56,108 nt of DNA from Clostridia bacterium (lineage in GTDB: Bacteria > Bacillota > Clostridia > Oscillospirales > Acutalibacteraceae), in contig JAILMJ010000055.1 in NCBI GenBank assembly GCA_024692685.1, positions 1 to 56,108 of the forward strand, given 5' to 3'. Every line of letters starts with the position of its first letter. Position 1 is the first letter of the stretch. Positions 1-56,108 of the stretch are shown here, piece after piece. The notes below the pieces were generated by a model. That model did not search any database. It saw only the letters and a program-made list of their open reading frames with translations, and was not told the DNA's origin. Made by a program: the position numbers and the translations under genes.

Positions 1-191
1 TATACAAGGTAATAACTCCATTCCCTGTTTCCGGATATCATTCCCGAAATGACCTTTGCTGCGGAAACAAAGGGAACGATACCGGCTGCGACGCCGAGTA
101 CAGCCAGCACGACGGACAGCAGGAGTCTGCCGTGCTCAGGCTTCGCAATCTCCCAGATCCTTGCCATGGGGTTTGACTTTTGTTCTTTCAA
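1..191 (-). CDS. ABC transporter permease/ATPase, N-terminal part (runs off left edge)
   Basis: Only the first 63 codons are in the window. The peptide starts MKEQKSNPMARIWEIAKP and enters a hydrophobic segment (about residues 19-37), as in exporters whose membrane domain precedes the ATPase. A TTG start at 191-189 is chosen because GGGAGGTG lies 8 bases upstream; an in-frame ATG at 167 has no comparable site. It lies downstream of the TetR gene on the same strand but is separated from it by a probable terminator (238-276). A perfect inverted repeat (211-228) sits just upstream of its ribosome binding site. The ABC assignment rests on the short N-terminus and the TetR/ABC context, so subfamily and substrate are unknown. 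Confidence 0.6.
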   Translation of the reverse strand, partial: MKEQKSNPMARIWEIAKPEHGRLLLSVVLAVLGVAAGIVPFVSAAKVISGMISGNREWSYYLV

Positions 192-210
192 GTTAAATGC
201 ACCTCCCTTA

Positions 211-228
211 GGTTAGCTACTGCTAACC
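211..228. promoter_or_regulatory. Inverted repeat at the ribosome binding site of the ABC exporter gene
   Basis: GGTTAGC-TACT-GCTAACC is a perfect 7-bp inverted repeat ending a few bases before the GGGAGGTG ribosome binding site of the minus-strand ABC gene. It could be a leader hairpin controlling translation or an operator. No in vivo role can be deduced from sequence alone. Confidence 0.45.
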
Positions 229-237
229 ATCGTCTGA

Positions 238-276
238 TAAAAAAGCGCCTTCTCTTAGAGTTGTTTGGGGAAGGCG
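238..276 (-). terminator. Intrinsic terminator between tetR and the ABC exporter gene
   Basis: On the minus strand a CGCCTTC/GAAGGCG stem (270-276 with 246-252) is followed by a run of six T (239-244). It lies between the tetR stop codon and the ABC start, so readthrough or a promoter inside the gap would be needed to express the ABC gene. Confidence 0.7.
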
Positions 277-284
277 TTAATATC

Positions 285-896
285 CTAATATCCAAAGAAT
301 TCTTTCCATGCTTTAGCGAAGAACCTGTCCAAGGTATTTGCGTAATGTATGGCTTCCTCACGTGTTAAGTCATGCTCTACAGTTTGGAAAATCGCATTAA
401 CATTAGTTGTGGTCAGAAGATGAAGCTCCTTCTCACTGAACTCATTAAGCTTCACGCCCTGTTCTTTCAGCATCTCCATGAACGAAAGCGTCATTTTTTC
501 TTCCAGCACCGCCAAATCATGCAGGAAACTTTCATACTTCGTGCCTTGAGACTTGCAAATGATCAGGCGAAAAGCATCCAGATGATCATAGATGTAGGAG
601 ACCGCGAGTCTTGCATCCTTGCTGGTTTCCCAGACGCTTAGATCACCCGTTCCGATGAACTGCTCCTGATCACTCGCTTCCTGACTGAATAATGCCAGCA
701 GCCCCTGATAGGCAGGATCAACCAGGGCAGAGAACATTTCTTCTTTGCCGGCAAAATGCTTATACAGTCCGGAAGCGCTCATCCCTGCTGCAGCTGCGAT
801 ACGGCGCATGGAGGCATCCGTAAAACCGTATGTCAGGAATTCCTTTTTTGCTGCCGTGACGATCTTTTCATGGTTTGCTGTTTTATCAATTGGCAT
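285..896 (-). CDS. TetR/AcrR family transcriptional regulator
   Basis: A 203-residue protein with the TetR N-terminal helix-turn-helix: the helices run from about residue 10 to 53 and end in the typical block SASGLYKHFAGKEEMF. The C-terminal ligand domain (about 60-203) is not diagnostic. The ATG at 896 is preferred over an upstream in-frame GTG (905) because GAGGTG lies 6 bases before it. The promoter (944-972) carries two direct repeats that are likely its own operators. The gene is followed by a terminator and an ABC exporter gene, so it probably represses that efflux system and itself. Inducer unknown. Confidence 0.9.
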   Translation of the reverse strand: MPIDKTANHEKIVTAAKKEFLTYGFTDASMRRIAAAAGMSASGLYKHFAGKEEMFSALVDPAYQGLLALFSQEASDQEQFIGTGDLSVWETSKDARLAVSYIYDHLDAFRLIICKSQGTKYESFLHDLAVLEEKMTLSFMEMLKEQGVKLNEFSEKELHLLTTTNVNAIFQTVEHDLTREEAIHYANTLDRFFAKAWKEFFGY

Positions 897-926
897 TCGT
901 TTCACCTCGCCTAAAGAGAGAACGCT

Positions 927-972
927 GTTCGCTCTTGTTTAAGAGAATACACCGTTCGCTCTCGTTTGTCAA
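927..972 (-). promoter_or_regulatory. tetR promoter with tandem operator-like repeats
   Basis: On the minus strand TTGACA (967-972), a 17-base spacer and TATTCT (944-949) form a near-consensus sigma-A promoter. Two 14-base direct repeats GTTCGCTCTYGTTT lie at 927-940 and 954-967, 27 bases apart. One fills the spacer up to the -35 box and the other lies just downstream of the -10 box. Each has a partial dyad (GAGAAC/GTTCGCTC), as in TetR-type operators. Autorepression is inferred. Confidence 0.75.
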
Positions 973-983
973 GCCCTGTTTGC

Positions 984-1029
984 AAAAAAAGACCCCAGAT
1001 TTTGATAATCATGTTCAAAGTCTGGGGTC
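984..1029 (-). terminator. Intrinsic terminator of a lost ABC ATPase gene
   Basis: A 9-bp stem (GACCCCAGA, 991-999, with TCTGGGGTC, 1021-1029) is followed on the minus strand by seven T (984-990). It lies 30 bases after the stop codon of the ABC ATPase fragment at 1059-1160 and would be the terminator of that former gene. Confidence 0.75.
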
Positions 1030-1058
1030 TCTCCTAACTCAGCATAGAGTATTGGGAA

Positions 1059-1160
1059 TTATTTCAGATGAAATGTCCTGTCACATACCATTTGTATAAA
1101 TTCTGCATCATGAGTAACCACGATTATGGAATAAAAAGTATTTGAAAGTTTATTCCGATG
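1059..1160 (-). pseudogene. 3'-terminal fragment of an ABC transporter ATPase gene
   Basis: Reading the minus strand towards the TAA at 1059-1061 gives KLSNTFYSIIVVTHDAEF followed by IQMVCDRTFHLK and stop. This is the H-loop region (VVTHD) and last strand/helix of an ABC ATPase. Nothing upstream continues the reading: beyond about 1160 the sequence becomes the promoter of the divergent PHP gene, and no start, Walker A or signature motif is present. The fragment still has its terminator (984-1029). It is best read as the scar of a deletion that removed most of an ABC gene beside the surviving TetR/ABC locus. Confidence 0.7.
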
Positions 1161-1169
1161 TGTTATAAT
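1142..1169 (+). promoter_or_regulatory. Promoter of the secreted PHP gene
   Basis: TTGAAA (1142-1147), 16-base spacer, TATAAT (1164-1169) with an upstream TG giving an extended -10 (TGTTATAAT). The leader is about 80 bases. The -35 box overlaps the end of the ABC ATPase remnant, so the promoter lies at or near the deletion junction. Confidence 0.65.
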
Positions 1170-1256
1170 TAGTATATAAAACCGGGGATTGCACAGGTGA
1201 CTGATTGCATTAAAATTCCCTCGGCAAGAGATTTATAAGGCAAAGGAGAGCTGTCT

Positions 1257-2654
1257 ATGAAAAAGGTTTTATGCGTAGTTATCAGTATTGTTATGGTGCT
1301 TGGTATATGCGGCGGCTTCACAGCTTCTGCAGATTCGGATTATACCATAGTCTCACCTTATGATGATGTTGTATGGAACGGAGAAAACGCCTGGGGCGCA
1401 TACAGAGGAGTCCTTCATTCGCATACCACCTGGAGCGATGCAGACGTGGATCTGCCGGAAATGGTCAAGGAATATTATAATCTCGGCTATGATTTTCTTG
1501 CCAACAGCGATCACGCTGTCACGGGCGTTGAGTGGAATAAAAAGCCCAAACTTGTTACCCCTTACTGGTATCAGTATATTATTGGCAACAAGATGAGCGT
1601 CCTCACCGATGAGGAATATGAGGCCATCACTACCGGCACCTACAATAACAGGGGTTACGGAATGACCTGCATCACCGGCGCAAACGAGCTTAACCATCTT
1701 ACGCTTTCCAAAAACCATGTGAACGGGTATTTCCTCCCTGCCGATGTCGGTAACGGATTTGCCGGATATTATCCGGGCGGCAACGCGTTTGATCCGTCAA
1801 GCTATGTCGGAGAGAATGAGGTCGGTATTGAGAACGCTCTGAGATTTGTCGAAGATAACGGCGCGCTCTCTCATATTAATCATCCCGGAGATGTGCTTGA
1901 TTCCAATGAACATCCAGAGGTTGTAAAAGACCCGAAAACAGTCAGCTTTTTCGGCAATCTTCTGCTTAAATACAAGAGTTGTCTCGGAATAGAAGCGCTC
2001 AATGAGGTCAACTCCGTAACCCGCTATGACAGAATACTGTGGGATCAGCTTCTTATGTATTGCCTGCCTTACGGAAAAACTGTTATCGGTTTCAGCAACA
2101 CGGATGCTCATTCTCTTCTGAACTGCGACAGCTCATTCAGCGTGTTCATGATGAAAGAGAATACACAGGAAGAGGTCAAAAAGACCATGCAGTCGGGAGC
2201 ATTCTTCTGCGTGTCAAAGTGCCTTCCCGGCAACGATGTGTATGAGATAGGTCCTAAAGAAGATATTGATGTCAGGGGCAAGGGCTTACCATATCCAATG
2301 TTTAACAGCGTTGAAGTTAATGGGCACAAAGTTACTGTTACCGTTGAGAACGCCGATGAAATACAGTGGATAGCAAACGGTAATGTTATCATGAAGAGCG
2401 AAGCCGGTTCCGACCCCATTGTGCTTGACCTTGACGCCGTTGAAGGCAGTAAAGATTTCAAATATATCAGAGCTGAGATTCTCGGCGAAGGCGGAATCTG
2501 CCTCACGCAGGCGCTTATCATTGATGACGGATCTGAGCCGCTTACATTCCACCCCGAAGAGCACACACCGAGCCTTGCTGAAAGATTCATTATGTTCCTG
2601 CGCGGCACAAAGCTTTACAACATCATTGTTGAAATCTACCGCGCTGTAAGATAA
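1257..2654 (+). CDS. Secreted PHP-domain phosphoesterase
   Basis: A 465-residue protein with a signal peptide (about 1-25, KK then a hydrophobic core and ASA-D cleavage region). The PHP metal-binding pattern follows: LHSHTTWSDAD (H54, H56, D61), NSDHAVTG (D85, H86), a Glu in GANELN (144), LSHINHPGD (H206, H209) and SNTDAHS (D283, H285). PHP domains are polynuclear metal phosphoesterases; an exported one would act on phosphoesters outside the membrane. The C-terminal part (about 345-465) looks like a beta-rich accessory region. AAAGGAGAGC gives a good ribosome binding site. The gene is monocistronic, with its own promoter and two terminators. Substrate unknown. Confidence 0.88.
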   Translation: MKKVLCVVISIVMVLGICGGFTASADSDYTIVSPYDDVVWNGENAWGAYRGVLHSHTTWSDADVDLPEMVKEYYNLGYDFLANSDHAVTGVEWNKKPKLVTPYWYQYIIGNKMSVLTDEEYEAITTGTYNNRGYGMTCITGANELNHLTLSKNHVNGYFLPADVGNGFAGYYPGGNAFDPSSYVGENEVGIENALRFVEDNGALSHINHPGDVLDSNEHPEVVKDPKTVSFFGNLLLKYKSCLGIEALNEVNSVTRYDRILWDQLLMYCLPYGKTVIGFSNTDAHSLLNCDSSFSVFMMKENTQEEVKKTMQSGAFFCVSKCLPGNDVYEIGPKEDIDVRGKGLPYPMFNSVEVNGHKVTVTVENADEIQWIANGNVIMKSEAGSDPIVLDLDAVEGSKDFKYIRAEILGEGGICLTQALIIDDGSEPLTFHPEEHTPSLAERFIMFLRGTKLYNIIVEIYRAVR

Positions 2655-2695
2655 GTAAAAGCAAAATCCGGTCTGACGGATAAATAATAATAAAC

Positions 2696-2731
2696 AACCT
2701 GCCGCTCTTTTATTCCGGGCGGCAGGTTTTG
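2696..2731 (+). terminator. Terminator after the PHP gene
   Basis: Perfect 10-bp stem AACCTGCCGC (2696-2705) with GCGGCAGGTT (2719-2728), then TT-rich sequence, 42 bases after the PHP stop codon. Confidence 0.85.
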
Positions 2732-2772
2732 CTGTTAAAGGGTAATGTATATTTACTTAATATATCAGGAAT

Positions 2773-2803
2773 CCGCACCGGTAATTCCGGTGCGGGCGTT
2801 TTT
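2773..2803 (+). terminator. Second, tandem terminator after the PHP gene
   Basis: Perfect 9-bp stem CCGCACCGG (2773-2781) with CCGGTGCGG (2787-2795), then GCGTTTTTT. No gene fits between this and the preceding terminator, so it acts as a backup or ends a short transcript. Confidence 0.8.
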
Positions 2804-3340
2804 TATTTATGAATTGTAATTAATCTGATATTTGGCATCTCTTTTTTGTTTTGATATATTAGCCATATTAACTCCTTTATATATAAGTTAATCTAATACT
2901 TGTTTTCAATAAAAATATAAAACAACTCTCCGCATAAATCCCTCGCATTTTTGGAAAGAGTTGTGATTATTTCGGCGAGGTTTTGCCAGCATTTTCACAA
3001 CAGTTTCACAACTATTTTCGCCTGGGCAGTGACACATATTGTCTCAGAATATGCAATCCTATCGGGAACTGTCCGGGTGATGGGTAATCCAAAAGGGAAG
3101 TGAACTTCCCTGTGGCACACGATTTTGCTTTTGCAAAGTCTAGTGTGTTAGACTTTTGCGAAAAGAACGGAAGAAACAACGGCTTTGGCTGTGGGAACAA
3201 ACACCGGTTCATCCCGGATGCATTGCGGTTTGTAATTATGCATCCGCATCATAATCTGTTTCATATTGTTTCAGATTATGATGAAAACAATAACGCAAAA
3301 GTCGTAACACACTCACCTTCCGCAGAAGGAAAACAATTAT
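2804..3340. other. Gene-free, hairpin-rich intergenic region
   Basis: No convincing gene is seen here. The region carries at least six inverted repeats: AACAACTCT/AGAGTTGT (2921-2964); TGACACA/TGTCTCA (3030-3046); GGGAAG-TGAA-CTTCCC (3095-3110); GCAAAGTCTA/TAGACTTTTGC (3133-3159, one bulge); CGGATGCAT/ATGCATCCG (3215-3246, perfect 9 bp); and CATCATAATCTG/CAGATTATGATG (3247-3283, perfect 12 bp). The last two are contiguous. The density suggests a structured RNA (perhaps the 3' UTR of the minus-strand sigma/XRE operon) or the remains of a mobile element, including an origin or recombination site. Short open frames across it overlap the stems and lack ribosome binding sites. Confidence 0.6.
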
Positions 3341-4216
3341 TCAATCATCACCGTCATCGTAACGATTAAAATCATTATCCTCGAAGCTTTCGAAGATTTT
3401 ATCAATGTCTGACATTTCAAGTTCACCGTCTTCATTTAGAATCACATCGGGAAGAGGCATGATGGAATCGGTATATCTTTCGGGAAAAACTTTGACGGTT
3501 TCATCAATTTTTTCTTTATTATCGTTTACGATATAGGCGAGTCGTTTGTGACAATACTTGCGCATTTTCCTGAGAGTTTTCTTTTGCAATTCGATAACAT
3601 CTCTTTTTGTGATTCCGTAATGTTCAGAGGTTTCTTCGATTGTGTGAGGAAAAAAGTATTCTTCGTCACCGCCGAGACCGAAACGATATGAAATCAATTT
3701 CTGCTGCCTTGGGCTTAATAAATCCAGGGCATTTTTTATTGTTTCGAAAAAATAATCAATGAAAAAAGCTTCTTCTGCGGAACGGGAAAACACATTGAAC
3801 CTTTTCTGCCAATAGTCCTGAAGAAGAACATTTTCTGTAATATTCTTTCTTGCCTCCGGAGTATGGTCATAGGAAGTTGTGGTTCTTGTGGCAATTCTGC
3901 ATTCGGTGTTTGATGTTTTAATCTCCTTGACGATGTAATCAATCATATGATTGAACACACATGTTCCGATAAAAGTTGAAAATTTATAACCGAGATCGGG
4001 ATTGAATTTTGGAGCAGACATCATAAAAGACAGGGCCGCTTCCTGATTAAGATCGTCAAAATCAGCGTCCGCCGGAGAGCCGCAATAGCCGAAAGCTTCT
4101 TTACATTTATCGGTTATCAGACCTACATTTTGATCGTAAAGCAAATGCAAAGCTTCTTTGTCTCCGTTGATTACTCTGAGAGCAAGTTCCTCATTTGTGT
4201 AGCTTTGTTCGCTCAT
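3341..4216 (-). CDS. Sigma-70-like RNA polymerase sigma factor (orphan)
   Basis: A 291-residue protein. Residues about 24-95 resemble sigma region 2 (DLNQEAALSFMMSAPKFNP, then GYKFSTFIGTCVFNHMID, the core-binding/-10 recognition helices). Residues about 165-222 resemble region 4 (LLSPRQQKLISYRFGLG and the recognition helix region ITKRDVIELQKKTLRKMRKY). The last 60 residues are acidic (Asp/Glu-rich tail). No anti-sigma gene adjoins. It overlaps the stop of the upstream XRE gene by four bases (ATGA), so the two are translationally coupled. Sigma/XRE pairs of this type are common in integrative elements of Clostridia, but no integrase or relaxase is seen here. Confidence 0.8.
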   Translation of the reverse strand: MSEQSYTNEELALRVINGDKEALHLLYDQNVGLITDKCKEAFGYCGSPADADFDDLNQEAALSFMMSAPKFNPDLGYKFSTFIGTCVFNHMIDYIVKEIKTSNTECRIATRTTTSYDHTPEARKNITENVLLQDYWQKRFNVFSRSAEEAFFIDYFFETIKNALDLLSPRQQKLISYRFGLGGDEEYFFPHTIEETSEHYGITKRDVIELQKKTLRKMRKYCHKRLAYIVNDNKEKIDETVKVFPERYTDSIMPLPDVILNEDGELEMSDIDKIFESFEDNDFNRYDDGDD

Positions 4217-5010
4217 TTTTTGGCACCGCGCCAGTCAGCTTTAAAAATCGGAACAAGAGCAGCGTGAAGGTTTTCTGTCAATTCTTCGGGGAGAGGAATC
4301 CTTGCGGTAATCAGTTTTACAACATCGGACGCGAATTCTTCGGCATTGATTCTTCTGATAGCGGCATTTGTTCTCATCTTATCTTTTACAAGCTGAGAGA
4401 TTGTCGCTTTCATTTCTTTATGAAATCCTTTGCTGTTGTTGCCGAGATTTGTTTTGGTATCTTTGAGAATAGTATTCAGACAGTTTTGAATTTTAGAAAT
4501 GTCGGATGAATATAACGGCTGCTTCATTGCGGTTAAAACATCAGCGTCTTCATCGTCACCGTATTTTCTGAGAAACTCAGCTATCTCACTGTTAACTGTA
4601 TTATTCATTCTGACAACATCAGCCGAATAATCCTTCAGATAAAATGTAATCAGCCGCAAAAATTCTCCGAACTTTTCATGCTCGATAAGGAGATTAAGAA
4701 CGCCGGCATCGACCTGACCGGTATAAAGCTTATCAGCTGATTCCTGCGTAAGCCCCAGCACCTTAAGGTCATAATTAATTACTTTCGGGTTATCCGTTTT
4801 AGCCAGAACAAAGTCAACGGACACATTGAAATACTTCGCAATCTCCAGGGCGGTTGCTGATGATATGGACCTTTTATCCAATTCAATATCGCCGAGTGTA
4901 CTTCTGCTGATACCTATAATCTCAGCAAATTCCTCCTGATTCAGCTTCGCTTCTTTTCTCAAATCTCTTATTCTTTCTCCGATTGTACCGGGGAGATATT
5001 CTTCTGCCAT
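4213..5010 (-). CDS. XRE-family helix-turn-helix regulator
   Basis: A 265-residue protein. An N-terminal Cro/CI-type HTH covers about residues 8-68 (IGERIRDLRKEAKLNQEEF, then ISRSTLGDIELDKRSIS). The roughly 190-residue C-terminal region is helical and unrecognised; it may sense a ligand or bind the sigma factor encoded next. GGAGGCGT before the ATG at 5010 supports the start. It is first in a two-gene operon with the sigma factor (4-base overlap), with a promoter at 5050-5079. Role inferred: control of the coupled sigma factor. Confidence 0.85.
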   Translation of the reverse strand: MAEEYLPGTIGERIRDLRKEAKLNQEEFAEIIGISRSTLGDIELDKRSISSATALEIAKYFNVSVDFVLAKTDNPKVINYDLKVLGLTQESADKLYTGQVDAGVLNLLIEHEKFGEFLRLITFYLKDYSADVVRMNNTVNSEIAEFLRKYGDDEDADVLTAMKQPLYSSDISKIQNCLNTILKDTKTNLGNNSKGFHKEMKATISQLVKDKMRTNAAIRRINAEEFASDVVKLITARIPLPEELTENLHAALVPIFKADWRGAKK

Positions 5011-5049
5011 AGCTTACGCCTCCTTTTTAAATTATTTCGACCCTGCTTC

Positions 5050-5079
5050 ATTATAATTATAGCATAAAATAATGTTCAA
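5050..5079 (-). promoter_or_regulatory. Promoter of the XRE/sigma operon
   Basis: Minus strand: TTGAAC (5074-5079), 18-base spacer, TATAAT (5050-5055). A second TATAAT starts 6 bases further upstream. The AT-rich dyad around the -10 could be an XRE operator. Confidence 0.55.
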
Positions 5080-5114
5080 AAAAACGGACTTAAAATAAAA
5101 TGCCGCAGAAGGCG

Positions 5115-5146
5115 TAAAAGTGCCGCCCACAATAAGTGAGCGGCAC
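5115..5146 (-). terminator. Terminator of the macrodomain/sirtuin operon
   Basis: Minus strand: GTGCCGC (5140-5146) pairs with GCGGCAC (5120-5126), then TTTTA. It lies about 45 bases beyond the sirtuin stop codon. Confidence 0.7.
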
Positions 5147-5188
5147 ATTGCTTATTAAATTGTTTTTGCCCCGCAAACCGGAATCCGG

Positions 5189-6031
5189 TTAATTGGTTAA
5201 GTCTGCGATAACCTGCCGTATATCCCCGTCAATGCATATTGAGCGTTCTTTAATCTCTGAAGGCGCATCTGCATCATTCTTGTTAATACATACATAGGTT
5301 GCATTTTCATTCTGATATGTCCACCGCCAGAAGGGGTATTTGATAATAACAGGAGTGTTGTAACCGACACCGAGTTCAAGGTATAGCGTCTTTTTGCCGA
5401 GTGCCTTTTTTGCAAATTCTTCATAACGGCTATTGGCGGCATACCAGCCGTCATCCTGAACAAATTTATCATCCGCGCGGAGATTGGTTGTCATCGGCTT
5501 ACCGCAGACCGGGCATTTTGGGATAAGTTCTGTCGGGATTTTCATATTCCGCTGTGACTCATACATTTTTGTGATTGCTTCTTCATTGTCATAGGTCTTT
5601 TGATGGCACGGCACGGAGCATTGCAGTAAACCGTAATCGCCCTGCGTGTAAAACAGACGCTCCTTGTCAAACCCTGCCCGCTGGAAGCAGTGGTCAACAT
5701 TTGTTGTCAGCACGAAATAGTCTTTATCCTTAATCGGCCCGAGCAGTTTTTCATAGGTGTCGTTCGGAATGGGCATATAGCGGTTAACATAAATGTGTCT
5801 GCTCCACCAGGCCCAGTATTCCTCCTGCGTTTCAAACGGATAAAACCCTCCCGAATAAATATCTGTAATACCGTATTTCTCCTTGAAATCGGGAAAGTAT
5901 CTATCAAATCGTTCATCCGAATAAGTCAGACCCGCAGCGGTCGAAAGCCCCGCGCCTGCACCGATAAAAACACAGTCCGCTTCGGCGATTGCCTGTTTTA
6001 ATTCTTTGATTTTATCCAAGTAGGTTTTCAT
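5189..6031 (-). CDS. SirTM-class (class M) sirtuin, protein ADP-ribosyltransferase
   Basis: A 280-residue Sir2-fold protein. NAD-binding motif GAGAGLS at 24-30; TTNVDHCF at 109-116; TQGDYG at 129-134, where Gln stands in the catalytic His position of ordinary sirtuins; zinc ligands in CSVPCH (C138, C142) and CPVC (C173, C176). These are marks of class M sirtuins, which in Staphylococcus and Streptococcus ADP-ribosylate a lipoylated GcvH-like carrier, reversed by an operon-encoded macrodomain. The ATG at 6031 is chosen over an upstream in-frame start (6061) because a GAGGA site precedes it; it still overlaps the macrodomain gene by 20 bases. No gcvH-like or lipoate ligase gene is nearby, so the target here is open. 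Confidence 0.9.
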   Translation of the reverse strand: MKTYLDKIKELKQAIAEADCVFIGAGAGLSTAAGLTYSDERFDRYFPDFKEKYGITDIYSGGFYPFETQEEYWAWWSRHIYVNRYMPIPNDTYEKLLGPIKDKDYFVLTTNVDHCFQRAGFDKERLFYTQGDYGLLQCSVPCHQKTYDNEEAITKMYESQRNMKIPTELIPKCPVCGKPMTTNLRADDKFVQDDGWYAANSRYEEFAKKALGKKTLYLELGVGYNTPVIIKYPFWRWTYQNENATYVCINKNDADAPSEIKERSICIDGDIRQVIADLTN

Positions 6032-6782
6032 AAATAATTCTGTCCTCGTCTTTAAATACATTGAATATTACTTTAATATCGCTTTGCTTTATATACTCTC
6101 TGACGGTATTGACCGCTATTTCCGCCGCATCTCTCTGCGGATAGCCGAACACGCCCGTTGAGATACAGCAAAAGGCAATGCTTATGAGTCCGTTTTCTTC
6201 GGCACATTTGAGGCAGGAAAAATAACAGGACTTAAGCAGATTCCTGTGTTCATCAGTAAGATTAGCGTTCACTATCGGTCCGACGGTATGAATAACGAAC
6301 TTACACGGCAGATTATATGCGGGGGTGATTTTCGCCTGACCTGTCGGTTCTTCATAACCTTGTTTCAGCATCAGTTCGTTGCAGTTATTACGGAGCTGAA
6401 TGCCCGAATAAGTGTGAATACAGTTATCAATGCAGTTGTGAAGCGGATGAAAACAGCCGAGCAGCTGAGAATTGGCCGCGTTTACAATCGCATCGCATTT
6501 CAGCGTAGTTATATCACCCTGCCAAAGATATATACCTTTCTCAATGGGAGTAAGGCTTTCAATGCCGGTTATGCCTTTGTCTGAAAGCTCGGTTTTTAAA
6601 TATTCATCCTGAATGCGAATAAACTCATCACTGACCGGTGCGGGCATACGGATATTCATAAGCGAACGCAGTAAGTCCTTTTGCTCCTGATTGCTCATCG
6701 TTTCAGGCTCATAATGTCTTAATCTGCTGCTTTCGGCAAGTAATTCTTTGATTAAATATAATCTTCTTTCCGACTGTGTCAT
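6012..6782 (-). CDS. Zinc-type macrodomain, protein-ADP-ribose hydrolase
   Basis: A 256-residue protein: a helical N-terminal extension (1-80), then a macrodomain with QGDIT (88-92), AIVNAANS (98-105), HTVGP (165-169) and the phosphate-binding loop STGVFGYP (about 212). The insertion GCFHPLHNCIDNC (109-121) supplies the Cys/His/Cys cluster of the zinc macrodomains that accompany SirTM sirtuins. It should remove ADP-ribose added by the sirtuin encoded immediately downstream (20-base overlap). The ATG at 6782 is used because the -10 box at 6798-6803 leaves no leader for the ATG at 6797, and GGCGGTGA precedes 6782. Confidence 0.9.
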   Translation of the reverse strand: MTQSERRLYLIKELLAESSRLRHYEPETMSNQEQKDLLRSLMNIRMPAPVSDEFIRIQDEYLKTELSDKGITGIESLTPIEKGIYLWQGDITTLKCDAIVNAANSQLLGCFHPLHNCIDNCIHTYSGIQLRNNCNELMLKQGYEEPTGQAKITPAYNLPCKFVIHTVGPIVNANLTDEHRNLLKSCYFSCLKCAEENGLISIAFCCISTGVFGYPQRDAAEIAVNTVREYIKQSDIKVIFNVFKDEDRIIYENLLG

Positions 6783-6797
6783 AGTATCACCGCCCAT

Positions 6798-6803
6798 ATT
6801 ATA
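6798..6803 (-). promoter_or_regulatory. Extended -10 promoter of the macrodomain/sirtuin operon
   Basis: Minus strand TGATATAAT is an extended -10 element directly before the macrodomain gene; no good -35 is seen. Just upstream lies an imperfect inverted repeat (AATGCGCAAC at 6809-6818 with GTTACGCATT at 6830-6839), which could be an operator or a terminator for the preceding gene. Confidence 0.5.
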
Positions 6804-6852
6804 TCACAAATGCGCAACAGGCGGTACCCGTTACGCATTTTTTATGATTTAT

Positions 6853-7485
6853 TTATTCCTTAACAACGGATATTCTCTGCTGAATGTGGTTGCCTTTTTC
6901 AATTTCATCGACCATTGCGATTGCATAGTCGGCATAGCTGATTACGCTTTCGCCCGCCGCATTGAGCGTTAATTCCTCGCCCGCAAGAATATATCTGCCT
7001 GTTTTTTCGCCGTCCGCCTGAAAATCTCCGGCAGGGCTTATATAGGTCCACTTAACATCGGCTCTTTCACGAAGCTCTCCGAGAGCCTTTGCCATTGCGT
7101 TTGCAAGCGGCTTGAAGATGTCGGGAAAATCGGGAGTGTCGGCTACGCATACTGTATGCTCCGGGTTTACATACAAACTGCCTGCACCGCCGACTACCAG
7201 AAGTCTTGTATCTGTTCCCGAAAGAACATCACAAAGATGAGCGAGTGTTGTGCTGTGCTGAGGAAGCACATTCTTTGTCCATGCGCCGAAAGCGTCAACT
7301 ACTGCGTCAAATCCTGCCAGATCTTCTTTGGTGATTTCAAAGATATCGCGGACAACGGTTTTATCCGCTCCGTCAATTTCCGCTTCTTTTCTGATAAATG
7401 CGGTTACCTCAAGGCCTCTGTCCTTTGCCTCTTTAACGATTCTTCTGCCGGCTTTTCCTGCGGCTGCTACTACTGCAATTTTCAT
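6853..7485 (-). CDS. NAD(P)-binding oxidoreductase, NmrA/atypical SDR-like
   Basis: A 210-residue single-domain Rossmann protein. The N-terminal MKIAVVAAAGKAGRRIVKEA carries the GxxGxxG-type dinucleotide loop; LLVVGGAGSLYV and WTYISPAGDF are blocks seen in NAD(P)H-binding proteins of the NmrA/YwnB type. Such proteins reduce quinones or act as redox sensors. GGAGGTCATTAAA precedes the ATG at 7485. It is divergent from an HxlR regulator, with overlapping promoters (7539-7575), so it is the probable HxlR target. Substrate not identifiable. Confidence 0.82.
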   Translation of the reverse strand: MKIAVVAAAGKAGRRIVKEAKDRGLEVTAFIRKEAEIDGADKTVVRDIFEITKEDLAGFDAVVDAFGAWTKNVLPQHSTTLAHLCDVLSGTDTRLLVVGGAGSLYVNPEHTVCVADTPDFPDIFKPLANAMAKALGELRERADVKWTYISPAGDFQADGEKTGRYILAGEELTLNAAGESVISYADYAIAMVDEIEKGNHIQQRISVVKE

Positions 7486-7516
7486 TTTAATGACCTCCGA
7501 AATAAAATTTGTTTTC

Positions 7517-7538
7517 GAGGTGAATTTGTTCTCACCTC
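7517..7538. promoter_or_regulatory. Leader inverted repeat of the NmrA-like gene
   Basis: GAGGTGA (7517-7523) and TCACCTC (7532-7538) form a perfect 7-bp inverted repeat about 9 bases downstream of the minus-strand -10 box, in the 5' leader of the oxidoreductase gene. It could be an operator or an RNA hairpin. Confidence 0.45.
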
Positions 7539-7575
7539 TTGACTAAATTGTATCGCAGTTGGTATACTATGTAAA
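7539..7575. promoter_or_regulatory. Overlapping divergent promoters (NmrA-like / hxlR)
   Basis: Plus strand: TTGACT (7539-7544), 18-base spacer, TATACT (7563-7568), driving hxlR. Minus strand: TTTACA (7570-7575), 17-base spacer, TACAAT (7547-7552), driving the oxidoreductase. The two promoters occupy the same DNA, so polymerase or regulator binding at one affects the other. Confidence 0.7.
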
Positions 7576-7595
7576 GTAAGCACAATAAAGTGCCG

Positions 7596-7615
7596 TAGTT
7601 ACCAAAAAGTAACTA
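7596..7615. promoter_or_regulatory. Candidate HxlR operator
   Basis: TAGTTAC-CAAAAA-GTAACTA is a perfect 7-bp inverted repeat with a 6-base spacer. It lies upstream of the oxidoreductase -35 box and downstream of the hxlR transcription start. Operators of the HxlR family members YodB and HypR are similar TAC/GTA-type dyads. Binding is inferred. Confidence 0.6.
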
Positions 7616-7665
7616 TTGTGTATTTATGCGGCTTTTCGGCTGAAAATTTTTTGGAGGAAAATAAA

Positions 7666-8004
7666 ATGGACGCAAAAAATGGCATCAATTCTCTCCCTGC
7701 TTGCCCTGTTGAAACAACCTTAACGCTCATCGGCAGCAAGTGGAAAGTGTTGATTTTAAGGGATTTAATTGACGGCAAAAAGCGCTTCGGCGAACTCAAA
7801 CGCTCTGTCGGCTCAGTATCGCAAAAGGTATTAACCGCACAGCTTCGCGAAATGGAAGCGGACGGCTTAGTTATCCGTACTGTTTATGCAGAGGTGCCGC
7901 CGAGGGTTGAGTACGAATTATCGGAGCTTGGAATGACCTTAAAACCGATTTTGGACAGTCTGTGGACTTGGGGAGAGGAATACAAAGCGAGATATGCAAA
8001 ATAA
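7666..8004 (+). CDS. HxlR-family transcriptional regulator, probable redox/quinone sensor
   Basis: A 112-residue winged-helix protein with the HxlR pattern [20 protein letters not shown] followed by RFGELKR and a C-terminal wing ([12 protein letters not shown]). Cys13 in PACPVE matches the single N-terminal Cys used by YodB, HypR and QorR to sense quinones and aldehydes. The ATG at 7666 is preferred to an upstream GTG (7618) because GGAGG lies 9 bases before it. It is divergent from an NAD(P)-binding oxidoreductase, the usual arrangement for self-controlled detoxification pairs. Confidence 0.9.
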
Positions 8005-8062
8005 TCGCCATCAAAACGAAGGCGATTATTTATACAATCCCGACAAATCCCGATTTGTCGGG
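8003..8062 (+). terminator. Tandem terminator hairpins after hxlR
   Basis: First stem: AATCGCC (8003-8009, overlapping the stop codon) with GGCGATT (8021-8027), followed by ATTTAT. Second stem: CCCGACAAAT (8039-8048) with ATTTGTCGGG (8053-8062), a perfect 10 bp with a CCCG loop. The T-runs are weak, so termination is likely but not certain. Confidence 0.65.
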
Positions 8063-8124
8063 TTCATTATATCACATTTTTACAGAGAAAAAAATAACCA
8101 AATATAAAATGATATTCATTCATC

Positions 8125-8242
8125 ATATGCGAAGCATATTTCATCACGAAGTGATTTCATATTCCGAAGAAATTTTTCACTCATTCCGAAGGAATGAATT
8201 TCATTGAAAGAACCTCGCTTGTTTCACAAGCGAGGTTCTTTC
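8125..8242. repeat. Array of GAA-capped mini-hairpins spaced by TTTCA, next to tRNA-Ser
   Basis: Successive stems with GAA loops: ATATGC-gaa-GCATAT (8125-8139), ATCAC-gaa-GTGAT (8143-8155), a decayed copy (about 8159-8174) and TCATTCC-gaa-GGAATGA (8181-8197). A perfect 16-bp stem follows, GAAAGAACCTCGCTTG (8206-8221) with its complement (8227-8242), whose loop is TTTCA. TTTCA also separates the stems. Stems differ in sequence while loop and spacer are kept, which is structural conservation. The last stem abuts the 3' end of tRNA-Ser and may act as its terminator. I do not know a named family with confidence. Confidence 0.65.
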
Positions 8243-8243
8243 T

Positions 8244-8335
8244 TGGCGGAGAGCAAGGGATTCGAACCCTCGGAACGTTTATGGCGTTCACACGATTTCC
8301 AATCGTGCTCCTTCGACCAGCTCGGACAACTCTCC
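8244..8335 (-). tRNA. tRNA-Ser (GGA)
   Basis: Reading the minus strand: acceptor GGAGAGT pairs with GCTCTCC, discriminator G and encoded CCA (8244-8246). The anticodon stem-loop has the GGA anticodon (serine UCC/UCU), the long variable arm typical of tRNA-Ser is present, and the T-loop is GGTTCGAATCC. Length is 92 bases with CCA. Confidence 0.95.
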
Positions 8336-8371
8336 AAACAGATCAAAGTTTTATCAACTTGATGCGAATGT

Positions 8372-8400
8372 ATTATAAACAATCACAGTGAAAAAATCAA
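8372..8400 (-). promoter_or_regulatory. Promoter of tRNA-Ser
   Basis: Minus strand TTGATT (8395-8400), 17-base spacer, TATAAT (8372-8377), about 37 bases upstream of the tRNA. Confidence 0.75.
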
Positions 8401-8446
8401 GTGTTATTTTTCCTTTTTTTGCAGAGCGGGTTTTCTCAGGTTTTTA

Positions 8447-8476
8447 TTGAAAAAATCGCGTGAGCCGTGCTATAAT
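8447..8476 (+). promoter_or_regulatory. Promoter of the YdcF/SanA gene
   Basis: TTGAAA (8447-8452), 18-base spacer, TATAAT (8471-8476), about 50 bases before the start codon. Confidence 0.7.
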
Positions 8477-8526
8477 CCGGGTTAAGAGAAAAAAGACAGA
8501 GCTGCATCAGACACGCAGAGGAGAAT

Positions 8527-9171
8527 ATGAAAAAGATTATCGGATTGATTATAAAAACTGCGGCCCTGATTATTGCCGCTGTTATAATATGGGCAGTTGC
8601 CGTCAACTTCACCGTTATCGGGTTTTCTTACGGGAAAATCGTTGAAGCTGAAGAAGCAGGAAGCGGATATGATTGCATTTTGGTGCTCGGATGCTCGGTC
8701 AGAGGCAACAGACCCGGAGTTATGCTCAAGGACCGTCTTGACCGCGCAATCGGTCTGTATTTTTCCGGCGTTTCGGATACCTTATTCATGAGCGGGGACG
8801 GTATTTCGGATTACTACGACGAAGTGAGCGTAATGAAAAATTATGCCGTGGAAAACGGAGTGCCTGAGAAAGACATAGCCTTTGATGAAGAGGGCCTTTC
8901 AACTTATGAGAGCATTTACCGGGTCAGGAACGTTTTCAAGTTGAATAAAGTGCTTATTGTGACCTCGGACTATCATCTTTACCGGGCGGTTTTCCTGGCG
9001 AAAAGTTTCGGTCTTGATGCAGTCGGAGTTAAGGCAATGCCGAATGAATACGATTCTCAGCTTTATGACAGCGCGCGTGAATTCTTTGCCCGAAACAAGG
9101 ATTTTATTTTTGCTCTGTTTAAGCCGGATTCAGTCAGCGATACATTTTTTGACAAGATCGGGATGACGTGA
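8527..9171 (+). CDS. YdcF/SanA-like membrane-anchored DUF218 protein
   Basis: A 214-residue protein with one N-terminal membrane segment (about 5-30) and a DUF218 domain: DCILVLGCSVRGN at 50-62, RAIGLYFSG, MSGDG, the acidic STYES and the late VTSDYHLYRA. The family includes E. coli SanA and YdcF, linked to envelope barrier function; its chemistry is not settled. AGAGGAG precedes the ATG at 8527. Its last 42 bases overlap the end of the convergent glycerophosphodiesterase gene. Confidence 0.85.
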   Translation: MKKIIGLIIKTAALIIAAVIIWAVAVNFTVIGFSYGKIVEAEEAGSGYDCILVLGCSVRGNRPGVMLKDRLDRAIGLYFSGVSDTLFMSGDGISDYYDEVSVMKNYAVENGVPEKDIAFDEEGLSTYESIYRVRNVFKLNKVLIVTSDYHLYRAVFLAKSFGLDAVGVKAMPNEYDSQLYDSAREFFARNKDFIFALFKPDSVSDTFFDKIGMT

Positions 9172-9765
9172 AGTAATATTATCAACACCGCAAGCAAGCA
9201 TTTTCTTTATATTTTTTTCATCATTGACTGTCCAGACAGAGACAAGCAGACCTTCTTCGTGAAATATTTTTACCGCGTCGCCCTTGATATTTGGATAATG
9301 GGTATTTAAACCTATCGCTCCGCAGTCTTTGGTTTCCTTTGCGCATTTTCTTACTGACTTGCCGTAATTTCTGAGGAAAGTGGGGATATCGGCGTTGATA
9401 TAATAGGGCAGTGAAGAGTTGGCTCTGACCGTTTCGGCCCATTCTTTTCCGACACCGGTGAAAAAGGCCCGGTCGCTGAGCCCGTATTTTTTCAGGAGTT
9501 CATCGACAGCCGGAAGGTTGGCGGTTGACTTAAGGTCAAGATTCAACTGTATACTACCGTTCTCACATAAGAGAGAGAATGCGTCTTCAAGAAGTATGCC
9601 CTCATTACTGCCGGGACTGCCCTTGTGAATGATAACGGGTGTGCCTTCCGGGCGGAAGGTCACGTCTATCTCAAAAATCTCACAGTTTTCATCAAGAACT
9701 TTTCTGACGAATTCAAGAGAATTGTCCGGGGTATCAAACGCTCCGGAATGCGCAGTAATTGTCAT
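9130..9765 (-). CDS. Glycerophosphodiester phosphodiesterase family protein (cytoplasmic)
   Basis: A 211-residue GDPD-type TIM barrel: AHSGAFDTPDNSLEF near the N-terminus (the usual HRG is HSG here), EIDVTFRPEGTPVIIHKGS (catalytic Glu and His), LNLDLKS, and the late SVWTVNDEKNIKKMLACGVDNITSRHP. There is no signal peptide. It would hydrolyse glycerophosphodiesters to glycerol-3-phosphate. It lies 28 bases downstream of the Crp/Fnr gene and may be co-transcribed with it. Its 3' end overlaps the convergent ydcF gene by 42 bases. Compare the secreted homologue at 38182. Confidence 0.85.
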   Translation of the reverse strand: MTITAHSGAFDTPDNSLEFVRKVLDENCEIFEIDVTFRPEGTPVIIHKGSPGSNEGILLEDAFSLLCENGSIQLNLDLKSTANLPAVDELLKKYGLSDRAFFTGVGKEWAETVRANSSLPYYINADIPTFLRNYGKSVRKCAKETKDCGAIGLNTHYPNIKGDAVKIFHEEGLLVSVWTVNDEKNIKKMLACGVDNITSRHPDLVKKCIAD

Positions 9766-9783
9766 AATAATCTGCTCCGTTCC

Positions 9784-9807
9784 GAAAGCACCGTCACAGG
9801 TGCTTTC
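9784..9807. repeat. Hairpin between the crp/fnr and GDPD genes
   Basis: GAAAGCACC (9784-9792) and GGTGCTTTC (9799-9807) form a perfect 9-bp stem; the crp/fnr stop codon lies in the loop. A T-run follows on the plus strand only (9809-9818), where no gene ends, so on the minus strand it would act as an mRNA processing or stability hairpin rather than a classical terminator. Confidence 0.5.
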
Positions 9808-10462
9808 TGTATTTTTTTGTCAGTTTAAAACTGTTTTTCTTATAGTCTATCAGACCGTCCTTTTTCATTTTGGACAGTTCATTAGAGAGAGCGCTCCTGT
9901 CAATTCCGAGGTATTCCGCCAGCTGTTGGCGGTCATAGGGAATCAGGAAACTGTCGCCGTGCTCGTTTCTTTTCCGGGAGAGGAAAGACATAACGCGGCC
10001 TCTTATTGTCTTTGCCGAGGTATCCGCTATTTTGTCGGCAAGCAGTGAGTTGTTTTTTGCGCTCAGGCGGAAAAGATTACTTATAAAAACATATGAAACG
10101 GCGGGTTTGACTCCCGAGATACCAGAAAAATCCGGAAAGCCGATAAAGATTATTTCGCAGTCCTCTGCCGCCACAATATCGGCGGTAATAGGCATATGCG
10201 TGCCGAAACAGATTTCACCGAAAAACCCGTTTTTTTCTGTCAGGCAGTAGATTGTCTTTTTACCGTAAGTATCGGTTGACTCCGTCAGTACGCTTCCTTT
10301 AAGCACAATGCCGATTTCGTTTGTTTCTGACCCGCTGCTGAGGATGAATTCGTCCTTGTTGAACCGTCTCGAATTTGCTCCGAGGCGGTGGGCCAGTTCG
10401 TCAATATCCCTGTGAGAGATTCCGCTGAAGACTTCGAGGCCGTATAAATCCGCATTATTCAC
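9794..10462 (-). CDS. Crp/Fnr-family transcriptional regulator
   Basis: A 222-residue protein: cyclic-nucleotide-binding-type beta barrel at about 10-125 (GIVLKGSV, GFFGEICFGTHMP) and a C-terminal winged HTH (YDRQQLAEYLGIDRSALSNE, about 174-193). There is no Fnr-type N-terminal cysteine cluster, so it does not look like an iron-sulfur oxygen sensor; the effector could be a small molecule, haem or redox state. The start is GTG at 10462 with GGAAGGG upstream. It is divergent from the oxygen-defence operon and a palindrome in the gap (10477-10490) is well placed for control of both. Confidence 0.9.
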   Translation of the reverse strand: MNNADLYGLEVFSGISHRDIDELAHRLGANSRRFNKDEFILSSGSETNEIGIVLKGSVLTESTDTYGKKTIYCLTEKNGFFGEICFGTHMPITADIVAAEDCEIIFIGFPDFSGISGVKPAVSYVFISNLFRLSAKNNSLLADKIADTSAKTIRGRVMSFLSRKRNEHGDSFLIPYDRQQLAEYLGIDRSALSNELSKMKKDGLIDYKKNSFKLTKKYRKHL

Positions 10463-10476
10463 AAAATTTCCCTTCC

Positions 10477-10490
10477 GTTGTTAAAACAAC
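10477..10490. promoter_or_regulatory. Candidate Crp/Fnr operator
   Basis: GTTGTT-AA-AACAAC is a perfect 6-bp inverted repeat. Its centre (10483.5) lies 41.5 bases upstream of the start predicted from the plus-strand -10 box TATAAT (10513-10518), the class II activator position. The same site lies about 10-23 bases downstream of the predicted crp/fnr start, suited to autorepression. Confidence 0.65.
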
Positions 10491-10505
10491 ATACTTATTA
10501 ACCTA

Positions 10506-10534
10506 ATGATATTATAATACTTGTAACTTGTCAA
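10506..10534 (-). promoter_or_regulatory. Promoter of the crp/fnr gene
   Basis: Minus strand TTGACA (10529-10534), 17-base spacer, TATCAT (10506-10511). It overlaps the -10 region of the divergent oxygen-defence promoter. Confidence 0.65.
10513..10518 (+). promoter_or_regulatory. -10 box of the oxygen-defence operon promoter
   Basis: A perfect TATAAT with no recognisable -35 hexamer at the proper distance (10490-10495), as expected for an activator-dependent promoter. The leader to the first gene is about 60 bases. Confidence 0.6.
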
Positions 10535-10584
10535 GCCCGCTCAGCGGTTTTTCAGGGAAAAAATGAGGAATAAATATTGCGATT

Positions 10585-10788
10585 ATGAAAATACTGCTTA
10601 ATCCCGATAAAGAAACTGCGGCCGCCGTCAAGGAAGGCCTTAAACAAACGGGCGGTTACTGCCCTTGCAGAAGAGAGCGCACACCCGAAACAAAATGTAT
10701 GTGCGAAGAATTCAGAAATCAGATAAAAGACCCGGATTTTGAGGGCTTTTGTCATTGTATGCTTTACTATAAATCCAAGGAGGATTAA
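10585..10788 (+). CDS. Ferredoxin-thioredoxin reductase catalytic-domain-like protein
   Basis: A 67-residue protein with six cysteines as three CxC pairs: CPC (26-28), CMC (38-40) and CHC (56-58). This matches the redox-disulfide plus 4Fe-4S pattern of ferredoxin:thioredoxin reductase catalytic chains, though spacing (9 and 15) differs from the plant type and the protein is short. It would pass electrons from ferredoxin to the thioredoxin encoded four bases downstream. It is first in the oxygen-defence operon. The AAGGAGG for thioredoxin lies in its last codons. Confidence 0.82.
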   Translation: MKILLNPDKETAAAVKEGLKQTGGYCPCRRERTPETKCMCEEFRNQIKDPDFEGFCHCMLYYKSKED

Positions 10789-10791
10789 ACC

Positions 10792-11109
10792 GTGGCTGAG
10801 ATAAAAATCACAACTGCCGCTTTTGAAAAGGAAGTTCTTGAATCGGATATACCGGTACTTCTTGATTTCTGGGCACAGTGGTGCGGGCCATGCCGTATGC
10901 TTTCCCCGATAATTTCAGAAATAGCGGATGAATACGACGGCAGAATTAAAGTCGGAAAAATAAACGTTGATGAAGAACCTGTTCTTGCAAATATGTTCAA
11001 TATTTCGGCGATCCCGATGGTTGCCGTAATCAAGAACGGCAAAATGACCGCTTCGGATGTAGGTTACAAATCAAAAGAACAAATTGAAGAATTACTCAGG
11101 CATGGATGA
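10792..11109 (+). CDS. Thioredoxin
   Basis: A 105-residue thioredoxin with the active site WCGPC (30-34) and the cis-Pro block ISAIPMVAV. The start is GTG at 10792 with AAGGAGG 7 bases upstream inside the end of the preceding gene. Its position between an FTR-like protein and a flavodiiron protein suggests that it delivers reducing power to peroxide or oxygen defence, or repairs disulfides after oxygen exposure. Confidence 0.95.
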   Translation: MAEIKITTAAFEKEVLESDIPVLLDFWAQWCGPCRMLSPIISEIADEYDGRIKVGKINVDEEPVLANMFNISAIPMVAVIKNGKMTASDVGYKSKEQIEELLRHG

Positions 11110-11113
11110 AAAG

Positions 11114-12904
11114 ATGAAGATTACAAACGATATTATTTATGTAGGTGTTAATGACCGCATTATTGACCTTTTCGAGGGGCAGTATATTGTTCCCAACGGG
11201 ATGGCTTACAACTCGTATGTTATCCTTGACGAAAAAACAGCGGTTATGGATTCAGTTGACAAAAAGTTTACGCACGAGTGGCTTGATAATGTTGCCGATG
11301 CTCTTGCAGGGCGCTCGCCGGACTATCTTATCGTTCAGCATATGGAACCCGATCATTCCGCGAACATTGTCAACTTTCTCAAAGCCTATCCTTCCGCAAC
11401 CGTCGTTTCCTCGGCAAAAGCATTCACGATGATGAAGAACTTTTTCGGCGACGAATTTGAGGACAGACGCTTGGTTATTGCGGACGGCAGCACACTTTCT
11501 CTCGGAAAGCACACATTAAACTTTGTAGCTGCTCCGATGGTTCACTGGCCGGAGGTTATGATGACCTATGACAGCACTGATAAGGTCTTCTTCTCCGCGG
11601 ATGCTTTCGGTAAATTCGGCGCGCTTGACGCCGACGAGGATTGGGCCTGCGAGGCAAGAAGGTATTATATCGGCATCGTAGGTAAATACGGAGTTCAGGT
11701 CCAGGCGCTGCTCAAAAAGGCAGCCTCGCTTGATATACAAACCATCTGCCCTCTTCACGGACCCATTCTGACCGAGAACCTGGGTTATTATCTCGGCCTC
11801 TATGACACCTGGTCATCCTACGGTGTTGAGAGCGAGGGGATAGTGATAGCCTATACCTCTGTTTACGGCAACACTCAGAGAGCGGCAGAACTGCTTGCGG
11901 AAAAGCTCAAGGCCAAGGGCTGCCCCAAGGTGGTGCTCAATGATCTTGCCCGAAGCGATATGGCCGAATGTGTTGAGGACGCTTTCAGATACGGCAAAAT
12001 AGTTCTCGCCACAACAACTTATAACGCAGATATTTTCCCCTTTATGCGTGAATTTATCAATCATCTCACTGAGCGCGGATTTAAGAACAAAACCGTCGCT
12101 CTGATTGAGAATGGCTCCTGGGCGCCTCTTGCCGCAAAGGTTATGAGAGGAATGCTTGAAAACTGCAAAAACCTGACCTTTACCGAAACCACTGTAAGAA
12201 TTACCTCGGCGCTCAATGACAGCAGTAAGGAGCAGATTGAGAATCTTGCCGGTGAGCTTTGCAGGGACTATATCGCGCAGAGCAGTGAGACAGCAAACAA
12301 AAATGACCTTACCGCTTTATTTAAGATAGGTTACGGACTCTATGTCGTGACCTCGAATGACGGCAAAAAAGATAACGGGTTGATTGTCAACACTGTTTCG
12401 CAGGTGACCAACGCTCCCAACAGAGTGGCGGTTTGTATCAATAAAGACAACTATTCACACCATGTGATAAAGCAGACAGGGATAATGAATGTCAACTGCC
12501 TGTCGGTTGAAGCTCCGTTCAAGGTGTTTGAATCGTTCGGCTTCAGAAGCGGCAGAAATGTTGACAAATTTGAGAATTGCGAGCCTCTCAGATCAGATAA
12601 CGGTTTGGTTTTCCTGCCGAAATACATCAACGCATTTATGTCTCTGAAAGTTGAGCAGTATGTCGATCTCGGTACCCACGGTATGTTTATCTGCTCAGTT
12701 ACGGAGGCAAGGGTTATTTCCGATAAGGAAACCATGACATATACCTACTATCAGGATAACGTTAAACCCAAGCCCGAAATAAAAGGCAAAAAGGGCTGGG
12801 TATGTAAGATTTGCGGCTATGTTTATGAAGGTGATGAATTGCCGGATGATTTTGTCTGTCCGCTTTGCAAACACGGAGCCGCCGATTTTGAACCTATCGG
12901 TTAA
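11114..12904 (+). CDS. Multidomain flavodiiron protein (flavodiiron + flavin reductase + rubredoxin)
   Basis: A 596-residue protein reducing oxygen to water and/or NO to nitrous oxide. Residues 1-240 are the metallo-beta-lactamase-like domain with a full diiron set (HMEPDH: H76, E78, D80, H81; then H144, D163, H215). About 243-390 is a flavodoxin domain (IAYTSVYGNTQRAAE). About 400-545 is a flavin-reductase-type FMN domain (YGLYVVTSNDGKKDNGLIVN). About 553-590 is a rubredoxin (CKICGYVYEG, CPLC). The fusion can in principle carry NAD(P)H or rubredoxin electrons to the diiron site. The start is uncertain: the ATG at 11114 matches typical family N-termini (MKITNDI), but an ATG at 11102, overlapping the thioredoxin stop, is possible. 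Confidence 0.93.
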   Translation: MKITNDIIYVGVNDRIIDLFEGQYIVPNGMAYNSYVILDEKTAVMDSVDKKFTHEWLDNVADALAGRSPDYLIVQHMEPDHSANIVNFLKAYPSATVVSSAKAFTMMKNFFGDEFEDRRLVIADGSTLSLGKHTLNFVAAPMVHWPEVMMTYDSTDKVFFSADAFGKFGALDADEDWACEARRYYIGIVGKYGVQVQALLKKAASLDIQTICPLHGPILTENLGYYLGLYDTWSSYGVESEGIVIAYTSVYGNTQRAAELLAEKLKAKGCPKVVLNDLARSDMAECVEDAFRYGKIVLATTTYNADIFPFMREFINHLTERGFKNKTVALIENGSWAPLAAKVMRGMLENCKNLTFTETTVRITSALNDSSKEQIENLAGELCRDYIAQSSETANKNDLTALFKIGYGLYVVTSNDGKKDNGLIVNTVSQVTNAPNRVAVCINKDNYSHHVIKQTGIMNVNCLSVEAPFKVFESFGFRSGRNVDKFENCEPLRSDNGLVFLPKYINAFMSLKVEQYVDLGTHGMFICSVTEARVISDKETMTYTYYQDNVKPKPEIKGKKGWVCKICGYVYEGDELPDDFVCPLCKHGAADFEPIG

Positions 12905-12962
12905 ATAAGGGCAGCCGTTTACGGTCAGAGCCCTAATCTGATATAGAAAAGGAGAAATCATA

Positions 12963-13118
12963 ATGAAGTACATTTGCGATGCCTGCGGCTGGGAATATGA
13001 CGAAGCTGTCGGTGATCCCGACAACGGTATAGCTCCCGGCACAAAATTTGAAGACCTTCCGGACGACTTTGTCTGCCCCGTTTGCGGAGTAGGTAAAGAT
13101 ATGTTCTCGGAAGAATAA
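12963..13118 (+). CDS. Rubredoxin
   Basis: A 51-residue protein: [13 protein letters not shown], then [18 protein letters not shown]. Both CxxC pairs that hold the single iron are present, with the usual Pro/Asp-rich middle. AAAAGGAG lies upstream of the ATG. It sits between the flavodiiron gene and superoxide reductase and is their likely electron donor. Confidence 0.97.
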
Positions 13119-13131
13119 GGGGGGCAGAACT

Positions 13132-13506
13132 ATGGAAATGAAGTTTTACAGATGCGCCCATTGCGGTAAGATTATCGCCGTTGTTAAGGAAACCGGAGTT
13201 CCGGTTATATGCTGCGGTGAAAAGATGCAGGAAATCATTCCCGGAACAACAGACGCTGCTGTTGAGAAGCATGTTCCCGTTTATGAGGTCAAAGACGGGA
13301 TCGTTACCGTCACTGTCGGTTCGGTTCCCCATCCTATGCTCGAGGAGCATTACATTGAATGGATATCCCTTCAGACAACATCAGGAAATCAGCGTAAGGC
13401 GCTCAAACCCGGCTCCGAGCCAAAGGTATGCTTTGCCATTTGCGAAGGCGATGAGGTAGAGGCGGTTTATGCTTATTGCAATCTTCATTCACTGTGGAAA
13501 TCTTAA
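13132..13506 (+). CDS. Desulfoferrodoxin-type superoxide reductase
   Basis: A 124-residue protein. The N-terminal desulforedoxin-like iron site has C8, C11, C27 and C28 (CAHC, CC). The superoxide reductase centre has EKHVP (E44, H46), HPM (H66), EEHYIEW (H72) and CNLHSLW (C115, H118), giving the four His and one Cys ligands. It reduces superoxide to peroxide, which the rubrerythrin encoded next can remove. It starts 13 bases after the rubredoxin stop with a GGGGGG-rich ribosome binding site. Confidence 0.96.
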   Translation: MEMKFYRCAHCGKIIAVVKETGVPVICCGEKMQEIIPGTTDAAVEKHVPVYEVKDGIVTVTVGSVPHPMLEEHYIEWISLQTTSGNQRKALKPGSEPKVCFAICEGDEVEAVYAYCNLHSLWKS

Positions 13507-13521
13507 CGGAGGATAAGAATT

Positions 13522-14166
13522 ATGAAAACTTACAAATGTCTTGTTTGCGGAAAAATTTTTGAAGTCGAAGACGGCGCTGAACCCGTATGCCCCGTTTGCA
13601 AAGCAACAGGTGACAAACTTGTGCTTATGAGCAACCCTTACGCAGGCACCAAGACCGAAAAAAATCTTGAAGCTGCCTTTGCAGGTGAGTCTCAGGCAAG
13701 AAATAAATATACATACTTTGCTTCAAAGGCAAAGAAGGAAGGTTTCGAGCAGATAGCAGCTCTCTTCCTTAAAACCGCCGACAACGAAAAAGAGCACGCC
13801 AAAATGTGGTTCAAGGAGCTCAACGGTATAGGCAGCACAGCCGATAATCTCGGCGCCGCCGCCGCGGGTGAAAACTTCGAGTGGACCGATATGTACGAAG
13901 GCTTTGCTGTAACAGCCGAAGAAGAAGGCTTCCCCGAGCTCGCAAAGAAATTCCGCATGGTCGCCGCTATTGAGAAGCATCACGAAGAGCGTTACCGTGC
14001 ACTTCTTAAAAACGTTGAAACCGCTCAGGTATTTGAGAAGAGCGAAGTCAAAATCTGGGAATGCAGAAACTGCGGTCACATTGTTATCGGTGAGAAAGCT
14101 CCTGAAATCTGCCCCGTATGCGCTCATCCTCAGAGCTATTTTGAGATTAACGCAGAAAACTATTGA
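13522..14166 (+). CDS. Rubrerythrin with N- and C-terminal rubredoxin-like domains
   Basis: A 214-residue protein. Residues 1-35 form a short rubredoxin-like knuckle pair (CLVC 6-9, CPVC 23-26). Residues 45-165 are the diiron four-helix bundle with Glu/His motifs ([38 protein letters not shown]). Residues about 175-210 are the C-terminal rubredoxin (CRNCG, CPVC). Rubrerythrin reduces hydrogen peroxide using rubredoxin electrons. The extra N-terminal rubredoxin module is less common than the C-terminal one. Last gene of the operon, followed by a strong terminator. Confidence 0.95.
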
Positions 14167-14220
14167 TTCAGAGACAAAGTCTGTTTCGTTTCGGAAAGTA
14201 ATCCGATAGTGTTTCATCCG

Positions 14221-14256
14221 ACTGCTGCCGGGATTAACCGGCAGCAGTTTTTTCTT
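14221..14256 (+). terminator. Terminator of the oxygen-defence operon
   Basis: Perfect 11-bp stem ACTGCTGCCGG (14221-14231) with CCGGCAGCAGT (14238-14248), then TTTTTTC. Confidence 0.93.
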
Positions 14257-14298
14257 TCATACAGCAGTTTGGATTTGTTAATAATTTTAAAAAAAATA

Positions 14299-14327
14299 TT
14301 GACATAACAGTTTCAATATGATAACAT
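14299..14327 (+). promoter_or_regulatory. Strong promoter of the 47-residue peptide gene
   Basis: TTGACA (14299-14304), 17-base spacer, TAACAT (14322-14327), preceded by an A-rich UP-like tract (14289-14296). It lies downstream of the previous operon's terminator, so the small gene is an independent unit. Confidence 0.75.
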
Positions 14328-14382
14328 ACAAAGTAGTTAGTATATCCTAACGGAATTGATTACAGAAAGGAGTTCGCGCACT

Positions 14383-14526
14383 ATGGGATTTCTCGACACT
14401 ATCGTAGCTTTGCTTAATCTTGTTGCCGGCGGCTTCGGCACATCTGCTGACTTTGCTGTCGCATACGGCGATCTTACATCTCTTATCGCCGCTATTCTCG
14501 AATTCCTCGGCTCATTTGCGGGCTGA
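14383..14526 (+). CDS. Small hydrophobic 47-residue protein, unknown function
   Basis: ATG at 14383 with AAAGGAG 11 bases upstream and TGA at 14524-14526. The peptide begins MGFLDTIVALLNLVAGGFG, has a polar middle (TSADFAVAYGDLTSL) and ends in a second hydrophobic stretch IAAILEFLGSFAG. There are no Cys or Lys/Arg residues and the net charge is negative; the two hydrophobic halves could form a membrane hairpin. It has its own strong promoter and terminator (14559-14590), unlikely for a chance frame. I do not recognise a family; a toxin, secreted amphipathic peptide or structural membrane peptide are possibilities. Confidence 0.65.
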   Translation: MGFLDTIVALLNLVAGGFGTSADFAVAYGDLTSLIAAILEFLGSFAG

Positions 14527-14558
14527 TAAATTCGATAACAATTGGTTTATAACCACAA

Positions 14559-14590
14559 ACGGCAGCCGTAAGGCTGCCGTTATTTTTTAT
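14559..14590 (+). terminator. Terminator of the small peptide gene
   Basis: Perfect 9-bp stem ACGGCAGCC (14559-14567) with GGCTGCCGT (14572-14580), a GTAA loop, then TATTTTTTAT. It ends beside the stop codon of the convergent hydrolase gene. Confidence 0.9.
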
Positions 14591-14592
14591 AT

Positions 14593-16428
14593 TCAGATTT
14601 TTATTGTAAGAGAATTGAACAGGTCATTAAACAGTTTCTTAATAAACAGTTTAGGTATTTCCGAGAACCCGTTGCTTCCGAATTTGTCATAGAGCAGATT
14701 GCTGATCTTTTGAAGGGTTGTCGGATCCTTTTCTTTCTCTGCCTTTTTTATTCCCGTTTTATCGAGAATGGAATTCAGCTTCTGAGCGCACGCGTCATAT
14801 TCTCCTTGTGCGACAACGGTTTTTTTGAGCAGTTCCTCTGCTTCTGCGATTGCCGCATCAAGTTCCTCCGCTTCGCTTTCGGAAAGTGAGGAGCGTTTTG
14901 CCTGTTTTGCCGCTTCAAGGGGAACTTCAATAACTCTCACGTCTCTGCCCACATTGAACTGCGGGAACCTCGGATCGGAATAGACATCCTTGATATCATC
15001 ATGCGCTATAACTTCCATCGCAAGCATAAGGATGGCGTTGTTGTGCTGTGTAAGGTCATGCCGCTGATTGTCAAAGTAGAAGGCTGTGTCGGCAAGAAGT
15101 CCGGTTGAAGCGTCCACAACTCTGTCCGGTGAAATGTGATTGTGAGACGGATCGTTGCAATAGGTGTTTTTCTGGGCATATCCCTCGGGAAGAGTTTCAC
15201 CGCAGTTTGCAAGTTCGGCGCCTATGGATGTCGATTTGACATGAATTATAAAATCGGCGTTCTGAGTGTTCCAGGTTTTACCGACATTAATCATCGGATA
15301 GTCGTATTCAACAACTTCCAGAACCGGAATGTCTGCGTCAAGCATTTTTTGAATATTATCTTTTGCGTGAAGCTGTGCCTGATAGTATCTGTCGGTCTGC
15401 CTGCGTATCTCCGCCATTTCGGGCGAAGAAAGGTATTTCTCCGCGGCACTCGGATAATCGCCGGACGGGCAGAGTGCCCACATACTTGTTGAACGGATAA
15501 GCACCTCTTCAACCAGCCGCTTGACTCCTTTTTCAAGGCTGCTCATGATTATTTCATCCGGGAGGATCCTCAAGAGGATTTCAATCAGGGCGGCGGTATG
15601 CTCGTCGAGCAAGGTCAGCTCTTCCAGGAAACCATGATAAAGATAGTCGCTGTCAAGGAAGTTTACACGGTCATTGAAGACATCGCCGATTATCGTTGAA
15701 CCGTCAAGCGCCGGAACAATAAACAGAACCTTGTGCAGATCGTCAATAACCTCGGGATGATATTCAAACATTGCGCTTGCAATCGAGCCGCCCTGGCTGA
15801 TAGGCACGATGGTAACCTTGTCGTGCCCCGTCTGAGCCTTGACCATCTGAATGTAATCGTAGAGCTGATCCACAAGGTCAATGTGATTGCCGAATGAATT
15901 ATATGTGAAGTAGTAGATGTGGTCATTCGGCAGGTCAGTCGGGTATTTGTTAAACGGAATATGATGATTTATTACATCAAGTTCGCTTTCAGAGCATTCG
16001 GCAAGCGAATAGGGATAAAACTCTGTTTTGACGTTTTTTGATGTCTGTGCATTAAGGTCGCAGGCGTTTATCGAAAATGCATCGTATATAGCATCTGCAA
16101 CCGCGCCTGAAAGCCCAAGGTCGTGCTGGGAAAAAAGGCTGAAAACGGCGGGCAAAAGAACTCGCCTGATTATTTTGTTGACCTGTACGTATGCCGGAAA
16201 GGCAGATACCTTTTCTCCGTCCTTATTGATTAAGGGTTCGCCGTTGTCGTTTGTAACCACAACGCTTGACTGCCCGAGACCGGGGATGATGATTGTGGGA
16301 TAAAAAGGACAGTCATCACCGCAGGATGTTCTTTTTGTGTCAGCGGCAGAAACGCCGACACAGCATACAGACAGCACCATTATCAGGCAGACGGCAAAGC
16401 TGATTGCTCTTTTAAGCTGCTTTTTCAT
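14593..16428 (-). CDS. Secreted LCAT-like alpha/beta hydrolase
   Basis: A 611-residue protein with a signal peptide (about 1-29, cleavage near VSAAD). PTIIIPGLGQSS (44-55) is an oxyanion-hole strand. TGHDKVTIVPISQGGSIAS contains the nucleophile elbow, but as P-I-S-Q-G (S211) rather than G-x-S-x-G. HISPDRVVDASTG and a later His provide acid/base candidates. The C-terminal 120 residues are helical and Glu/Lys-rich. It shares the hydrolase core and the ISPDR..DAST block with the protein at 47993. The ATG at 16428 has GGAG 7 bases upstream; a TTG at 16434 is less likely. Last gene of a three-gene secreted operon. Confidence 0.8.
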   Translation of the reverse strand: MKKQLKRAISFAVCLIMVLSVCCVGVSAADTKRTSCGDDCPFYPTIIIPGLGQSSVVVTNDNGEPLINKDGEKVSAFPAYVQVNKIIRRVLLPAVFSLFSQHDLGLSGAVADAIYDAFSINACDLNAQTSKNVKTEFYPYSLAECSESELDVINHHIPFNKYPTDLPNDHIYYFTYNSFGNHIDLVDQLYDYIQMVKAQTGHDKVTIVPISQGGSIASAMFEYHPEVIDDLHKVLFIVPALDGSTIIGDVFNDRVNFLDSDYLYHGFLEELTLLDEHTAALIEILLRILPDEIIMSSLEKGVKRLVEEVLIRSTSMWALCPSGDYPSAAEKYLSSPEMAEIRRQTDRYYQAQLHAKDNIQKMLDADIPVLEVVEYDYPMINVGKTWNTQNADFIIHVKSTSIGAELANCGETLPEGYAQKNTYCNDPSHNHISPDRVVDASTGLLADTAFYFDNQRHDLTQHNNAILMLAMEVIAHDDIKDVYSDPRFPQFNVGRDVRVIEVPLEAAKQAKRSSLSESEAEELDAAIAEAEELLKKTVVAQGEYDACAQKLNSILDKTGIKKAEKEKDPTTLQKISNLLYDKFGSNGFSEIPKLFIKKLFNDLFNSLTIKI

Positions 16429-16449
16429 TTTCAAGCTCCTTTGAAATCA

Positions 16450-17634
16450 TCATAATGCGGAGGTAATTGAGAAAAATACCTGAATAGCAGAGTCCAGGAT
16501 TTTGCAGAGTGCATAATAAGCCTTGCTCTTTCCGCCCTCTGCTTCGCAGATTTTTGAATCGTTTGCAAGAGCAAAATCATATATGTTGAGCAATTCGTAT
16601 TCGTATGTTGATGTATCGTTTTCATCGAGTGTGATAAGGCCCACACCTCTGTCTATGTCTTTTGAGTAGGAATTACAGCCGACGGTAGGAACGTTTATTA
16701 TGTCAACACCGTCGATGTTAACCCGATATGTATTGGTATGGTCGTGGCCGTGGAACTCCGCAATAACATCACCTGTCTCAACCCAGGCATCAAGCTGACC
16801 GTCATAAACATTGGGAGGGCAGGGATGCTCAAGCCAGTAACCGTTAAGAGATGTAAATATCGGCAGAAGCGAGTAACTGTTGCCGGCGTTCTGAATTGAG
16901 AGCTTACCGAGTGAGAACGGAAGCTTAACATGTATTTTATCATAGATTTCGGGTATAACGATATGCTGGAAGTCCATCGCCGGAACAACTTTTCCGCCGT
17001 TTTCTTCCGCAAGTGCTTTTGCGGTTTTCTTATACCACTCAATTTGATCCGGATGAACGTAATCGTAGCCCGACGCACCTTCGTCGGTATTCTGGGAGCC
17101 GGAGTCGATAAACCAGAGATTAAACGCTGTCTTTGACCCGTCGGAAGACTTAATAGGCAGATTGCAGTTGCCGCAGCCGTAAATTGAGGGATCGGCATCA
17201 TAAGTGAGACATCCGCCGAGATCCTGATAAATTTTGAGAAGGTCTTCCTTTGTAACGTCATGCTCCTGGTCGTGATTGCCAAAAACGATAGAATAGGGTA
17301 TGCCTCTGTCACGTACGGGCTTTGTCACGGCTTCAATGGCTTTATACTGATTGTCATAGCCGTCGGCAACTGTATTGTCGCCGAGATAGACAACAAGGTC
17401 GGGTTTATATTTATCAAGAGCCTCGCACATAAGCCGGTCAGTCGTTTCTTCGAGATCTTCATTGTCCTGGGAGTCTGCAAACATCATAATTCTGAACTTG
17501 CCGTCGGGGCTGAATTTCAGTTCTCCCGAAGGCGCGTCAGACGGTGTGGCATCAAGCGCCGCCGCGCCGGGTAAAACCGGGATGCAGCAAAGCATCATAA
17601 CCAGACTGAGAACGAGTGACAGTGTTTTTTTCAT
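16450..17634 (-). CDS. Secreted calcineurin-like metallophosphoesterase
   Basis: A 394-residue protein with a signal peptide (about 1-26, ending GAAA). Metallophosphoesterase motifs in order: MFADSQDNED (the usual D-x-H is D-S-Q), VYLGDNTVADG, FGNHDQEHD, the lone His of DFQHIVIPE and FHGHDHTNTY. The H-to-Q change in the first motif recurs in some secreted members. The ATG at 17634 has AAGGAG upstream and is preferred to one at 17661. It lies between a lipase (16-base gap) and an LCAT-like hydrolase (21-base gap), so together they may strip phosphate and acyl groups from external lipids or phosphoesters. Confidence 0.87.
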   Translation of the reverse strand: MKKTLSLVLSLVMMLCCIPVLPGAAALDATPSDAPSGELKFSPDGKFRIMMFADSQDNEDLEETTDRLMCEALDKYKPDLVVYLGDNTVADGYDNQYKAIEAVTKPVRDRGIPYSIVFGNHDQEHDVTKEDLLKIYQDLGGCLTYDADPSIYGCGNCNLPIKSSDGSKTAFNLWFIDSGSQNTDEGASGYDYVHPDQIEWYKKTAKALAEENGGKVVPAMDFQHIVIPEIYDKIHVKLPFSLGKLSIQNAGNSYSLLPIFTSLNGYWLEHPCPPNVYDGQLDAWVETGDVIAEFHGHDHTNTYRVNIDGVDIINVPTVGCNSYSKDIDRGVGLITLDENDTSTYEYELLNIYDFALANDSKICEAEGGKSKAYYALCKILDSAIQVFFSITSAL

Positions 17635-17650
17635 TTTTGCTTGTCTCCTT

Positions 17651-18736
17651 TTAAATTGCATTTATCATATTCAGCCAGTCAACATAGAACTCCCTGACTG
17701 ATTTCGGGTAAACAAGATCTCCTATGAGCGCCATATGGTCTCCGGAATAAACAGGGGCTACATTCCAGACCCCGGGCCGGATATTCTCTTTATCAAGCGG
17801 CTGAGACGGAGCATTGAACGGTGCGCCGGCGGAAACAGTATTGACAAGACCGTCATTTTCGAGCCAGGATTCATCAACAACAAAACCTTCCGGAGTGACG
17901 CCGGTTGTTTTTCCCATCCTTTCTGCCGAGGATATCATCATAGGCTCATTAATCCCTTTTACGGGGGTATATGTGCCGTCTTCGTTTTTTTCGGTTGAGC
18001 TGCACGGAACGGCGAAATAATAGGTGCAGTCCATAACAGGCATGGTTTCATTAAGAGCCAGTGCTTTGTCAATATACATATCGTAATCTGCGCAATCGTG
18101 ATTTTCAAGCAGTATATCCGGGTCTCCGAATCCGTAGGCGGAGGTGCCGTTTGTCGGAGCTGCGAGGGCGGTCACGCTGTATATCCAGTCCGCCTTGCCT
18201 CCGGTGAAAAGAGGAGATATATCATTTTCTTCGGTGGCGTTTCTTTCTTCTTCACTGCCGTTTGCCATCAGCGCGGCGAGCAGTCTTACGGTTGCTCCTC
18301 CGAAGGAGTGGCCGAGAAGGTTGATTTTATCCGTATTATTCCATGACTTTATGAGCGGATTTTTTGAGAAATCCCTGCCGAAACGGTCGTGACCGTATTT
18401 TTCCGAATGAGCTTTGCCGTAGTCAACAACAGTTCCCGCAAGCTGTGCGTACAGTTCGCACGCTCTGTCCCAGGCGCTGCCCTGTGGATCGACAGAAGCG
18501 CTGTGGCAGCTGAAACCGCGAGCTCTGAGGTACTTCATCATGTCACCGGTTGTAAGGCCCCAATGCGGTAAAAGCTTATTGACAAAGTCGTAACTTCCCC
18601 AGCCGCTCAGACCGTGCACAAATACATATTCATAGTCTGTTTTCATCGTTTCAGTGTTCTTTGCGGTTTTGGGAACATTAAAAGAAGGAAAAGCAAACAT
18701 TATTAATGCCATAAGTAAAGAAATGATTTTTGCCAT
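17651..18736 (-). CDS. Secreted lipase (triacylglycerol lipase-like)
   Basis: A 361-residue protein with an N-terminal signal segment (about 1-20). FVHGLSGWGSYDF is the oxyanion loop; INLLGHSFGGATVRLL contains the nucleophile Ser in G-H-S-F-G; GDHMALIGDLVYPK carries the catalytic His. The layout resembles the larger staphylococcal/Geobacillus lipases. AAGGAAGTGA precedes the ATG at 18736. First gene of the lipase-phosphoesterase-hydrolase operon, with a consensus promoter (18771-18799). Confidence 0.87.
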   Translation of the reverse strand: MAKIISLLMALIMFAFPSFNVPKTAKNTETMKTDYEYVFVHGLSGWGSYDFVNKLLPHWGLTTGDMMKYLRARGFSCHSASVDPQGSAWDRACELYAQLAGTVVDYGKAHSEKYGHDRFGRDFSKNPLIKSWNNTDKINLLGHSFGGATVRLLAALMANGSEEERNATEENDISPLFTGGKADWIYSVTALAAPTNGTSAYGFGDPDILLENHDCADYDMYIDKALALNETMPVMDCTYYFAVPCSSTEKNEDGTYTPVKGINEPMMISSAERMGKTTGVTPEGFVVDESWLENDGLVNTVSAGAPFNAPSQPLDKENIRPGVWNVAPVYSGDHMALIGDLVYPKSVREFYVDWLNMINAI

Positions 18737-18770
18737 AAAGTCACTTCCTTTTTTATTTATTTCTTAACCC

Positions 18771-18830
18771 AGTATAATGGTTTATATATAAATTGTCAAT
18801 GTTGTAAAACGCCAAAAAATATGCTAAAAT
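18771..18830. promoter_or_regulatory. Divergent promoters: lipase operon and sigma/anti-sigma operon
   Basis: Minus strand: TTGACA (18794-18799), 17-base spacer, TATACT (18771-18776) for the lipase operon. Plus strand: TTGTAA (18802-18807), 17-base spacer, TAAAAT (18825-18830) for the sigma factor operon. The -35 boxes are only two bases apart, back to back, so a factor bound here would affect both. Confidence 0.75.
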
Positions 18831-18893
18831 ATTTGTCAGAAACACAATCGTATGCTGTCATTAAAGGTGAAGGGCATTCCGGAGGTGAAGTTC

Positions 18894-19442
18894 TTGCAGG
18901 ATAACGAAATAATTGAGTTGTATTTCGCCAGAGACGAGAGAGCAATCGGTGAAACCCAGACAAAATACGGGGATTACTGCTTCACTGTCGCAAATAACAT
19001 TCTCTCAGACAGGCTTGATTCCGAGGAATGTGTCAATGACACATGGTTGAAAACGTGGAATTCCATTCCGCCCGTAAGGCCGAAGATTTTTTCTGCATTT
19101 CTGGCTAAAATTACAAGAAACTCGGCGATCAACAGATTAAACTACAGAATGGCAAAAAAACGCGCAAAAAGCTGTGTTGCCTTTGATGAAATAGGCGAAT
19201 GTGTCCCTTCCGGCGCAAACACCGAGGAGAGCGTCATCTTACGCGAACTTGAGGAGAGAATCAATTCATTTTTGAGAACCCTGTCAAAGAGGGACAGAAG
19301 CGTTTTTATCCGCAGATACTTTTTCTCTGAGTCAACGGGAACGATAGCTGATAAATATAACCTTAAAGAAGACAATGTCCTTACCATCCTTTCGCGCACG
19401 CGCAAAAAACTCAAAAAGGTGCTTGAGGAGGGGAATTTATAA
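18894..19442 (+). CDS. ECF-type RNA polymerase sigma factor
   Basis: A sigma-70 family protein of about 182 residues. Region 2: NEIIELYFARDERAIGETQT, then SEECVNDTWLKTWNSIPP. Region 4: LRTLSKRDRSVFIRRYFF and KYNLKEDNVLTILSRTRKKL. A TTG at 18894 is chosen because GGAGGTGA lies 5 bases upstream, giving MQDNEIIEL as N-terminus; an ATG at 18852 has no ribosome binding site. The downstream gene (its start overlaps the TAA) encodes a membrane protein with anti-sigma layout. Back-to-back with the lipase operon, which may be one of its targets. Confidence 0.88.
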   Translation: MQDNEIIELYFARDERAIGETQTKYGDYCFTVANNILSDRLDSEECVNDTWLKTWNSIPPVRPKIFSAFLAKITRNSAINRLNYRMAKKRAKSCVAFDEIGECVPSGANTEESVILRELEERINSFLRTLSKRDRSVFIRRYFFSESTGTIADKYNLKEDNVLTILSRTRKKLKKVLEEGNL

Positions 19443-19987
19443 TGACAAATATGGATATAGTTAAAGCAATCGGCGGTATAGATGAAGAACTGATTGCGGA
19501 GTCCGAAGACTTTGCGAATGAAAGAAAGAACAGAAATAAGACGCCGGGATTTCCCGCAAAAATTATTTTGCCCCTTGCCGCCTGCCTGGCGGTAGCGCTG
19601 ATTGCCGGTATAGGAATAGGTTCCGGTTTCAAAATGGGCAGGTCAAAAGAGACTTCCGCAGATAAAAACTATGAAGCGGGTTTCGAGGACAATCAAAAGT
19701 ATGCATACAGTGATTCATCTTCAGGTCAGGAGGCTGCAGGCGCTTTCACTGTTCCGGTTTACCGGGGAGAGGTGACTGAAAACAGCGGCGAAGAGATAAA
19801 AGTTCTGCTGTTTACCGGGCAGTACGGAAATATCACATTGAATATTCCGTCCCGTTTTATCACTAATATTGATGCGTCAGTCCTTGATTCTGACGACGTA
19901 ATAACGGTTGTATTCGGAGAGACCGTTCCTGATTTTTCCTCCGACGGTGAAATAACCGTTTCCTCTCCGGTATTCATATATAAATAA
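19442..19987 (+). CDS. Probable membrane anti-sigma factor
   Basis: A 181-residue protein: cytoplasmic N-terminus (1-38, DIVKAIGGIDEELIAESED), one membrane helix (about 40-62), then an extracytoplasmic Ser/acidic linker and a beta-rich domain. It starts at the stop of the sigma gene (TAATG) with GGAGGGG upstream, the usual coupling for sigma/anti-sigma pairs. No zinc HxxxCxxC motif is visible, so the assignment rests on topology and position. Confidence 0.7.
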   Translation: MTNMDIVKAIGGIDEELIAESEDFANERKNRNKTPGFPAKIILPLAACLAVALIAGIGIGSGFKMGRSKETSADKNYEAGFEDNQKYAYSDSSSGQEAAGAFTVPVYRGEVTENSGEEIKVLLFTGQYGNITLNIPSRFITNIDASVLDSDDVITVVFGETVPDFSSDGEITVSSPVFIYK

Positions 19988-20006
19988 ACTGATGAGGTGA
20001 TCTGTT

Positions 20007-20957
20007 ATGAAAAAAACATTCAAAATAATATCTGTAATAATGGCATTGCTGTTTGTTTCTCTGTCTTTTGCCGCCTGCGGAGCAAAAAGCGCGGATAATG
20101 CGCGGCAATATGTATCGGGCGCCGAAGCGGCAGACTATGACGTTGAATACGGATTCAGCAGCAGTGCGCAGGAGAATTCAAAATCCGTAAGCACAGAAGA
20201 AAAGAAAGATGTTATCACAGACGCCGGAACGAGAAAACTCGTAAGAAAAGCAAATCTTGATATTCAGACAAAGGAGTTTGACTCATTTGTTACCGCCGTT
20301 GATAAAAAGGTTACAGCCCTGAAGGGTTACACCGAATCATCATACATAAGCGGAAACTCCTATTATTCGTCCGGCAACCGCAACGCTGAAATAACGGTCA
20401 GAATTCCCGAGGAAGCATTTGAAAGCTTTATATCCGATATTTCCGAAATTGCCACAGTCACCTCAAAGAATGTCAGCGTAAGCGATATAACCGGCGATTA
20501 CGTTGATACCGAGAGCAGAATAAAATCGCTTGAAGCCGAGCAGAAGGCTCTTATAGACCTTATGAGTAAGGCAAAAAACGTCAGTGAGACTCTTGAAATA
20601 CAAACACGTCTGAGCGAGGTTAATTCCGACCTGGAAAGCTGTAAAGCAAGAATGAAAACCTTTGACAGCCTCGTTTCATACTCAACTGTCACACTCGATA
20701 TCAATGAGGTTGAGAGAGAGACTGCCGCGGAGCAGGAGGGCTTCTTTGCGGAGATAGGCAGGCGGCTTTCGGATAATCTTTACTCCATAGCCCACGGACT
20801 AAGAAGACTAGGTATATGGTTTATCAGTTCTCTGCCGTTTATCGCGATTTTTGCTGTATGTGTAACAGCTGTTATACTCATTTTGCGTAAACTGATTAAG
20901 AAACGCAGAAACAGGAAAAAGCAAAAAGGGGAAGAAAGTAACGCAGAAAGCAAATAA
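20007..20957 (+). CDS. DUF4349 lipoprotein with C-terminal membrane helix
   Basis: A 316-residue protein. Signal with lipobox-like LSFAACG (Cys24); a DUF4349 core (about 75-245: RKLVRKANLDIQTKEFDSF, DITGDYVDTESRIKSLEAEQ, then a coiled-coil stretch); a membrane helix at about 272-292 and a basic tail. DUF4349 proteins have no settled function and are often seen with sigma/anti-sigma genes, as here. Third gene of the operon, 19 bases after the anti-sigma gene; a hairpin (20972-21001) follows. Confidence 0.85.
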   Translation: MKKTFKIISVIMALLFVSLSFAACGAKSADNARQYVSGAEAADYDVEYGFSSSAQENSKSVSTEEKKDVITDAGTRKLVRKANLDIQTKEFDSFVTAVDKKVTALKGYTESSYISGNSYYSSGNRNAEITVRIPEEAFESFISDISEIATVTSKNVSVSDITGDYVDTESRIKSLEAEQKALIDLMSKAKNVSETLEIQTRLSEVNSDLESCKARMKTFDSLVSYSTVTLDINEVERETAAEQEGFFAEIGRRLSDNLYSIAHGLRRLGIWFISSLPFIAIFAVCVTAVILILRKLIKKRRNRKKQKGEESNAESK

Positions 20958-20971
20958 AAAAATATTGATAA

Positions 20972-21010
20972 AACCGGGCTGCATTATCCTGCAGTCCGGT
21001 TATCTTATTA
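20972..21010 (+). terminator. Probable terminator of the sigma/DUF4349 operon
   Basis: AACCGGGCTGCA (20972-20983) pairs with TGCAGTCCGGTT (20990-21001), one G/T pair in 12, followed by the T-rich ATCTTATTAT. Confidence 0.65.
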
Positions 21011-21068
21011 TCATTCTGTTTTGCGGCAATGTTTGACGGTTCCCGGTTAAAAAATTTTTGAAAATCTA

Positions 21069-21128
21069 TTGACAGCGCGGAAAAAGAGTAGTAAGATATA
21101 ACTGTGATAGCTGAGATAGCACAGTTAT
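21069..21128 (+). promoter_or_regulatory. gntR-ABC operon promoter and operator
   Basis: TTGACA (21069-21074), 17-base spacer, TAAGAT (21092-21097). Directly downstream a perfect 9-bp inverted repeat ATAACTGTG (21098-21106) and CACAGTTAT (21120-21128) spans the transcription start and ends just before the ribosome binding site. This is a typical autorepression operator for a YtrA-type GntR regulator. Confidence 0.75.
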
Positions 21129-21142
21129 ACGGAGGTGGTAAC

Positions 21143-21514
21143 TTGATTTCGGTTGACAAACAAAGCAGGGTGCCGGTATATGAGCAAATTAAGAATCAGA
21201 TAATTACTCTCATACGCCTCGGAGTTTATTCCGGAGGGGACAAGCTGCCCTCAATAAGGCAGATTTCATCCGATACCTCAGTAAATGTTAATACCGTTAA
21301 AAAAGCTTTTTCAGAGCTTGAAATCAACGGATTGATTCATACCGTACCGGGTACCGGTTGCTTTGTAAGCGAGGGTGCGCTCGATAATCCCGCGGTGACA
21401 TCCAAGATTACCAGGGACATCACCAATGATTTTGTTACAGCCAGAGCGCTCGGGGTAACAAGGGAAAAGATTATCGAGATTCTCAATGATATTTACGGAG
21501 GTGAGGAAAAGTGA
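21143..21514 (+). CDS. GntR-family regulator, YtrA subfamily
   Basis: A 123-residue protein: winged HTH at about 1-75 (SRVPVYEQIKNQIITLIRLG, SIRQISSDTSVNVNTVKKAF, LIHTVPGTGCFV) and a short C-terminal dimerisation helix pair, the compact YtrA layout. A TTG at 21143 is used because GGAGGTGG precedes it; a GTG at 21104 would place the start inside the operator. It overlaps the ABC ATPase start by 4 bases. It probably represses its own ABC operon until an envelope or antibiotic signal appears, as in Bacillus ytr. Confidence 0.92.
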   Translation: MISVDKQSRVPVYEQIKNQIITLIRLGVYSGGDKLPSIRQISSDTSVNVNTVKKAFSELEINGLIHTVPGTGCFVSEGALDNPAVTSKITRDITNDFVTARALGVTREKIIEILNDIYGGEEK

Positions 21515-22410
21515 TTTCGGTAAAAAATGCTTCAAAGAAATTCGGCACGAAAACGATTCTGGACTCTGTTTCGTTTGAGGTCGGTGACGGTTCGGTTTTC
21601 GGCCTTGTCGGTTGTAACGGAGCGGGGAAGACCACGCTGCTTAAATCCATGGCGGGAGTCTACCGCCTCGATTCAGGTGAGGTGTTGATGAACGGGAAGG
21701 ATTCTTTTATATGCCCCGAAGTGCGTCAAAAACTCTTTTATGCGCCGGATGATATATGGTTTGAGCCTTTCACAACTATAGAAAAAAGCGCAGGTTTTTA
21801 TGCCGGTTACTATCCCGGTTTCAGTTTTGATACCCTTTACAAGCTTTGTGATATCCTGAATCTTGACAGGAAAGAGAAGCTGAATTCATTTTCAAAAGGA
21901 ATGCAGAGACAGACAGAGGTGATTTTCGGCCTTGCCTGCAATCCCGGTGTTTTACTGCTGGATGAATCTTTTGACGGACTTGACCCGGCTAAGAGAAACT
22001 TAATGAACTCAATGGTGGTTGATTATGTTGCCGAAAAGAATTCTTCCGTTGTCATTTCGTCTCACAATCTTCACGAGATCGCGGATATCTGCGACAGGGT
22101 TGCCATCCTTGACGGCAACAGGATAATTATGAATCGCTCGGTTGACGATATCAGCGCCGACAGATGTAAGTTCAGGCTTGTGTTTACGGATGAAAAAACC
22201 AAAGCTGATTTTGCCTCATTTGACATAAAGAGCTTTAACAGTGACGGCAAAATCATTATGCTTTCCCTTAAGGGTGACGCTGATGAAAACGAGGCGCGTC
22301 TCAAAGCCATGAATCCTGTTATTATTGAAAAATTCCCGCTTACCCTGGAAGAAATATTTCTTGAAGAAACGGAGGAGAAAGACTATGACTTCAAGGAAAT
22401 CTTTTCGTAA
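21511..22410 (+). CDS. ABC transporter ATP-binding protein (YtrB-like)
   Basis: A 299-residue ATPase: Walker A GCNGAGKTT (about 34-42), signature SFSKGMQRQ, Walker B VLLLDESFDGLD, H-loop SSHNLHE, then a C-terminal extension of about 90 residues. The start is GTG at 21511, overlapping the gntR stop, with GGAGGTGAGG upstream. It pairs with the large permease gene that begins before its stop codon. Confidence 0.93.
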   Translation: MISVKNASKKFGTKTILDSVSFEVGDGSVFGLVGCNGAGKTTLLKSMAGVYRLDSGEVLMNGKDSFICPEVRQKLFYAPDDIWFEPFTTIEKSAGFYAGYYPGFSFDTLYKLCDILNLDRKEKLNSFSKGMQRQTEVIFGLACNPGVLLLDESFDGLDPAKRNLMNSMVVDYVAEKNSSVVISSHNLHEIADICDRVAILDGNRIIMNRSVDDISADRCKFRLVFTDEKTKADFASFDIKSFNSDGKIIMLSLKGDADENEARLKAMNPVIIEKFPLTLEEIFLEETEEKDYDFKEIFS

Positions 22411-24730
22411 TCCTGCGGTTTTTACCTTCGGCAGTAATGTTAAAAAGCATCTTTTCGTCTCCGCAGGCATTGCCGCTCTGCTGTTTGTATATTACGGCAG
22501 TATTTGGAGAATCATCGGTAATTACCGTTATGCATTGAAGCATACTCCTTCGGTTGCTCAGGAATTCAGAGATTATGTCTATGTTTTTCGCACGGATATA
22601 AGCGAAGTGCCTCTTTTTGAATTTTTCATTTCCGTGTTAATGATTCTGTTTGCGTTTCTTCTTTCGCTGTTTATTTTCAGATTTATGATGAGCAAAGCTT
22701 CATCGAATGTATACTTCTCCCTCGGGATTTCAAGAGGCAGCCTGTTCTCATCTTTGTATCTGTCAGGCCTTTGCGTTCTGGCAATAGGTGTTGCCGTTCC
22801 TGTTCTGACGGTTACGGCTGCCAACCTGGCGTTTTTCGGTCCGAGTCGAGAACTGTTCTTTGAGGCGGTATACATATTAGTTAAAATAGCATCAAGTCTG
22901 TTTTATGTTTTCACGGCCATTTCGATGGCTCAGGTCCTGCTCGGGTCGGTGTTTGAGTCGGTTGTTATGGGCTCTGTATGCGTTTGTGCTCCCGGTTTGT
23001 TGACTTTTATTATAAGGACATTTTCATCTTTCCTTGTTTACGGCTCACCTTATTTGGGTGTTATACGTTCCGATTTGACATTTAAGGAATTATGCGGGGA
23101 AATAATTGATAAGAGTGATTGGCTGTATGATTTTCAGGATTATCTTTTCCCTGTTTGGTCCGATATCAATATGGTGAGCGGGGCAAGCCTAAAAGTCTCT
23201 GAACGTATTGCGAATAAAGGCGACTATCTGCCCGGCAACTTTATAGGGCCTCTTGTTTTCCTCGCTGTTATATTGATTCTGGCTGCCGTTTGCCGCTATT
23301 TGTTCAAACGCAGAAAAGCGGAAAAAGCAGGTTTTATGGGTACGTGCCCGGCGCTTGAAGGCTTTTGCGTTGTGATTGTGGGTTCTGCGCTCACTGCTCT
23401 GTTTATAGAGACCGTAGCCGTTGATTTGGAGACTTCTTATTTTGCGAAATGCCTGATAACCTTCATAGCGGGTATAGTGATTATGTCGGTCGGCTATACT
23501 GTTGTCGATCTTATAAGCGTGAGGTCGCTCAAGGCGTTCCGCAAAAGGTTTAAAAACCTTCTGATTGAGCTTTTGATTTTTGCAATTATCTTTTCCGTGT
23601 TTAAGGCAGTCATACCCGCATTTGACAGGCTTCCCGCCAGGGATGAGATAGTCAGTGCCGGGGTTACGGTCAACAACGACGCCCTCGGCGAAGTAAACGA
23701 CACATATTCAAAATACACCGTGTTTAACAGAGACGACGTGTCCGATTTTCTGGGATATTCAAGTGTATGTTATCTCACAAAAGGGTTCACATCACCGGAG
23801 GATATCGGTGTTATTTATGACGTCAATCTTGCGGTTGAAAAGGAAGCCGGAAAAGCTCCGGCGGAAAAATCTGATAATGCTGACAGAGATTCTATGACGG
23901 TTCCTTCTGCGGTCAGGTTCGAGTATGAGCTCAAAAACGGCAGAAAATATGAGAGACTGTATTATGCGGCCTCGGTTGCTTCTCTGAAAAAACTTATGTC
24001 TCTTTGCAAGAGCGAGCACTATATCGACGTGGTTGCCGGGGCTCTTTCACCGGGCGGGAATTCTTATGAGAAACTGCAATCGGATGATATAGGCGTTTGC
24101 CTTTATTCCGCCGATTACTCAAACAGGACGTATGCCGCCTCACTGTCGGGTAAGGCTGAGAAAGGCGAACTGATAAGCGCTGTCGGTGCGGACATCAAAG
24201 ACGGTACCCTTCCTCTTGACTATGTTTCAGACTCACCGCTTTCAGGTTATATTTCCTTTGAGTACAAATACATCGATGATGACACGCCGGACAAAGATAC
24301 CAAAATCGTTGCGGACGCTATTTCGGATACGACTTCTTCTCTTGCCTATTTTCCGGTTTATGCGAATATGAAGCATACGCTTGACTGTATCGGGAAGAAT
24401 AATATGGCGGGATGTTTTGAAAGTACCGCTGTTCCCGAAAGAGTAAGATACTGCCGAATGAATCCGGATTATTCCCAGATACAGTACGGCAACATCGGAA
24501 TGTTCTGCGGCAAATCCTTGCCTTCGCCGACCCTGAGTGATTTTGACGAATTCGGAAATGAAAACACTTACAGCTTAATACCCGAAGATGCGAAGACAGC
24601 CACCTCGCAAACAGAGATTTCGGAATTGCTGAACGGTATGAGAATGAGATACCCCATTTTCAGCGAAGGCCGTTTAGTTGAGGTAGCATACGGCGACGGC
24701 ACATTTATATATGCCTTTGTTCCCGATTAA
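22385..24730 (+). CDS. ABC transporter permease with a large extracytoplasmic domain
   Basis: A 781-residue membrane protein: several membrane helices in about residues 15-370 (for example LFVSAGIAALLFVYYG), helices near 395-425, then a predicted soluble C-terminal region of about 350 residues beginning after a segment ending FDRLPARDE. The ATG at 22385 has GGAGGAG 9 bases upstream and overlaps the ATPase gene by 26 bases. Membrane half and domain layout suit an envelope-stress or peptide-sensing exporter, but the large soluble C-terminal part is not recognised. An ABC-2-like origin is inferred from the GntR/ATPase context. Confidence 0.8.
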   Translation: MTSRKSFRNPAVFTFGSNVKKHLFVSAGIAALLFVYYGSIWRIIGNYRYALKHTPSVAQEFRDYVYVFRTDISEVPLFEFFISVLMILFAFLLSLFIFRFMMSKASSNVYFSLGISRGSLFSSLYLSGLCVLAIGVAVPVLTVTAANLAFFGPSRELFFEAVYILVKIASSLFYVFTAISMAQVLLGSVFESVVMGSVCVCAPGLLTFIIRTFSSFLVYGSPYLGVIRSDLTFKELCGEIIDKSDWLYDFQDYLFPVWSDINMVSGASLKVSERIANKGDYLPGNFIGPLVFLAVILILAAVCRYLFKRRKAEKAGFMGTCPALEGFCVVIVGSALTALFIETVAVDLETSYFAKCLITFIAGIVIMSVGYTVVDLISVRSLKAFRKRFKNLLIELLIFAIIFSVFKAVIPAFDRLPARDEIVSAGVTVNNDALGEVNDTYSKYTVFNRDDVSDFLGYSSVCYLTKGFTSPEDIGVIYDVNLAVEKEAGKAPAEKSDNADRDSMTVPSAVRFEYELKNGRKYERLYYAASVASLKKLMSLCKSEHYIDVVAGALSPGGNSYEKLQSDDIGVCLYSADYSNRTYAASLSGKAEKGELISAVGADIKDGTLPLDYVSDSPLSGYISFEYKYIDDDTPDKDTKIVADAISDTTSSLAYFPVYANMKHTLDCIGKNNMAGCFESTAVPERVRYCRMNPDYSQIQYGNIGMFCGKSLPSPTLSDFDEFGNENTYSLIPEDAKTATSQTEISELLNGMRMRYPIFSEGRLVEVAYGDGTFIYAFVPD

Positions 24731-24748
24731 AAATCGCATACGATAAAA

Positions 24749-24787
24749 ACTCCCGGCAGCGTTTCATACTGCCGGGAGTAATTTTTT
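24749..24787 (+). terminator. Terminator of the gntR-ABC operon
   Basis: Perfect 11-bp stem ACTCCCGGCAG (24749-24759) with CTGCCGGGAGT (24769-24779), then AATTTTTT. Confidence 0.92.
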
Positions 24788-24911
24788 ACTTCAATCGGTC
24801 GATTCTGTCCTTTTCATTTTTGATTACGGCACCGGTTTTTGCCTTGATTTCACAGCCGGGTTTAGTTTTATAATTGTCGAGTTCGCGTTTGACATCGGTT
24901 AAGTGAATCAT
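24786..24911 (-). CDS. Possible 41-residue protein
   Basis: An ATG frame on the minus strand encoding MIHLTDVKRELDNYKTK, a middle GCEIKAKTGAVIKN and a charged end EKDRIDRLK. It lies downstream of the aminotransferase gene. No convincing ribosome binding site precedes the ATG (a TTG three codons earlier is also possible), and a 10-bp inverted repeat (24926-24949) lies just upstream. The charged, helix-like composition is protein-like, but this may be a remnant. Confidence 0.3.
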   Translation of the reverse strand: MIHLTDVKRELDNYKTKPGCEIKAKTGAVIKNEKDRIDRLK

Positions 24912-24925
24912 ACCGAGCAAATATT

Positions 24926-24949
24926 AAGGAATAATCGGAATTATTCCTT
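24926..24949. repeat. Inverted repeat between the aminotransferase and the 41-residue frame
   Basis: AAGGAATAAT (24926-24935), CGGA, ATTATTCCTT (24940-24949): a perfect 10-bp dyad, followed by the palindrome CTTTTTCGAAAAAG (24948-24961). It may end the minus-strand aminotransferase transcript, though the T-run is weak. Confidence 0.45.
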
Positions 24950-24970
24950 TTTCGAAAAAGCGTCAGGCTG

Positions 24971-26146
24971 TTATTTGTTTAATTCTTTTAAAAATTCGCC
25001 TATCCGTTCTATTGCCGTGCGTATGTGGTCTGTTGAGTAGCAGTATGAGGCTCTTACATATCCCTCACCGCAGGCGCCGAAGGCAGTGCCGGGAACTATT
25101 GCGACTTTTTTTGAATTAAGCAAACGCTCACAGAATTCTTCACAGGTAAGACCTGTGGTTTTTATTGAAGGAAAGGTATAAAACGCGCCTTCGGGTTCTC
25201 TGCATTCCAGCCCGATGGAATTGAAGCCTCTGACCATAAGTTTGCGTCGGGTATCATATTCTTCTGCCATTGCCGCAACCTCATCATCACAGTCTCTGAG
25301 CGCCGTGATTGCTGCATACTGCGAAGTGGTCGGCGCGCACATTATGGAGTATTGATGGAGTTTGGTTATCTGTGATATTATTTCCTTCGGCCCGCAGGTA
25401 TATCCGAGTCGCCATCCTGTCATGGAAAACGTCTTCGAGAAACCGTTGATAACAATTGTTCTATCCTTCAGTGTGTTTACCGCCGCGGGTGAAATATGTC
25501 TTTTGCCGTTAAAGGTAAGTTCCGAATAGATTTCATCCGAAAGGAGGACAATGTCGGTATTCTCAATCTCCTTTTCGATTTTTTCGTAATCCGCCCTTTC
25601 CATTATTGCTCCCGTCGGATTTGAGGGAAAAGGCAGGATAACGGCTTTTGTTTTCGGAGTTATTTTTTTTCTGAGTTCTTCCGCAGACAGTTTAAAATCA
25701 TTTTCCGCTTTGTTTTCGATAATAACTGGTATACCGCCCGCCATTTGTACCATAGGTACATAGCAGACATAGCTGGGTTGGGGTATAATGACTTCATCGC
25801 CCGGGTTTATTATCGAGCGCAATGCCGCATCTATTGCTTCGCTTCCGCCGACAGTTACGAGAATTTCGCTGTCCGGATCATATTCCGGTCCGTATTTTCT
25901 TTTAAAATATAGTGATATTTCTTTGCGCAGTTCGGCAAGCCCGCGGTTCGCGGAATATCCCGTTTTTCCTCTTTCAAGGGATTTTATTGCGGCGTTTCTT
26001 ATTTTCCACGGAGTGGGGAAATCAGGTTCGCCGACACCGAGCGATATGACATCGTTCATTGTGGCGGCTATGTCAAAAAACTTTCTGATGCCCGAGGGTT
26101 GTATTTCGGTAATTGTGGAGTTCAGTACATTATCGTAATTCAGCAA
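24971..26146 (-). CDS. PLP-dependent class I/II aminotransferase
   Basis: A 391-residue fold-type I aminotransferase: SLGVGEPDFPTP, TGYSANRGLAELR, VTVGGSEAIDAALR, substrate/PLP block PFPSNPTGAIM, LLSDEIYSEL (Asp binding the pyridine nitrogen), the lysine site NGFSKTFSMTGWRLGY, and the C-terminal Arg in GYVRASYC. It resembles aspartate/aromatic aminotransferases of the PatA/AspC type; the exact amino acid cannot be set. Its start overlaps the end of an Lrp regulator gene, which likely controls it. Confidence 0.92.
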   Translation of the reverse strand: MLNYDNVLNSTITEIQPSGIRKFFDIAATMNDVISLGVGEPDFPTPWKIRNAAIKSLERGKTGYSANRGLAELRKEISLYFKRKYGPEYDPDSEILVTVGGSEAIDAALRSIINPGDEVIIPQPSYVCYVPMVQMAGGIPVIIENKAENDFKLSAEELRKKITPKTKAVILPFPSNPTGAIMERADYEKIEKEIENTDIVLLSDEIYSELTFNGKRHISPAAVNTLKDRTIVINGFSKTFSMTGWRLGYTCGPKEIISQITKLHQYSIMCAPTTSQYAAITALRDCDDEVAAMAEEYDTRRKLMVRGFNSIGLECREPEGAFYTFPSIKTTGLTCEEFCERLLNSKKVAIVPGTAFGACGEGYVRASYCYSTDHIRTAIERIGEFLKELNK

Positions 26147-26625
26147 GATGAAACAACTCCCCGTTCGTCGGGATTCGTAACCTCAAGGTCAACATCGAGT
26201 TCCTTATATCTGCGCATCACAAACTGAGTTTTTGTGGAGGTTACGCTCTCAATTGTAGCAAGTTCTTTTGCCACAAAGCGCGAAACATCCTGGAATGTTT
26301 TGCACTTGACTATTACACATAAATCCGAATCGCCGGAGAGCAGATAAACGCTTTCTACCTCGTGATATTTAGATATTTTTTTTGCGACATCCTCAAAGCC
26401 GAGACCCGGTTTCGGGGTTACTTTGATATCAACAACCGCAGAAACATAAAATTCGTCCAGTTTTTCCCAGTCGATAACAGTTCTGAAACCGCGGATAAGT
26501 CCCTCGTTTTTCATTTCGGTTATTTCCGAAATAACAGTATCCTCATCAAGTCCGGTAACGGTTGATAAATCCTGTATTGACATTCTCGCATCCTTTGCGA
26601 GCAATTTGAGTATCCGGATATCCAT
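26140..26625 (-). CDS. Lrp/AsnC-family transcriptional regulator
   Basis: A 161-residue protein: HTH at about 1-55 (DIRILKLLAKDARMSIQDLS, then LDEDTVISEI) and the RAM ligand-binding domain (about 65-145, VYLLSGDSDLCVIV). The ATG at 26625 has GCGGAGG directly upstream and is preferred over an in-frame start at 26682, which would lie upstream of the -10 box. It overlaps the aminotransferase start by 7 bases, so the two are coupled. Probably responds to an amino acid that the aminotransferase handles. Confidence 0.92.
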   Translation of the reverse strand: MDIRILKLLAKDARMSIQDLSTVTGLDEDTVISEITEMKNEGLIRGFRTVIDWEKLDEFYVSAVVDIKVTPKPGLGFEDVAKKISKYHEVESVYLLSGDSDLCVIVKCKTFQDVSRFVAKELATIESVTSTKTQFVMRRYKELDVDLEVTNPDERGVVSSC

Positions 26626-26653
26626 AGTGTACCTCCGCAAATTAATTTTTACT

Positions 26654-26682
26654 ATAATAACAAAAGTTATCGTTTTTTTCAA
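26654..26682 (-). promoter_or_regulatory. Promoter and dyad of the lrp-aminotransferase operon
   Basis: Minus strand TTGAAA (26677-26682), 17-base spacer, TATTAT (26654-26659). The dyad ATAAC-AAAA-GTTAT (26657-26670) overlaps the -10 box and could be the Lrp operator. Confidence 0.65.
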
Positions 26683-26745
26683 TATTCTGCGTCAATCTTG
26701 TAATGCATTTATGAGAGATTGCCGTACTTCGGGCTTCACACGCTA

Positions 26746-26774
26746 TTGAATAATAAAAAAGAATGTGATACAAT
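26746..26774 (+). promoter_or_regulatory. Promoter of nadE
   Basis: TTGAAT (26746-26751), 17-base spacer, TACAAT (26769-26774). Confidence 0.65.
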
Positions 26775-26840
26775 CAAACAGGAAACAAAGACGGCGGTCG
26801 GCCTGTGTTTAAATTCGAAAAGCAATCAGGGAAAGTGAGT

Positions 26841-27590
26841 GTGATTTTCTTGGCGGATATGTTGAAAGTGAAGGACGCCTGTGTCAGGTGGATAAGAGAT
26901 TTTTTTGAAGAAAACGGAAAGGACTGCAATGCGGTAGTCGGAATATCCGGAGGCAAAGACAGTTCTGTTGTTGCCGCTCTTTGTGTTGCGGCACTCGGCA
27001 AAGACCGGGTTATCGGAGTGCTGATGCCCTGCGGAGAACAGAAGGATATTGATATGGCTCATCTGCTTGTTGATACGCTCGGGATAAAATCTTTCACGGT
27101 CAATATAAAAGATGCAGTTGAAGGTCTGACGGGCAGCATTCCGTTTGAGCTCAGCGAGCAAAGCCGTGTCAATCTGCAGCCCAGAATCAGAATGGCCGCT
27201 CTTTACGCCGTTTCCCAAAGCAATAACGGCAGAGTGGCTAATACCTGTAATCTGTCTGAGGACTGGGTAGGGTACGCAACCAGATACGGAGACGCCGCCG
27301 GTGATTTCAGTCCGCTTTCGCATCTGACCGTTGCCGAGGTTAAGGAAATCGGCAGAATTCTCGGACTTCCCCGTGAACTGGTGGATAAAGTGCCGTCTGA
27401 CGGACTTTGCGGAAAAACGGACGAAGAAAACCTCGGTTTTACCTATGCCGAGCTTGACAGATATATCAGAACAGGCGAGATAGACAATCCGGATAAAAAA
27501 GAGCTTATTGACAAAAAACACAAAGCAAATCTGTTCAAACTGAAACTTATGCCCGCGTTTGACCCGGAGATACCCGAAATGATTGACTGA
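26841..27590 (+). CDS. nadE: NH3-dependent NAD+ synthetase
   Basis: About 249 residues. It forms NAD+ from nicotinate adenine dinucleotide, ATP and ammonia. The PP-loop AVVGISGGKDSSVVAA, the block RVANTCNLSEDWVGYATRYGD and the motif DGLCGKTDEENLGFTY are characteristic. No glutaminase domain is present, so it uses free ammonia. The start is uncertain: GTG at 26841 (AGGGA upstream), GTG at 26805 or ATG at 26859 are all in frame; family alignment favours a start close to the KDACVRWIRDFFEENGK helix. First of three consecutive plus-strand genes. NAD supply is relevant to the sirtuin pair but not linked to it. Confidence 0.93.
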   Translation: MIFLADMLKVKDACVRWIRDFFEENGKDCNAVVGISGGKDSSVVAALCVAALGKDRVIGVLMPCGEQKDIDMAHLLVDTLGIKSFTVNIKDAVEGLTGSIPFELSEQSRVNLQPRIRMAALYAVSQSNNGRVANTCNLSEDWVGYATRYGDAAGDFSPLSHLTVAEVKEIGRILGLPRELVDKVPSDGLCGKTDEENLGFTYAELDRYIRTGEIDNPDKKELIDKKHKANLFKLKLMPAFDPEIPEMID

Positions 27591-27612
27591 TAAAGCTGAA
27601 AGGATGAAGACT

Positions 27613-28053
27613 GTGTTTAATGATAAAGCCTATGCCGAGCTCAAAGCAAGCCTGTTTCTCAAAAGGTTCAGAATTCATTGCGCTCTGGGGGGAATCGCTT
27701 TCTTTCTCGGAGGAATTGCTCTGTGTGTTCTGGGGTTTGTCTATGTTCCGAAAATTCCCGGTTGTATTTTGATTTTAATCGGAGCCTGCTGCCTGCTTGT
27801 TCCCGCCGGTTTTTTATTCTCGGCGCATAAGAAGCCCTATCTCTGCGACTACGGCACAATCAAAGAAAAGAAAGACAAATCAGCCGTCATTACGGTAAAC
27901 AATGAGCAAATCAAGGGCACTTCTTTTGAGCGTTTTCTTTTCAACCGCTCCCTGAAGGACTATAAAGAGGGAGATCAAGTGATTATTTATTCGGCGGGAA
28001 AGAGTAATGCAAGGCCGCTGTTTTTCCACGCAAAAAAAGAGGACACGGAATGA
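27613..28053 (+). CDS. Small membrane protein with two transmembrane helices
   Basis: About 146 residues. Two hydrophobic helices (about 20-42 and 46-68) are followed by a soluble C-terminal domain of about 75 residues beginning CDYGTIKEKKDKSAVITVNN, beta-rich. A GTG at 27613 is chosen for AAAGGA 8 bases upstream; a TTG at 27583 and an ATG at 27604 are alternatives. Function not recognised. It overlaps the shikimate kinase start by four bases (ATGA), so the two are co-translated. Confidence 0.75.
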   Translation: MFNDKAYAELKASLFLKRFRIHCALGGIAFFLGGIALCVLGFVYVPKIPGCILILIGACCLLVPAGFLFSAHKKPYLCDYGTIKEKKDKSAVITVNNEQIKGTSFERFLFNRSLKDYKEGDQVIIYSAGKSNARPLFFHAKKEDTE

Positions 28054-28547
28054 AAAACATAGTCCTTATAGGTATGCCGGGTTGCGGCAAAAGTACCTGC
28101 GGAGTTCTCGTCGCAAAGGCGTTGTGTAAAAGTTTTGTTGATACCGACCTTTTGATTCAGTCGCACGAAGATATGGGTCTTCAGGAGATAATTGAAACAA
28201 AGGGAAATGGTTATTTTTCCGAAACCGAAGAAAGAATTCTGACTGAGCTTTCAAATAAGAACTCGGTTATCGCTACCGGCGGCAGCGCGGTTTATTATGA
28301 AAATGCGATGCGCAGTCTGAAATCCGGCGGAATTGTGATTTATTTGAAAATCAGTTATGCCAATATGGCGGACAGAATCAAGAACATCAAAACCAGGGGG
28401 ATTCTGCTCAGAGACGGCGAGGACCTTCGGCAAATGTATTCCGCAAGGGTGCGGCTTTATGAAAAATATGCCGATGTAATAATTGATTGCGACGGCAACG
28501 ATGTTGAAGATACGGTTGAAAAAATCTGCGAAGCATACAAAGGATAA
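28050..28547 (+). CDS. aroK: Shikimate kinase
   Basis: A 165-residue P-loop kinase: GMPGCGKSTCG (Walker A, 8-18), VDTDLLIQ (shikimate-binding Asp), IIETKGNGYFSETEERIL, the ATGGSAVYYENAM block, and RGILLRD as lid. It phosphorylates shikimate in aromatic amino acid biosynthesis. The family RxxxGE segment reads TKGNGYFSE, so the usual Arg is not in its standard place. Its 3' end forms the left arm of a bidirectional terminator. Confidence 0.85.
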   Translation: MKNIVLIGMPGCGKSTCGVLVAKALCKSFVDTDLLIQSHEDMGLQEIIETKGNGYFSETEERILTELSNKNSVIATGGSAVYYENAMRSLKSGGIVIYLKISYANMADRIKNIKTRGILLRDGEDLRQMYSARVRLYEKYADVIIDCDGNDVEDTVEKICEAYKG

Positions 28548-28567
28548 TGCTTCGCAGATTTATTTTT
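28523..28567. terminator. Bidirectional terminator embedded in the end of aroK
   Basis: Perfect 14-bp stem AATCTGCGAAGCAT (28523-28536) with ATGCTTCGCAGATT (28547-28560). The aroK stop codon lies at the loop. T-runs flank it on both strands (TATTTTTTT after it on plus; TTTTTT on minus), serving aroK and the convergent gene at 28568. Confidence 0.9.
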
Positions 28568-28912
28568 TTATTCTGTTTTTTCGATTTCCAGGATTTTGTC
28601 GTAGTATGTGTATAGTTTCTGAGTTCCGTTTTCAAGCAGATAGTAGTGCTTGATATATGGAATAAGCAGAATAAGCAGAGCACCTACGAGAATGAAGGTG
28701 TACACGTTGTCACCGGTCAGGGCAAGGCCGAGCGCCATAAAGGTAAGCAGGGCGAAGAGCACCGTCACTATCAGATGAATCAGCCGCTCGTGCTGAAAAA
28801 AACCGATTTGAAGAAGCAGATCTTTTTTGGCTTCCCGAAGTTTTTCGGGAGGCATACTGTCAAAGTCCGTTTCTTCCATCAGTCTGAGATAGTCAAGCAT
28901 TCTTTTTTTCAA
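28568..28912 (-). CDS. Small membrane protein, unknown function
   Basis: A 114-residue protein: charged N-terminal helix (MKKRMLDYLRLMEETDFDSM), two membrane helices (about 43-65 and 68-88) and a short C-terminal tail with Tyr/Glu/Lys. The start is TTG at 28912 with AGGAGGGA 5 bases upstream. No family recognised. It follows the wall-protein gene on the same strand with a 42-base gap. Confidence 0.75.
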   Translation of the reverse strand: MKKRMLDYLRLMEETDFDSMPPEKLREAKKDLLLQIGFFQHERLIHLIVTVLFALLTFMALGLALTGDNVYTFILVGALLILLIPYIKHYYLLENGTQKLYTYYDKILEIEKTE

Positions 28913-28954
28913 GTCTGTCCCTCCTATTTAAACGGTTTTACGATAATATCCGGA

Positions 28955-30025
28955 TTATTTGCGCTTTACCAGAAATACGGACACGCCGGCTATAAGCGCC
29001 GCAACAACTGACAAAGCCGCAATAAAGGCAATCCTTATGTGTTTTTGTGTATTATCCTCTTCCGCCCGGGTGGTTTCGTTCCGGGAAGTCGGAGGAACTG
29101 CCGTTTCCGGCTCGGTATAAAGGTATCCTGTTTCCGTGACCGGGAAAAGCGTCTCCTCCGGAACGGAGGATGTAATATCCGAAACGTTCTCTTCACTTAT
29201 CGGAACCGACTGTGTTTCAGATAAGGCTGAAGGGGAATCAGTTTCGTTTGACAGAGTTTCAACAGGGGCGGGAAAAGTGGACGGAGAAACTGTTGCAGGC
29301 TGAGTAACGCTGTCGGAAGGAGACTCTTTTTCATCTTCCTTTGTCGTTGAGGTAAATGTTTTCGGGGCAATCGTAGTCATGGTAGTTACCGTGTGCGCGA
29401 GGGTTGTTGCGGATGTTGTCGTCTCCGGGGAAGTTGAAGCAACGGTTGTTTGAGCTGCCTGCGGTTCTGCAAGGGCGGGGGCTGAGTATCCCGCCCGTGA
29501 AATCGGTGTGAATACGTAATAATTATCGGAAGGAAAAATGAGGGTTCTGTTAATTCCCGCTTTTCCGTTCCACACTACGTTTTGCTCAAACAGGGTAATC
29601 TTCCCGTCTGCATAGTTTTTGACTATTGCCCAGTGGTCGCCGTTGCCGTCGCGGAAAACTGAAGGAGCGTAAACAACATCTCCGGTTTTCGGCGCTTCCG
29701 TTTTCAGGAAACCGTAGCCGTCAGAAACCATCACCGGTCCCTGATACTGAAGGGTGTTGCTGATTGCCATCACTTCAAGACCGAAAGCCTCCGAATAAAA
29801 CCTCATAACGAGTTCGTTGCACTGTGGCTGAACTCCCGTCTTATTATAGAGGGACTTGACTCCGCAAAGTGTATCGGCGACAAAGTTGTCACTTGTTATT
29901 TCAATATATGTGCCGCCCGAAACGTCGTCATACCAGTTTGCCGAGGCAAACAGTGTGAAAGCATTCAGACCGGTCAGAATCAAAGCCAGAAAACAGGCAA
30001 ATCTTTTTACTGTTTTTTTCCTCAT
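28955..30025 (-). CDS. Secreted, membrane-anchored CHAP/NlpC-like protein
   Basis: A 356-residue protein: signal peptide (1-29), a domain of about 150 residues with candidate catalytic Cys (QPQCNELVMRFYSEAF) and His (GDHWAIVKNY) as in CHAP/NlpC-P60 peptidoglycan amidases, a low-complexity Thr/Ser/Pro/Glu linker of about 140 residues, and a C-terminal membrane helix with a KRK stop (about 331-356). It likely cuts or binds wall peptides at the cell surface. GGAGGTCCGGAA precedes the ATG. Own promoter at 30078-30106. Confidence 0.78.
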   Translation of the reverse strand: MRKKTVKRFACFLALILTGLNAFTLFASANWYDDVSGGTYIEITSDNFVADTLCGVKSLYNKTGVQPQCNELVMRFYSEAFGLEVMAISNTLQYQGPVMVSDGYGFLKTEAPKTGDVVYAPSVFRDGNGDHWAIVKNYADGKITLFEQNVVWNGKAGINRTLIFPSDNYYVFTPISRAGYSAPALAEPQAAQTTVASTSPETTTSATTLAHTVTTMTTIAPKTFTSTTKEDEKESPSDSVTQPATVSPSTFPAPVETLSNETDSPSALSETQSVPISEENVSDITSSVPEETLFPVTETGYLYTEPETAVPPTSRNETTRAEEDNTQKHIRIAFIAALSVVAALIAGVSVFLVKRK

Positions 30026-30077
30026 TTCCGGACCTCCGAATAATTAAATGCGTTCTGCAACGCACTTTAACCTCTTT

Positions 30078-30106
30078 ATTATATCACATTTATTTCCGAA
30101 AAACAA
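30078..30106 (-). promoter_or_regulatory. Promoter of the CHAP-like gene
   Basis: Minus strand TTGTTT (30101-30106), 17-base spacer, TATAAT (30078-30083). The leader contains a small hairpin, TGCGTT-CTGC-AACGCA (about 30054-30069). Confidence 0.6.
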
Positions 30107-30131
30107 ATTTCCTCCGAAAAATTTTTAACAG

Positions 30132-30160
30132 TTGGATTTTTTTAAATAATATGATATAAT
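30132..30160 (+). promoter_or_regulatory. Promoter of uvrB-uvrA
   Basis: TTGGAT (30132-30137), 17-base spacer, TATAAT (30155-30160). No GAAC-N4-GTTC LexA box was found near it. Confidence 0.7.
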
Positions 30161-30191
30161 AAATTAAATATCGTTGAAGAGTGGTGATTCC

Positions 30192-32156
30192 GTGGACAAA
30201 TTCAAGCTTGTTGCCCCTTTTGCGCCTACCGGTGACCAGCCCGAGGCTATTGCCGGCCTTGTTGACGGCTTAAACAGAGGTTATAAAGAACAGACTCTCC
30301 ACGGGGTTACCGGTTCGGGCAAAACATTCACAATGGCAAACATTATAGCTCAGGTGAACAGGCCGACGCTTGTGCTTGCTCACAATAAAACGCTTGCTTC
30401 CCAGCTCTGCAGTGAATTCAAGGAGTTTTTTCCCGATAATGCGGTGGAGTATTTTGTTTCGTATTATGATTATTATCAGCCCGAGGCATATATAGCCACA
30501 ACGGATACCTATATTGAAAAGGACTCCGCCATCAATGACGAGATAGATAAACTGCGCCATTCGGCGACCTCCGCCCTATCCGAAAGGCGGGATGTTATCA
30601 TTGTCGCCTCGGTTTCCTGCATATATACCCTCGGAGACCCCATAGATTACAGAAGTATGGTCATTTCTCTGCGTACAGGCATGGAAAAGAGCAGGGATGA
30701 ACTTATAGAAAAGCTCGTTTCGATACAGTATGAGCGCAACGATATAGATTTCAGCAGAAACAAATTCAGAGTGCGCGGAGACGTGGTGGAGGTCTTTCCG
30801 GTTTATTCAAATGAAAACGCAGTCAGAATTGAATTTTTCGGAGACGAAGTTGACAGAATAAGTGAAATCAACGCCCTAACAGGCCAGGTGAAGAGCGTTC
30901 TTTCCCATGTGGCGATTTATCCCGCTTCTCATTATGTTATATCGCCTGACAAAATGATGAGATCCGTTGAAGAGATAAAGGCCGAAATGGAAGAACGGGT
31001 AAAGTACTTTGAGGAAAACGGAAAGCTTCTGGAGGCACAACGTATCAGGCAGAGAACAGAATATGATATGGAAATGCTTCTTGAAACGGGATTCTGCAAG
31101 GGAATTGAGAATTATTCAAGGGTCATGTCGGGCAGGGCGCCGGGTTCGGCTCCTTTCACGCTTCTCAATTATTTTCCCGATGATTTCATTCTTTTTGTTG
31201 ATGAATCCCATGTCACTCTGCCTCAGGTCAGAGCAATGTACGGCGGCGACAGGGCAAGAAAAGAAAGTCTTGTTGAGTACGGTTTTCGTTTGCCATCTGC
31301 GTTTGATAACCGACCGCTGACATTTGATGAATTCTATGAAAGGGTCGGGCAGAAAATTTTTGTCAGCGCAACTCCCGGTGAATTTGAGAAGGAAAAGAGC
31401 GCAAAGATTGTAGAGCAGCTTATCAGACCTACGGGGCTTCTTGATCCCGAGATTTCGGTAAGGCCTGTTGAGGGTCAGATTGATGATCTCGTTTCCGAAA
31501 TTAACATAAGGGCGCAAAAGAAAGAGCGCACCCTCGTCACAACGCTCACGAAGCGTATGGCTGAGGATTTGACGGAATACCTTGAAAATCTCGATATTAA
31601 AGTAAGATATATGCACCATGATATTGACACCATTGAAAGAATGGAAATCATTAGAGGGCTGCGCCTCGGAGACTTTGACGTGCTTGTCGGCATAAATCTG
31701 CTCAGAGAAGGCCTTGATATCCCGGAGGTTTCGCTTGTTGCAATTCTCGACGCGGATAAAGAGGGCTTCCTGCGAAGCGAAACCTCACTGATTCAGACCT
31801 GCGGCAGAGCGGCAAGAAACGCCGAAGGCAAGGTCATTATGTATGCCGACTTTGTCACTCCTTCTATGGAAAAGGCGATAACGGAAACAGAACGCCGTCG
31901 AAAAAAGCAGATTAAATACAATGAGGAGCACGGCATAGTTCCCAAGACAATCGTCAAGGATGTCAGGGATATAATTGAGATATCCTCAAGAGATGACGGC
32001 AATGTTTCATACGAGAAGATGAGCAGAAGAGATAAGGAAGCGCTCATTGCAAAGCTCACGGCGGAAATGAAGGCGGCGGCAAAGATTCTTGAATTTGAGC
32101 ACGCGGCATATCTCAGGGATAAGATAGAAAAAATAAAGAATTCCGGTAAGAGGTAA
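30192..32156 (+). CDS. uvrB: Excinuclease ABC subunit B
   Basis: A 654-residue damage-verifying helicase of nucleotide excision repair. [20 protein letters not shown] at the N-terminus; Walker [11 protein letters not shown]; the DNA-separating beta-hairpin region [20 protein letters not shown] (Walker B); helicase motif [18 protein letters not shown] and [10 protein letters not shown]-terminal UVR motif (about 620-654) that binds UvrC. The GTG at 30192 with GAGTGGTGA upstream is preferred to a TTG at 30174. It is followed three bases later by uvrA. Confidence 0.97.
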
Positions 32157-32159
32157 ACT

Positions 32160-35000
32160 ATGGCTTCAGAAAATCTGGTTATCCGGGGAGCAAAAGAACA
32201 TAATTTAAAAAACATTGATGTAACCATACCGAGAGACAAACTTGTCGTTTTCACCGGTCTTTCCGGTTCAGGCAAATCATCTCTCGCATTTGACACCATA
32301 TATGCAGAGGGACAGAGAAGATACGTTGAGTCCCTTTCATCATACGCAAGGCAGTTCCTCGGTCAGATGGATAAACCCAATGTTGAGAGCATAGACGGAC
32401 TTTCACCCGCAATATCAATAGATCAGAAATCAACGTCAAAAAATCCGCGTTCCACAGTCGGAACGGTTACGGAGATTTATGACTATCTTCGTCTTCTCTA
32501 TGCCAGAATAGGAATTCCGCACTGTCCGGTCTGCGGGAGAGAAATAACACGGCAGACTGTTGATGATATAGTCGATCAGGTGCTGTCTCTCGAACAGGGA
32601 ACCAGGGTGCAGATTCTCGCCCCCGTCTCAAGAGGAAAAAAGGGAAGATTTGAGAAGGAGCTCGAATCACTCCGAAAAAACGGCTTCACCCGTGTGCGTA
32701 TTGACGGAATGAATTATGATCTTTCCGAAGAAATAAAGCTCGAAAAAAACATCAAGCATAATATTGAGGCGATTGTAGACAGGCTTGTTATCAAAGACGG
32801 TATACGCTCACGCCTGTCCGATTCAATAGAAACGGCAACGGAACTTTCGGGAGGCCTGCTGATTGTCAGCCTGTCGGAAGACAGAGACCTGATGTATTCA
32901 ATGAATTTTGCCTGCCCCGAGCACGGCGTCAGTATTGAAGAACTCGAGCCACGCTCGTTTTCGTTCAACAACCCCTTCGGCGCCTGCCCGAAATGTCTCG
33001 GACTCGGCGAATTTATGAGGGTTGACCCCGATTTGCTTGTTCCGGACAAAAAACTCTCCATAAATCAGGGAGCCATAAAAGCGAGCGGCTGGGGTGTACG
33101 GGACAGCTCAATAGCCAAGATGTATATGGAAGGGCTTGGCAGAGAATACGGTTTTTCCCTCGATGATTCGTTTTCAACTCTTTCCGCAAAAGCGGTTAAG
33201 ACAATTCTTTACGGGTCTGAGGGCAAAAAAATAAAATTCACAAGACCCGGAGTTTACGGCGAAGGGAATTATACATATACGGCTGATTTTGAGGGCATAA
33301 TCACAAACCTTGAGAGGCGCTATACCGAATCCGGAAGCGAGGCAATCCGGTCGGAAATCGAGGAATATATGTCCGGTGAAAAATGCCCCGAGTGTAACGG
33401 CGCAAGGCTTAAAAAGGAATCGCTGTGCGTTACTGTCGGAGGTATAAACATAGATGAGTTTTCACGCAAATCCATCACCGATGAATTATCTTTTCTCAAT
33501 TCGCTCAAGCTCACCGAAAGGGAGCATCTCATAGGTGATTTGATTCTGAAAGAAATCAGGTCAAGGCTGGAGTTCCTTTCGAGCGTAGGCCTTGATTACC
33601 TCCAGCTTTCAAGACCAAGCGCAACGCTTTCGGGCGGCGAAGCCCAGAGAATAAGGCTTGCCACACAGATTGGCTCCTCTCTTATAGGAGTTCTTTATGT
33701 CCTGGATGAGCCGAGCATAGGTCTTCATCAAAGGGACAACAGCAAACTTCTCAGGACTCTTAAAAATCTGAGGGACCTCGGCAATACCCTGATTGTTGTT
33801 GAGCATGATGAAGAAACCATGATGAATGCGGATTATATTGTCGATATCGGCCCCGGAGCCGGTATTCACGGCGGTGAACTTGTTTGCAGCGGAACGCCGG
33901 AAGATATTATGAATTGCAAGGAGTCCGTAACCGGTCAGTATCTCAGCGGGAAAAAATCTATCCCCGTTCCCGAAAAGAGGAGAAGCGGCAACGGCAGATT
34001 TCTGACGATTCATTCCGCCGCGGAAAACAACCTTAAAAATATAGATGTTTCCATCCCTCTCGGGAGTTTTGTTTGCGTAACAGGTGTGTCCGGAAGCGGA
34101 AAATCCTCACTTGTCAATGAGATTTTATATAAACACCTTGCGGTAGTGCTTAATAACGCAAAAAAAATCTGCGGCAAGAGCGGTGAAATAACAGGCACCG
34201 AATATCTGAACAAGGTTATAAATATTGACCAGTCCCCGATAGGCAAAACACCGCGTTCAAACCCCGCCACATATACCGGTGTGTTTACTGATATCCGTGA
34301 GCTCTTCGCCCAGACAGTTGACGCTAAGAAAAAGGGCTATAAAGCAAACAGATTTTCTTTCAATGTCAAGGGAGGCAGATGCGAGGCCTGCCAGGGTGAC
34401 GGTGTCACAAAGATTGAGATGCAGTTTCTTTCTGATGTCTATATCCCGTGCGAAACCTGTCACGGTGAAAGATATAACAGGGAAACTCTCGAGGTAAAAT
34501 ACAAGGGCGCTAACATTCACGATGTGCTTGAAATGACGGTTGAAGAGGCAATGAACTTCTTCAGCAGCATACCTAAAATCAGACGGAAAATCGAGACTTT
34601 ATATGATGTCGGCCTCGGATATATCAAACTCGGTCAGCCCGCAACCACTCTTTCGGGCGGCGAGGCGCAGAGGGTAAAGCTCGCAACAGAACTTGCCAAG
34701 CAGTCAACCGGAAGCACTATCTATATTCTTGATGAGCCGACAACCGGTCTTCACACGGCGGACGTTCATAAACTGATAGATGTGCTCCAGAAATTTGTTG
34801 ACGGCGGAAATACCGTACTCGTTATCGAGCATAATCTTGATGTCATAAAGACGGCGGATTATATTATCGACCTCGGTCCGGAAGGCGGGGACAAGGGCGG
34901 ATATATTGTTGCCGAAGGTACTCCCGAGCAGGTTGCAAAAGTCAAGGCTTCATATACCGGCCAGTATCTGAAATCTTTGCTCAAAAAGTCAGGAAAATGA
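32160..35000 (+). CDS. uvrA: Excinuclease ABC subunit A
   Basis: A 946-residue damage-recognition ATPase. It has two ABC modules with Walker [13 protein letters not shown] and [12 protein letters not shown], two signatures ([24 protein letters not shown]), and zinc-binding CxxC pairs ([22 protein letters not shown] with CETCHGE). It loads UvrB on damaged DNA. AGAGGTAAACT gives the ribosome binding site. Co-transcribed with uvrB; length normal for the family. Confidence 0.97.
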
Positions 35001-35043
35001 ACGGGGCGCATACCGTATCTTACTATGAAAAGGATTGATATAC

Positions 35044-36168
35044 TTGGAAAATCTGAATTTCAATATTGAAGAAATCTTAAATGCCTTTGATTTCGGCGGC
35101 AGATTCAAGAGTTGCCGCGTAATAGGCGACGGACATATAAACGACACCTTTGCGTTTACTTTTGACGTAAACGGCGAAGAAAAGAATTACCTCGTTCAGG
35201 AACTGAATACAAATGTTTTCAGAAAACCCGTTGAGCTTATGAACAATGTTGTCGGTGTAACAAGACACCTTTACAATAAAGTTCTCAGCAGGGGCGGTGA
35301 TACCGGCAGGGAATGTCTTTTCATAATAAACGCCAGGGACGGTAAACCGTTTTACATCGACTCGGGCAACAGATTCTGGCGCTGCTTCAATTATGTCAAC
35401 GATGCTCATTCCGTTCAGCTTGTGGAAAGCCCGGATGTTTTCAAAAAAGCGGGCAAGGCATTCGGAACCTTCCAGTGTCTGCTGTCGGATTATCCCATAG
35501 ACGGGCTTGTTGAAACAATTCCGAATTTTCATAATACCGTTTCCCGTTTTGCGGATTTCAAAAAAGCCGTAAAGGACAACCTTTCAGGCAGAGCGGCAAA
35601 CTGCGCAGATGAGATTGATTTTATTATGAAGAGGGAAAAAGACTGCGGTGTTCTTGTCGGTATGCTTGAGAGAGGTGAGCTTCCCGTCAGAGTTACCCAT
35701 AATGACACAAAGCTCAACAACGTTATGTTTGACAATAAAACCGGTGAGGGTATCTGCATAGTTGACCTTGATACTGTTATGCCGGGGCTTTCGCTTTACG
35801 ATTTCGGTGACAGTATCCGTTTCGGCGCAAGTACGGCGGCGGAGGATGAAAAGGATCTCGATAAGGTCCATTTCAGTCCGGAATATTTCAAGGCCTATGT
35901 TGAGGGATACCTTGAAACCGCCGGCAGTACCCTAACCCCCGGCGAAATCGACAATCTCGCCTTTTCTTCAAAGCTTATGACGCTTGAATGCGGAATGCGT
36001 TTTCTCGGCGATTACCTAAACGGGGACACATATTTCAAGACGGATTATTTCGACCATAATCTTGTTCGCTGCCGCACACAGTTGAAACTTGTTGATGAGA
36101 TGGAGAAAAACATGGATCTTATGAACAGAATTGTCAACGGCGCGTGCGTAACCCTCGGACTTAAATGA
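35044..36168 (+). CDS. N-acetylhexosamine 1-kinase-like phosphotransferase
   Basis: A 374-residue aminoglycoside-phosphotransferase-fold kinase: GDGHINDTFAFTFDVNGEE (nucleotide loop), YLVQELN (Lys replaced by Gln in the ATP strand), catalytic VTHNDTKLNNVMFD, metal-binding ICIVDLDTVMPG. The layout matches NahK/LnpB-type N-acetylhexosamine kinases of host-glycan salvage. A TTG at 35044 is chosen for AAAGGA 9 bases upstream; a TTG at 35035 is too close to that site. Overlaps the next gene by 4 bases. Substrate is inferred. Confidence 0.85.
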   Translation: MENLNFNIEEILNAFDFGGRFKSCRVIGDGHINDTFAFTFDVNGEEKNYLVQELNTNVFRKPVELMNNVVGVTRHLYNKVLSRGGDTGRECLFIINARDGKPFYIDSGNRFWRCFNYVNDAHSVQLVESPDVFKKAGKAFGTFQCLLSDYPIDGLVETIPNFHNTVSRFADFKKAVKDNLSGRAANCADEIDFIMKREKDCGVLVGMLERGELPVRVTHNDTKLNNVMFDNKTGEGICIVDLDTVMPGLSLYDFGDSIRFGASTAAEDEKDLDKVHFSPEYFKAYVEGYLETAGSTLTPGEIDNLAFSSKLMTLECGMRFLGDYLNGDTYFKTDYFDHNLVRCRTQLKLVDEMEKNMDLMNRIVNGACVTLGLK

Positions 36169-36500
36169 TTACCGATGTAATTCCGGAAGCCGAGTTCAGA
36201 AGAAAAATCGCCCTTTGGTTTCTGAAGTATGACAGGGGAGCCGTTCCCCCGGAGGGGGCGGGTGTTGACGAATACTGCGAAAGTTTTGCCCTTCCCGAAA
36301 CAGACCTGATACATACTCAGTCGTTTGCGGACAGTGAAAACAACCTGATTACCCTGCTCAAAGGGAGCTATTCGCTCCGGGACTGGGAAACACGGAGCGG
36401 CAAAAAAGGCGAAAGAATAACCTTTTACAAGGTTATGAAAACCTTCGGGGATACGCCGGATGTTGAGCCTATACCCGTGGGATATATTATAGCAGACTGA
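36165..36500 (+). CDS. Hypothetical protein coupled to the hexosamine kinase
   Basis: A 111-residue soluble protein with no recognised domain: an N-terminal helix (EAEFRRKIALWFLKYDRGA), then a mixed stretch with LIHTQSFADSENNLITLLKG and a C-terminal strand VGYIIAD. It overlaps the kinase stop by four bases (ATGA), so it is translated with it and is probably a real gene. Function unknown. Confidence 0.65.
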   Translation: MITDVIPEAEFRRKIALWFLKYDRGAVPPEGAGVDEYCESFALPETDLIHTQSFADSENNLITLLKGSYSLRDWETRSGKKGERITFYKVMKTFGDTPDVEPIPVGYIIAD

Positions 36501-36634
36501 ACAGTATTATTATAATTAAAGTTGAAATGTTCACATTTGGATGTTAAAATACCTATTTACAAGGCATATTTTTACTAAAAACTGTTATATATTTAAAATT
36601 GGATACCGGAAAACGGAAGGAGACTGACACCTCT

Positions 36635-37408
36635 ATGCTTGAAAATCCTGCCTATAACGAAAACGGAGAAAAAATTCTTTGTGAAATGAACGGCAAAAAT
36701 GCCGAAATGCTGATGAATATAAAAGTCAAACGAATGGAAAAAGGCGAAAAGATTACGCTGCTTGACAGTGAAAACGAAACAGCAGTACTCCTTCTCTGCG
36801 GGAAGGTTTCGTTCACTCACGACGGTGTTACCGACACTACGGATTTCAGGGAAAGTCCTTTTCAGAAAACGCCCTTTGCCCTGCATTTCTGCAGAGGGAC
36901 CGGGGTTGAGATTGAAGCGCTTGAAAAATCCGAAATCATAATCCAGCAAACGGATAATGAGCGCAGATTCGATACCGTTTACTACACTCCCGAAAAGTGC
37001 CTTTATCAGGAATTCGGCGGTACACAGTGGGAGGGCACGGGTCACCGCACCTGCGCAACGATGTTTGATCTGAGCAATGCTCCGTATTCAAACCTTGTTC
37101 TCGGCGAGGTTTTTCATCATCCCGGCAGATGGTCAAGCTATCCTCCTCATTATCATCCGCAGCCCGAGGTTTATTATTATCAGTTCGATTATCCTCAGGG
37201 CTTCGGAGCAGCTTTTATGGGTGACGATGTCCAGAAAAGCACTCACGGTTCATTTGAATGTATTATTCCCAACAACGCCCACCAGCAGGTGTGTGCTCCG
37301 GGTTATACAATGTATTATGTCTGGATGATAAGACATCTGGACGGAGATCCCTGGGATAAGACAAGGATTTATGAAAAAGAGCATGAATGGCTCGCAAACG
37401 CGGATTAA
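36635..37408 (+). CDS. IolB-like cupin (5-deoxyglucuronate isomerase family)
   Basis: A 257-residue bicupin. The C-terminal cupin has the metal set SSYPPHYHPQPEVYYYQFD with a later His in NNAHQQV; HFCRGTGVEIEAL is in the N-terminal cupin. It resembles IolB of inositol catabolism, yet no other iol gene is present in the window, so another sugar-acid substrate is possible. The ATG at 36635 has GAAGGAG 12 bases upstream; an in-frame start at 36599 is less likely. Candidate promoter TTTACT-17-TAAAAT (about 36570-36598). Confidence 0.8.
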   Translation: MLENPAYNENGEKILCEMNGKNAEMLMNIKVKRMEKGEKITLLDSENETAVLLLCGKVSFTHDGVTDTTDFRESPFQKTPFALHFCRGTGVEIEALEKSEIIIQQTDNERRFDTVYYTPEKCLYQEFGGTQWEGTGHRTCATMFDLSNAPYSNLVLGEVFHHPGRWSSYPPHYHPQPEVYYYQFDYPQGFGAAFMGDDVQKSTHGSFECIIPNNAHQQVCAPGYTMYYVWMIRHLDGDPWDKTRIYEKEHEWLANAD

Positions 37409-37421
37409 CGGAGGCGATAAA

Positions 37422-38168
37422 GTGAAAGGATTAAAACGTATCTTATCTGTTCTGATGATAGTTTCAATATTGGTATCGGGAGTGATTTATGTTTCCGGAA
37501 CCGGTTTTGATGTGACTTCTGCGACAGGCGATGACAGATGGGGGAGACGCTCGACCTCGACAGACGCTCCTAAGGCAACGTCAACAGACACCAACGCACC
37601 GACGGATTCGAGATATGTCGCCAGAATGTATATCTGCTATACTTACGGCGACCGTAAATGGCCCGAAACCAAGGGACATACCTGGATTTATATTGAAAAT
37701 CTTTCCGATCATGAGATTCAGGTTGGCGCTTATCTGCTGCCGGTCGGTCAAGGCGTATCGTTAGGTACTTTTGCGAAAACCGTCAATGACGGAAGAGGCG
37801 TGTATTACAATGTTGAGGCTTACTGTATGAGAGACAGCGCGCAGAGAAGAAGCCTTTACCTCTCAAAAGACCTTGATGAGGCAACCATGGCAAGAGTCAG
37901 CGATAAGATTAACAATTCAAATTTCTGGACTTACCTTACAAATTGCGTATTCTTTGCCTGTACAACCTGGAACAGGGGCGGCGGAGCGTTTCAGTTCCCG
38001 TTCGGAGTTCCGATGATAAATATAGTTTTCTTCCGTCTTTACAGGCCCAAGACAGGAATAAGTATGTATAAGGTTAACAGAAACCAGGTTCTCAAACACG
38101 CCGGCGCAGGCAGCGACTCCTGGACTCAGGCGGTTTCCAACCAGACTTTAAGCACAAAAGTGGGTTGA
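37422..38168 (+). CDS. Secreted protein, possible permuted papain-fold (LRAT/NlpC-like) enzyme
   Basis: A 248-residue protein with an N-terminal signal/anchor (about 6-28), a Thr/Ser/Asp linker (about 30-60) and a compact domain: TKGHTWIYIENLSDHEI (a His-bearing strand), LLPVGQGVSLGTF, a helical middle, and WTYLTNCVFFACTTWNRGGG (an N-C-x-x-F-A helix). A His strand before a Cys helix is the order in permuted papain-like LRAT/YiiX hydrolases. This is inference from motifs. GTG start at 37422, with GGAGGCG 7 bases upstream; 13-base gap to the next gene. Confidence 0.6.
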   Translation: MKGLKRILSVLMIVSILVSGVIYVSGTGFDVTSATGDDRWGRRSTSTDAPKATSTDTNAPTDSRYVARMYICYTYGDRKWPETKGHTWIYIENLSDHEIQVGAYLLPVGQGVSLGTFAKTVNDGRGVYYNVEAYCMRDSAQRRSLYLSKDLDEATMARVSDKINNSNFWTYLTNCVFFACTTWNRGGGAFQFPFGVPMINIVFFRLYRPKTGISMYKVNRNQVLKHAGAGSDSWTQAVSNQTLSTKVG

Positions 38169-38181
38169 CGGGGTAACAGGT

Positions 38182-38943
38182 ATGTCATTCGGTTTGATAT
38201 TAAAAATTATAGTTGCCGCAATTATGAGTATTACAACGGTATTCTCTTCCTCCGGCAGGGATATCTGTATGATAGGGCATAGAGGATTCAGCGGCGTTTA
38301 TCCTCAGAACACGGAGCTCGCCTTTGAAAAGGCTGCAAGCAACGGTTTCGGCGGCGCGGAGACTGATATAAGAATGACTTCAGACGGAGTCTATGTTACA
38401 AGCCACGATTCGGATGTTGAGTTTAAAGACGGCTCATCTCTTCCCATCGCGGAGCATACTTATGCAGAGCTGACTGCCAAACCGTTAAAAAACAAAAAGA
38501 CACGCGACGAGGTTTACCTCTGCACCTTTAAGAGATACCTCGAAATAATGAAGGCAAACGATATGATTTGCTTCATAGAGCTTAAAGGCGATTTTGATAC
38601 CGCCCACGTCAAGGAGATTTTTGACATTGCAGCCGATACCTATGATTTGTCCAAGTGTATTCTGCAGTCATTTAGCAAGCAGAACCTTATTCAGGCAAGG
38701 GAGCTTTTCCCGGACCTTCCCCTTATGCTCACCTACGGTGAAGGGGACGGAGATTACTCATTCTGCTTTGACTACGGTTTTTCCATCGATGCCGAATACA
38801 GTACGGTGACAGAGGAAATGGTTGAGGAGTTCCATTCCCGCGGGCTTGAAGTGGGTGTGTGGACAGCCAACGAGCTCTTCGTTCTGAATTACTGCAAATC
38901 CCTCGGCGTTGATTACATTGAGTCTGACTATTTTTCAAGATAA
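38182..38943 (+). CDS. Secreted or membrane-anchored glycerophosphodiester phosphodiesterase
   Basis: A 253-residue GDPD TIM barrel behind an N-terminal hydrophobic segment (about 3-22). Motifs: MIGHRGFSGVYPQNTELAF (His-Arg and Glu), ETDIRMTSDGVYVTSHD (metal Glu/Asp and catalytic His), CFIELKGD, and VGVWTANELF near the end. It should hydrolyse glycerophosphodiesters outside the cell, unlike the cytoplasmic homologue at 9130. Co-directional with the preceding secreted protein (13-base gap); terminator after it. Confidence 0.88.
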   Translation: MSFGLILKIIVAAIMSITTVFSSSGRDICMIGHRGFSGVYPQNTELAFEKAASNGFGGAETDIRMTSDGVYVTSHDSDVEFKDGSSLPIAEHTYAELTAKPLKNKKTRDEVYLCTFKRYLEIMKANDMICFIELKGDFDTAHVKEIFDIAADTYDLSKCILQSFSKQNLIQARELFPDLPLMLTYGEGDGDYSFCFDYGFSIDAEYSTVTEEMVEEFHSRGLEVGVWTANELFVLNYCKSLGVDYIESDYFSR

Positions 38944-38958
38944 CTTCAATAAATAATA

Positions 38959-39001
38959 ACGGTCCCGATTTAAGGCTTTTGCTGCAACGGGGCCGTTTTT
39001 T
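38959..39001 (+). terminator. Terminator after the secreted GDPD gene
   Basis: ACGGTCCCG (38959-38967) pairs with CGGGGCCGT (38988-38996) with one wobble, followed by TTTTTTAT. Confidence 0.75.
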
Positions 39002-39046
39002 ATATTGCCTGCTGAAACATTATTTTGTCAAATAGGCAACTGATAA

Positions 39047-39075
39047 TTGTATTTTAAGAATCAGTATGTTATACT
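39047..39075 (+). promoter_or_regulatory. Promoter of the DUF2804 operon
   Basis: TTGTAT (39047-39052), 17-base spacer, TATACT (39070-39075) with an upstream TG (extended -10). Confidence 0.7.
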
Positions 39076-39103
39076 TGTAAAAAAATAAGGAGGGACTTAT
39101 TAT

Positions 39104-40177
39104 ATGGAAAAAACATATAAAGGCTGGCAGGAATGGAACTATAAAAGCAAGCAGACAGAGTACACCGAACCCACAAAACTGCTCGGCTCCGACGGTACGC
39201 TTCTTGCCAAGGGTTGGGCAAGGCACAATGTTTTTGAGTATGACCGTAAAAGCGTAAAGAAGGAAATGCGCCGCAAGGAGTGGGATTTTTATCAGCTTTC
39301 AAACGGCAAGTTTATGGTTCAGCTCAGCTTTGCCAATATTTCGCTCGGCGGTTATGTCTCCGCCTGCCTTGTTGATTTAAAGAACGGCAAGGTCATCAAA
39401 AATGCCTTTGTTCCTTTTTTAGGCGGCAAAGACAAGTATGTTTTACCTCCCAAGGGCGATGTACCCAATAATGTTAATATGACTGTCGGACCGGCTCATT
39501 TTGAGTTTGACACCAAAGAAACATCACGAACATTGTATTTTAAGTCCGGCGATGTTGAATGCAAATTCAGCATGGATATTATGCCGGGTCTCGAAAACAT
39601 CACCACCGTCCTTCCGTTTAAGGGCTTTCCTGACAGATATTTTATGACAACAAAGCAGAACTGCATGCCCTGCGAAGGCACATACAGATGCGGAAACCAA
39701 CTTTATGAATTCTCTAAGGATGACACTTTCTGCTGCCTTGACTGGGGCAGAGTAGATACGCCCTATGCTCTTGTATGGTATTGGGGCAACGGCTCAGCTT
39801 ATATTAATGATGAAAACGGCGACAGGCATATCTTCGGTTTTGAAATCACCTGGGGAATAGGCGATGAGAGCAACGCTACCGAAACCTGCATATTCTATGA
39901 CGGCAAGGCGCACAAATTCGGCGCGGTTGATGTTGAAACTTTCCCGAAGCCGGATAAATTCACCGATACCTGGCATTTCATCTCGGAAGACGGCAGGTTT
40001 GATATGTATATGGAGCCGTTCTATGATCATCATTCCGACCTCAACGTCCTCGCTATGAGAATGAACACCCATCAGGTTCACGGTATCTGGCACGGAACCG
40101 TGACTCTCGATGACGGCACAAAGCTTGAAATAAAGGATATGTACGCATTTTGCGAATATGTTGAAAACAGATGGTAA
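39104..40177 (+). CDS. DUF2804 domain protein
   Basis: A 357-residue soluble protein with the DUF2804 pattern: GWARHNVFEYDR, KEWDFYQL, the Trp-rich CCLDWGRVDTPYALVWYWGN and FGFEITWGIGD, and the C-terminal VHGIWHGTVTLDDG. DUF2804 is related to lipocalin-like AttH/CrtC folds that handle hydrophobic substrates; no reaction is established. No signal peptide. The downstream gene starts within its last codons, so the two form a coupled pair. Confidence 0.85.
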   Translation: MEKTYKGWQEWNYKSKQTEYTEPTKLLGSDGTLLAKGWARHNVFEYDRKSVKKEMRRKEWDFYQLSNGKFMVQLSFANISLGGYVSACLVDLKNGKVIKNAFVPFLGGKDKYVLPPKGDVPNNVNMTVGPAHFEFDTKETSRTLYFKSGDVECKFSMDIMPGLENITTVLPFKGFPDRYFMTTKQNCMPCEGTYRCGNQLYEFSKDDTFCCLDWGRVDTPYALVWYWGNGSAYINDENGDRHIFGFEITWGIGDESNATETCIFYDGKAHKFGAVDVETFPKPDKFTDTWHFISEDGRFDMYMEPFYDHHSDLNVLAMRMNTHQVHGIWHGTVTLDDGTKLEIKDMYAFCEYVENRW

Positions 40178-41718
40178 ATTTTGATAAAACAAGCAAAGGG
40201 TATTTTGACGGGTCAATGCCGCGGGAAGTGCTGGAATATTATTTATCACGCGCGTCTTCCGCGCAGTGGATATACCTTAGCGACACACTTGATGACGATA
40301 TCCGCGTCATCAAAAAAACAGGTATCAAATTTCTGGGCAGAGCCTCCGGTATCTGGAAAGGCGAAATGCCCGATGAAAAACATTTTGAAATGTCCCGTAC
40401 AGCGGCGGAAAAGATTCACGCCGCCGATCCCGAAGTTATTTTACAGGCGTGTATATTCGAGGCAATCTACCGCGACGATGTTGAAGAAGTCAGGGTACCT
40501 CCCTATGTCTTTGAAGCCTTCGGGCTTCCGGTTGAAGACAGACGCTTTAATTATGATGCCTGCCTGTTTCCTGCAGGCTCCGGAGCCTGGGAGTCTATGC
40601 CGGATATTTCGCAGACTGAAACACAGATGTGGTTCTATTACCGCGGAACCCGCTATATTGACTGCGGTTACGAAGCTTTCCATATGGGGCAGATTCATCT
40701 CTATACGGGCCATGACAGAGGCTATAAAGGAATAGGCCGAGTAATAGAAATGCTCCGAGAATACGGCAGCAAAAACGCAAGGCGACATAAAGTAATCTTT
40801 GACGCTCATTCCCATTCCCTTGTCGTCAACGGCAAAAGCCTGCTTGATTATAACGCCATGCCGTTTACCCGTTATCCGGTTCTTGACAGACCCGGCGAAA
40901 AGCTCGTGCTTGTTCGAGAAGGAAAATCCGGAGGCGGCATATCGCCCGAGGGCGTTTATGAAAAGGCACTGCCTCTTCTGTATGAATATGATAACTGGGG
41001 CGGCAGAGACAAATGGGCTCATGAAAATCTTTCATTCGAAGAACTTGCCTGGTCACAGTGGTGGGGAGGCGATCAGATTTCCTGGTTTGCCTGTCAGGAC
41101 GAGGAGTCAAGAAACAGTTTTCTGGATTATACTTTTAAGTGGACAGCGGTCAATAATCCTGACGGATATTTTGCTTTTCCTTTGAGAAGGCCGACGGTGA
41201 GCGGAGAAACCGCTGACAATTATCCTTTCTATCAGATGAATAACAAATCGGAAAGTTGCCCCAACGGCTCAGGTCAGGAGGATGAAACGGAAAAACTGAT
41301 TTCGGAAGGATATGAAAAATACCGCAGGCTCGCAAATCCGTCGGATATGCTTGACTACGGCTGCAAAGATATCGATGACCCGGAAACAGGAGTAAGATAT
41401 CCCGAAAAAGTTGTTGTTTACGGCACGTTCCAGCCCTATGTCGGCGCAGTTGCCAATGACTCAAACAGCGAGATAACAAGAATGTATTATATCGGCGGCG
41501 GCAAATACGCTCTTGCCTTCGTTATTCCGTATGCAGGCGAATATGAAATGGGTATTTCAACCTGGGGAACTCTCTCTGCCTGCGTCAGCCCCGGTCATCC
41601 GTTCCCGTTCTCCGGCACGGGAGGAAAAGGTAAATTTATTGTCCCGCAGGATAATACCGTTGTCAGAGTCGAGTATGAATATATGACCGGAAAAATCAAC
41701 ATTGAAATGTTAAACTGA
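40171..41718 (+). CDS. Unrecognised 515-residue protein, possible glycoside-hydrolase-like barrel
   Basis: Translated from an ATG overlapping the DUF2804 stop. The N-terminal 300 residues alternate strands and helices (QWIYLSDTLDDDIRVIKKTG; GKVIFDAHSH-type segment at about 210; ELAWSQWWGGDQISWFACQD) in a way suggestive of a TIM barrel with several acidic and aromatic residues. The last 100 residues look like a beta-sandwich (YALAFVIPYAGEYEMGISTW). No signal peptide. I do not recognise a family. The coupling to DUF2804 suggests a shared pathway. Confidence 0.75.
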   Translation: MVNFDKTSKGYFDGSMPREVLEYYLSRASSAQWIYLSDTLDDDIRVIKKTGIKFLGRASGIWKGEMPDEKHFEMSRTAAEKIHAADPEVILQACIFEAIYRDDVEEVRVPPYVFEAFGLPVEDRRFNYDACLFPAGSGAWESMPDISQTETQMWFYYRGTRYIDCGYEAFHMGQIHLYTGHDRGYKGIGRVIEMLREYGSKNARRHKVIFDAHSHSLVVNGKSLLDYNAMPFTRYPVLDRPGEKLVLVREGKSGGGISPEGVYEKALPLLYEYDNWGGRDKWAHENLSFEELAWSQWWGGDQISWFACQDEESRNSFLDYTFKWTAVNNPDGYFAFPLRRPTVSGETADNYPFYQMNNKSESCPNGSGQEDETEKLISEGYEKYRRLANPSDMLDYGCKDIDDPETGVRYPEKVVVYGTFQPYVGAVANDSNSEITRMYYIGGGKYALAFVIPYAGEYEMGISTWGTLSACVSPGHPFPFSGTGGKGKFIVPQDNTVVRVEYEYMTGKINIEMLN

Positions 41719-41736
41719 CAATCCATATATTACAAA

Positions 41737-41775
41737 AAGAACCGGACGGTACTGATTACTGTCCGGTTCTTAACT
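41737..41775. terminator. Bidirectional terminator between the 515-residue gene and the Nudix gene
   Basis: AAGAACCGGACGGT (41737-41750) pairs with ACTGTCCGGTTCTT (41758-41771), one mismatch in 14, with T-rich flanks on both strands between convergent genes. Confidence 0.85.
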
Positions 41776-41776
41776 T

Positions 41777-42184
41777 TTAATCATCGGAATTAAACTCGTC
41801 AATGATTTTTTTGAGTATGGTTTTATCTGCAGGACAAAACTCGTAAAGAGGAATCTCAGACGGAAGTATCCATTTTATATCACAGTGTTCAAGAAGCTTC
41901 GGTTCTCCCTCTGCTATTGAGGCGTTGAAAACCGTAAGATGCACGGTGATATCCGGATATTCGTGAACAACATCGGTGAATACACCGTTAACCTTGATTC
42001 TGACATCAAGTTCTTCTTTGCATTCACGTATTAGAGCTTCCTCTCTCGTTTCGCCCTTTTCTACCTTGCCGCCGACAAATTCCCACAAAAGACCCCTGGC
42101 CTTGTATTCCGGTCTGCGGCATATCATAAACCTTTTGCCGTCACGGATAAGAGCAGCGGAAACCTCGGTAATGTTATGCTTCAT
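41777..42184 (-). CDS. Nudix hydrolase, MutT-like
   Basis: A 135-residue Nudix protein with the box [20 protein letters not shown] followed by ELDV, matching Gx5Ex7REUxEExGU closely (the Gly is replaced by Asp in EELDV). MutT relatives hydrolyse oxidised nucleotides such as 8-oxo-dGTP. The ATG at 42184 overlaps the end of clpX by 11 bases, so it is the last gene of the tig-clpP-clpX set; an in-frame start at 42211 lies deeper in clpX. Confidence 0.88.
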
Positions 42185-43439
42185 CTGCCGTGGCTTCACG
42201 ATGCTCCACAAGTGGTTCTTCCTCGCCGTAAACCTGCTTTTCGGTTATGTAGAGCTTGGTAGCAGTCTGATCGGACGGGATGTCGTACATCGATTTCATC
42301 AGCACATCCTCAACTATGGAGCGCAGACCTCTGGCACCGGTTTTTTTCTCAATCGTCTTCTCGGCAATTGCTTCAAGCGCACTGTCATCAACATTCAGTT
42401 CAACACCGTCAAGGAAAAACAGTTCCTGATACTGCTTGATTATTGCGTTTTTCGGCTCGGTAAGTATCCTTATAAGCGCATCCTTGTCAAGATCGTCAAG
42501 TGTTGTAATTATCGGCATTCTGCCTACAAGCTCCGGAATAAGGCCGAATTTTACAAGGTCTTGCTGGACGGTCTGCATAATAAGCTTTTCCTTCGCAAAT
42601 TCGCTCTTGCTCTTGACATCGGCGCCGAAACCGAGCGCGGAGCCGGCTACCCTTTTTTCTATGATGTTTTCAATTCCGTCAAATGCGCCGGCGCAGATAA
42701 ACAGGATATTTGAGGTGTCAATCTGAATGAACTGCTGCTGGGGATGCTTTCTGCCTCCCTGGGGGGGAACATTGGCAACTGTGCCTTCTATAATTTTCAG
42801 AAGGGCCTGCTGAACGCCCTCTCCGCTGACATCACGGGTGATTGACGGGTTTTCGCTCTTTCTGGCAATCTTGTCAATCTCGTCGATATAAATGATACCT
42901 CTTTCGGAGCGTTCGATATCATAGTCGGCGGCCTGAATAAGGCGCAGAAGGATATTCTCGACATCCTCACCGACATAGCCTGCCTCGGTAAGAGTTGTGG
43001 CATCGGCAATCGCGAAGGGAACATCCAGAATTTTTGCCAGGGTCTGGGCAAGCATTGTTTTTCCTACGCCCGTGGGGCCCAGCATAAGAATGTTTGACTT
43101 CTGGATTTCAATGTCCGAATCCCTTACGGCAGATATTCTTTTGTAATGGTTATATACGGCGACGCTCAAAGCAATCTTTGCTCTGTCCTGTCCTATGACA
43201 TACTCATCAAGGCGCGCTTTGATATCGTGTGGTTTAGGCAGGGCGTCAAACTGCTTTTCACCATCGGACGACGAGGTGAAAGTCTGAGATGTGTTGCCTA
43301 TGATATCGTTGCAGATTTCAACACATTCGTTGCAGATGCAAACGCCGTCGCCCTCAATAATCTTCGCAACCTGATTCTGAGTTTTGTGACAGAATGAGCA
43401 GCGCTTTAAATTTGATTGTCTGCCATCATCTCTGGTCAT
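42174..43439 (-). CDS. clpX: ATP-dependent Clp protease ATP-binding subunit ClpX
   Basis: A 421-residue AAA+ unfoldase: N-terminal zinc-binding domain (CSFC and CNEC), Walker [11 protein letters not shown], pore-loop GYVGED, Walker [21 protein letters not shown] and a sensor-2 region [14 protein letters not shown]. It unfolds tagged proteins and feeds ClpP, encoded immediately upstream (53-base gap). Confidence 0.97.
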
Positions 43440-43492
43440 TTTTTATCAGTGACACACGGTGTTATTGCCTGTGCGTCATTCCTTTCCTTAAC

Positions 43493-44074
43493 TTATCTGT
43501 GATCTATGACCTTATCAATAAGGCCGTATTCGCAAGCCTCGTCGGCAGAGAGCCAGTTGTCTCTGTCCGTGTCTCTGGCAACTTCTTCCAGGTCCTTGCC
43601 GGTATTTGCGGCAAGAATGGAGTTGAGTTTTTCCTTGGTCTTGATGATATGATCGGCGGCTATTTTCATATCCGTCGCCTGACCCTGCATACCGCCCAGG
43701 GGCTGATGAATCATAATTTCGCTGTTGGGAAGGGCATATCTTTTTCCCTTTGTGCCGGCCGCAAGCAGAAATGCGCCCATTGATGCCGCCATACCAACGC
43801 AAATTGTTGAAACATCGCACTTGATATACTGAATGGTATCATATATGGCCATACCCGCGGTAACGGAGCCGCCGGGGCTGTTTATATAGAGACTGATGTC
43901 CTTATCGGGGTCTTGGCTTTCAAGGTAAAGGAGCTGAGCGACAACAACACTTGCGGATGCGTCATTTACTTCGTCTGAAAGAACGATAATTCTGTCATTT
44001 AAAAGACGCGAAAAAATATCGTATGATCTTTCACCGCGGTTGGTTTGCTCAATAACATAGGGAACTAACGGCAT
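43493..44074 (-). CDS. clpP: ATP-dependent Clp protease proteolytic subunit
   Basis: A 193-residue serine protease: [12 protein letters not shown] (nucleophile Ser), [12 protein letters not shown] (His), DTDRDNW (Asp), and the conserved [28 protein letters not shown] precedes the ATG. It sits in the usual tig-clpP-clpX order. Confidence 0.98.
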
Positions 44075-44104
44075 AATCCTACCTCCGTGTTTTTATTCTT
44101 TGGC

Positions 44105-45496
44105 TTATTCTTCAGCTTTTGCTTCATCTGAAGCGGCTTCTTCTTTTGCTTCGTCAGTCTTCTTGGCTGCCGGTTTCTTAGCCGCTTTCTTTGCGGGTTT
44201 GTCTTCCTTCTCGGGAGCAACAGCAACTGCCGAGTCAATGACTATTCTTGAAGCTTTTCTCATCTTTATCTGTTCTTCAACATAGTCCTTTGCAACTATT
44301 TCCTTAACTTTTTCAACATCAAGCCCGACACTCTCAGCCGTGTCGGCATATTCTTTTTCTATATCCTCTTCGGTAACTTCGGGTTTTTCAAGCTCGGCAA
44401 TTTTTTCGATTGCAAGCTCATATTTGACATCGCCCTCGGCTCTTGTTCTCATACTTGCGGTGAAATCTTCAAGATTGGTTCCCATATAACCGAGGTAGGT
44501 TTCAAGGTCAATGCCCTGGGAACTGACTCTGCGGCCGAAATCCTCAACAAGCTGATGCGCTTTGTTGTCGAACATAACTTCGGGAATTTCACCTTCAACA
44601 TTTTCGCAAAGTTTTGCGATTATATCATTTTCAAAATCGCTGTCGATGTGGCTCTGCTTGTGAGCAAGGAGATCGGCTTCAACGCCTTTTTTAAGCTCGT
44701 CAACGGTGTCGTATTCTCCCTGATCCTTGGCGAACTCGTCGTCAAGCTCGGGCATTTCCTTGAACTTGATCTCATGAAGTTTGATTTTGAAGACCGCTTC
44801 CTTGCCTGCGAGTTCTTCGCTGTAATCTTCGGGGAAGGTGACATTTATATCAAAATCATCACCGATGCTGTGACCTATTATCTGATCCTCAAAGCCGGGT
44901 ATGAACTGTCCGTCACCTATGGTGAGGCTGTATTTTTCCGCTTTGCCTCCGTCAAAGGCTGTTCCGTCAACGAAGCCCTCAAAATCAATAACGGTTATAT
45001 CTCCGTTCTGAACAGGTCTGTCATCAACATCAACAAGTCTGGAGCCTCTGTCAAGCATGCGCTTAATCTCGGCGTCTATCTCTTCAGGGGTTATTACAGC
45101 CTCGGCTTTTTCCGCCTCAAGGCCTTTGTACTGCTTGAGCGTGATTTCGGGCTTAACGGTAACCTTTACCGTGAAATTCAGACCCTCTGTTGTGTTCATG
45201 GTTTTAACATCAAGATCCGACGGTTGATCAACCGGATGAATATCCGCCTCTTTGTAGGCCGCTTCTATTTCGCCGGGGAATAAATCCTCAAGAGCGTCCT
45301 CATAAAAGAAATTCTCACCGTAAAGTCTTTCAATCATGGCCTTGGGAGCCTTGCCTTTACGGAAACCGGGAATCTGGATGCTTTTTCTGTTTTTAAGATA
45401 AGCGCGCTGGACAGCTTCCTTAAAATCTTCGGCGGATACCGAAATTTCGATAGTGCAGGTGTTTGTTTCTGTTTTGTTTGCAGATACTAAACTCAT
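44105..45496 (-). CDS. tig: Trigger factor (ribosome-associated chaperone)
   Basis: A 463-residue protein: ribosome-binding signature GFRKGKAPKAMIERLYG (about 43-59), FKBP-like PPIase domain (GDITVIDFEGFVDGTAFDGG), a helical C-terminal domain and a Lys/Ala/Glu-rich tail (about 425-463) longer than in many bacteria. The ATG at 45496 has GGAGGAG 8 bases upstream; an in-frame start at 45511 is rejected. Followed by clpP with a 30-base gap. Confidence 0.96.
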   Translation of the reverse strand: MSLVSANKTETNTCTIEISVSAEDFKEAVQRAYLKNRKSIQIPGFRKGKAPKAMIERLYGENFFYEDALEDLFPGEIEAAYKEADIHPVDQPSDLDVKTMNTTEGLNFTVKVTVKPEITLKQYKGLEAEKAEAVITPEEIDAEIKRMLDRGSRLVDVDDRPVQNGDITVIDFEGFVDGTAFDGGKAEKYSLTIGDGQFIPGFEDQIIGHSIGDDFDINVTFPEDYSEELAGKEAVFKIKLHEIKFKEMPELDDEFAKDQGEYDTVDELKKGVEADLLAHKQSHIDSDFENDIIAKLCENVEGEIPEVMFDNKAHQLVEDFGRRVSSQGIDLETYLGYMGTNLEDFTASMRTRAEGDVKYELAIEKIAELEKPEVTEEDIEKEYADTAESVGLDVEKVKEIVAKDYVEEQIKMRKASRIVIDSAVAVAPEKEDKPAKKAAKKPAAKKTDEAKEEAASDEAKAEE

Positions 45497-45529
45497 TTTT
45501 ATCTCCTCCAAAAAATGTAAAGCTTAATT

Positions 45530-45535
45530 ATTATA
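45530..45535 (-). promoter_or_regulatory. Extended -10 promoter of tig
   Basis: Minus strand TGTTATAAT (extended -10) about 35 bases upstream of the tig start; the -35 is weak. Confidence 0.55.
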
Positions 45536-45597
45536 ACAAAAAGATGTTAACAATTCTATCTAAGTTGCCTTTTGAGAATTATTTTTATCTTCCGTAT

Positions 45598-45620
45598 AAA
45601 ACGGTTTATTGTCAAAACCG
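45598..45620 (-). terminator. Terminator after the thrC-phosphoesterase pair
   Basis: Minus strand CGGTTT (45615-45620) pairs with AAACCG (45602-45607), followed by TTTTAT. The left arm lies inside the last codons of the phosphoesterase gene. Confidence 0.6.
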
Positions 45621-46334
45621 CTGTTTTATTGAATTATCCGGGTTTTCCGGAATGATAAGCGGGCAGAATTTAAGATAATCGCTTGAAACAAGATTGAATG
45701 AAATCCCGTCGTCGCTTGTTCCCGTATATGCGCTGAGATGTGAGAAGGAATGCAGGTGGGCATAATAGCACCGTTTTATTTTCTCCTGCACCAGCACATC
45801 GTAAATTTCATCGCATTTCTGCATTGTTGTAAGCGGGGGGTAGTGCAGGAAAACCACAGGCTCAAGCCCGGTTTCCCTTGCGGCGGCTATCGATGTTCTC
45901 AGGCGCCCCGCTTCCCTGTTGAGCACCTTGCTGCCTTCGGATTTTTCAGCATCGAAGAACCAGCCTCTCGTGCCGCAGATTGCGATATTTCCACAGGTGT
46001 ATGCGTTGTTGTGAAGAATGTTCAGGGTTTTCAGGTTATAACGCTCAAAGAATTCAGTTGCTTTTTTCTTCGTTGACCACCAGTAATCGTGATTGCCTTT
46101 CATCAGTATCTTTCTGCCGGGAAGGGAGTCGAGAAATCTGAAATCCTCAAGCCCTTCTTCCATGTCCATGCACCACGATATATCTCCCGGTATGATGACT
46201 GTGTCATTATCGGAGACTGTCTTTTTCCAATTGTTTTCGAGGCGGCTTTCGTAATCCTGCCAGCCGTCGAAAACATTCATCGTCTTGCCGGTGGACAGAG
46301 AGAGGTGGGTATCTCCGATTGCAAACAGTGACAT
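45612..46334 (-). CDS. Calcineurin-like metallophosphoesterase (cytoplasmic)
   Basis: A 240-residue phosphoesterase: FAIGDTHLS (D-x-H), VIIPGDISWCMDM, LMKGNHDYWW, VFLHYPPL, YYAHLHSFSH, all metal ligands present and no signal peptide. It starts two bases after the thrC stop, so it is co-translated with it. Substrate unknown. Confidence 0.88.
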   Translation of the reverse strand: MSLFAIGDTHLSLSTGKTMNVFDGWQDYESRLENNWKKTVSDNDTVIIPGDISWCMDMEEGLEDFRFLDSLPGRKILMKGNHDYWWSTKKKATEFFERYNLKTLNILHNNAYTCGNIAICGTRGWFFDAEKSEGSKVLNREAGRLRTSIAAARETGLEPVVFLHYPPLTTMQKCDEIYDVLVQEKIKRCYYAHLHSFSHLSAYTGTSDDGISFNLVSSDYLKFCPLIIPENPDNSIKQRF

Positions 46335-46336
46335 GA

Positions 46337-47830
46337 TCAGTCCCTTTTTATTTTGAGCATATCGAGCACGACGTTATCCATGCCCGAAACCTCACAGCAA
46401 CTGTCGAATCTGACTTTCTTTGATTTGAGACCCGCCAGAGGAGCGGGACATTCAAGGCCGGTGACCTCCGCAAGTCTTTCAACCATATCGAACTCGTCAA
46501 GTCCGCTCTTTTTGCCCTCTACCGCTTCAAGAACGGCGGCGCTGAATTTGAAGGGGCTTGCTGTTGAGGCAATGACAGTGGGAGCTATGTCTCCGGTTTC
46601 CTGCCTGTATTTTTCATAAACTCTTACGGCAACTCCGGTGTGGGTGTCACACAGGTAGCCCTCTTCCCTGAACAGTTCGGATATGGCAGCTTTTGTTTCA
46701 TCATCGTCACACCACCCTGCGGCAAATATTTCCTTTATCTTCGCCAGGGTATCGCCGTCAACGGTATATCTGCCTTCTTTTGAAAGCTCCGCCATCCATT
46801 CCCTGACTTTTTCGCTTCCCGCAAGGGAATAGAGCAGACGCTCGAGATTTGATGAAATCAGGATATCCATTGACGGGGAAATGGTGGTGTAAAACTTTCT
46901 GTTTCTGTCATAGGTTCCCGTAGTCAGGAAATCTGTCAGCACGGAGTTTCTGTTTGAGGCGCAGATGAGTTTTGCGACCGGCAAGCCCATCTCCCTTGCG
47001 TAATATGCCGCAAGGATATTACCGAAGTTTCCGGTGGGCACTACGATATTAATTTTGTCGCCGCAGTTGATTTTTCCGTCTGCAATAAGGTCGCAATAAG
47101 CGGAAAAATAGTAAACTATCTGAGGGGCCAGCCTGCCCCAGTTTATGGAATTGGCCGATGAAAACGCCATCCCGTTTTCACGGAGTTTCTCCGCTATTGC
47201 TTTGTCCGTAAATATTCTCTTTACTCCGTTTTGCGCATCGTCAAAATTGCCGTTTATTGCGCTGACCGCAACATTGTTGCCCTCCTGGGTGCACATTTGG
47301 AGCTTCTGCATCGGGCTTACGCCGTCGCTGGGATAAAAGACAAGTATTCTCGTGTTTTCAACATCTCTGAAGCCCTCAAGAGCAGCCTTGCCGGTATCGC
47401 CGGAGGTAGCAACGAGAATTACAATTTCAGTGCCTTTTGCCACCTTGCCGCCGGCAACCGTAAGGAGCCTCGGCAGAATCTGGAGAGCCAGGTCTTTGAA
47501 TGCGCAGGTCGGTCCTTTGAACAGTTCAAGGATGTGAATATTATCCTTAACGGTAATAACAGGCGCAACCTTCCTGCTTGAAAATGCGTTTTCATAAGCG
47601 CCCTTTACGCATTTATTGAGCTCTTCCGCGGTGAAATCCGTGAGGTACTTTCCGAGAATATTTTCGGCTCTGCCGATATAATCCATTTCCGACATCTTTT
47701 TGATTTCGTCAGGCGAAACCGCCGGAATGCTTTCGGGAACGAAGAGACCGCCCTCGGAGGATATTCCTTCGGCTATCGCTTTCGATGAGGTAACACGTAT
47801 GTCGGTATCTCTTGTACTGATATAATTCAT
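46337..47830 (-). CDS. thrC: Threonine synthase
   Basis: A 497-residue PLP enzyme converting O-phosphohomoserine to threonine. N-terminal YISTRDTDIRV, GGLFVPESIP; the PLP lysine block FKGPTCAFKDLALQIL; phosphate loop ATSGDTGKAAL; SANSINWGRLAPQ; PTGNFGNILAAYYA. This is the longer fold type II form. The ATG at 47830 has AAAGGGTGAG upstream; an earlier in-frame start at 47851 is less likely. No threonine T-box or leader peptide is seen upstream. Confidence 0.95.
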   Translation of the reverse strand: MNYISTRDTDIRVTSSKAIAEGISSEGGLFVPESIPAVSPDEIKKMSEMDYIGRAENILGKYLTDFTAEELNKCVKGAYENAFSSRKVAPVITVKDNIHILELFKGPTCAFKDLALQILPRLLTVAGGKVAKGTEIVILVATSGDTGKAALEGFRDVENTRILVFYPSDGVSPMQKLQMCTQEGNNVAVSAINGNFDDAQNGVKRIFTDKAIAEKLRENGMAFSSANSINWGRLAPQIVYYFSAYCDLIADGKINCGDKINIVVPTGNFGNILAAYYAREMGLPVAKLICASNRNSVLTDFLTTGTYDRNRKFYTTISPSMDILISSNLERLLYSLAGSEKVREWMAELSKEGRYTVDGDTLAKIKEIFAAGWCDDDETKAAISELFREEGYLCDTHTGVAVRVYEKYRQETGDIAPTVIASTASPFKFSAAVLEAVEGKKSGLDEFDMVERLAEVTGLECPAPLAGLKSKKVRFDSCCEVSGMDNVVLDMLKIKRD

Positions 47831-47860
47831 AAACTCACCCTTTCGGTGCATTATCGGTTT

Positions 47861-47889
47861 ATTATATCACCCCTAATTTTTTTTGTAAA
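47861..47889 (-). promoter_or_regulatory. Promoter of thrC
   Basis: Minus strand TTTACA (47884-47889), 17-base spacer, TATAAT (47861-47866). Confidence 0.7.
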
Positions 47890-47929
47890 TACTGTAGTAT
47901 ATAAAAAACTGTCTTTTTTTAAATAAACA

Positions 47930-47958
47930 TTGAAATAAAACCATAAATATCTTACAAT
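47930..47958 (+). promoter_or_regulatory. Promoter of the second LCAT-like hydrolase gene
   Basis: TTGAAA (47930-47935), 17-base spacer, TACAAT (47953-47958). Confidence 0.7.
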
Positions 47959-47992
47959 AATAGCATAAATGAACTGTAACGGAGGAAATGCC

Positions 47993-49528
47993 ATGAAAAG
48001 CGGTTTTAAAAAGGCTCTATGCCCGGTGTTGGCTGCGATAATTCTTCTCGGCTGTATTGTCCCCGCTTTTGCATCAGAGGGCAAAACTGCCTTTGTGGTT
48101 ATCAGCGGAATGAACACCTTCCCCCTGTATGATGAAAACGAAGAAAAGGTATATCCGTTTTCAACCGGAGATATAATAAAACTTGCCGGCAGACTCGTTA
48201 GCCCTGTTGCGTCGTTTCTGGTGACAAAAAATTATGACAGGCTCGCCGAGAAGGTTATCCCGGTTCTTTATGATGCGTTTAAGCCGATAGCGTGCGGGAG
48301 CGACGGCCTTTCCTCCCTGGCAGTACATACCCGTATATTTAAGGGTTCAATGGCTGAAAACAAACAGTGGTTTGAGGGTAAAACAAAGGATGAAGAAGGT
48401 ATAGTTAACGCCGGTATTGAGAAATTCGGCGAAGAAAATGTTTATTTTTTCAATTATGACTGGCGCCTTAGTCCGCTTACCCATGCGGATACACTCAATG
48501 ATTTTGTCAGAGAAATAAAGCACAATTCCGGTTATGACCGGGTAGTGCTTGCCGCCTTCAGTATGGGCGGCACGGTGCTCTGTTCCTACCTGCAAAAGTA
48601 CGGCAGCGCAGATGTTGATACGGTTATGCTTTGCTCGACTGCATTTCAGGGTACCTCCGTTGTTACCGAGCTGTTTTCGGGTGAAGTAAACCTTGATGCC
48701 CGGGGACTTATAAATCGCCTTGCCCAGTTGACGCGCAACAACTTTTTTGAAGATCTGATAAAATACGTAAATGAACGCCTGACCCTGAGCGGAGTAAACG
48801 AAAACATATCTGATTATGTGAATGATATAGTCATCAACTGCAAGGATGAAATCTATTCCGGGCTCCTGATTCCCGTTTTCGGATATATGGGCGGTCTTTG
48901 GGCACTCACAAGTTCAGACGGTTATGAAAATGCAAAAAACTTTATGTTAAAAAACGCCGATGAGAGTTTTATTGCTCTCACCGACGAGTATATTTATGAT
49001 GTTCAGCAGAAGGCTACGGGTATTCTGGAAAATGCGGCAGCCGATTCGCAGGTCTATATTTTTGCCCAGTACAATATGCAGGGCCTTCCTGTTTCAAAGG
49101 AGTCAAATACAGGCAATAATGATTATCTGATTGACTGCAAATATGCTTCGGGAGGCGCGGTCTGCGCCCCGCTGGGAGAAATTCTCGACGTCAATCCCGG
49201 ACAGTATATTTCTCCCGACAGGCAGATAGATGCGTCAACCTGTATGTTCCCGGACAAGACCTGGTTTATCAGGGATATGGGGCATGTTGATTATCCTCTC
49301 GGAGGGGGCAGCGATTTTGTGTTGTATTTTGCCTGCGCTGATGAACAGCTTACGGTTGAAACCTCGTTATATCCGCAGTTTTCAAAATACAGTTATTCTG
49401 ATAAGACCGTTACACCCGTTACGGCGCAGGAAAAGAAAACCTTTGCCGATAAGTTCTTTGACTTTCTGATCGGTATTGCAACCCGTATTCATAGCTTTAT
49501 CAGTCGCTGTATCCCCGTATTCTCTTGA
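47993..49528 (+). CDS. Secreted LCAT-like alpha/beta hydrolase (paralogue of 14593)
   Basis: A 511-residue protein with a signal peptide (about 1-29, PAFAS). TAFVVISGMNTFPLYD (oxyanion strand), YFFNYDWRLSP, GYDRVVLAAFSMGGTVLCSY with nucleophile S190 in F-S-M-G, a late acidic block YISPDRQIDASTCMFPD and RDMGHVDY (His). The core aligns with the protein at 14593 (YYFTYN..., TGHDKVTIV..., ISPDR..DAST). The ATG at 47993 has GGAGGAAA upstream and is preferred to the one at 47969. It overlaps the end of the convergent deacetylase gene by 29 bases. Confidence 0.82.
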   Translation: MKSGFKKALCPVLAAIILLGCIVPAFASEGKTAFVVISGMNTFPLYDENEEKVYPFSTGDIIKLAGRLVSPVASFLVTKNYDRLAEKVIPVLYDAFKPIACGSDGLSSLAVHTRIFKGSMAENKQWFEGKTKDEEGIVNAGIEKFGEENVYFFNYDWRLSPLTHADTLNDFVREIKHNSGYDRVVLAAFSMGGTVLCSYLQKYGSADVDTVMLCSTAFQGTSVVTELFSGEVNLDARGLINRLAQLTRNNFFEDLIKYVNERLTLSGVNENISDYVNDIVINCKDEIYSGLLIPVFGYMGGLWALTSSDGYENAKNFMLKNADESFIALTDEYIYDVQQKATGILENAAADSQVYIFAQYNMQGLPVSKESNTGNNDYLIDCKYASGGAVCAPLGEILDVNPGQYISPDRQIDASTCMFPDKTWFIRDMGHVDYPLGGGSDFVLYFACADEQLTVETSLYPQFSKYSYSDKTVTPVTAQEKKTFADKFFDFLIGIATRIHSFISRCIPVFS

Positions 49529-50399
49529 GATCCCTGTAATTGATAAGCTTTATTCCGAGCGATTTGATGTAGTCCTGCGTCTTTGGGTCGCTGAACAATC
49601 TGTACTCCCAGACTCTTCTGTGCCAGGAGCCGGTTATCGATTTCAGTTCATCGCACTCAACCGACGGGTGAATATAGGTTTCGGTAACGCCGTTGTCGAA
49701 AGTTTTATACAGTTCAAATATATAATCCCTGAAGTTTTCATAACTTTCGTCCTGCGGACCGTCCCAGTCACCGGGCATCAGATAATCCGGAATAGCCACC
49801 CTGAATTCATCTGCTTTTTCTCTGATTTTACCGAGCAATCCGGTTATCATTTCTTCCGGAACGCTGATATCAAGCATCTTGTTGTCAAGCTGAGCCCTGG
49901 TCATTGTGGCCGGAATTCTGAAGGGCATTCCGTACCGTGCGCAGATTCCAAGCGTCATTTCAAGAATTTCCGTTCTTCCTGTGTATATGCCGTACAGGGA
50001 CCCCATGTGATTGTCAAAGTGGGAAGGATTCAGGCTGTATTTTCTGAGCTTTTCAATCTGGGCAATCAACTCATCACGGACTTCATCGAGGTTGCAGTTC
50101 TTCTCGAACATATCACTCTCGTGCCACATAAAGCCTTCTTCATCGCAAAGAGAGGATGTGTTTCCCTTGCTGACGGGAGCCCAGCGGTAGGTGCCCCATT
50201 CACTTGTTGTTGTGAAGTGCACGCCAAAAGCATACTGTGGGTTTTTTGCAGCGAATTCAGCCGCCTGAATGCTCCACGGGCAGGGAGCCATAATAGTTGA
50301 CGAGGTTATGCCTCCGCAGGCGAATAAATCTGCGATTGCTCTGTTTGCCGCGTTGCACATACCGCAATCGTCGGCGTTGATAATGAGATATTTGTCCAT
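49500..50399 (-). CDS. YdjC/ChbG-family carbohydrate deacetylase
   Basis: A 299-residue protein: LIINADDCGMCNAANRAI (metal Asp), FGVHFTTTSEW, SHFDNHMGSLYGI (metal His pair), PDYLMPGDWDG, YIHPSVECDEL near the end. ChbG/YdjC enzymes remove acetyl groups from chito-oligosaccharides and related N-acetyl sugars. The ATG at 50399 lies after GAAGGGAAAGGTG; a GTG at 50405 is possible. It may feed N-acetylhexosamine salvage (compare the kinase at 35044). Overlaps the convergent hydrolase by 29 bases. Confidence 0.88.
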   Translation of the reverse strand: MDKYLIINADDCGMCNAANRAIADLFACGGITSSTIMAPCPWSIQAAEFAAKNPQYAFGVHFTTTSEWGTYRWAPVSKGNTSSLCDEEGFMWHESDMFEKNCNLDEVRDELIAQIEKLRKYSLNPSHFDNHMGSLYGIYTGRTEILEMTLGICARYGMPFRIPATMTRAQLDNKMLDISVPEEMITGLLGKIREKADEFRVAIPDYLMPGDWDGPQDESYENFRDYIFELYKTFDNGVTETYIHPSVECDELKSITGSWHRRVWEYRLFSDPKTQDYIKSLGIKLINYRDLKRIRGYSD

Positions 50400-50430
50400 T
50401 TTCACCTTTCCCTTCGTGTTGAGATTACTA

Positions 50431-50459
50431 TTGATTAAAAACCGGTCATAAGTTATAAT
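50431..50459 (+). promoter_or_regulatory. Promoter of the 440-residue phosphoesterase gene
   Basis: TTGATT (50431-50436), 17-base spacer, TATAAT (50454-50459). Confidence 0.7.
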
Positions 50460-50515
50460 TAAATCCGCAGGTACATCCCTGATTGATTTAACAAAATAAT
50501 TGTCGGAGGATTATT

Positions 50516-51838
50516 ATGAAACATCTTGATTTTTACCTGATAACCGATACTCACTATTTTGAAAAAAGTCTCGGCTGTTCCGGTGAGGCTTATGAAAAAT
50601 ATATGAAAGGCGAGCAGATGTGTCTGCGCGAAAATCAGGACGCTGACCGGGCAGTCTTTTCAGCCATTGCCGCCGACAAAACTGTCGATACGGTTTTCAT
50701 TGCAGGCGACCTTTCAAAAAACGGAGAATATGAAAGCCATATTTCGCTTACCAAAGATCTGAAAAAACTTAAAGACTCCGGAAAGAAGATTTATCTTATA
50801 ACGGCGGGTCATGACTTCAATGACAACGCCAAAGCCTATTCCGGGTCTGAGAGAATTCCGGTTAAAGGCACAACGAGGGATGATCTTTTTGAACTTTATC
50901 ACGAATTCGGGCTTGAGCAGGCGCTTGCTGTTGAGCGCAAAACTCATTCCTATGTTGCAAAAGTCGGCGAAGGATTCCGTCTGCTTGCTCTCAATGTTGA
51001 TTCAGAGCGTGATACCAGAGGCAGCATAAGCGATGAACTGCAGGAATGGATAACAGAGCAGATAAATGATGCCGACGCGGCAGGGGAAACGGTCATCGCG
51101 ATGGAGCATTACCCGCTTATTCCGCAGCAGCCGATTTTCGACATCATAGGTGACGCGAGACTCAAGCAGTGGAAACAAAAGGCGGCTTTTCTCGCAGACA
51201 GCGGAGTGCATCTTATGTTAACCGGCCATATGCACGCACAAAGCATTAAAAGATTTACGAGTGACAGCGGCAATTCAATAGTTGATATTCAGACCTCTGC
51301 GTCTGTGGGTTATCCGGCAAAATACAGAAGAGTAACCATAGATGATGACCTTGTGAAAGTCAGGTCATATGATACACCTGATTTCGTTATGGATGACGGC
51401 ACAAAGGTCGATAAAGCATATTTTCTCAGGCAGTTCTCCCAGATGATACCCAATAAACTTGCCAGTATGCTCAAGGACGGCGATCCGAACCAGAGCGCCG
51501 TTCAGAAAAGGCTTCTTAAAATTGCCCGTTCAATGACAGTCGGAAAAGCGGGTCGTTTACTCTGCCTCAGGATAAGCGAAGAGAACAAAAAAATGAAAGT
51601 TACTGACTTTGCAGTAAAAATTGTTTTACCCATGTTTGGGGGCGATCCGAAATTCGGTCCGGAAAGCGCTGTTTACAAAGATATTGACAAGGCTCTGAGA
51701 AGAGTTTCTCCCGTGCTTTCAAAATTGAACAAAAAGCTCTCAAAGGACGGGGAAACAGTTAATCTGAGAGAACTTATTCTCAGTTCGCTCTATAACAGCG
51801 ACGACCTTTCCGACAACGATTGCGAGTTTAAAATCTGA
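50516..51838 (+). CDS. Metallophosphoesterase with a variant GHD motif
   Basis: A 440-residue phosphoesterase: YLITDTHYFE (D-x-H), VFIAGDLSKNGE, ITAGHDFND (family motif G-N-H-D reads A-G-H-D), IAMEHYPLI, LTGHMHAQSI. The Asn that binds metal and activates the substrate in the canonical motif is missing, so activity may be altered. The C-terminal 170 residues are helical and unrecognised. No signal peptide. GGAGGATT precedes the ATG. Convergent with a serine hydrolase gene (8-base gap). Confidence 0.83.
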   Translation: MKHLDFYLITDTHYFEKSLGCSGEAYEKYMKGEQMCLRENQDADRAVFSAIAADKTVDTVFIAGDLSKNGEYESHISLTKDLKKLKDSGKKIYLITAGHDFNDNAKAYSGSERIPVKGTTRDDLFELYHEFGLEQALAVERKTHSYVAKVGEGFRLLALNVDSERDTRGSISDELQEWITEQINDADAAGETVIAMEHYPLIPQQPIFDIIGDARLKQWKQKAAFLADSGVHLMLTGHMHAQSIKRFTSDSGNSIVDIQTSASVGYPAKYRRVTIDDDLVKVRSYDTPDFVMDDGTKVDKAYFLRQFSQMIPNKLASMLKDGDPNQSAVQKRLLKIARSMTVGKAGRLLCLRISEENKKMKVTDFAVKIVLPMFGGDPKFGPESAVYKDIDKALRRVSPVLSKLNKKLSKDGETVNLRELILSSLYNSDDLSDNDCEFKI

Positions 51839-51846
51839 ATTAATAA

Positions 51847-52704
51847 TCAGTCCTCGTAATCTCTGATCCATTCTGCGACTACTTGGCTGTCGGCGTCCGC
51901 CGCCTGCATAGCGACGACCCTGTTTTGTTCAGGGACAACAATCAGTTTCTGGCCGAACATTCCGCCTTTATAATAGATTCTGTGTTTGCTGTCCCAGTCC
52001 CAGGCATACTCGTTTTCAACAGCAAGTTTAACCCATTCTTCCGAAAGAAAACGTTTTCCTCTGTATAACCCGTTGTTCAGATAAATCATACCGAGTTTAA
52101 CCATATCGGACGAATGCAGATACAGTCCCGTTGCGCCTATAACATGGCCGCGTGGGCAGTGGCTCCAGGCCATTTCCTGAAAATCCAGTTCGGTGAGCAT
52201 TTCCTTCCACAGGAAATTGTCAAGGCTCATTCCGGTGATTTTTTCACCTATCCTCGCAAGAAGATAGAAGGCGCCGTCTGAGTATTTGCTCTGTGTTCCG
52301 GGCTCGTATTCGAGCGGATAGGTGAGCATATATTCAAGGAAATCATTTGTGAATTCCGAGGACTTTTTAACATCAATATCAAGGAAACCTCCCGGAAGAC
52401 CGAGGGAGTGTTTCAGCGCCGTTTCAACAGTGCTTTTATACCAGCGAGGGTCTGTTTTTTCGGGAATCTCACCGGCAAAAATATCGCATATTTTCTCATC
52501 GAGCCGGAGCTCGCCTCTGTCATAGAGCAGACCGAGTGCCGTCATAGTGAAAGTTTTTGCCACCGAGTAAACATTCTGGCAGTAGTTGGCGGGATTACAC
52601 TCCGCCGTTTCGATTTCCCCGTCACCCTGAACGCAGGAAAGTCTTGTTATTTCAAACGGCTGACCTGCTATAAAGTTCAGGCAGTCATCAAGGAATTTAC
52701 TCAT
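51847..52704 (-). CDS. Serine hydrolase, beta-lactamase class C/PBP-like
   Basis: A 285-residue protein: NVYSVAKTFTMTALGLL (S-x-x-K motif), KYSDGAFYLLARIGEKITG (Y-x-N variant Y-S-D), ATGLYLHSSDMVKLGMIYLN, and GGMFGQKLIVVPEQN near the end. Family members are esterases, D-amino acid peptidases or lactamases; no signal peptide is present, which argues against a periplasmic lactamase role. Promoter at 52725-52753. Confidence 0.87.
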   Translation of the reverse strand: MSKFLDDCLNFIAGQPFEITRLSCVQGDGEIETAECNPANYCQNVYSVAKTFTMTALGLLYDRGELRLDEKICDIFAGEIPEKTDPRWYKSTVETALKHSLGLPGGFLDIDVKKSSEFTNDFLEYMLTYPLEYEPGTQSKYSDGAFYLLARIGEKITGMSLDNFLWKEMLTELDFQEMAWSHCPRGHVIGATGLYLHSSDMVKLGMIYLNNGLYRGKRFLSEEWVKLAVENEYAWDWDSKHRIYYKGGMFGQKLIVVPEQNRVVAMQAADADSQVVAEWIRDYED

Positions 52705-52724
52705 TTAATCATCTCCACGGTTTT

Positions 52725-52753
52725 ATTATATCATCGTTAATCAGTAAAATCAA
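52725..52753 (-). promoter_or_regulatory. Promoter of the serine hydrolase gene
   Basis: Minus strand TTGATT (52748-52753), 17-base spacer, TATAAT (52725-52730). Confidence 0.7.
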
Positions 52754-52800
52754 TTTCATTGTCAGAATATATACCGTCCGAATAAGAAGGAGGAAGGACA

Positions 52801-53652
52801 ATGGCTGCTTGCCCGAATTGCGGAAAGAAACTGCACATATATAACTGGAAGCAAAACTGTCCGCACTGCGGAGTGAATCTGGTTTATTACAAGTCTAATG
52901 AACACCTTCTTGCCGAGAGCGAAAAAACCGAGATTGAGCATGCGCGTTTTCAGCCCGGAGTTGACAGAGCCAAGGCTTCAACAATCGGTTCATTTCCTGC
53001 AATAATGAGAATAGTTCTTTCCGTTCTGCCGCTGGGAGCGCTTATGCTTCCTCTTGCGGGGCTCAAGGGAGATGTATCCGAAAGTATAAATGCTGTCGGA
53101 ATATATAAATATGTTTCGGCCTCCGGCTTCGGTAATATCATAGGCGAGGCGCTGAAAGGCAATACGGTTTGCATTTCCGTTGTCTGTCTGCTGCTTTCGG
53201 CGGTTCTGATACTTGTCGCCGGGCTTTTCCTTATGAAGTCTCTGGGAAAGCACGGCAAAACCATTAACCTCGTTTTTGACAGCGTGAAGTTTCTGCTTGC
53301 GACAGCATCGGCGGTTTTGTTTACCGTTTCAGATATTCAGAAATGCCTTCCCGGTTATCAGTTTACGTCGGGCAAACCTAAATTCGGGATATTTATATAT
53401 ATCGGATTGTTCCTCGCCCTGCTTATATACAGCCGTGTGCTTGCTGCCAAGGGGCTTGTAATAAAGCACTCCATTTGCCTGATAGGCGGCATACCGTCCG
53501 ACGAATACTTCAAAATGGTTGAGGACGGAGTAAGCGAACTTGAAATCCGCAGGGAAATGGTAAGGCGTCTTACCGAAATGCAGAATAAAGTGAGAGAGGA
53601 AGCCGCCCTCGCTCAGGCCCGTGAGGAAGCTGAAAGAGCAAACAGAAAGTGA
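52801..53652 (+). CDS. Zinc-ribbon membrane protein, unknown function
   Basis: A 283-residue protein. An N-terminal double CxxC zinc ribbon (CPNCGKKLH, CPHCGVN, residues 4-23), then four hydrophobic helices (about 68-88, 120-143, 158-178, 195-212), and a C-terminal charged coiled-coil (about 240-283, ELEIRREMVRRLTEMQNKV, Glu/Arg/Ala-rich). GAAGGAGGAAG precedes the ATG. A 31-base gap separates it from the GPH-type transporter gene; the pair likely works together. Confidence 0.8.
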   Translation: MAACPNCGKKLHIYNWKQNCPHCGVNLVYYKSNEHLLAESEKTEIEHARFQPGVDRAKASTIGSFPAIMRIVLSVLPLGALMLPLAGLKGDVSESINAVGIYKYVSASGFGNIIGEALKGNTVCISVVCLLLSAVLILVAGLFLMKSLGKHGKTINLVFDSVKFLLATASAVLFTVSDIQKCLPGYQFTSGKPKFGIFIYIGLFLALLIYSRVLAAKGLVIKHSICLIGGIPSDEYFKMVEDGVSELEIRREMVRRLTEMQNKVREEAALAQAREEAERANRK

Positions 53653-53683
53653 AGACGGAAATGAGCAAGAAAGAGGTGAGTGT

Positions 53684-55246
53684 ATGAGTGAGAATAACAA
53701 TGCTGTTAATCAGCAGGAAGAAATAACAAAAGTTAATGATGAACTGAAAGAGCTTGTTGATGTTGACAGACGCGTTATACCGAAAAAAGAAATAATCGGA
53801 TATATGCTCTTTGACGGCAGCCAGAGTTTCAATATTGACGGGCACAAGGAGCTTTTCAATGACAGCATTTTAAAAATAAGCCTTGCCAAGCAGTCAATGT
53901 ACAATGCGGTTGCCGGCGTGTGGGATATAATCGACGATCTGCTTGTCGCCTCAATAGTTGAAAAGACCCGTACCAGATGGGGAAAATTTGTTCCGTACAT
54001 CTTTATGGGGGGTGTCCCTCTTGCAATTTTCGCCTCAGTGTATTGGCTTATGCCGCTTCTGTTTTCACCCGAGCACGCGGCAGACTTTGATTATTTGCCG
54101 AAGTTCATCACATATGCGGCAGTGGATATGATGCTGGAATTCCTCGGGAATTTCAAATCGGTTGCCATAGGAGGATATAAATCGACCATAACGCCGTACC
54201 CTTCGGACAGGCGCCGTCTGCTTGCCATTTCATCATATTTCAGTATTATTTACGGACGTATTCCCGACCTCGTTATCGAGTTTATGCTTGATTTCATAAA
54301 GAACGGCATAGTTACCTCCGCAAAAGGAAGAACCGAAAACGAGATGATACGCAGAGCTCTTATGACGGTCGGTCCCCTGACATCTATAACTGCCGGCCTG
54401 ATTATCTCCTGGTATGCAACCATAGCCAAGGAGAGAGTTCACCAGAAGGTCGAGGCGCCCAAGATTATCGAATCTCTCAAAGTTGTTTTCACAAACAGAC
54501 CCGTGCTTATATTTATGCTTTCAAATGCACTCGGCTGTTTCGGAACAGGTCTTTCAACCAACGACTATTACCGCCAGGTGCTGAACATGACAACCTTTGA
54601 AACCATAGCCGGTATTCCTTCATTCTTCTTCCAGCCGATAGGTTTCTCAAAGTATAACCTGCTTGCGAGCAAATTCTCAACCCGTTCGCTCTTTATGATT
54701 TCCCAGGTGTTTGCAAAATCATTCTATATTCCGCTTTGGTTTTACGGCAGATTTCTTCATACAAAGGACGGCAAAATGTTCTTCCAGGGCAGAATACCTA
54801 TGCTGCCTGTCACTGCCGTATGGGAATGTATATACGCCACCTTCTGGGGCGTCAAGAGCATATCGGGCGCTGAAATCAGCAACGAATGTAACGACTATAT
54901 CGAGTGGAAAACCGGCAGCCGTAATGAAGCTACCCTCTCGCTTGCCGGTACATTCATAACAAAGATACCCTCCCGTATCAACGGCATTTTACAGCCGCGC
55001 TATAAACAGATAATTGATTATGACCAGACTGCGTACACAGAGGGCAGAGAACAGCCGCTCAAAGCTCAGAAGTGGATATTCGCAATGGCTACAATCATTC
55101 CCGCCGTGCTTGTGCTCACAAGTATGGTGCCTATGTTCTGGTACAATATTGATAAAGAGAAGAGAGACAGAATGTACCGCGAGTTGAATGAGAGAAGAGT
55201 CAAAACCGCCGAAATCATCAATAAGATGAATGAGGAGGAAGCATAA
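53684..55246 (+). CDS. GPH-type (MelB-like) MFS sugar/cation symporter
   Basis: A 520-residue multi-helix membrane protein. VWDIIDDLLVASIVEKTRTRW and GKFVPYIFMGGVPLAIFA match the GPH signature around the second and third helices. It has a long charged N-terminus (1-40) and a Lys/Arg/Glu-rich C-terminal tail. GPH carriers move glycosides, pentosides or hexuronides with a cation. The ATG at 53684 has AAGAGGTG upstream and is preferred over one at 53621 that overlaps the preceding gene. Substrate not identifiable. Confidence 0.85.
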   Translation: MSENNNAVNQQEEITKVNDELKELVDVDRRVIPKKEIIGYMLFDGSQSFNIDGHKELFNDSILKISLAKQSMYNAVAGVWDIIDDLLVASIVEKTRTRWGKFVPYIFMGGVPLAIFASVYWLMPLLFSPEHAADFDYLPKFITYAAVDMMLEFLGNFKSVAIGGYKSTITPYPSDRRRLLAISSYFSIIYGRIPDLVIEFMLDFIKNGIVTSAKGRTENEMIRRALMTVGPLTSITAGLIISWYATIAKERVHQKVEAPKIIESLKVVFTNRPVLIFMLSNALGCFGTGLSTNDYYRQVLNMTTFETIAGIPSFFFQPIGFSKYNLLASKFSTRSLFMISQVFAKSFYIPLWFYGRFLHTKDGKMFFQGRIPMLPVTAVWECIYATFWGVKSISGAEISNECNDYIEWKTGSRNEATLSLAGTFITKIPSRINGILQPRYKQIIDYDQTAYTEGREQPLKAQKWIFAMATIIPAVLVLTSMVPMFWYNIDKEKRDRMYRELNERRVKTAEIINKMNEEEA

Positions 55247-55324
55247 CCGGGTTTTACGGGTAAAATACCTGTTTCGGCAGCCTTGTTCAATTTTAGTGTC
55301 ACATAAAATATTTATAAAAAACAC

Positions 55325-55353
55325 TTGCATTTTATATTACAATGTGATAATAT
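55325..55353 (+). promoter_or_regulatory. Promoter of tRNA-Thr
   Basis: TTGCAT (55325-55330), 17-base spacer, TAATAT (55348-55353), 25 bases before the tRNA. Confidence 0.65.
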
Positions 55354-55378
55354 TATGAGCGTTGCAAACAGGTGTTAT

Positions 55379-55453
<75 letters not shown>

Positions 55454-55454
<1 letters not shown>

Positions 55455-55500
55455 AAGCGAAAATCCTGTCGCGGTCAGCGGCGAGATTTTCGCTTTATGT
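55454..55500 (+). terminator. Terminator of tRNA-Thr
   Basis: Perfect 12-bp stem AAAGCGAAAATC (55454-55465) with GATTTTCGCTTT (55485-55496), starting at the last base of the tRNA, then ATGTTTTT. Confidence 0.8.
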
Positions 55501-55598
55501 TTTTATTACACAATACCAATAACGCGGGTCCGGATTATTCCGGTGCCGTCACGCCGATTAAAATGTCAACCGTATTCAGCCTTTCCGGAGTGAAACAT

Positions 55599-56108
55599 AT
55601 GAAGATAATTGCCCGCATTCATAACAAATTTACATCAAAATTCGGAATTCCGAGGCAATCGGGACTTGAGAATCTGACTGAAAGCACAATTGTATTCGAA
55701 AACGGATTCAAATCTCCGGACGCAATAAGGGGGCTGGAAAACTACGACTATATCTGGCTTCTCTGGCTTTTTTCGGAATGCGAAGGGGAGTCGGAAGCCC
55801 TGACTGTCAGGCCGCCCAGGCTCGGCGGAAACACGAGGATGGGAGTTTTTGCAACCCGTTCACCATTCAGACCCAATTCAATAGGTCTTTCCTGTGTTAA
55901 ACTAAAGGAAATATCGGCAGACGGGAGCCTCATCGTAACCGGAGCGGACTTGATGAACGGCACACCTATTATAGATATCAAGCCCTATCTGCCTTATGTT
56001 GACGCGCATCCGGAAGCCTCAAACGGTTTTGCTCTTGCAAGTAAGGATGAGGTGCTTGAGGTTGTCATACCGGACAAAATTGCGAAAAAAATTGACGCGA
56101 AGACACTG
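55599..56108 (+). CDS. trmO: tRNA m6t6A37 methyltransferase TrmO/TsaA (C-terminus beyond window)
   Basis: At least 170 residues from an ATG at 55599 with CCGGAGTG upstream; it runs off the right edge. MKIIARIHNKF, then FGIPRQSGL, LENYDYIWLLWLFSEC, VRPPRLGG, GVFATRSPFRPNSIGLSCV and IDIKPYLPYVD match TrmO, which methylates N6-threonylcarbamoyladenosine at position 37 of tRNA-Thr. It sits directly after a tRNA-Thr gene; its known substrate includes tRNA-Thr(GGU), the same isoacceptor. Adjacency may be chance. Confidence 0.92.
   Translation, partial: MKIIARIHNKFTSKFGIPRQSGLENLTESTIVFENGFKSPDAIRGLENYDYIWLLWLFSECEGESEALTVRPPRLGGNTRMGVFATRSPFRPNSIGLSCVKLKEISADGSLIVTGADLMNGTPIIDIKPYLPYVDAHPEASNGFALASKDEVLEVVIPDKIAKKIDAKTL

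Follow-up and report, generated by a model that had tools for sequence, protein, structure and literature searches.

A putative class II operator shared by a Crp/Fnr-family regulator gene and a divergent oxygen-defence operon in gut Clostridia

The palindrome lying between a Crp/Fnr-family regulator gene and a divergent oxygen-defence operon in a Clostridia bacterium is probably the operator of that adjoining regulator (we put this reading at about 0.8), from which the regulator dimer would activate the operon in class II fashion and also block the regulator's own promoter. The identity of the operator, its conservation and its register are evident in the sequence, and from there we infer binding, activation and repression. 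Strict gut anaerobes need a response to oxygen and nitric oxide (NO), and how flavodiiron and related genes are switched on is poorly known in many of them. The layout of operator, regulator and operon described here recurs across many gut Clostridia, and its fixed register of 21 bp predicts direct targets from sequence alone.

Genes and opposing promoters in the window

The window, by which we mean the whole analysed stretch of 56,108 nucleotides (contig JAILMJ010000055.1 of assembly GCA_024692685.1), carries the regulator gene on the minus strand at 9794..10462. It begins with GTG, encodes 222 aa and is the sole cNMP_binding gene found in the assembly, which is 91% complete. The product belongs to the Crp/Fnr superfamily by a cNMP-binding-type domain and a Crp-type winged helix, with matches to PF00027 (E 4.1e-13) and PF13545 (E 2.6e-10), both above cut-off; it reaches no more than 42-43% identity with the relatives compared, and sits on a long branch (1.19, FastTree). 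Divergent from it on the plus strand are genes for a small protein like the catalytic chain of ferredoxin-thioredoxin reductase (10585..10788; Pfam FeThRed_B, E 2.7e-4, slightly below the curated cut-off), a thioredoxin (10792..11109), a flavodiiron protein (FDP) fused to flavin reductase and rubredoxin domains (11108..12904), a rubredoxin (12963..13118), a desulfoferrodoxin or superoxide reductase (13132..13506), and a rubrerythrin (13522..14166). A likely intrinsic terminator on the same strand, a 12-pair stem followed by a T run (14220..14249), would close the operon; the terminator scan gave 6 such sites where 5.2 were expected. The 67-aa product of the first operon gene has homologs in 115 of the 394 genomes of the order, and among 29 such loci fetched only two apart from the window (L052 and L053) show an FDP within 1.5 kb of that homolog.

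The palindrome GTTGTT-AA-AACAAC at 10477-10490, centred at 10483.5, has no second exact copy in the 2.27-Mb assembly. Judged from the homologous sites described below, the conserved core is the 16-mer TGTTG-N6-CAACA rather than this 6-2-6 form, and the putative operator of the window, CGTTG-TTAAAA-CAACA at 10476..10491, agrees with it at 9/10 positions. From the edge of the 16-mer it is 21 bp to a plus-strand TATAAT (10513..10518), the predicted -10 of the defence operon, with a start expected near 10525; this promoter lacks a -35, the best match being 2/6 at spacers of 15-19, and the palindrome is centred at -41.5 if transcription begins 7 nt past the TATAAT. On the minus strand, the -35 TTGACA (10529..10534) and the -10 TATCAT (10506..10511) form the predicted regulator promoter, TTGACA-17-TATCAT (10534-10506), which at 11/12 is the top promoter-like match in 9700-14400, from a scan that returned 9 matches against 7.3 expected. 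Its start would fall near 10499, so that the palindrome is centred at about +15.5, within the predicted regulator leader and just 5' of the likely ribosome-binding site GGAAGGG (10470..10476, minus strand), which was read from the sequence. The -10 of the regulator and the -10 of the operon are one base apart.

These positions bear out two proposals of the sequence-only reading, that the palindrome stands at -41.5 from a start predicted by a -10 without a -35, and that it lies just downstream of the predicted crp/fnr start. Class II activation by CRP and FNR in E. coli uses a dimer site centred at -41.5 at promoters with a poor -35. The operon promoter is, as a sequence prediction, of this class, with the operator at -41.5 and a -10 that has no good -35. 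In the absence of active regulator, polymerase would occupy the complete regulator promoter, and a little regulator would be made. An activated dimer on the operator at -41.5 would recruit RNA polymerase to the -35-less operon promoter by the class II route and, lying at about +15 of the regulator promoter, would also block the start region there. Since the two -10s are one base apart, polymerase should not start both ways at once, and which way it goes would be set by the bound dimer.

Could the regulator instead repress the operon from the palindrome, with stress releasing it? A dimer at -41.5 before a -35-less -10 has the recognised geometry of a class II activator, which renders this improbable. 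Clostridial oxygen-defence genes are often under repressors, PerR in C. acetobutylicum and Rex together with OseR in C. difficile, according to the available text of PMC11481553, but the available text of PMC12915319 has HcpR of C. difficile activating its linked genes.

Taken alone, the palindrome does not exceed chance, whereas the conservation of its sequence and spacing, set out below, does. The window holds 28 perfect 6-2-6 palindromes, and at least one such palindrome occurs in 8% of shuffled 122-bp gaps; within the window by itself the palindrome is not significant. A loose search of the window's genome with TGTTGTTNNAACAACA, allowing up to 3 mismatches, showed no enrichment, the reversed control matching at 268 places and the pattern itself at 177. 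At one mismatch the window's own genome held no further match to operator plus register. Two other one-mismatch palindromes listed from it (L111 and L112) were not taken as operators, both lying inside long reading frames.

Conservation of the operator and its register

Homologs of the regulator were sought by protein similarity and matched in 45 of 99 relatives and in 253 of 394 genomes of the order. The best 30 loci were fetched from each of these two sets, together with 80 from a named genome collection, chosen as those most similar to the window protein, which favours members like it; the query for this last search was a 24-protein alignment, A1, in which six proteins came from pattern-found loci (L121-L190). 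Regulators were kept if 195-260 aa long, each distinct sequence once, and 2 of the 80 named loci in which no start codon was found (L208 and L243) were set aside, leaving 78. With later-fetched loci pooled in, 102 and 78 rows gave 172 distinct regulators once identical and unplaced proteins had been removed.

TGTTG-N6-CAACA occurs at 9/10 or better within 200 bp upstream of 118 of the 172 regulators, the window's included; for this 16-mer, 100 Markov-shuffled sets averaged 1.4 and never exceeded 6. The 54 regulators without such a site comprise 17 with a TGTGG variant, 16 with a site at 8/10 and 21 with none. The operator stays with these regulators in different families of the order and in named genera. 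Operator plus 21-bp spacing, at no more than one mismatch, was found in 148 of the 394 genomes, and the reversed control gave 26 by hand count.

The register was counted, and a profile built, with the pattern-selected loci (L121-L190) left out. Outside these, a site lies within 120 bp upstream of 84 of 140 regulators, and in 74 of the 84, as in the window, a -10 matching at least 5/6 stands at an offset of exactly 21 bp; the other 10 have no -10 at that offset. Exact TATAAT occurs 33 times at offset 21, the remaining offsets between 0 and 59 together accounting for 4, and no such peak appears in the 34 upstream regions that lack a site, with 1 at offset 21. In the profile, which covers 79 loci (5 of the 84 sites were dropped for missing flank), TGTTG-N6-CAACA is followed by ATTATA-n-TATAAT and then, on the far side, by TCAAG, which is the -35 of the regulator promoter read from the opposite strand, 17 bp from its -10. 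This is the layout of a TTGA-17-TATAAT regulator promoter opposite a -35-less operon promoter, the two -10s one base apart and facing away from each other. As back-to-back -10s are nearly symmetric, some of the -10 signal may come from the opposite-strand promoter; the counts of exact TATAAT and the differing -10s of the window argue against such an origin.

Conservation of the palindrome in relatives that keep the gene pair had been set beforehand as a test of the circuit, and the circuit withstood it. A regulator homolog and an FDP share one stretch in 18 fetched loci (L091-L108). The palindrome scores 9/10 or better in every one of these except L101, whose regulator is only 24% identical, and each of the 17 loci bearing it has a -10 of 5/6 or better exactly 21 bp away. 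The first divergent gene in these loci encodes a 4Fe-4S ferredoxin-like protein, D-lactate dehydrogenase, rubredoxin or the FDP itself. In some, the ferredoxin-like or D-lactate dehydrogenase gene comes first after the operator and the FDP farther along, and in L106 the FDP is on the opposite side of the regulator, 5.5 kb off.

A further 40 loci were fetched by the pattern of operator, 21 bp and TATAAT, 39 of them exact and one with a mismatch, and their downstream genes were assigned by reading, with family checks on nine examples. These genes are ferredoxin-like (15 loci), D-lactate dehydrogenase (5), FDP (5), NrdD or NrdD-like (3), DUF1858, associated with hybrid cluster protein (2), ECF transporter (2), small or cupin proteins (2), FecCD permease (2, one checked), rubredoxin (1) and unclear (3). 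Several stand on stretches without any regulator homolog. The exact operator and register precede an FDP 72% identical to that of the window in L159, a distant FDP homolog (30%) in L189, and D-lactate dehydrogenase in L157 and L187. Likewise, the DUF1858 or redox disulfide protein (TIGR03980) of L174 and L176 has an exact class II site of its own, with no regulator homolog in the stretch. NrdD, the anaerobic ribonucleotide reductase, lies behind the operator in L154, and a small NrdD-like protein does so in L152 and L153, where a regulator homolog is on the divergent side. D-lactate dehydrogenase follows the operator at the class II position in L096, L099, L105, L156, L157, L160, L170 and L187 (family checked for L157), which suggests that fermentation may be rerouted under the same signal.

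Such loci bear on whether the palindrome serves autoregulation only, the regulator repressing its own gene and the operon -10 being used by other means. For 87 of the 118 regulators the operator is centred 20-24 nt before the start codon irrespective of which gene lies next to it, and the regulator promoter is the complete one, both as autoregulation would have it. Against this stand the exact spacing of the operon-side -10 in 74/84 loci and the exact operators in register before FDP, D-lactate dehydrogenase and DUF1858 genes with no regulator homolog nearby; these unlinked sites are thus not by-products of autoregulation, and we regard a purely autoregulatory role as unlikely. The same loci tell against the idea that the inverted repeat works as an RNA hairpin in the 5' leader of the regulator. 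The repeat is predicted to be transcribed in that leader, directly before the ribosome-binding site, but the leader folds not clearly better than shuffles (z -0.93) and its predicted fold is a different structure, and at the unlinked sites the repeat lies upstream of the predicted start, outside the transcript, so that a hairpin role is extremely improbable.

The genus of the window provides a control for the reading of the palindrome as the regulator's operator. An FDP match is encoded in 41 of 45 genomes of the genus. The 29 congener FDP loci fetched, L282 with the gene in part only, were free of regulator homologs over about 1.5 kb on each side, and in the 250 bp before the FDP no 16-mer reached 9/10; in L292 and L294 one occurs more than 1.1 kb upstream. 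By these counts the operator appears to go with the regulator and not with the FDP enzyme. In 28 listed congener matches (with L284-L303 among the loci), similarity to the window FDP ends between residues 323 and 429, and in 14 of those 28 genomes the flavin reductase-rubredoxin part was matched separately elsewhere, so the fused FDP of the window appears split in those congeners.

The control also concerns the proposal that some other regulator, such as the single Fur/PerR-family protein of this genome, governs the operon and the palindrome is incidental. One FUR-family gene does lie elsewhere in the assembly, and PerR represses such genes in C. acetobutylicum (available text of PMC11481553), but the palindrome follows the Crp/Fnr regulators from family to family and genus to genus and is missing near the FDP in the 29 congener loci without a linked regulator, leaving this explanation very unlikely.

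Cysteine and histidine residues of the regulator family

FNR, the oxygen sensor with a [4Fe-4S] cluster, is defined by an N-terminal cysteine cluster. The regulator of the window lacks it, having cysteines at residues 73, 85 and 102 only; the sequence-only reading was right on this point, and most of the relatives compared carry a different set of cysteines and histidine. Among 102 homologs, in window numbering, C26 is found in 80, C116 in 83, C120 in 85 and H123 in 87, and a cysteine at the position of residue 87 in 63. The set shared by most relatives (loci L001-L270) is therefore C26 and C116-x3-C120-x2-H123, often with C87, and is unlike that of FNR; it is a possible metal or Fe-S site, as judged from sequence, and hence a possible sensor site. 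The window regulator has none of these residues, reading R, G, S, P and S at the five places. For one relative with the cysteines, L086, the predicted structure has a mean pLDDT of 89.8.

When a cysteine near 26 together with C-x3-C-x2-H is scored as intact and neither as lost (one or two of the residues survive in some of the lost class), the 172 regulators divide into 108 intact, 59 lost (including the window's) and 5 partial. The FastTree tree, a quick method with long branches here, implies at least 6 changes of the set. The 21-bp register is kept in 49 of 55 intact, 17 of 22 lost and 2 of 2 partial members, and its persistence in all three classes, together with the repeated loss of the set, indicates that the DNA switch was retained through more than one change of the sensing part. 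The TGTGG-N6-CCACA variant of the operator, found in 17 of 172, occurs only upstream of regulators scored as lost (for example L073, L082, L191, L192, L201 and L202). Relatives with and without the set on the same operator offer a natural comparison.

The input is most likely NO or oxygen-linked redox stress, to go by the target genes and by HcpR of C. difficile, and would in the window's member be sensed without the Cys/His set. More tentatively, and less likely than not, these regulators may form a large undescribed branch of gut-Clostridia redox sensors, whose usual form would bind a metal or Fe-S cluster through the N-terminal cysteine, C87 and the C-x3-C-x2-H loop and act at a two-way promoter whose -10s are separated by a single base; the lineage of the window might then have dropped the sensor site and kept the operator, the switch having moved from a ferredoxin gene to a whole oxygen/NO defence operon.

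Relation to known Crp/Fnr systems

The closest resemblances are to HcpR, likewise a Crp/Fnr protein without the FNR cysteines and with redox-stress genes as targets. When the recognition helix is aligned by eye with R180-E181 of CRP, the family reads R-S, with R189 in 102/102 homologs and S190 in 98/102. The window regulator thereby shares a Ser at CRP position 181 with HcpR2 of C. thermocellum and C. difficile, whose motifs, in the available text of PMC1274295, differ from GTAACnnnnGTTAC. The commonest divergent gene, in 53 of the 78 named loci by hand count, is ferredoxin-like (4Fe-4S), as in Blautia caecimuris (L223) and Ruminococcus flavefaciens (L257), which have the operator too, and is called frdX-like by resemblance only; in C. 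difficile, frdX is linked to hcpR, HcpR activates the linked frdX-hcp on NO, and an hcpR mutant is not more sensitive to menadione or H2O2 (all from the available portion of PMC12915319). HcpR of B. thetaiotaomicron binds heme, as far as the accessible part of PMC13370916 describes it.

Unlike in HcpR systems, the divergent operon of the window is ftr-trx-FDP-Rd-SOR-Rbr, without linked hcp or frdX, and the operator is TGTTG-N6-CAACA as against GTAACnnnnGTTAC for HcpR2 and TGTGA-N6-TCACA for HcpR1, a comparison drawn from the available text of the same HcpR source and not including the motifs of the Ser181 HcpR2 proteins. The window assembly, at its 91% completeness, gave no Prismane match and hence no Hcp, and no close ferredoxin of the frdX type, the best being 42% over 60 aa (E 2.2e-6). 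Given the resemblances and the missing Hcp, we describe the regulator as HcpR-like and not as HcpR. A profile search of solved structures brought up relatives but no HcpR identification; the best-scoring structure by the family sequence profile was Listeria Lmo0753 (PDB 7t8o, E 4e-29), whose aligned stretch, unlike the regulator family, lacks the Cys/His set.

The core TGTTG-N6-CAACA also differs from the FNR box, of consensus TTGAT-N4-ATCAA in the available text of PMC1274295. With the class II promoters of CRP and FNR in E. coli the operon promoter shares the predicted dimer site at -41.5 and the poor -35; it differs in its operator, in that the same site also covers the region where the regulator's own transcript would start, and in that no cAMP or FNR-cluster residues are established in the window regulator.

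A literature search outside RegPrecise and supplementary files returned no description of this operator or of an FDP under such a regulator, and as far as literature searches could show, the operator, the target set and the lost Cys/His site are new. In kind the switch is ordinary, a class II, self-limiting Crp/Fnr switch. The sequence-only reading had offered a new signal-to-operon circuit: the circuit is upheld by 17/18 FDP loci, 118/172 regulators and 74/84 sites in register, but its claim to novelty has to be scaled back, the circuit of the window appearing to be one local form of an HcpR-like switch that is widespread.
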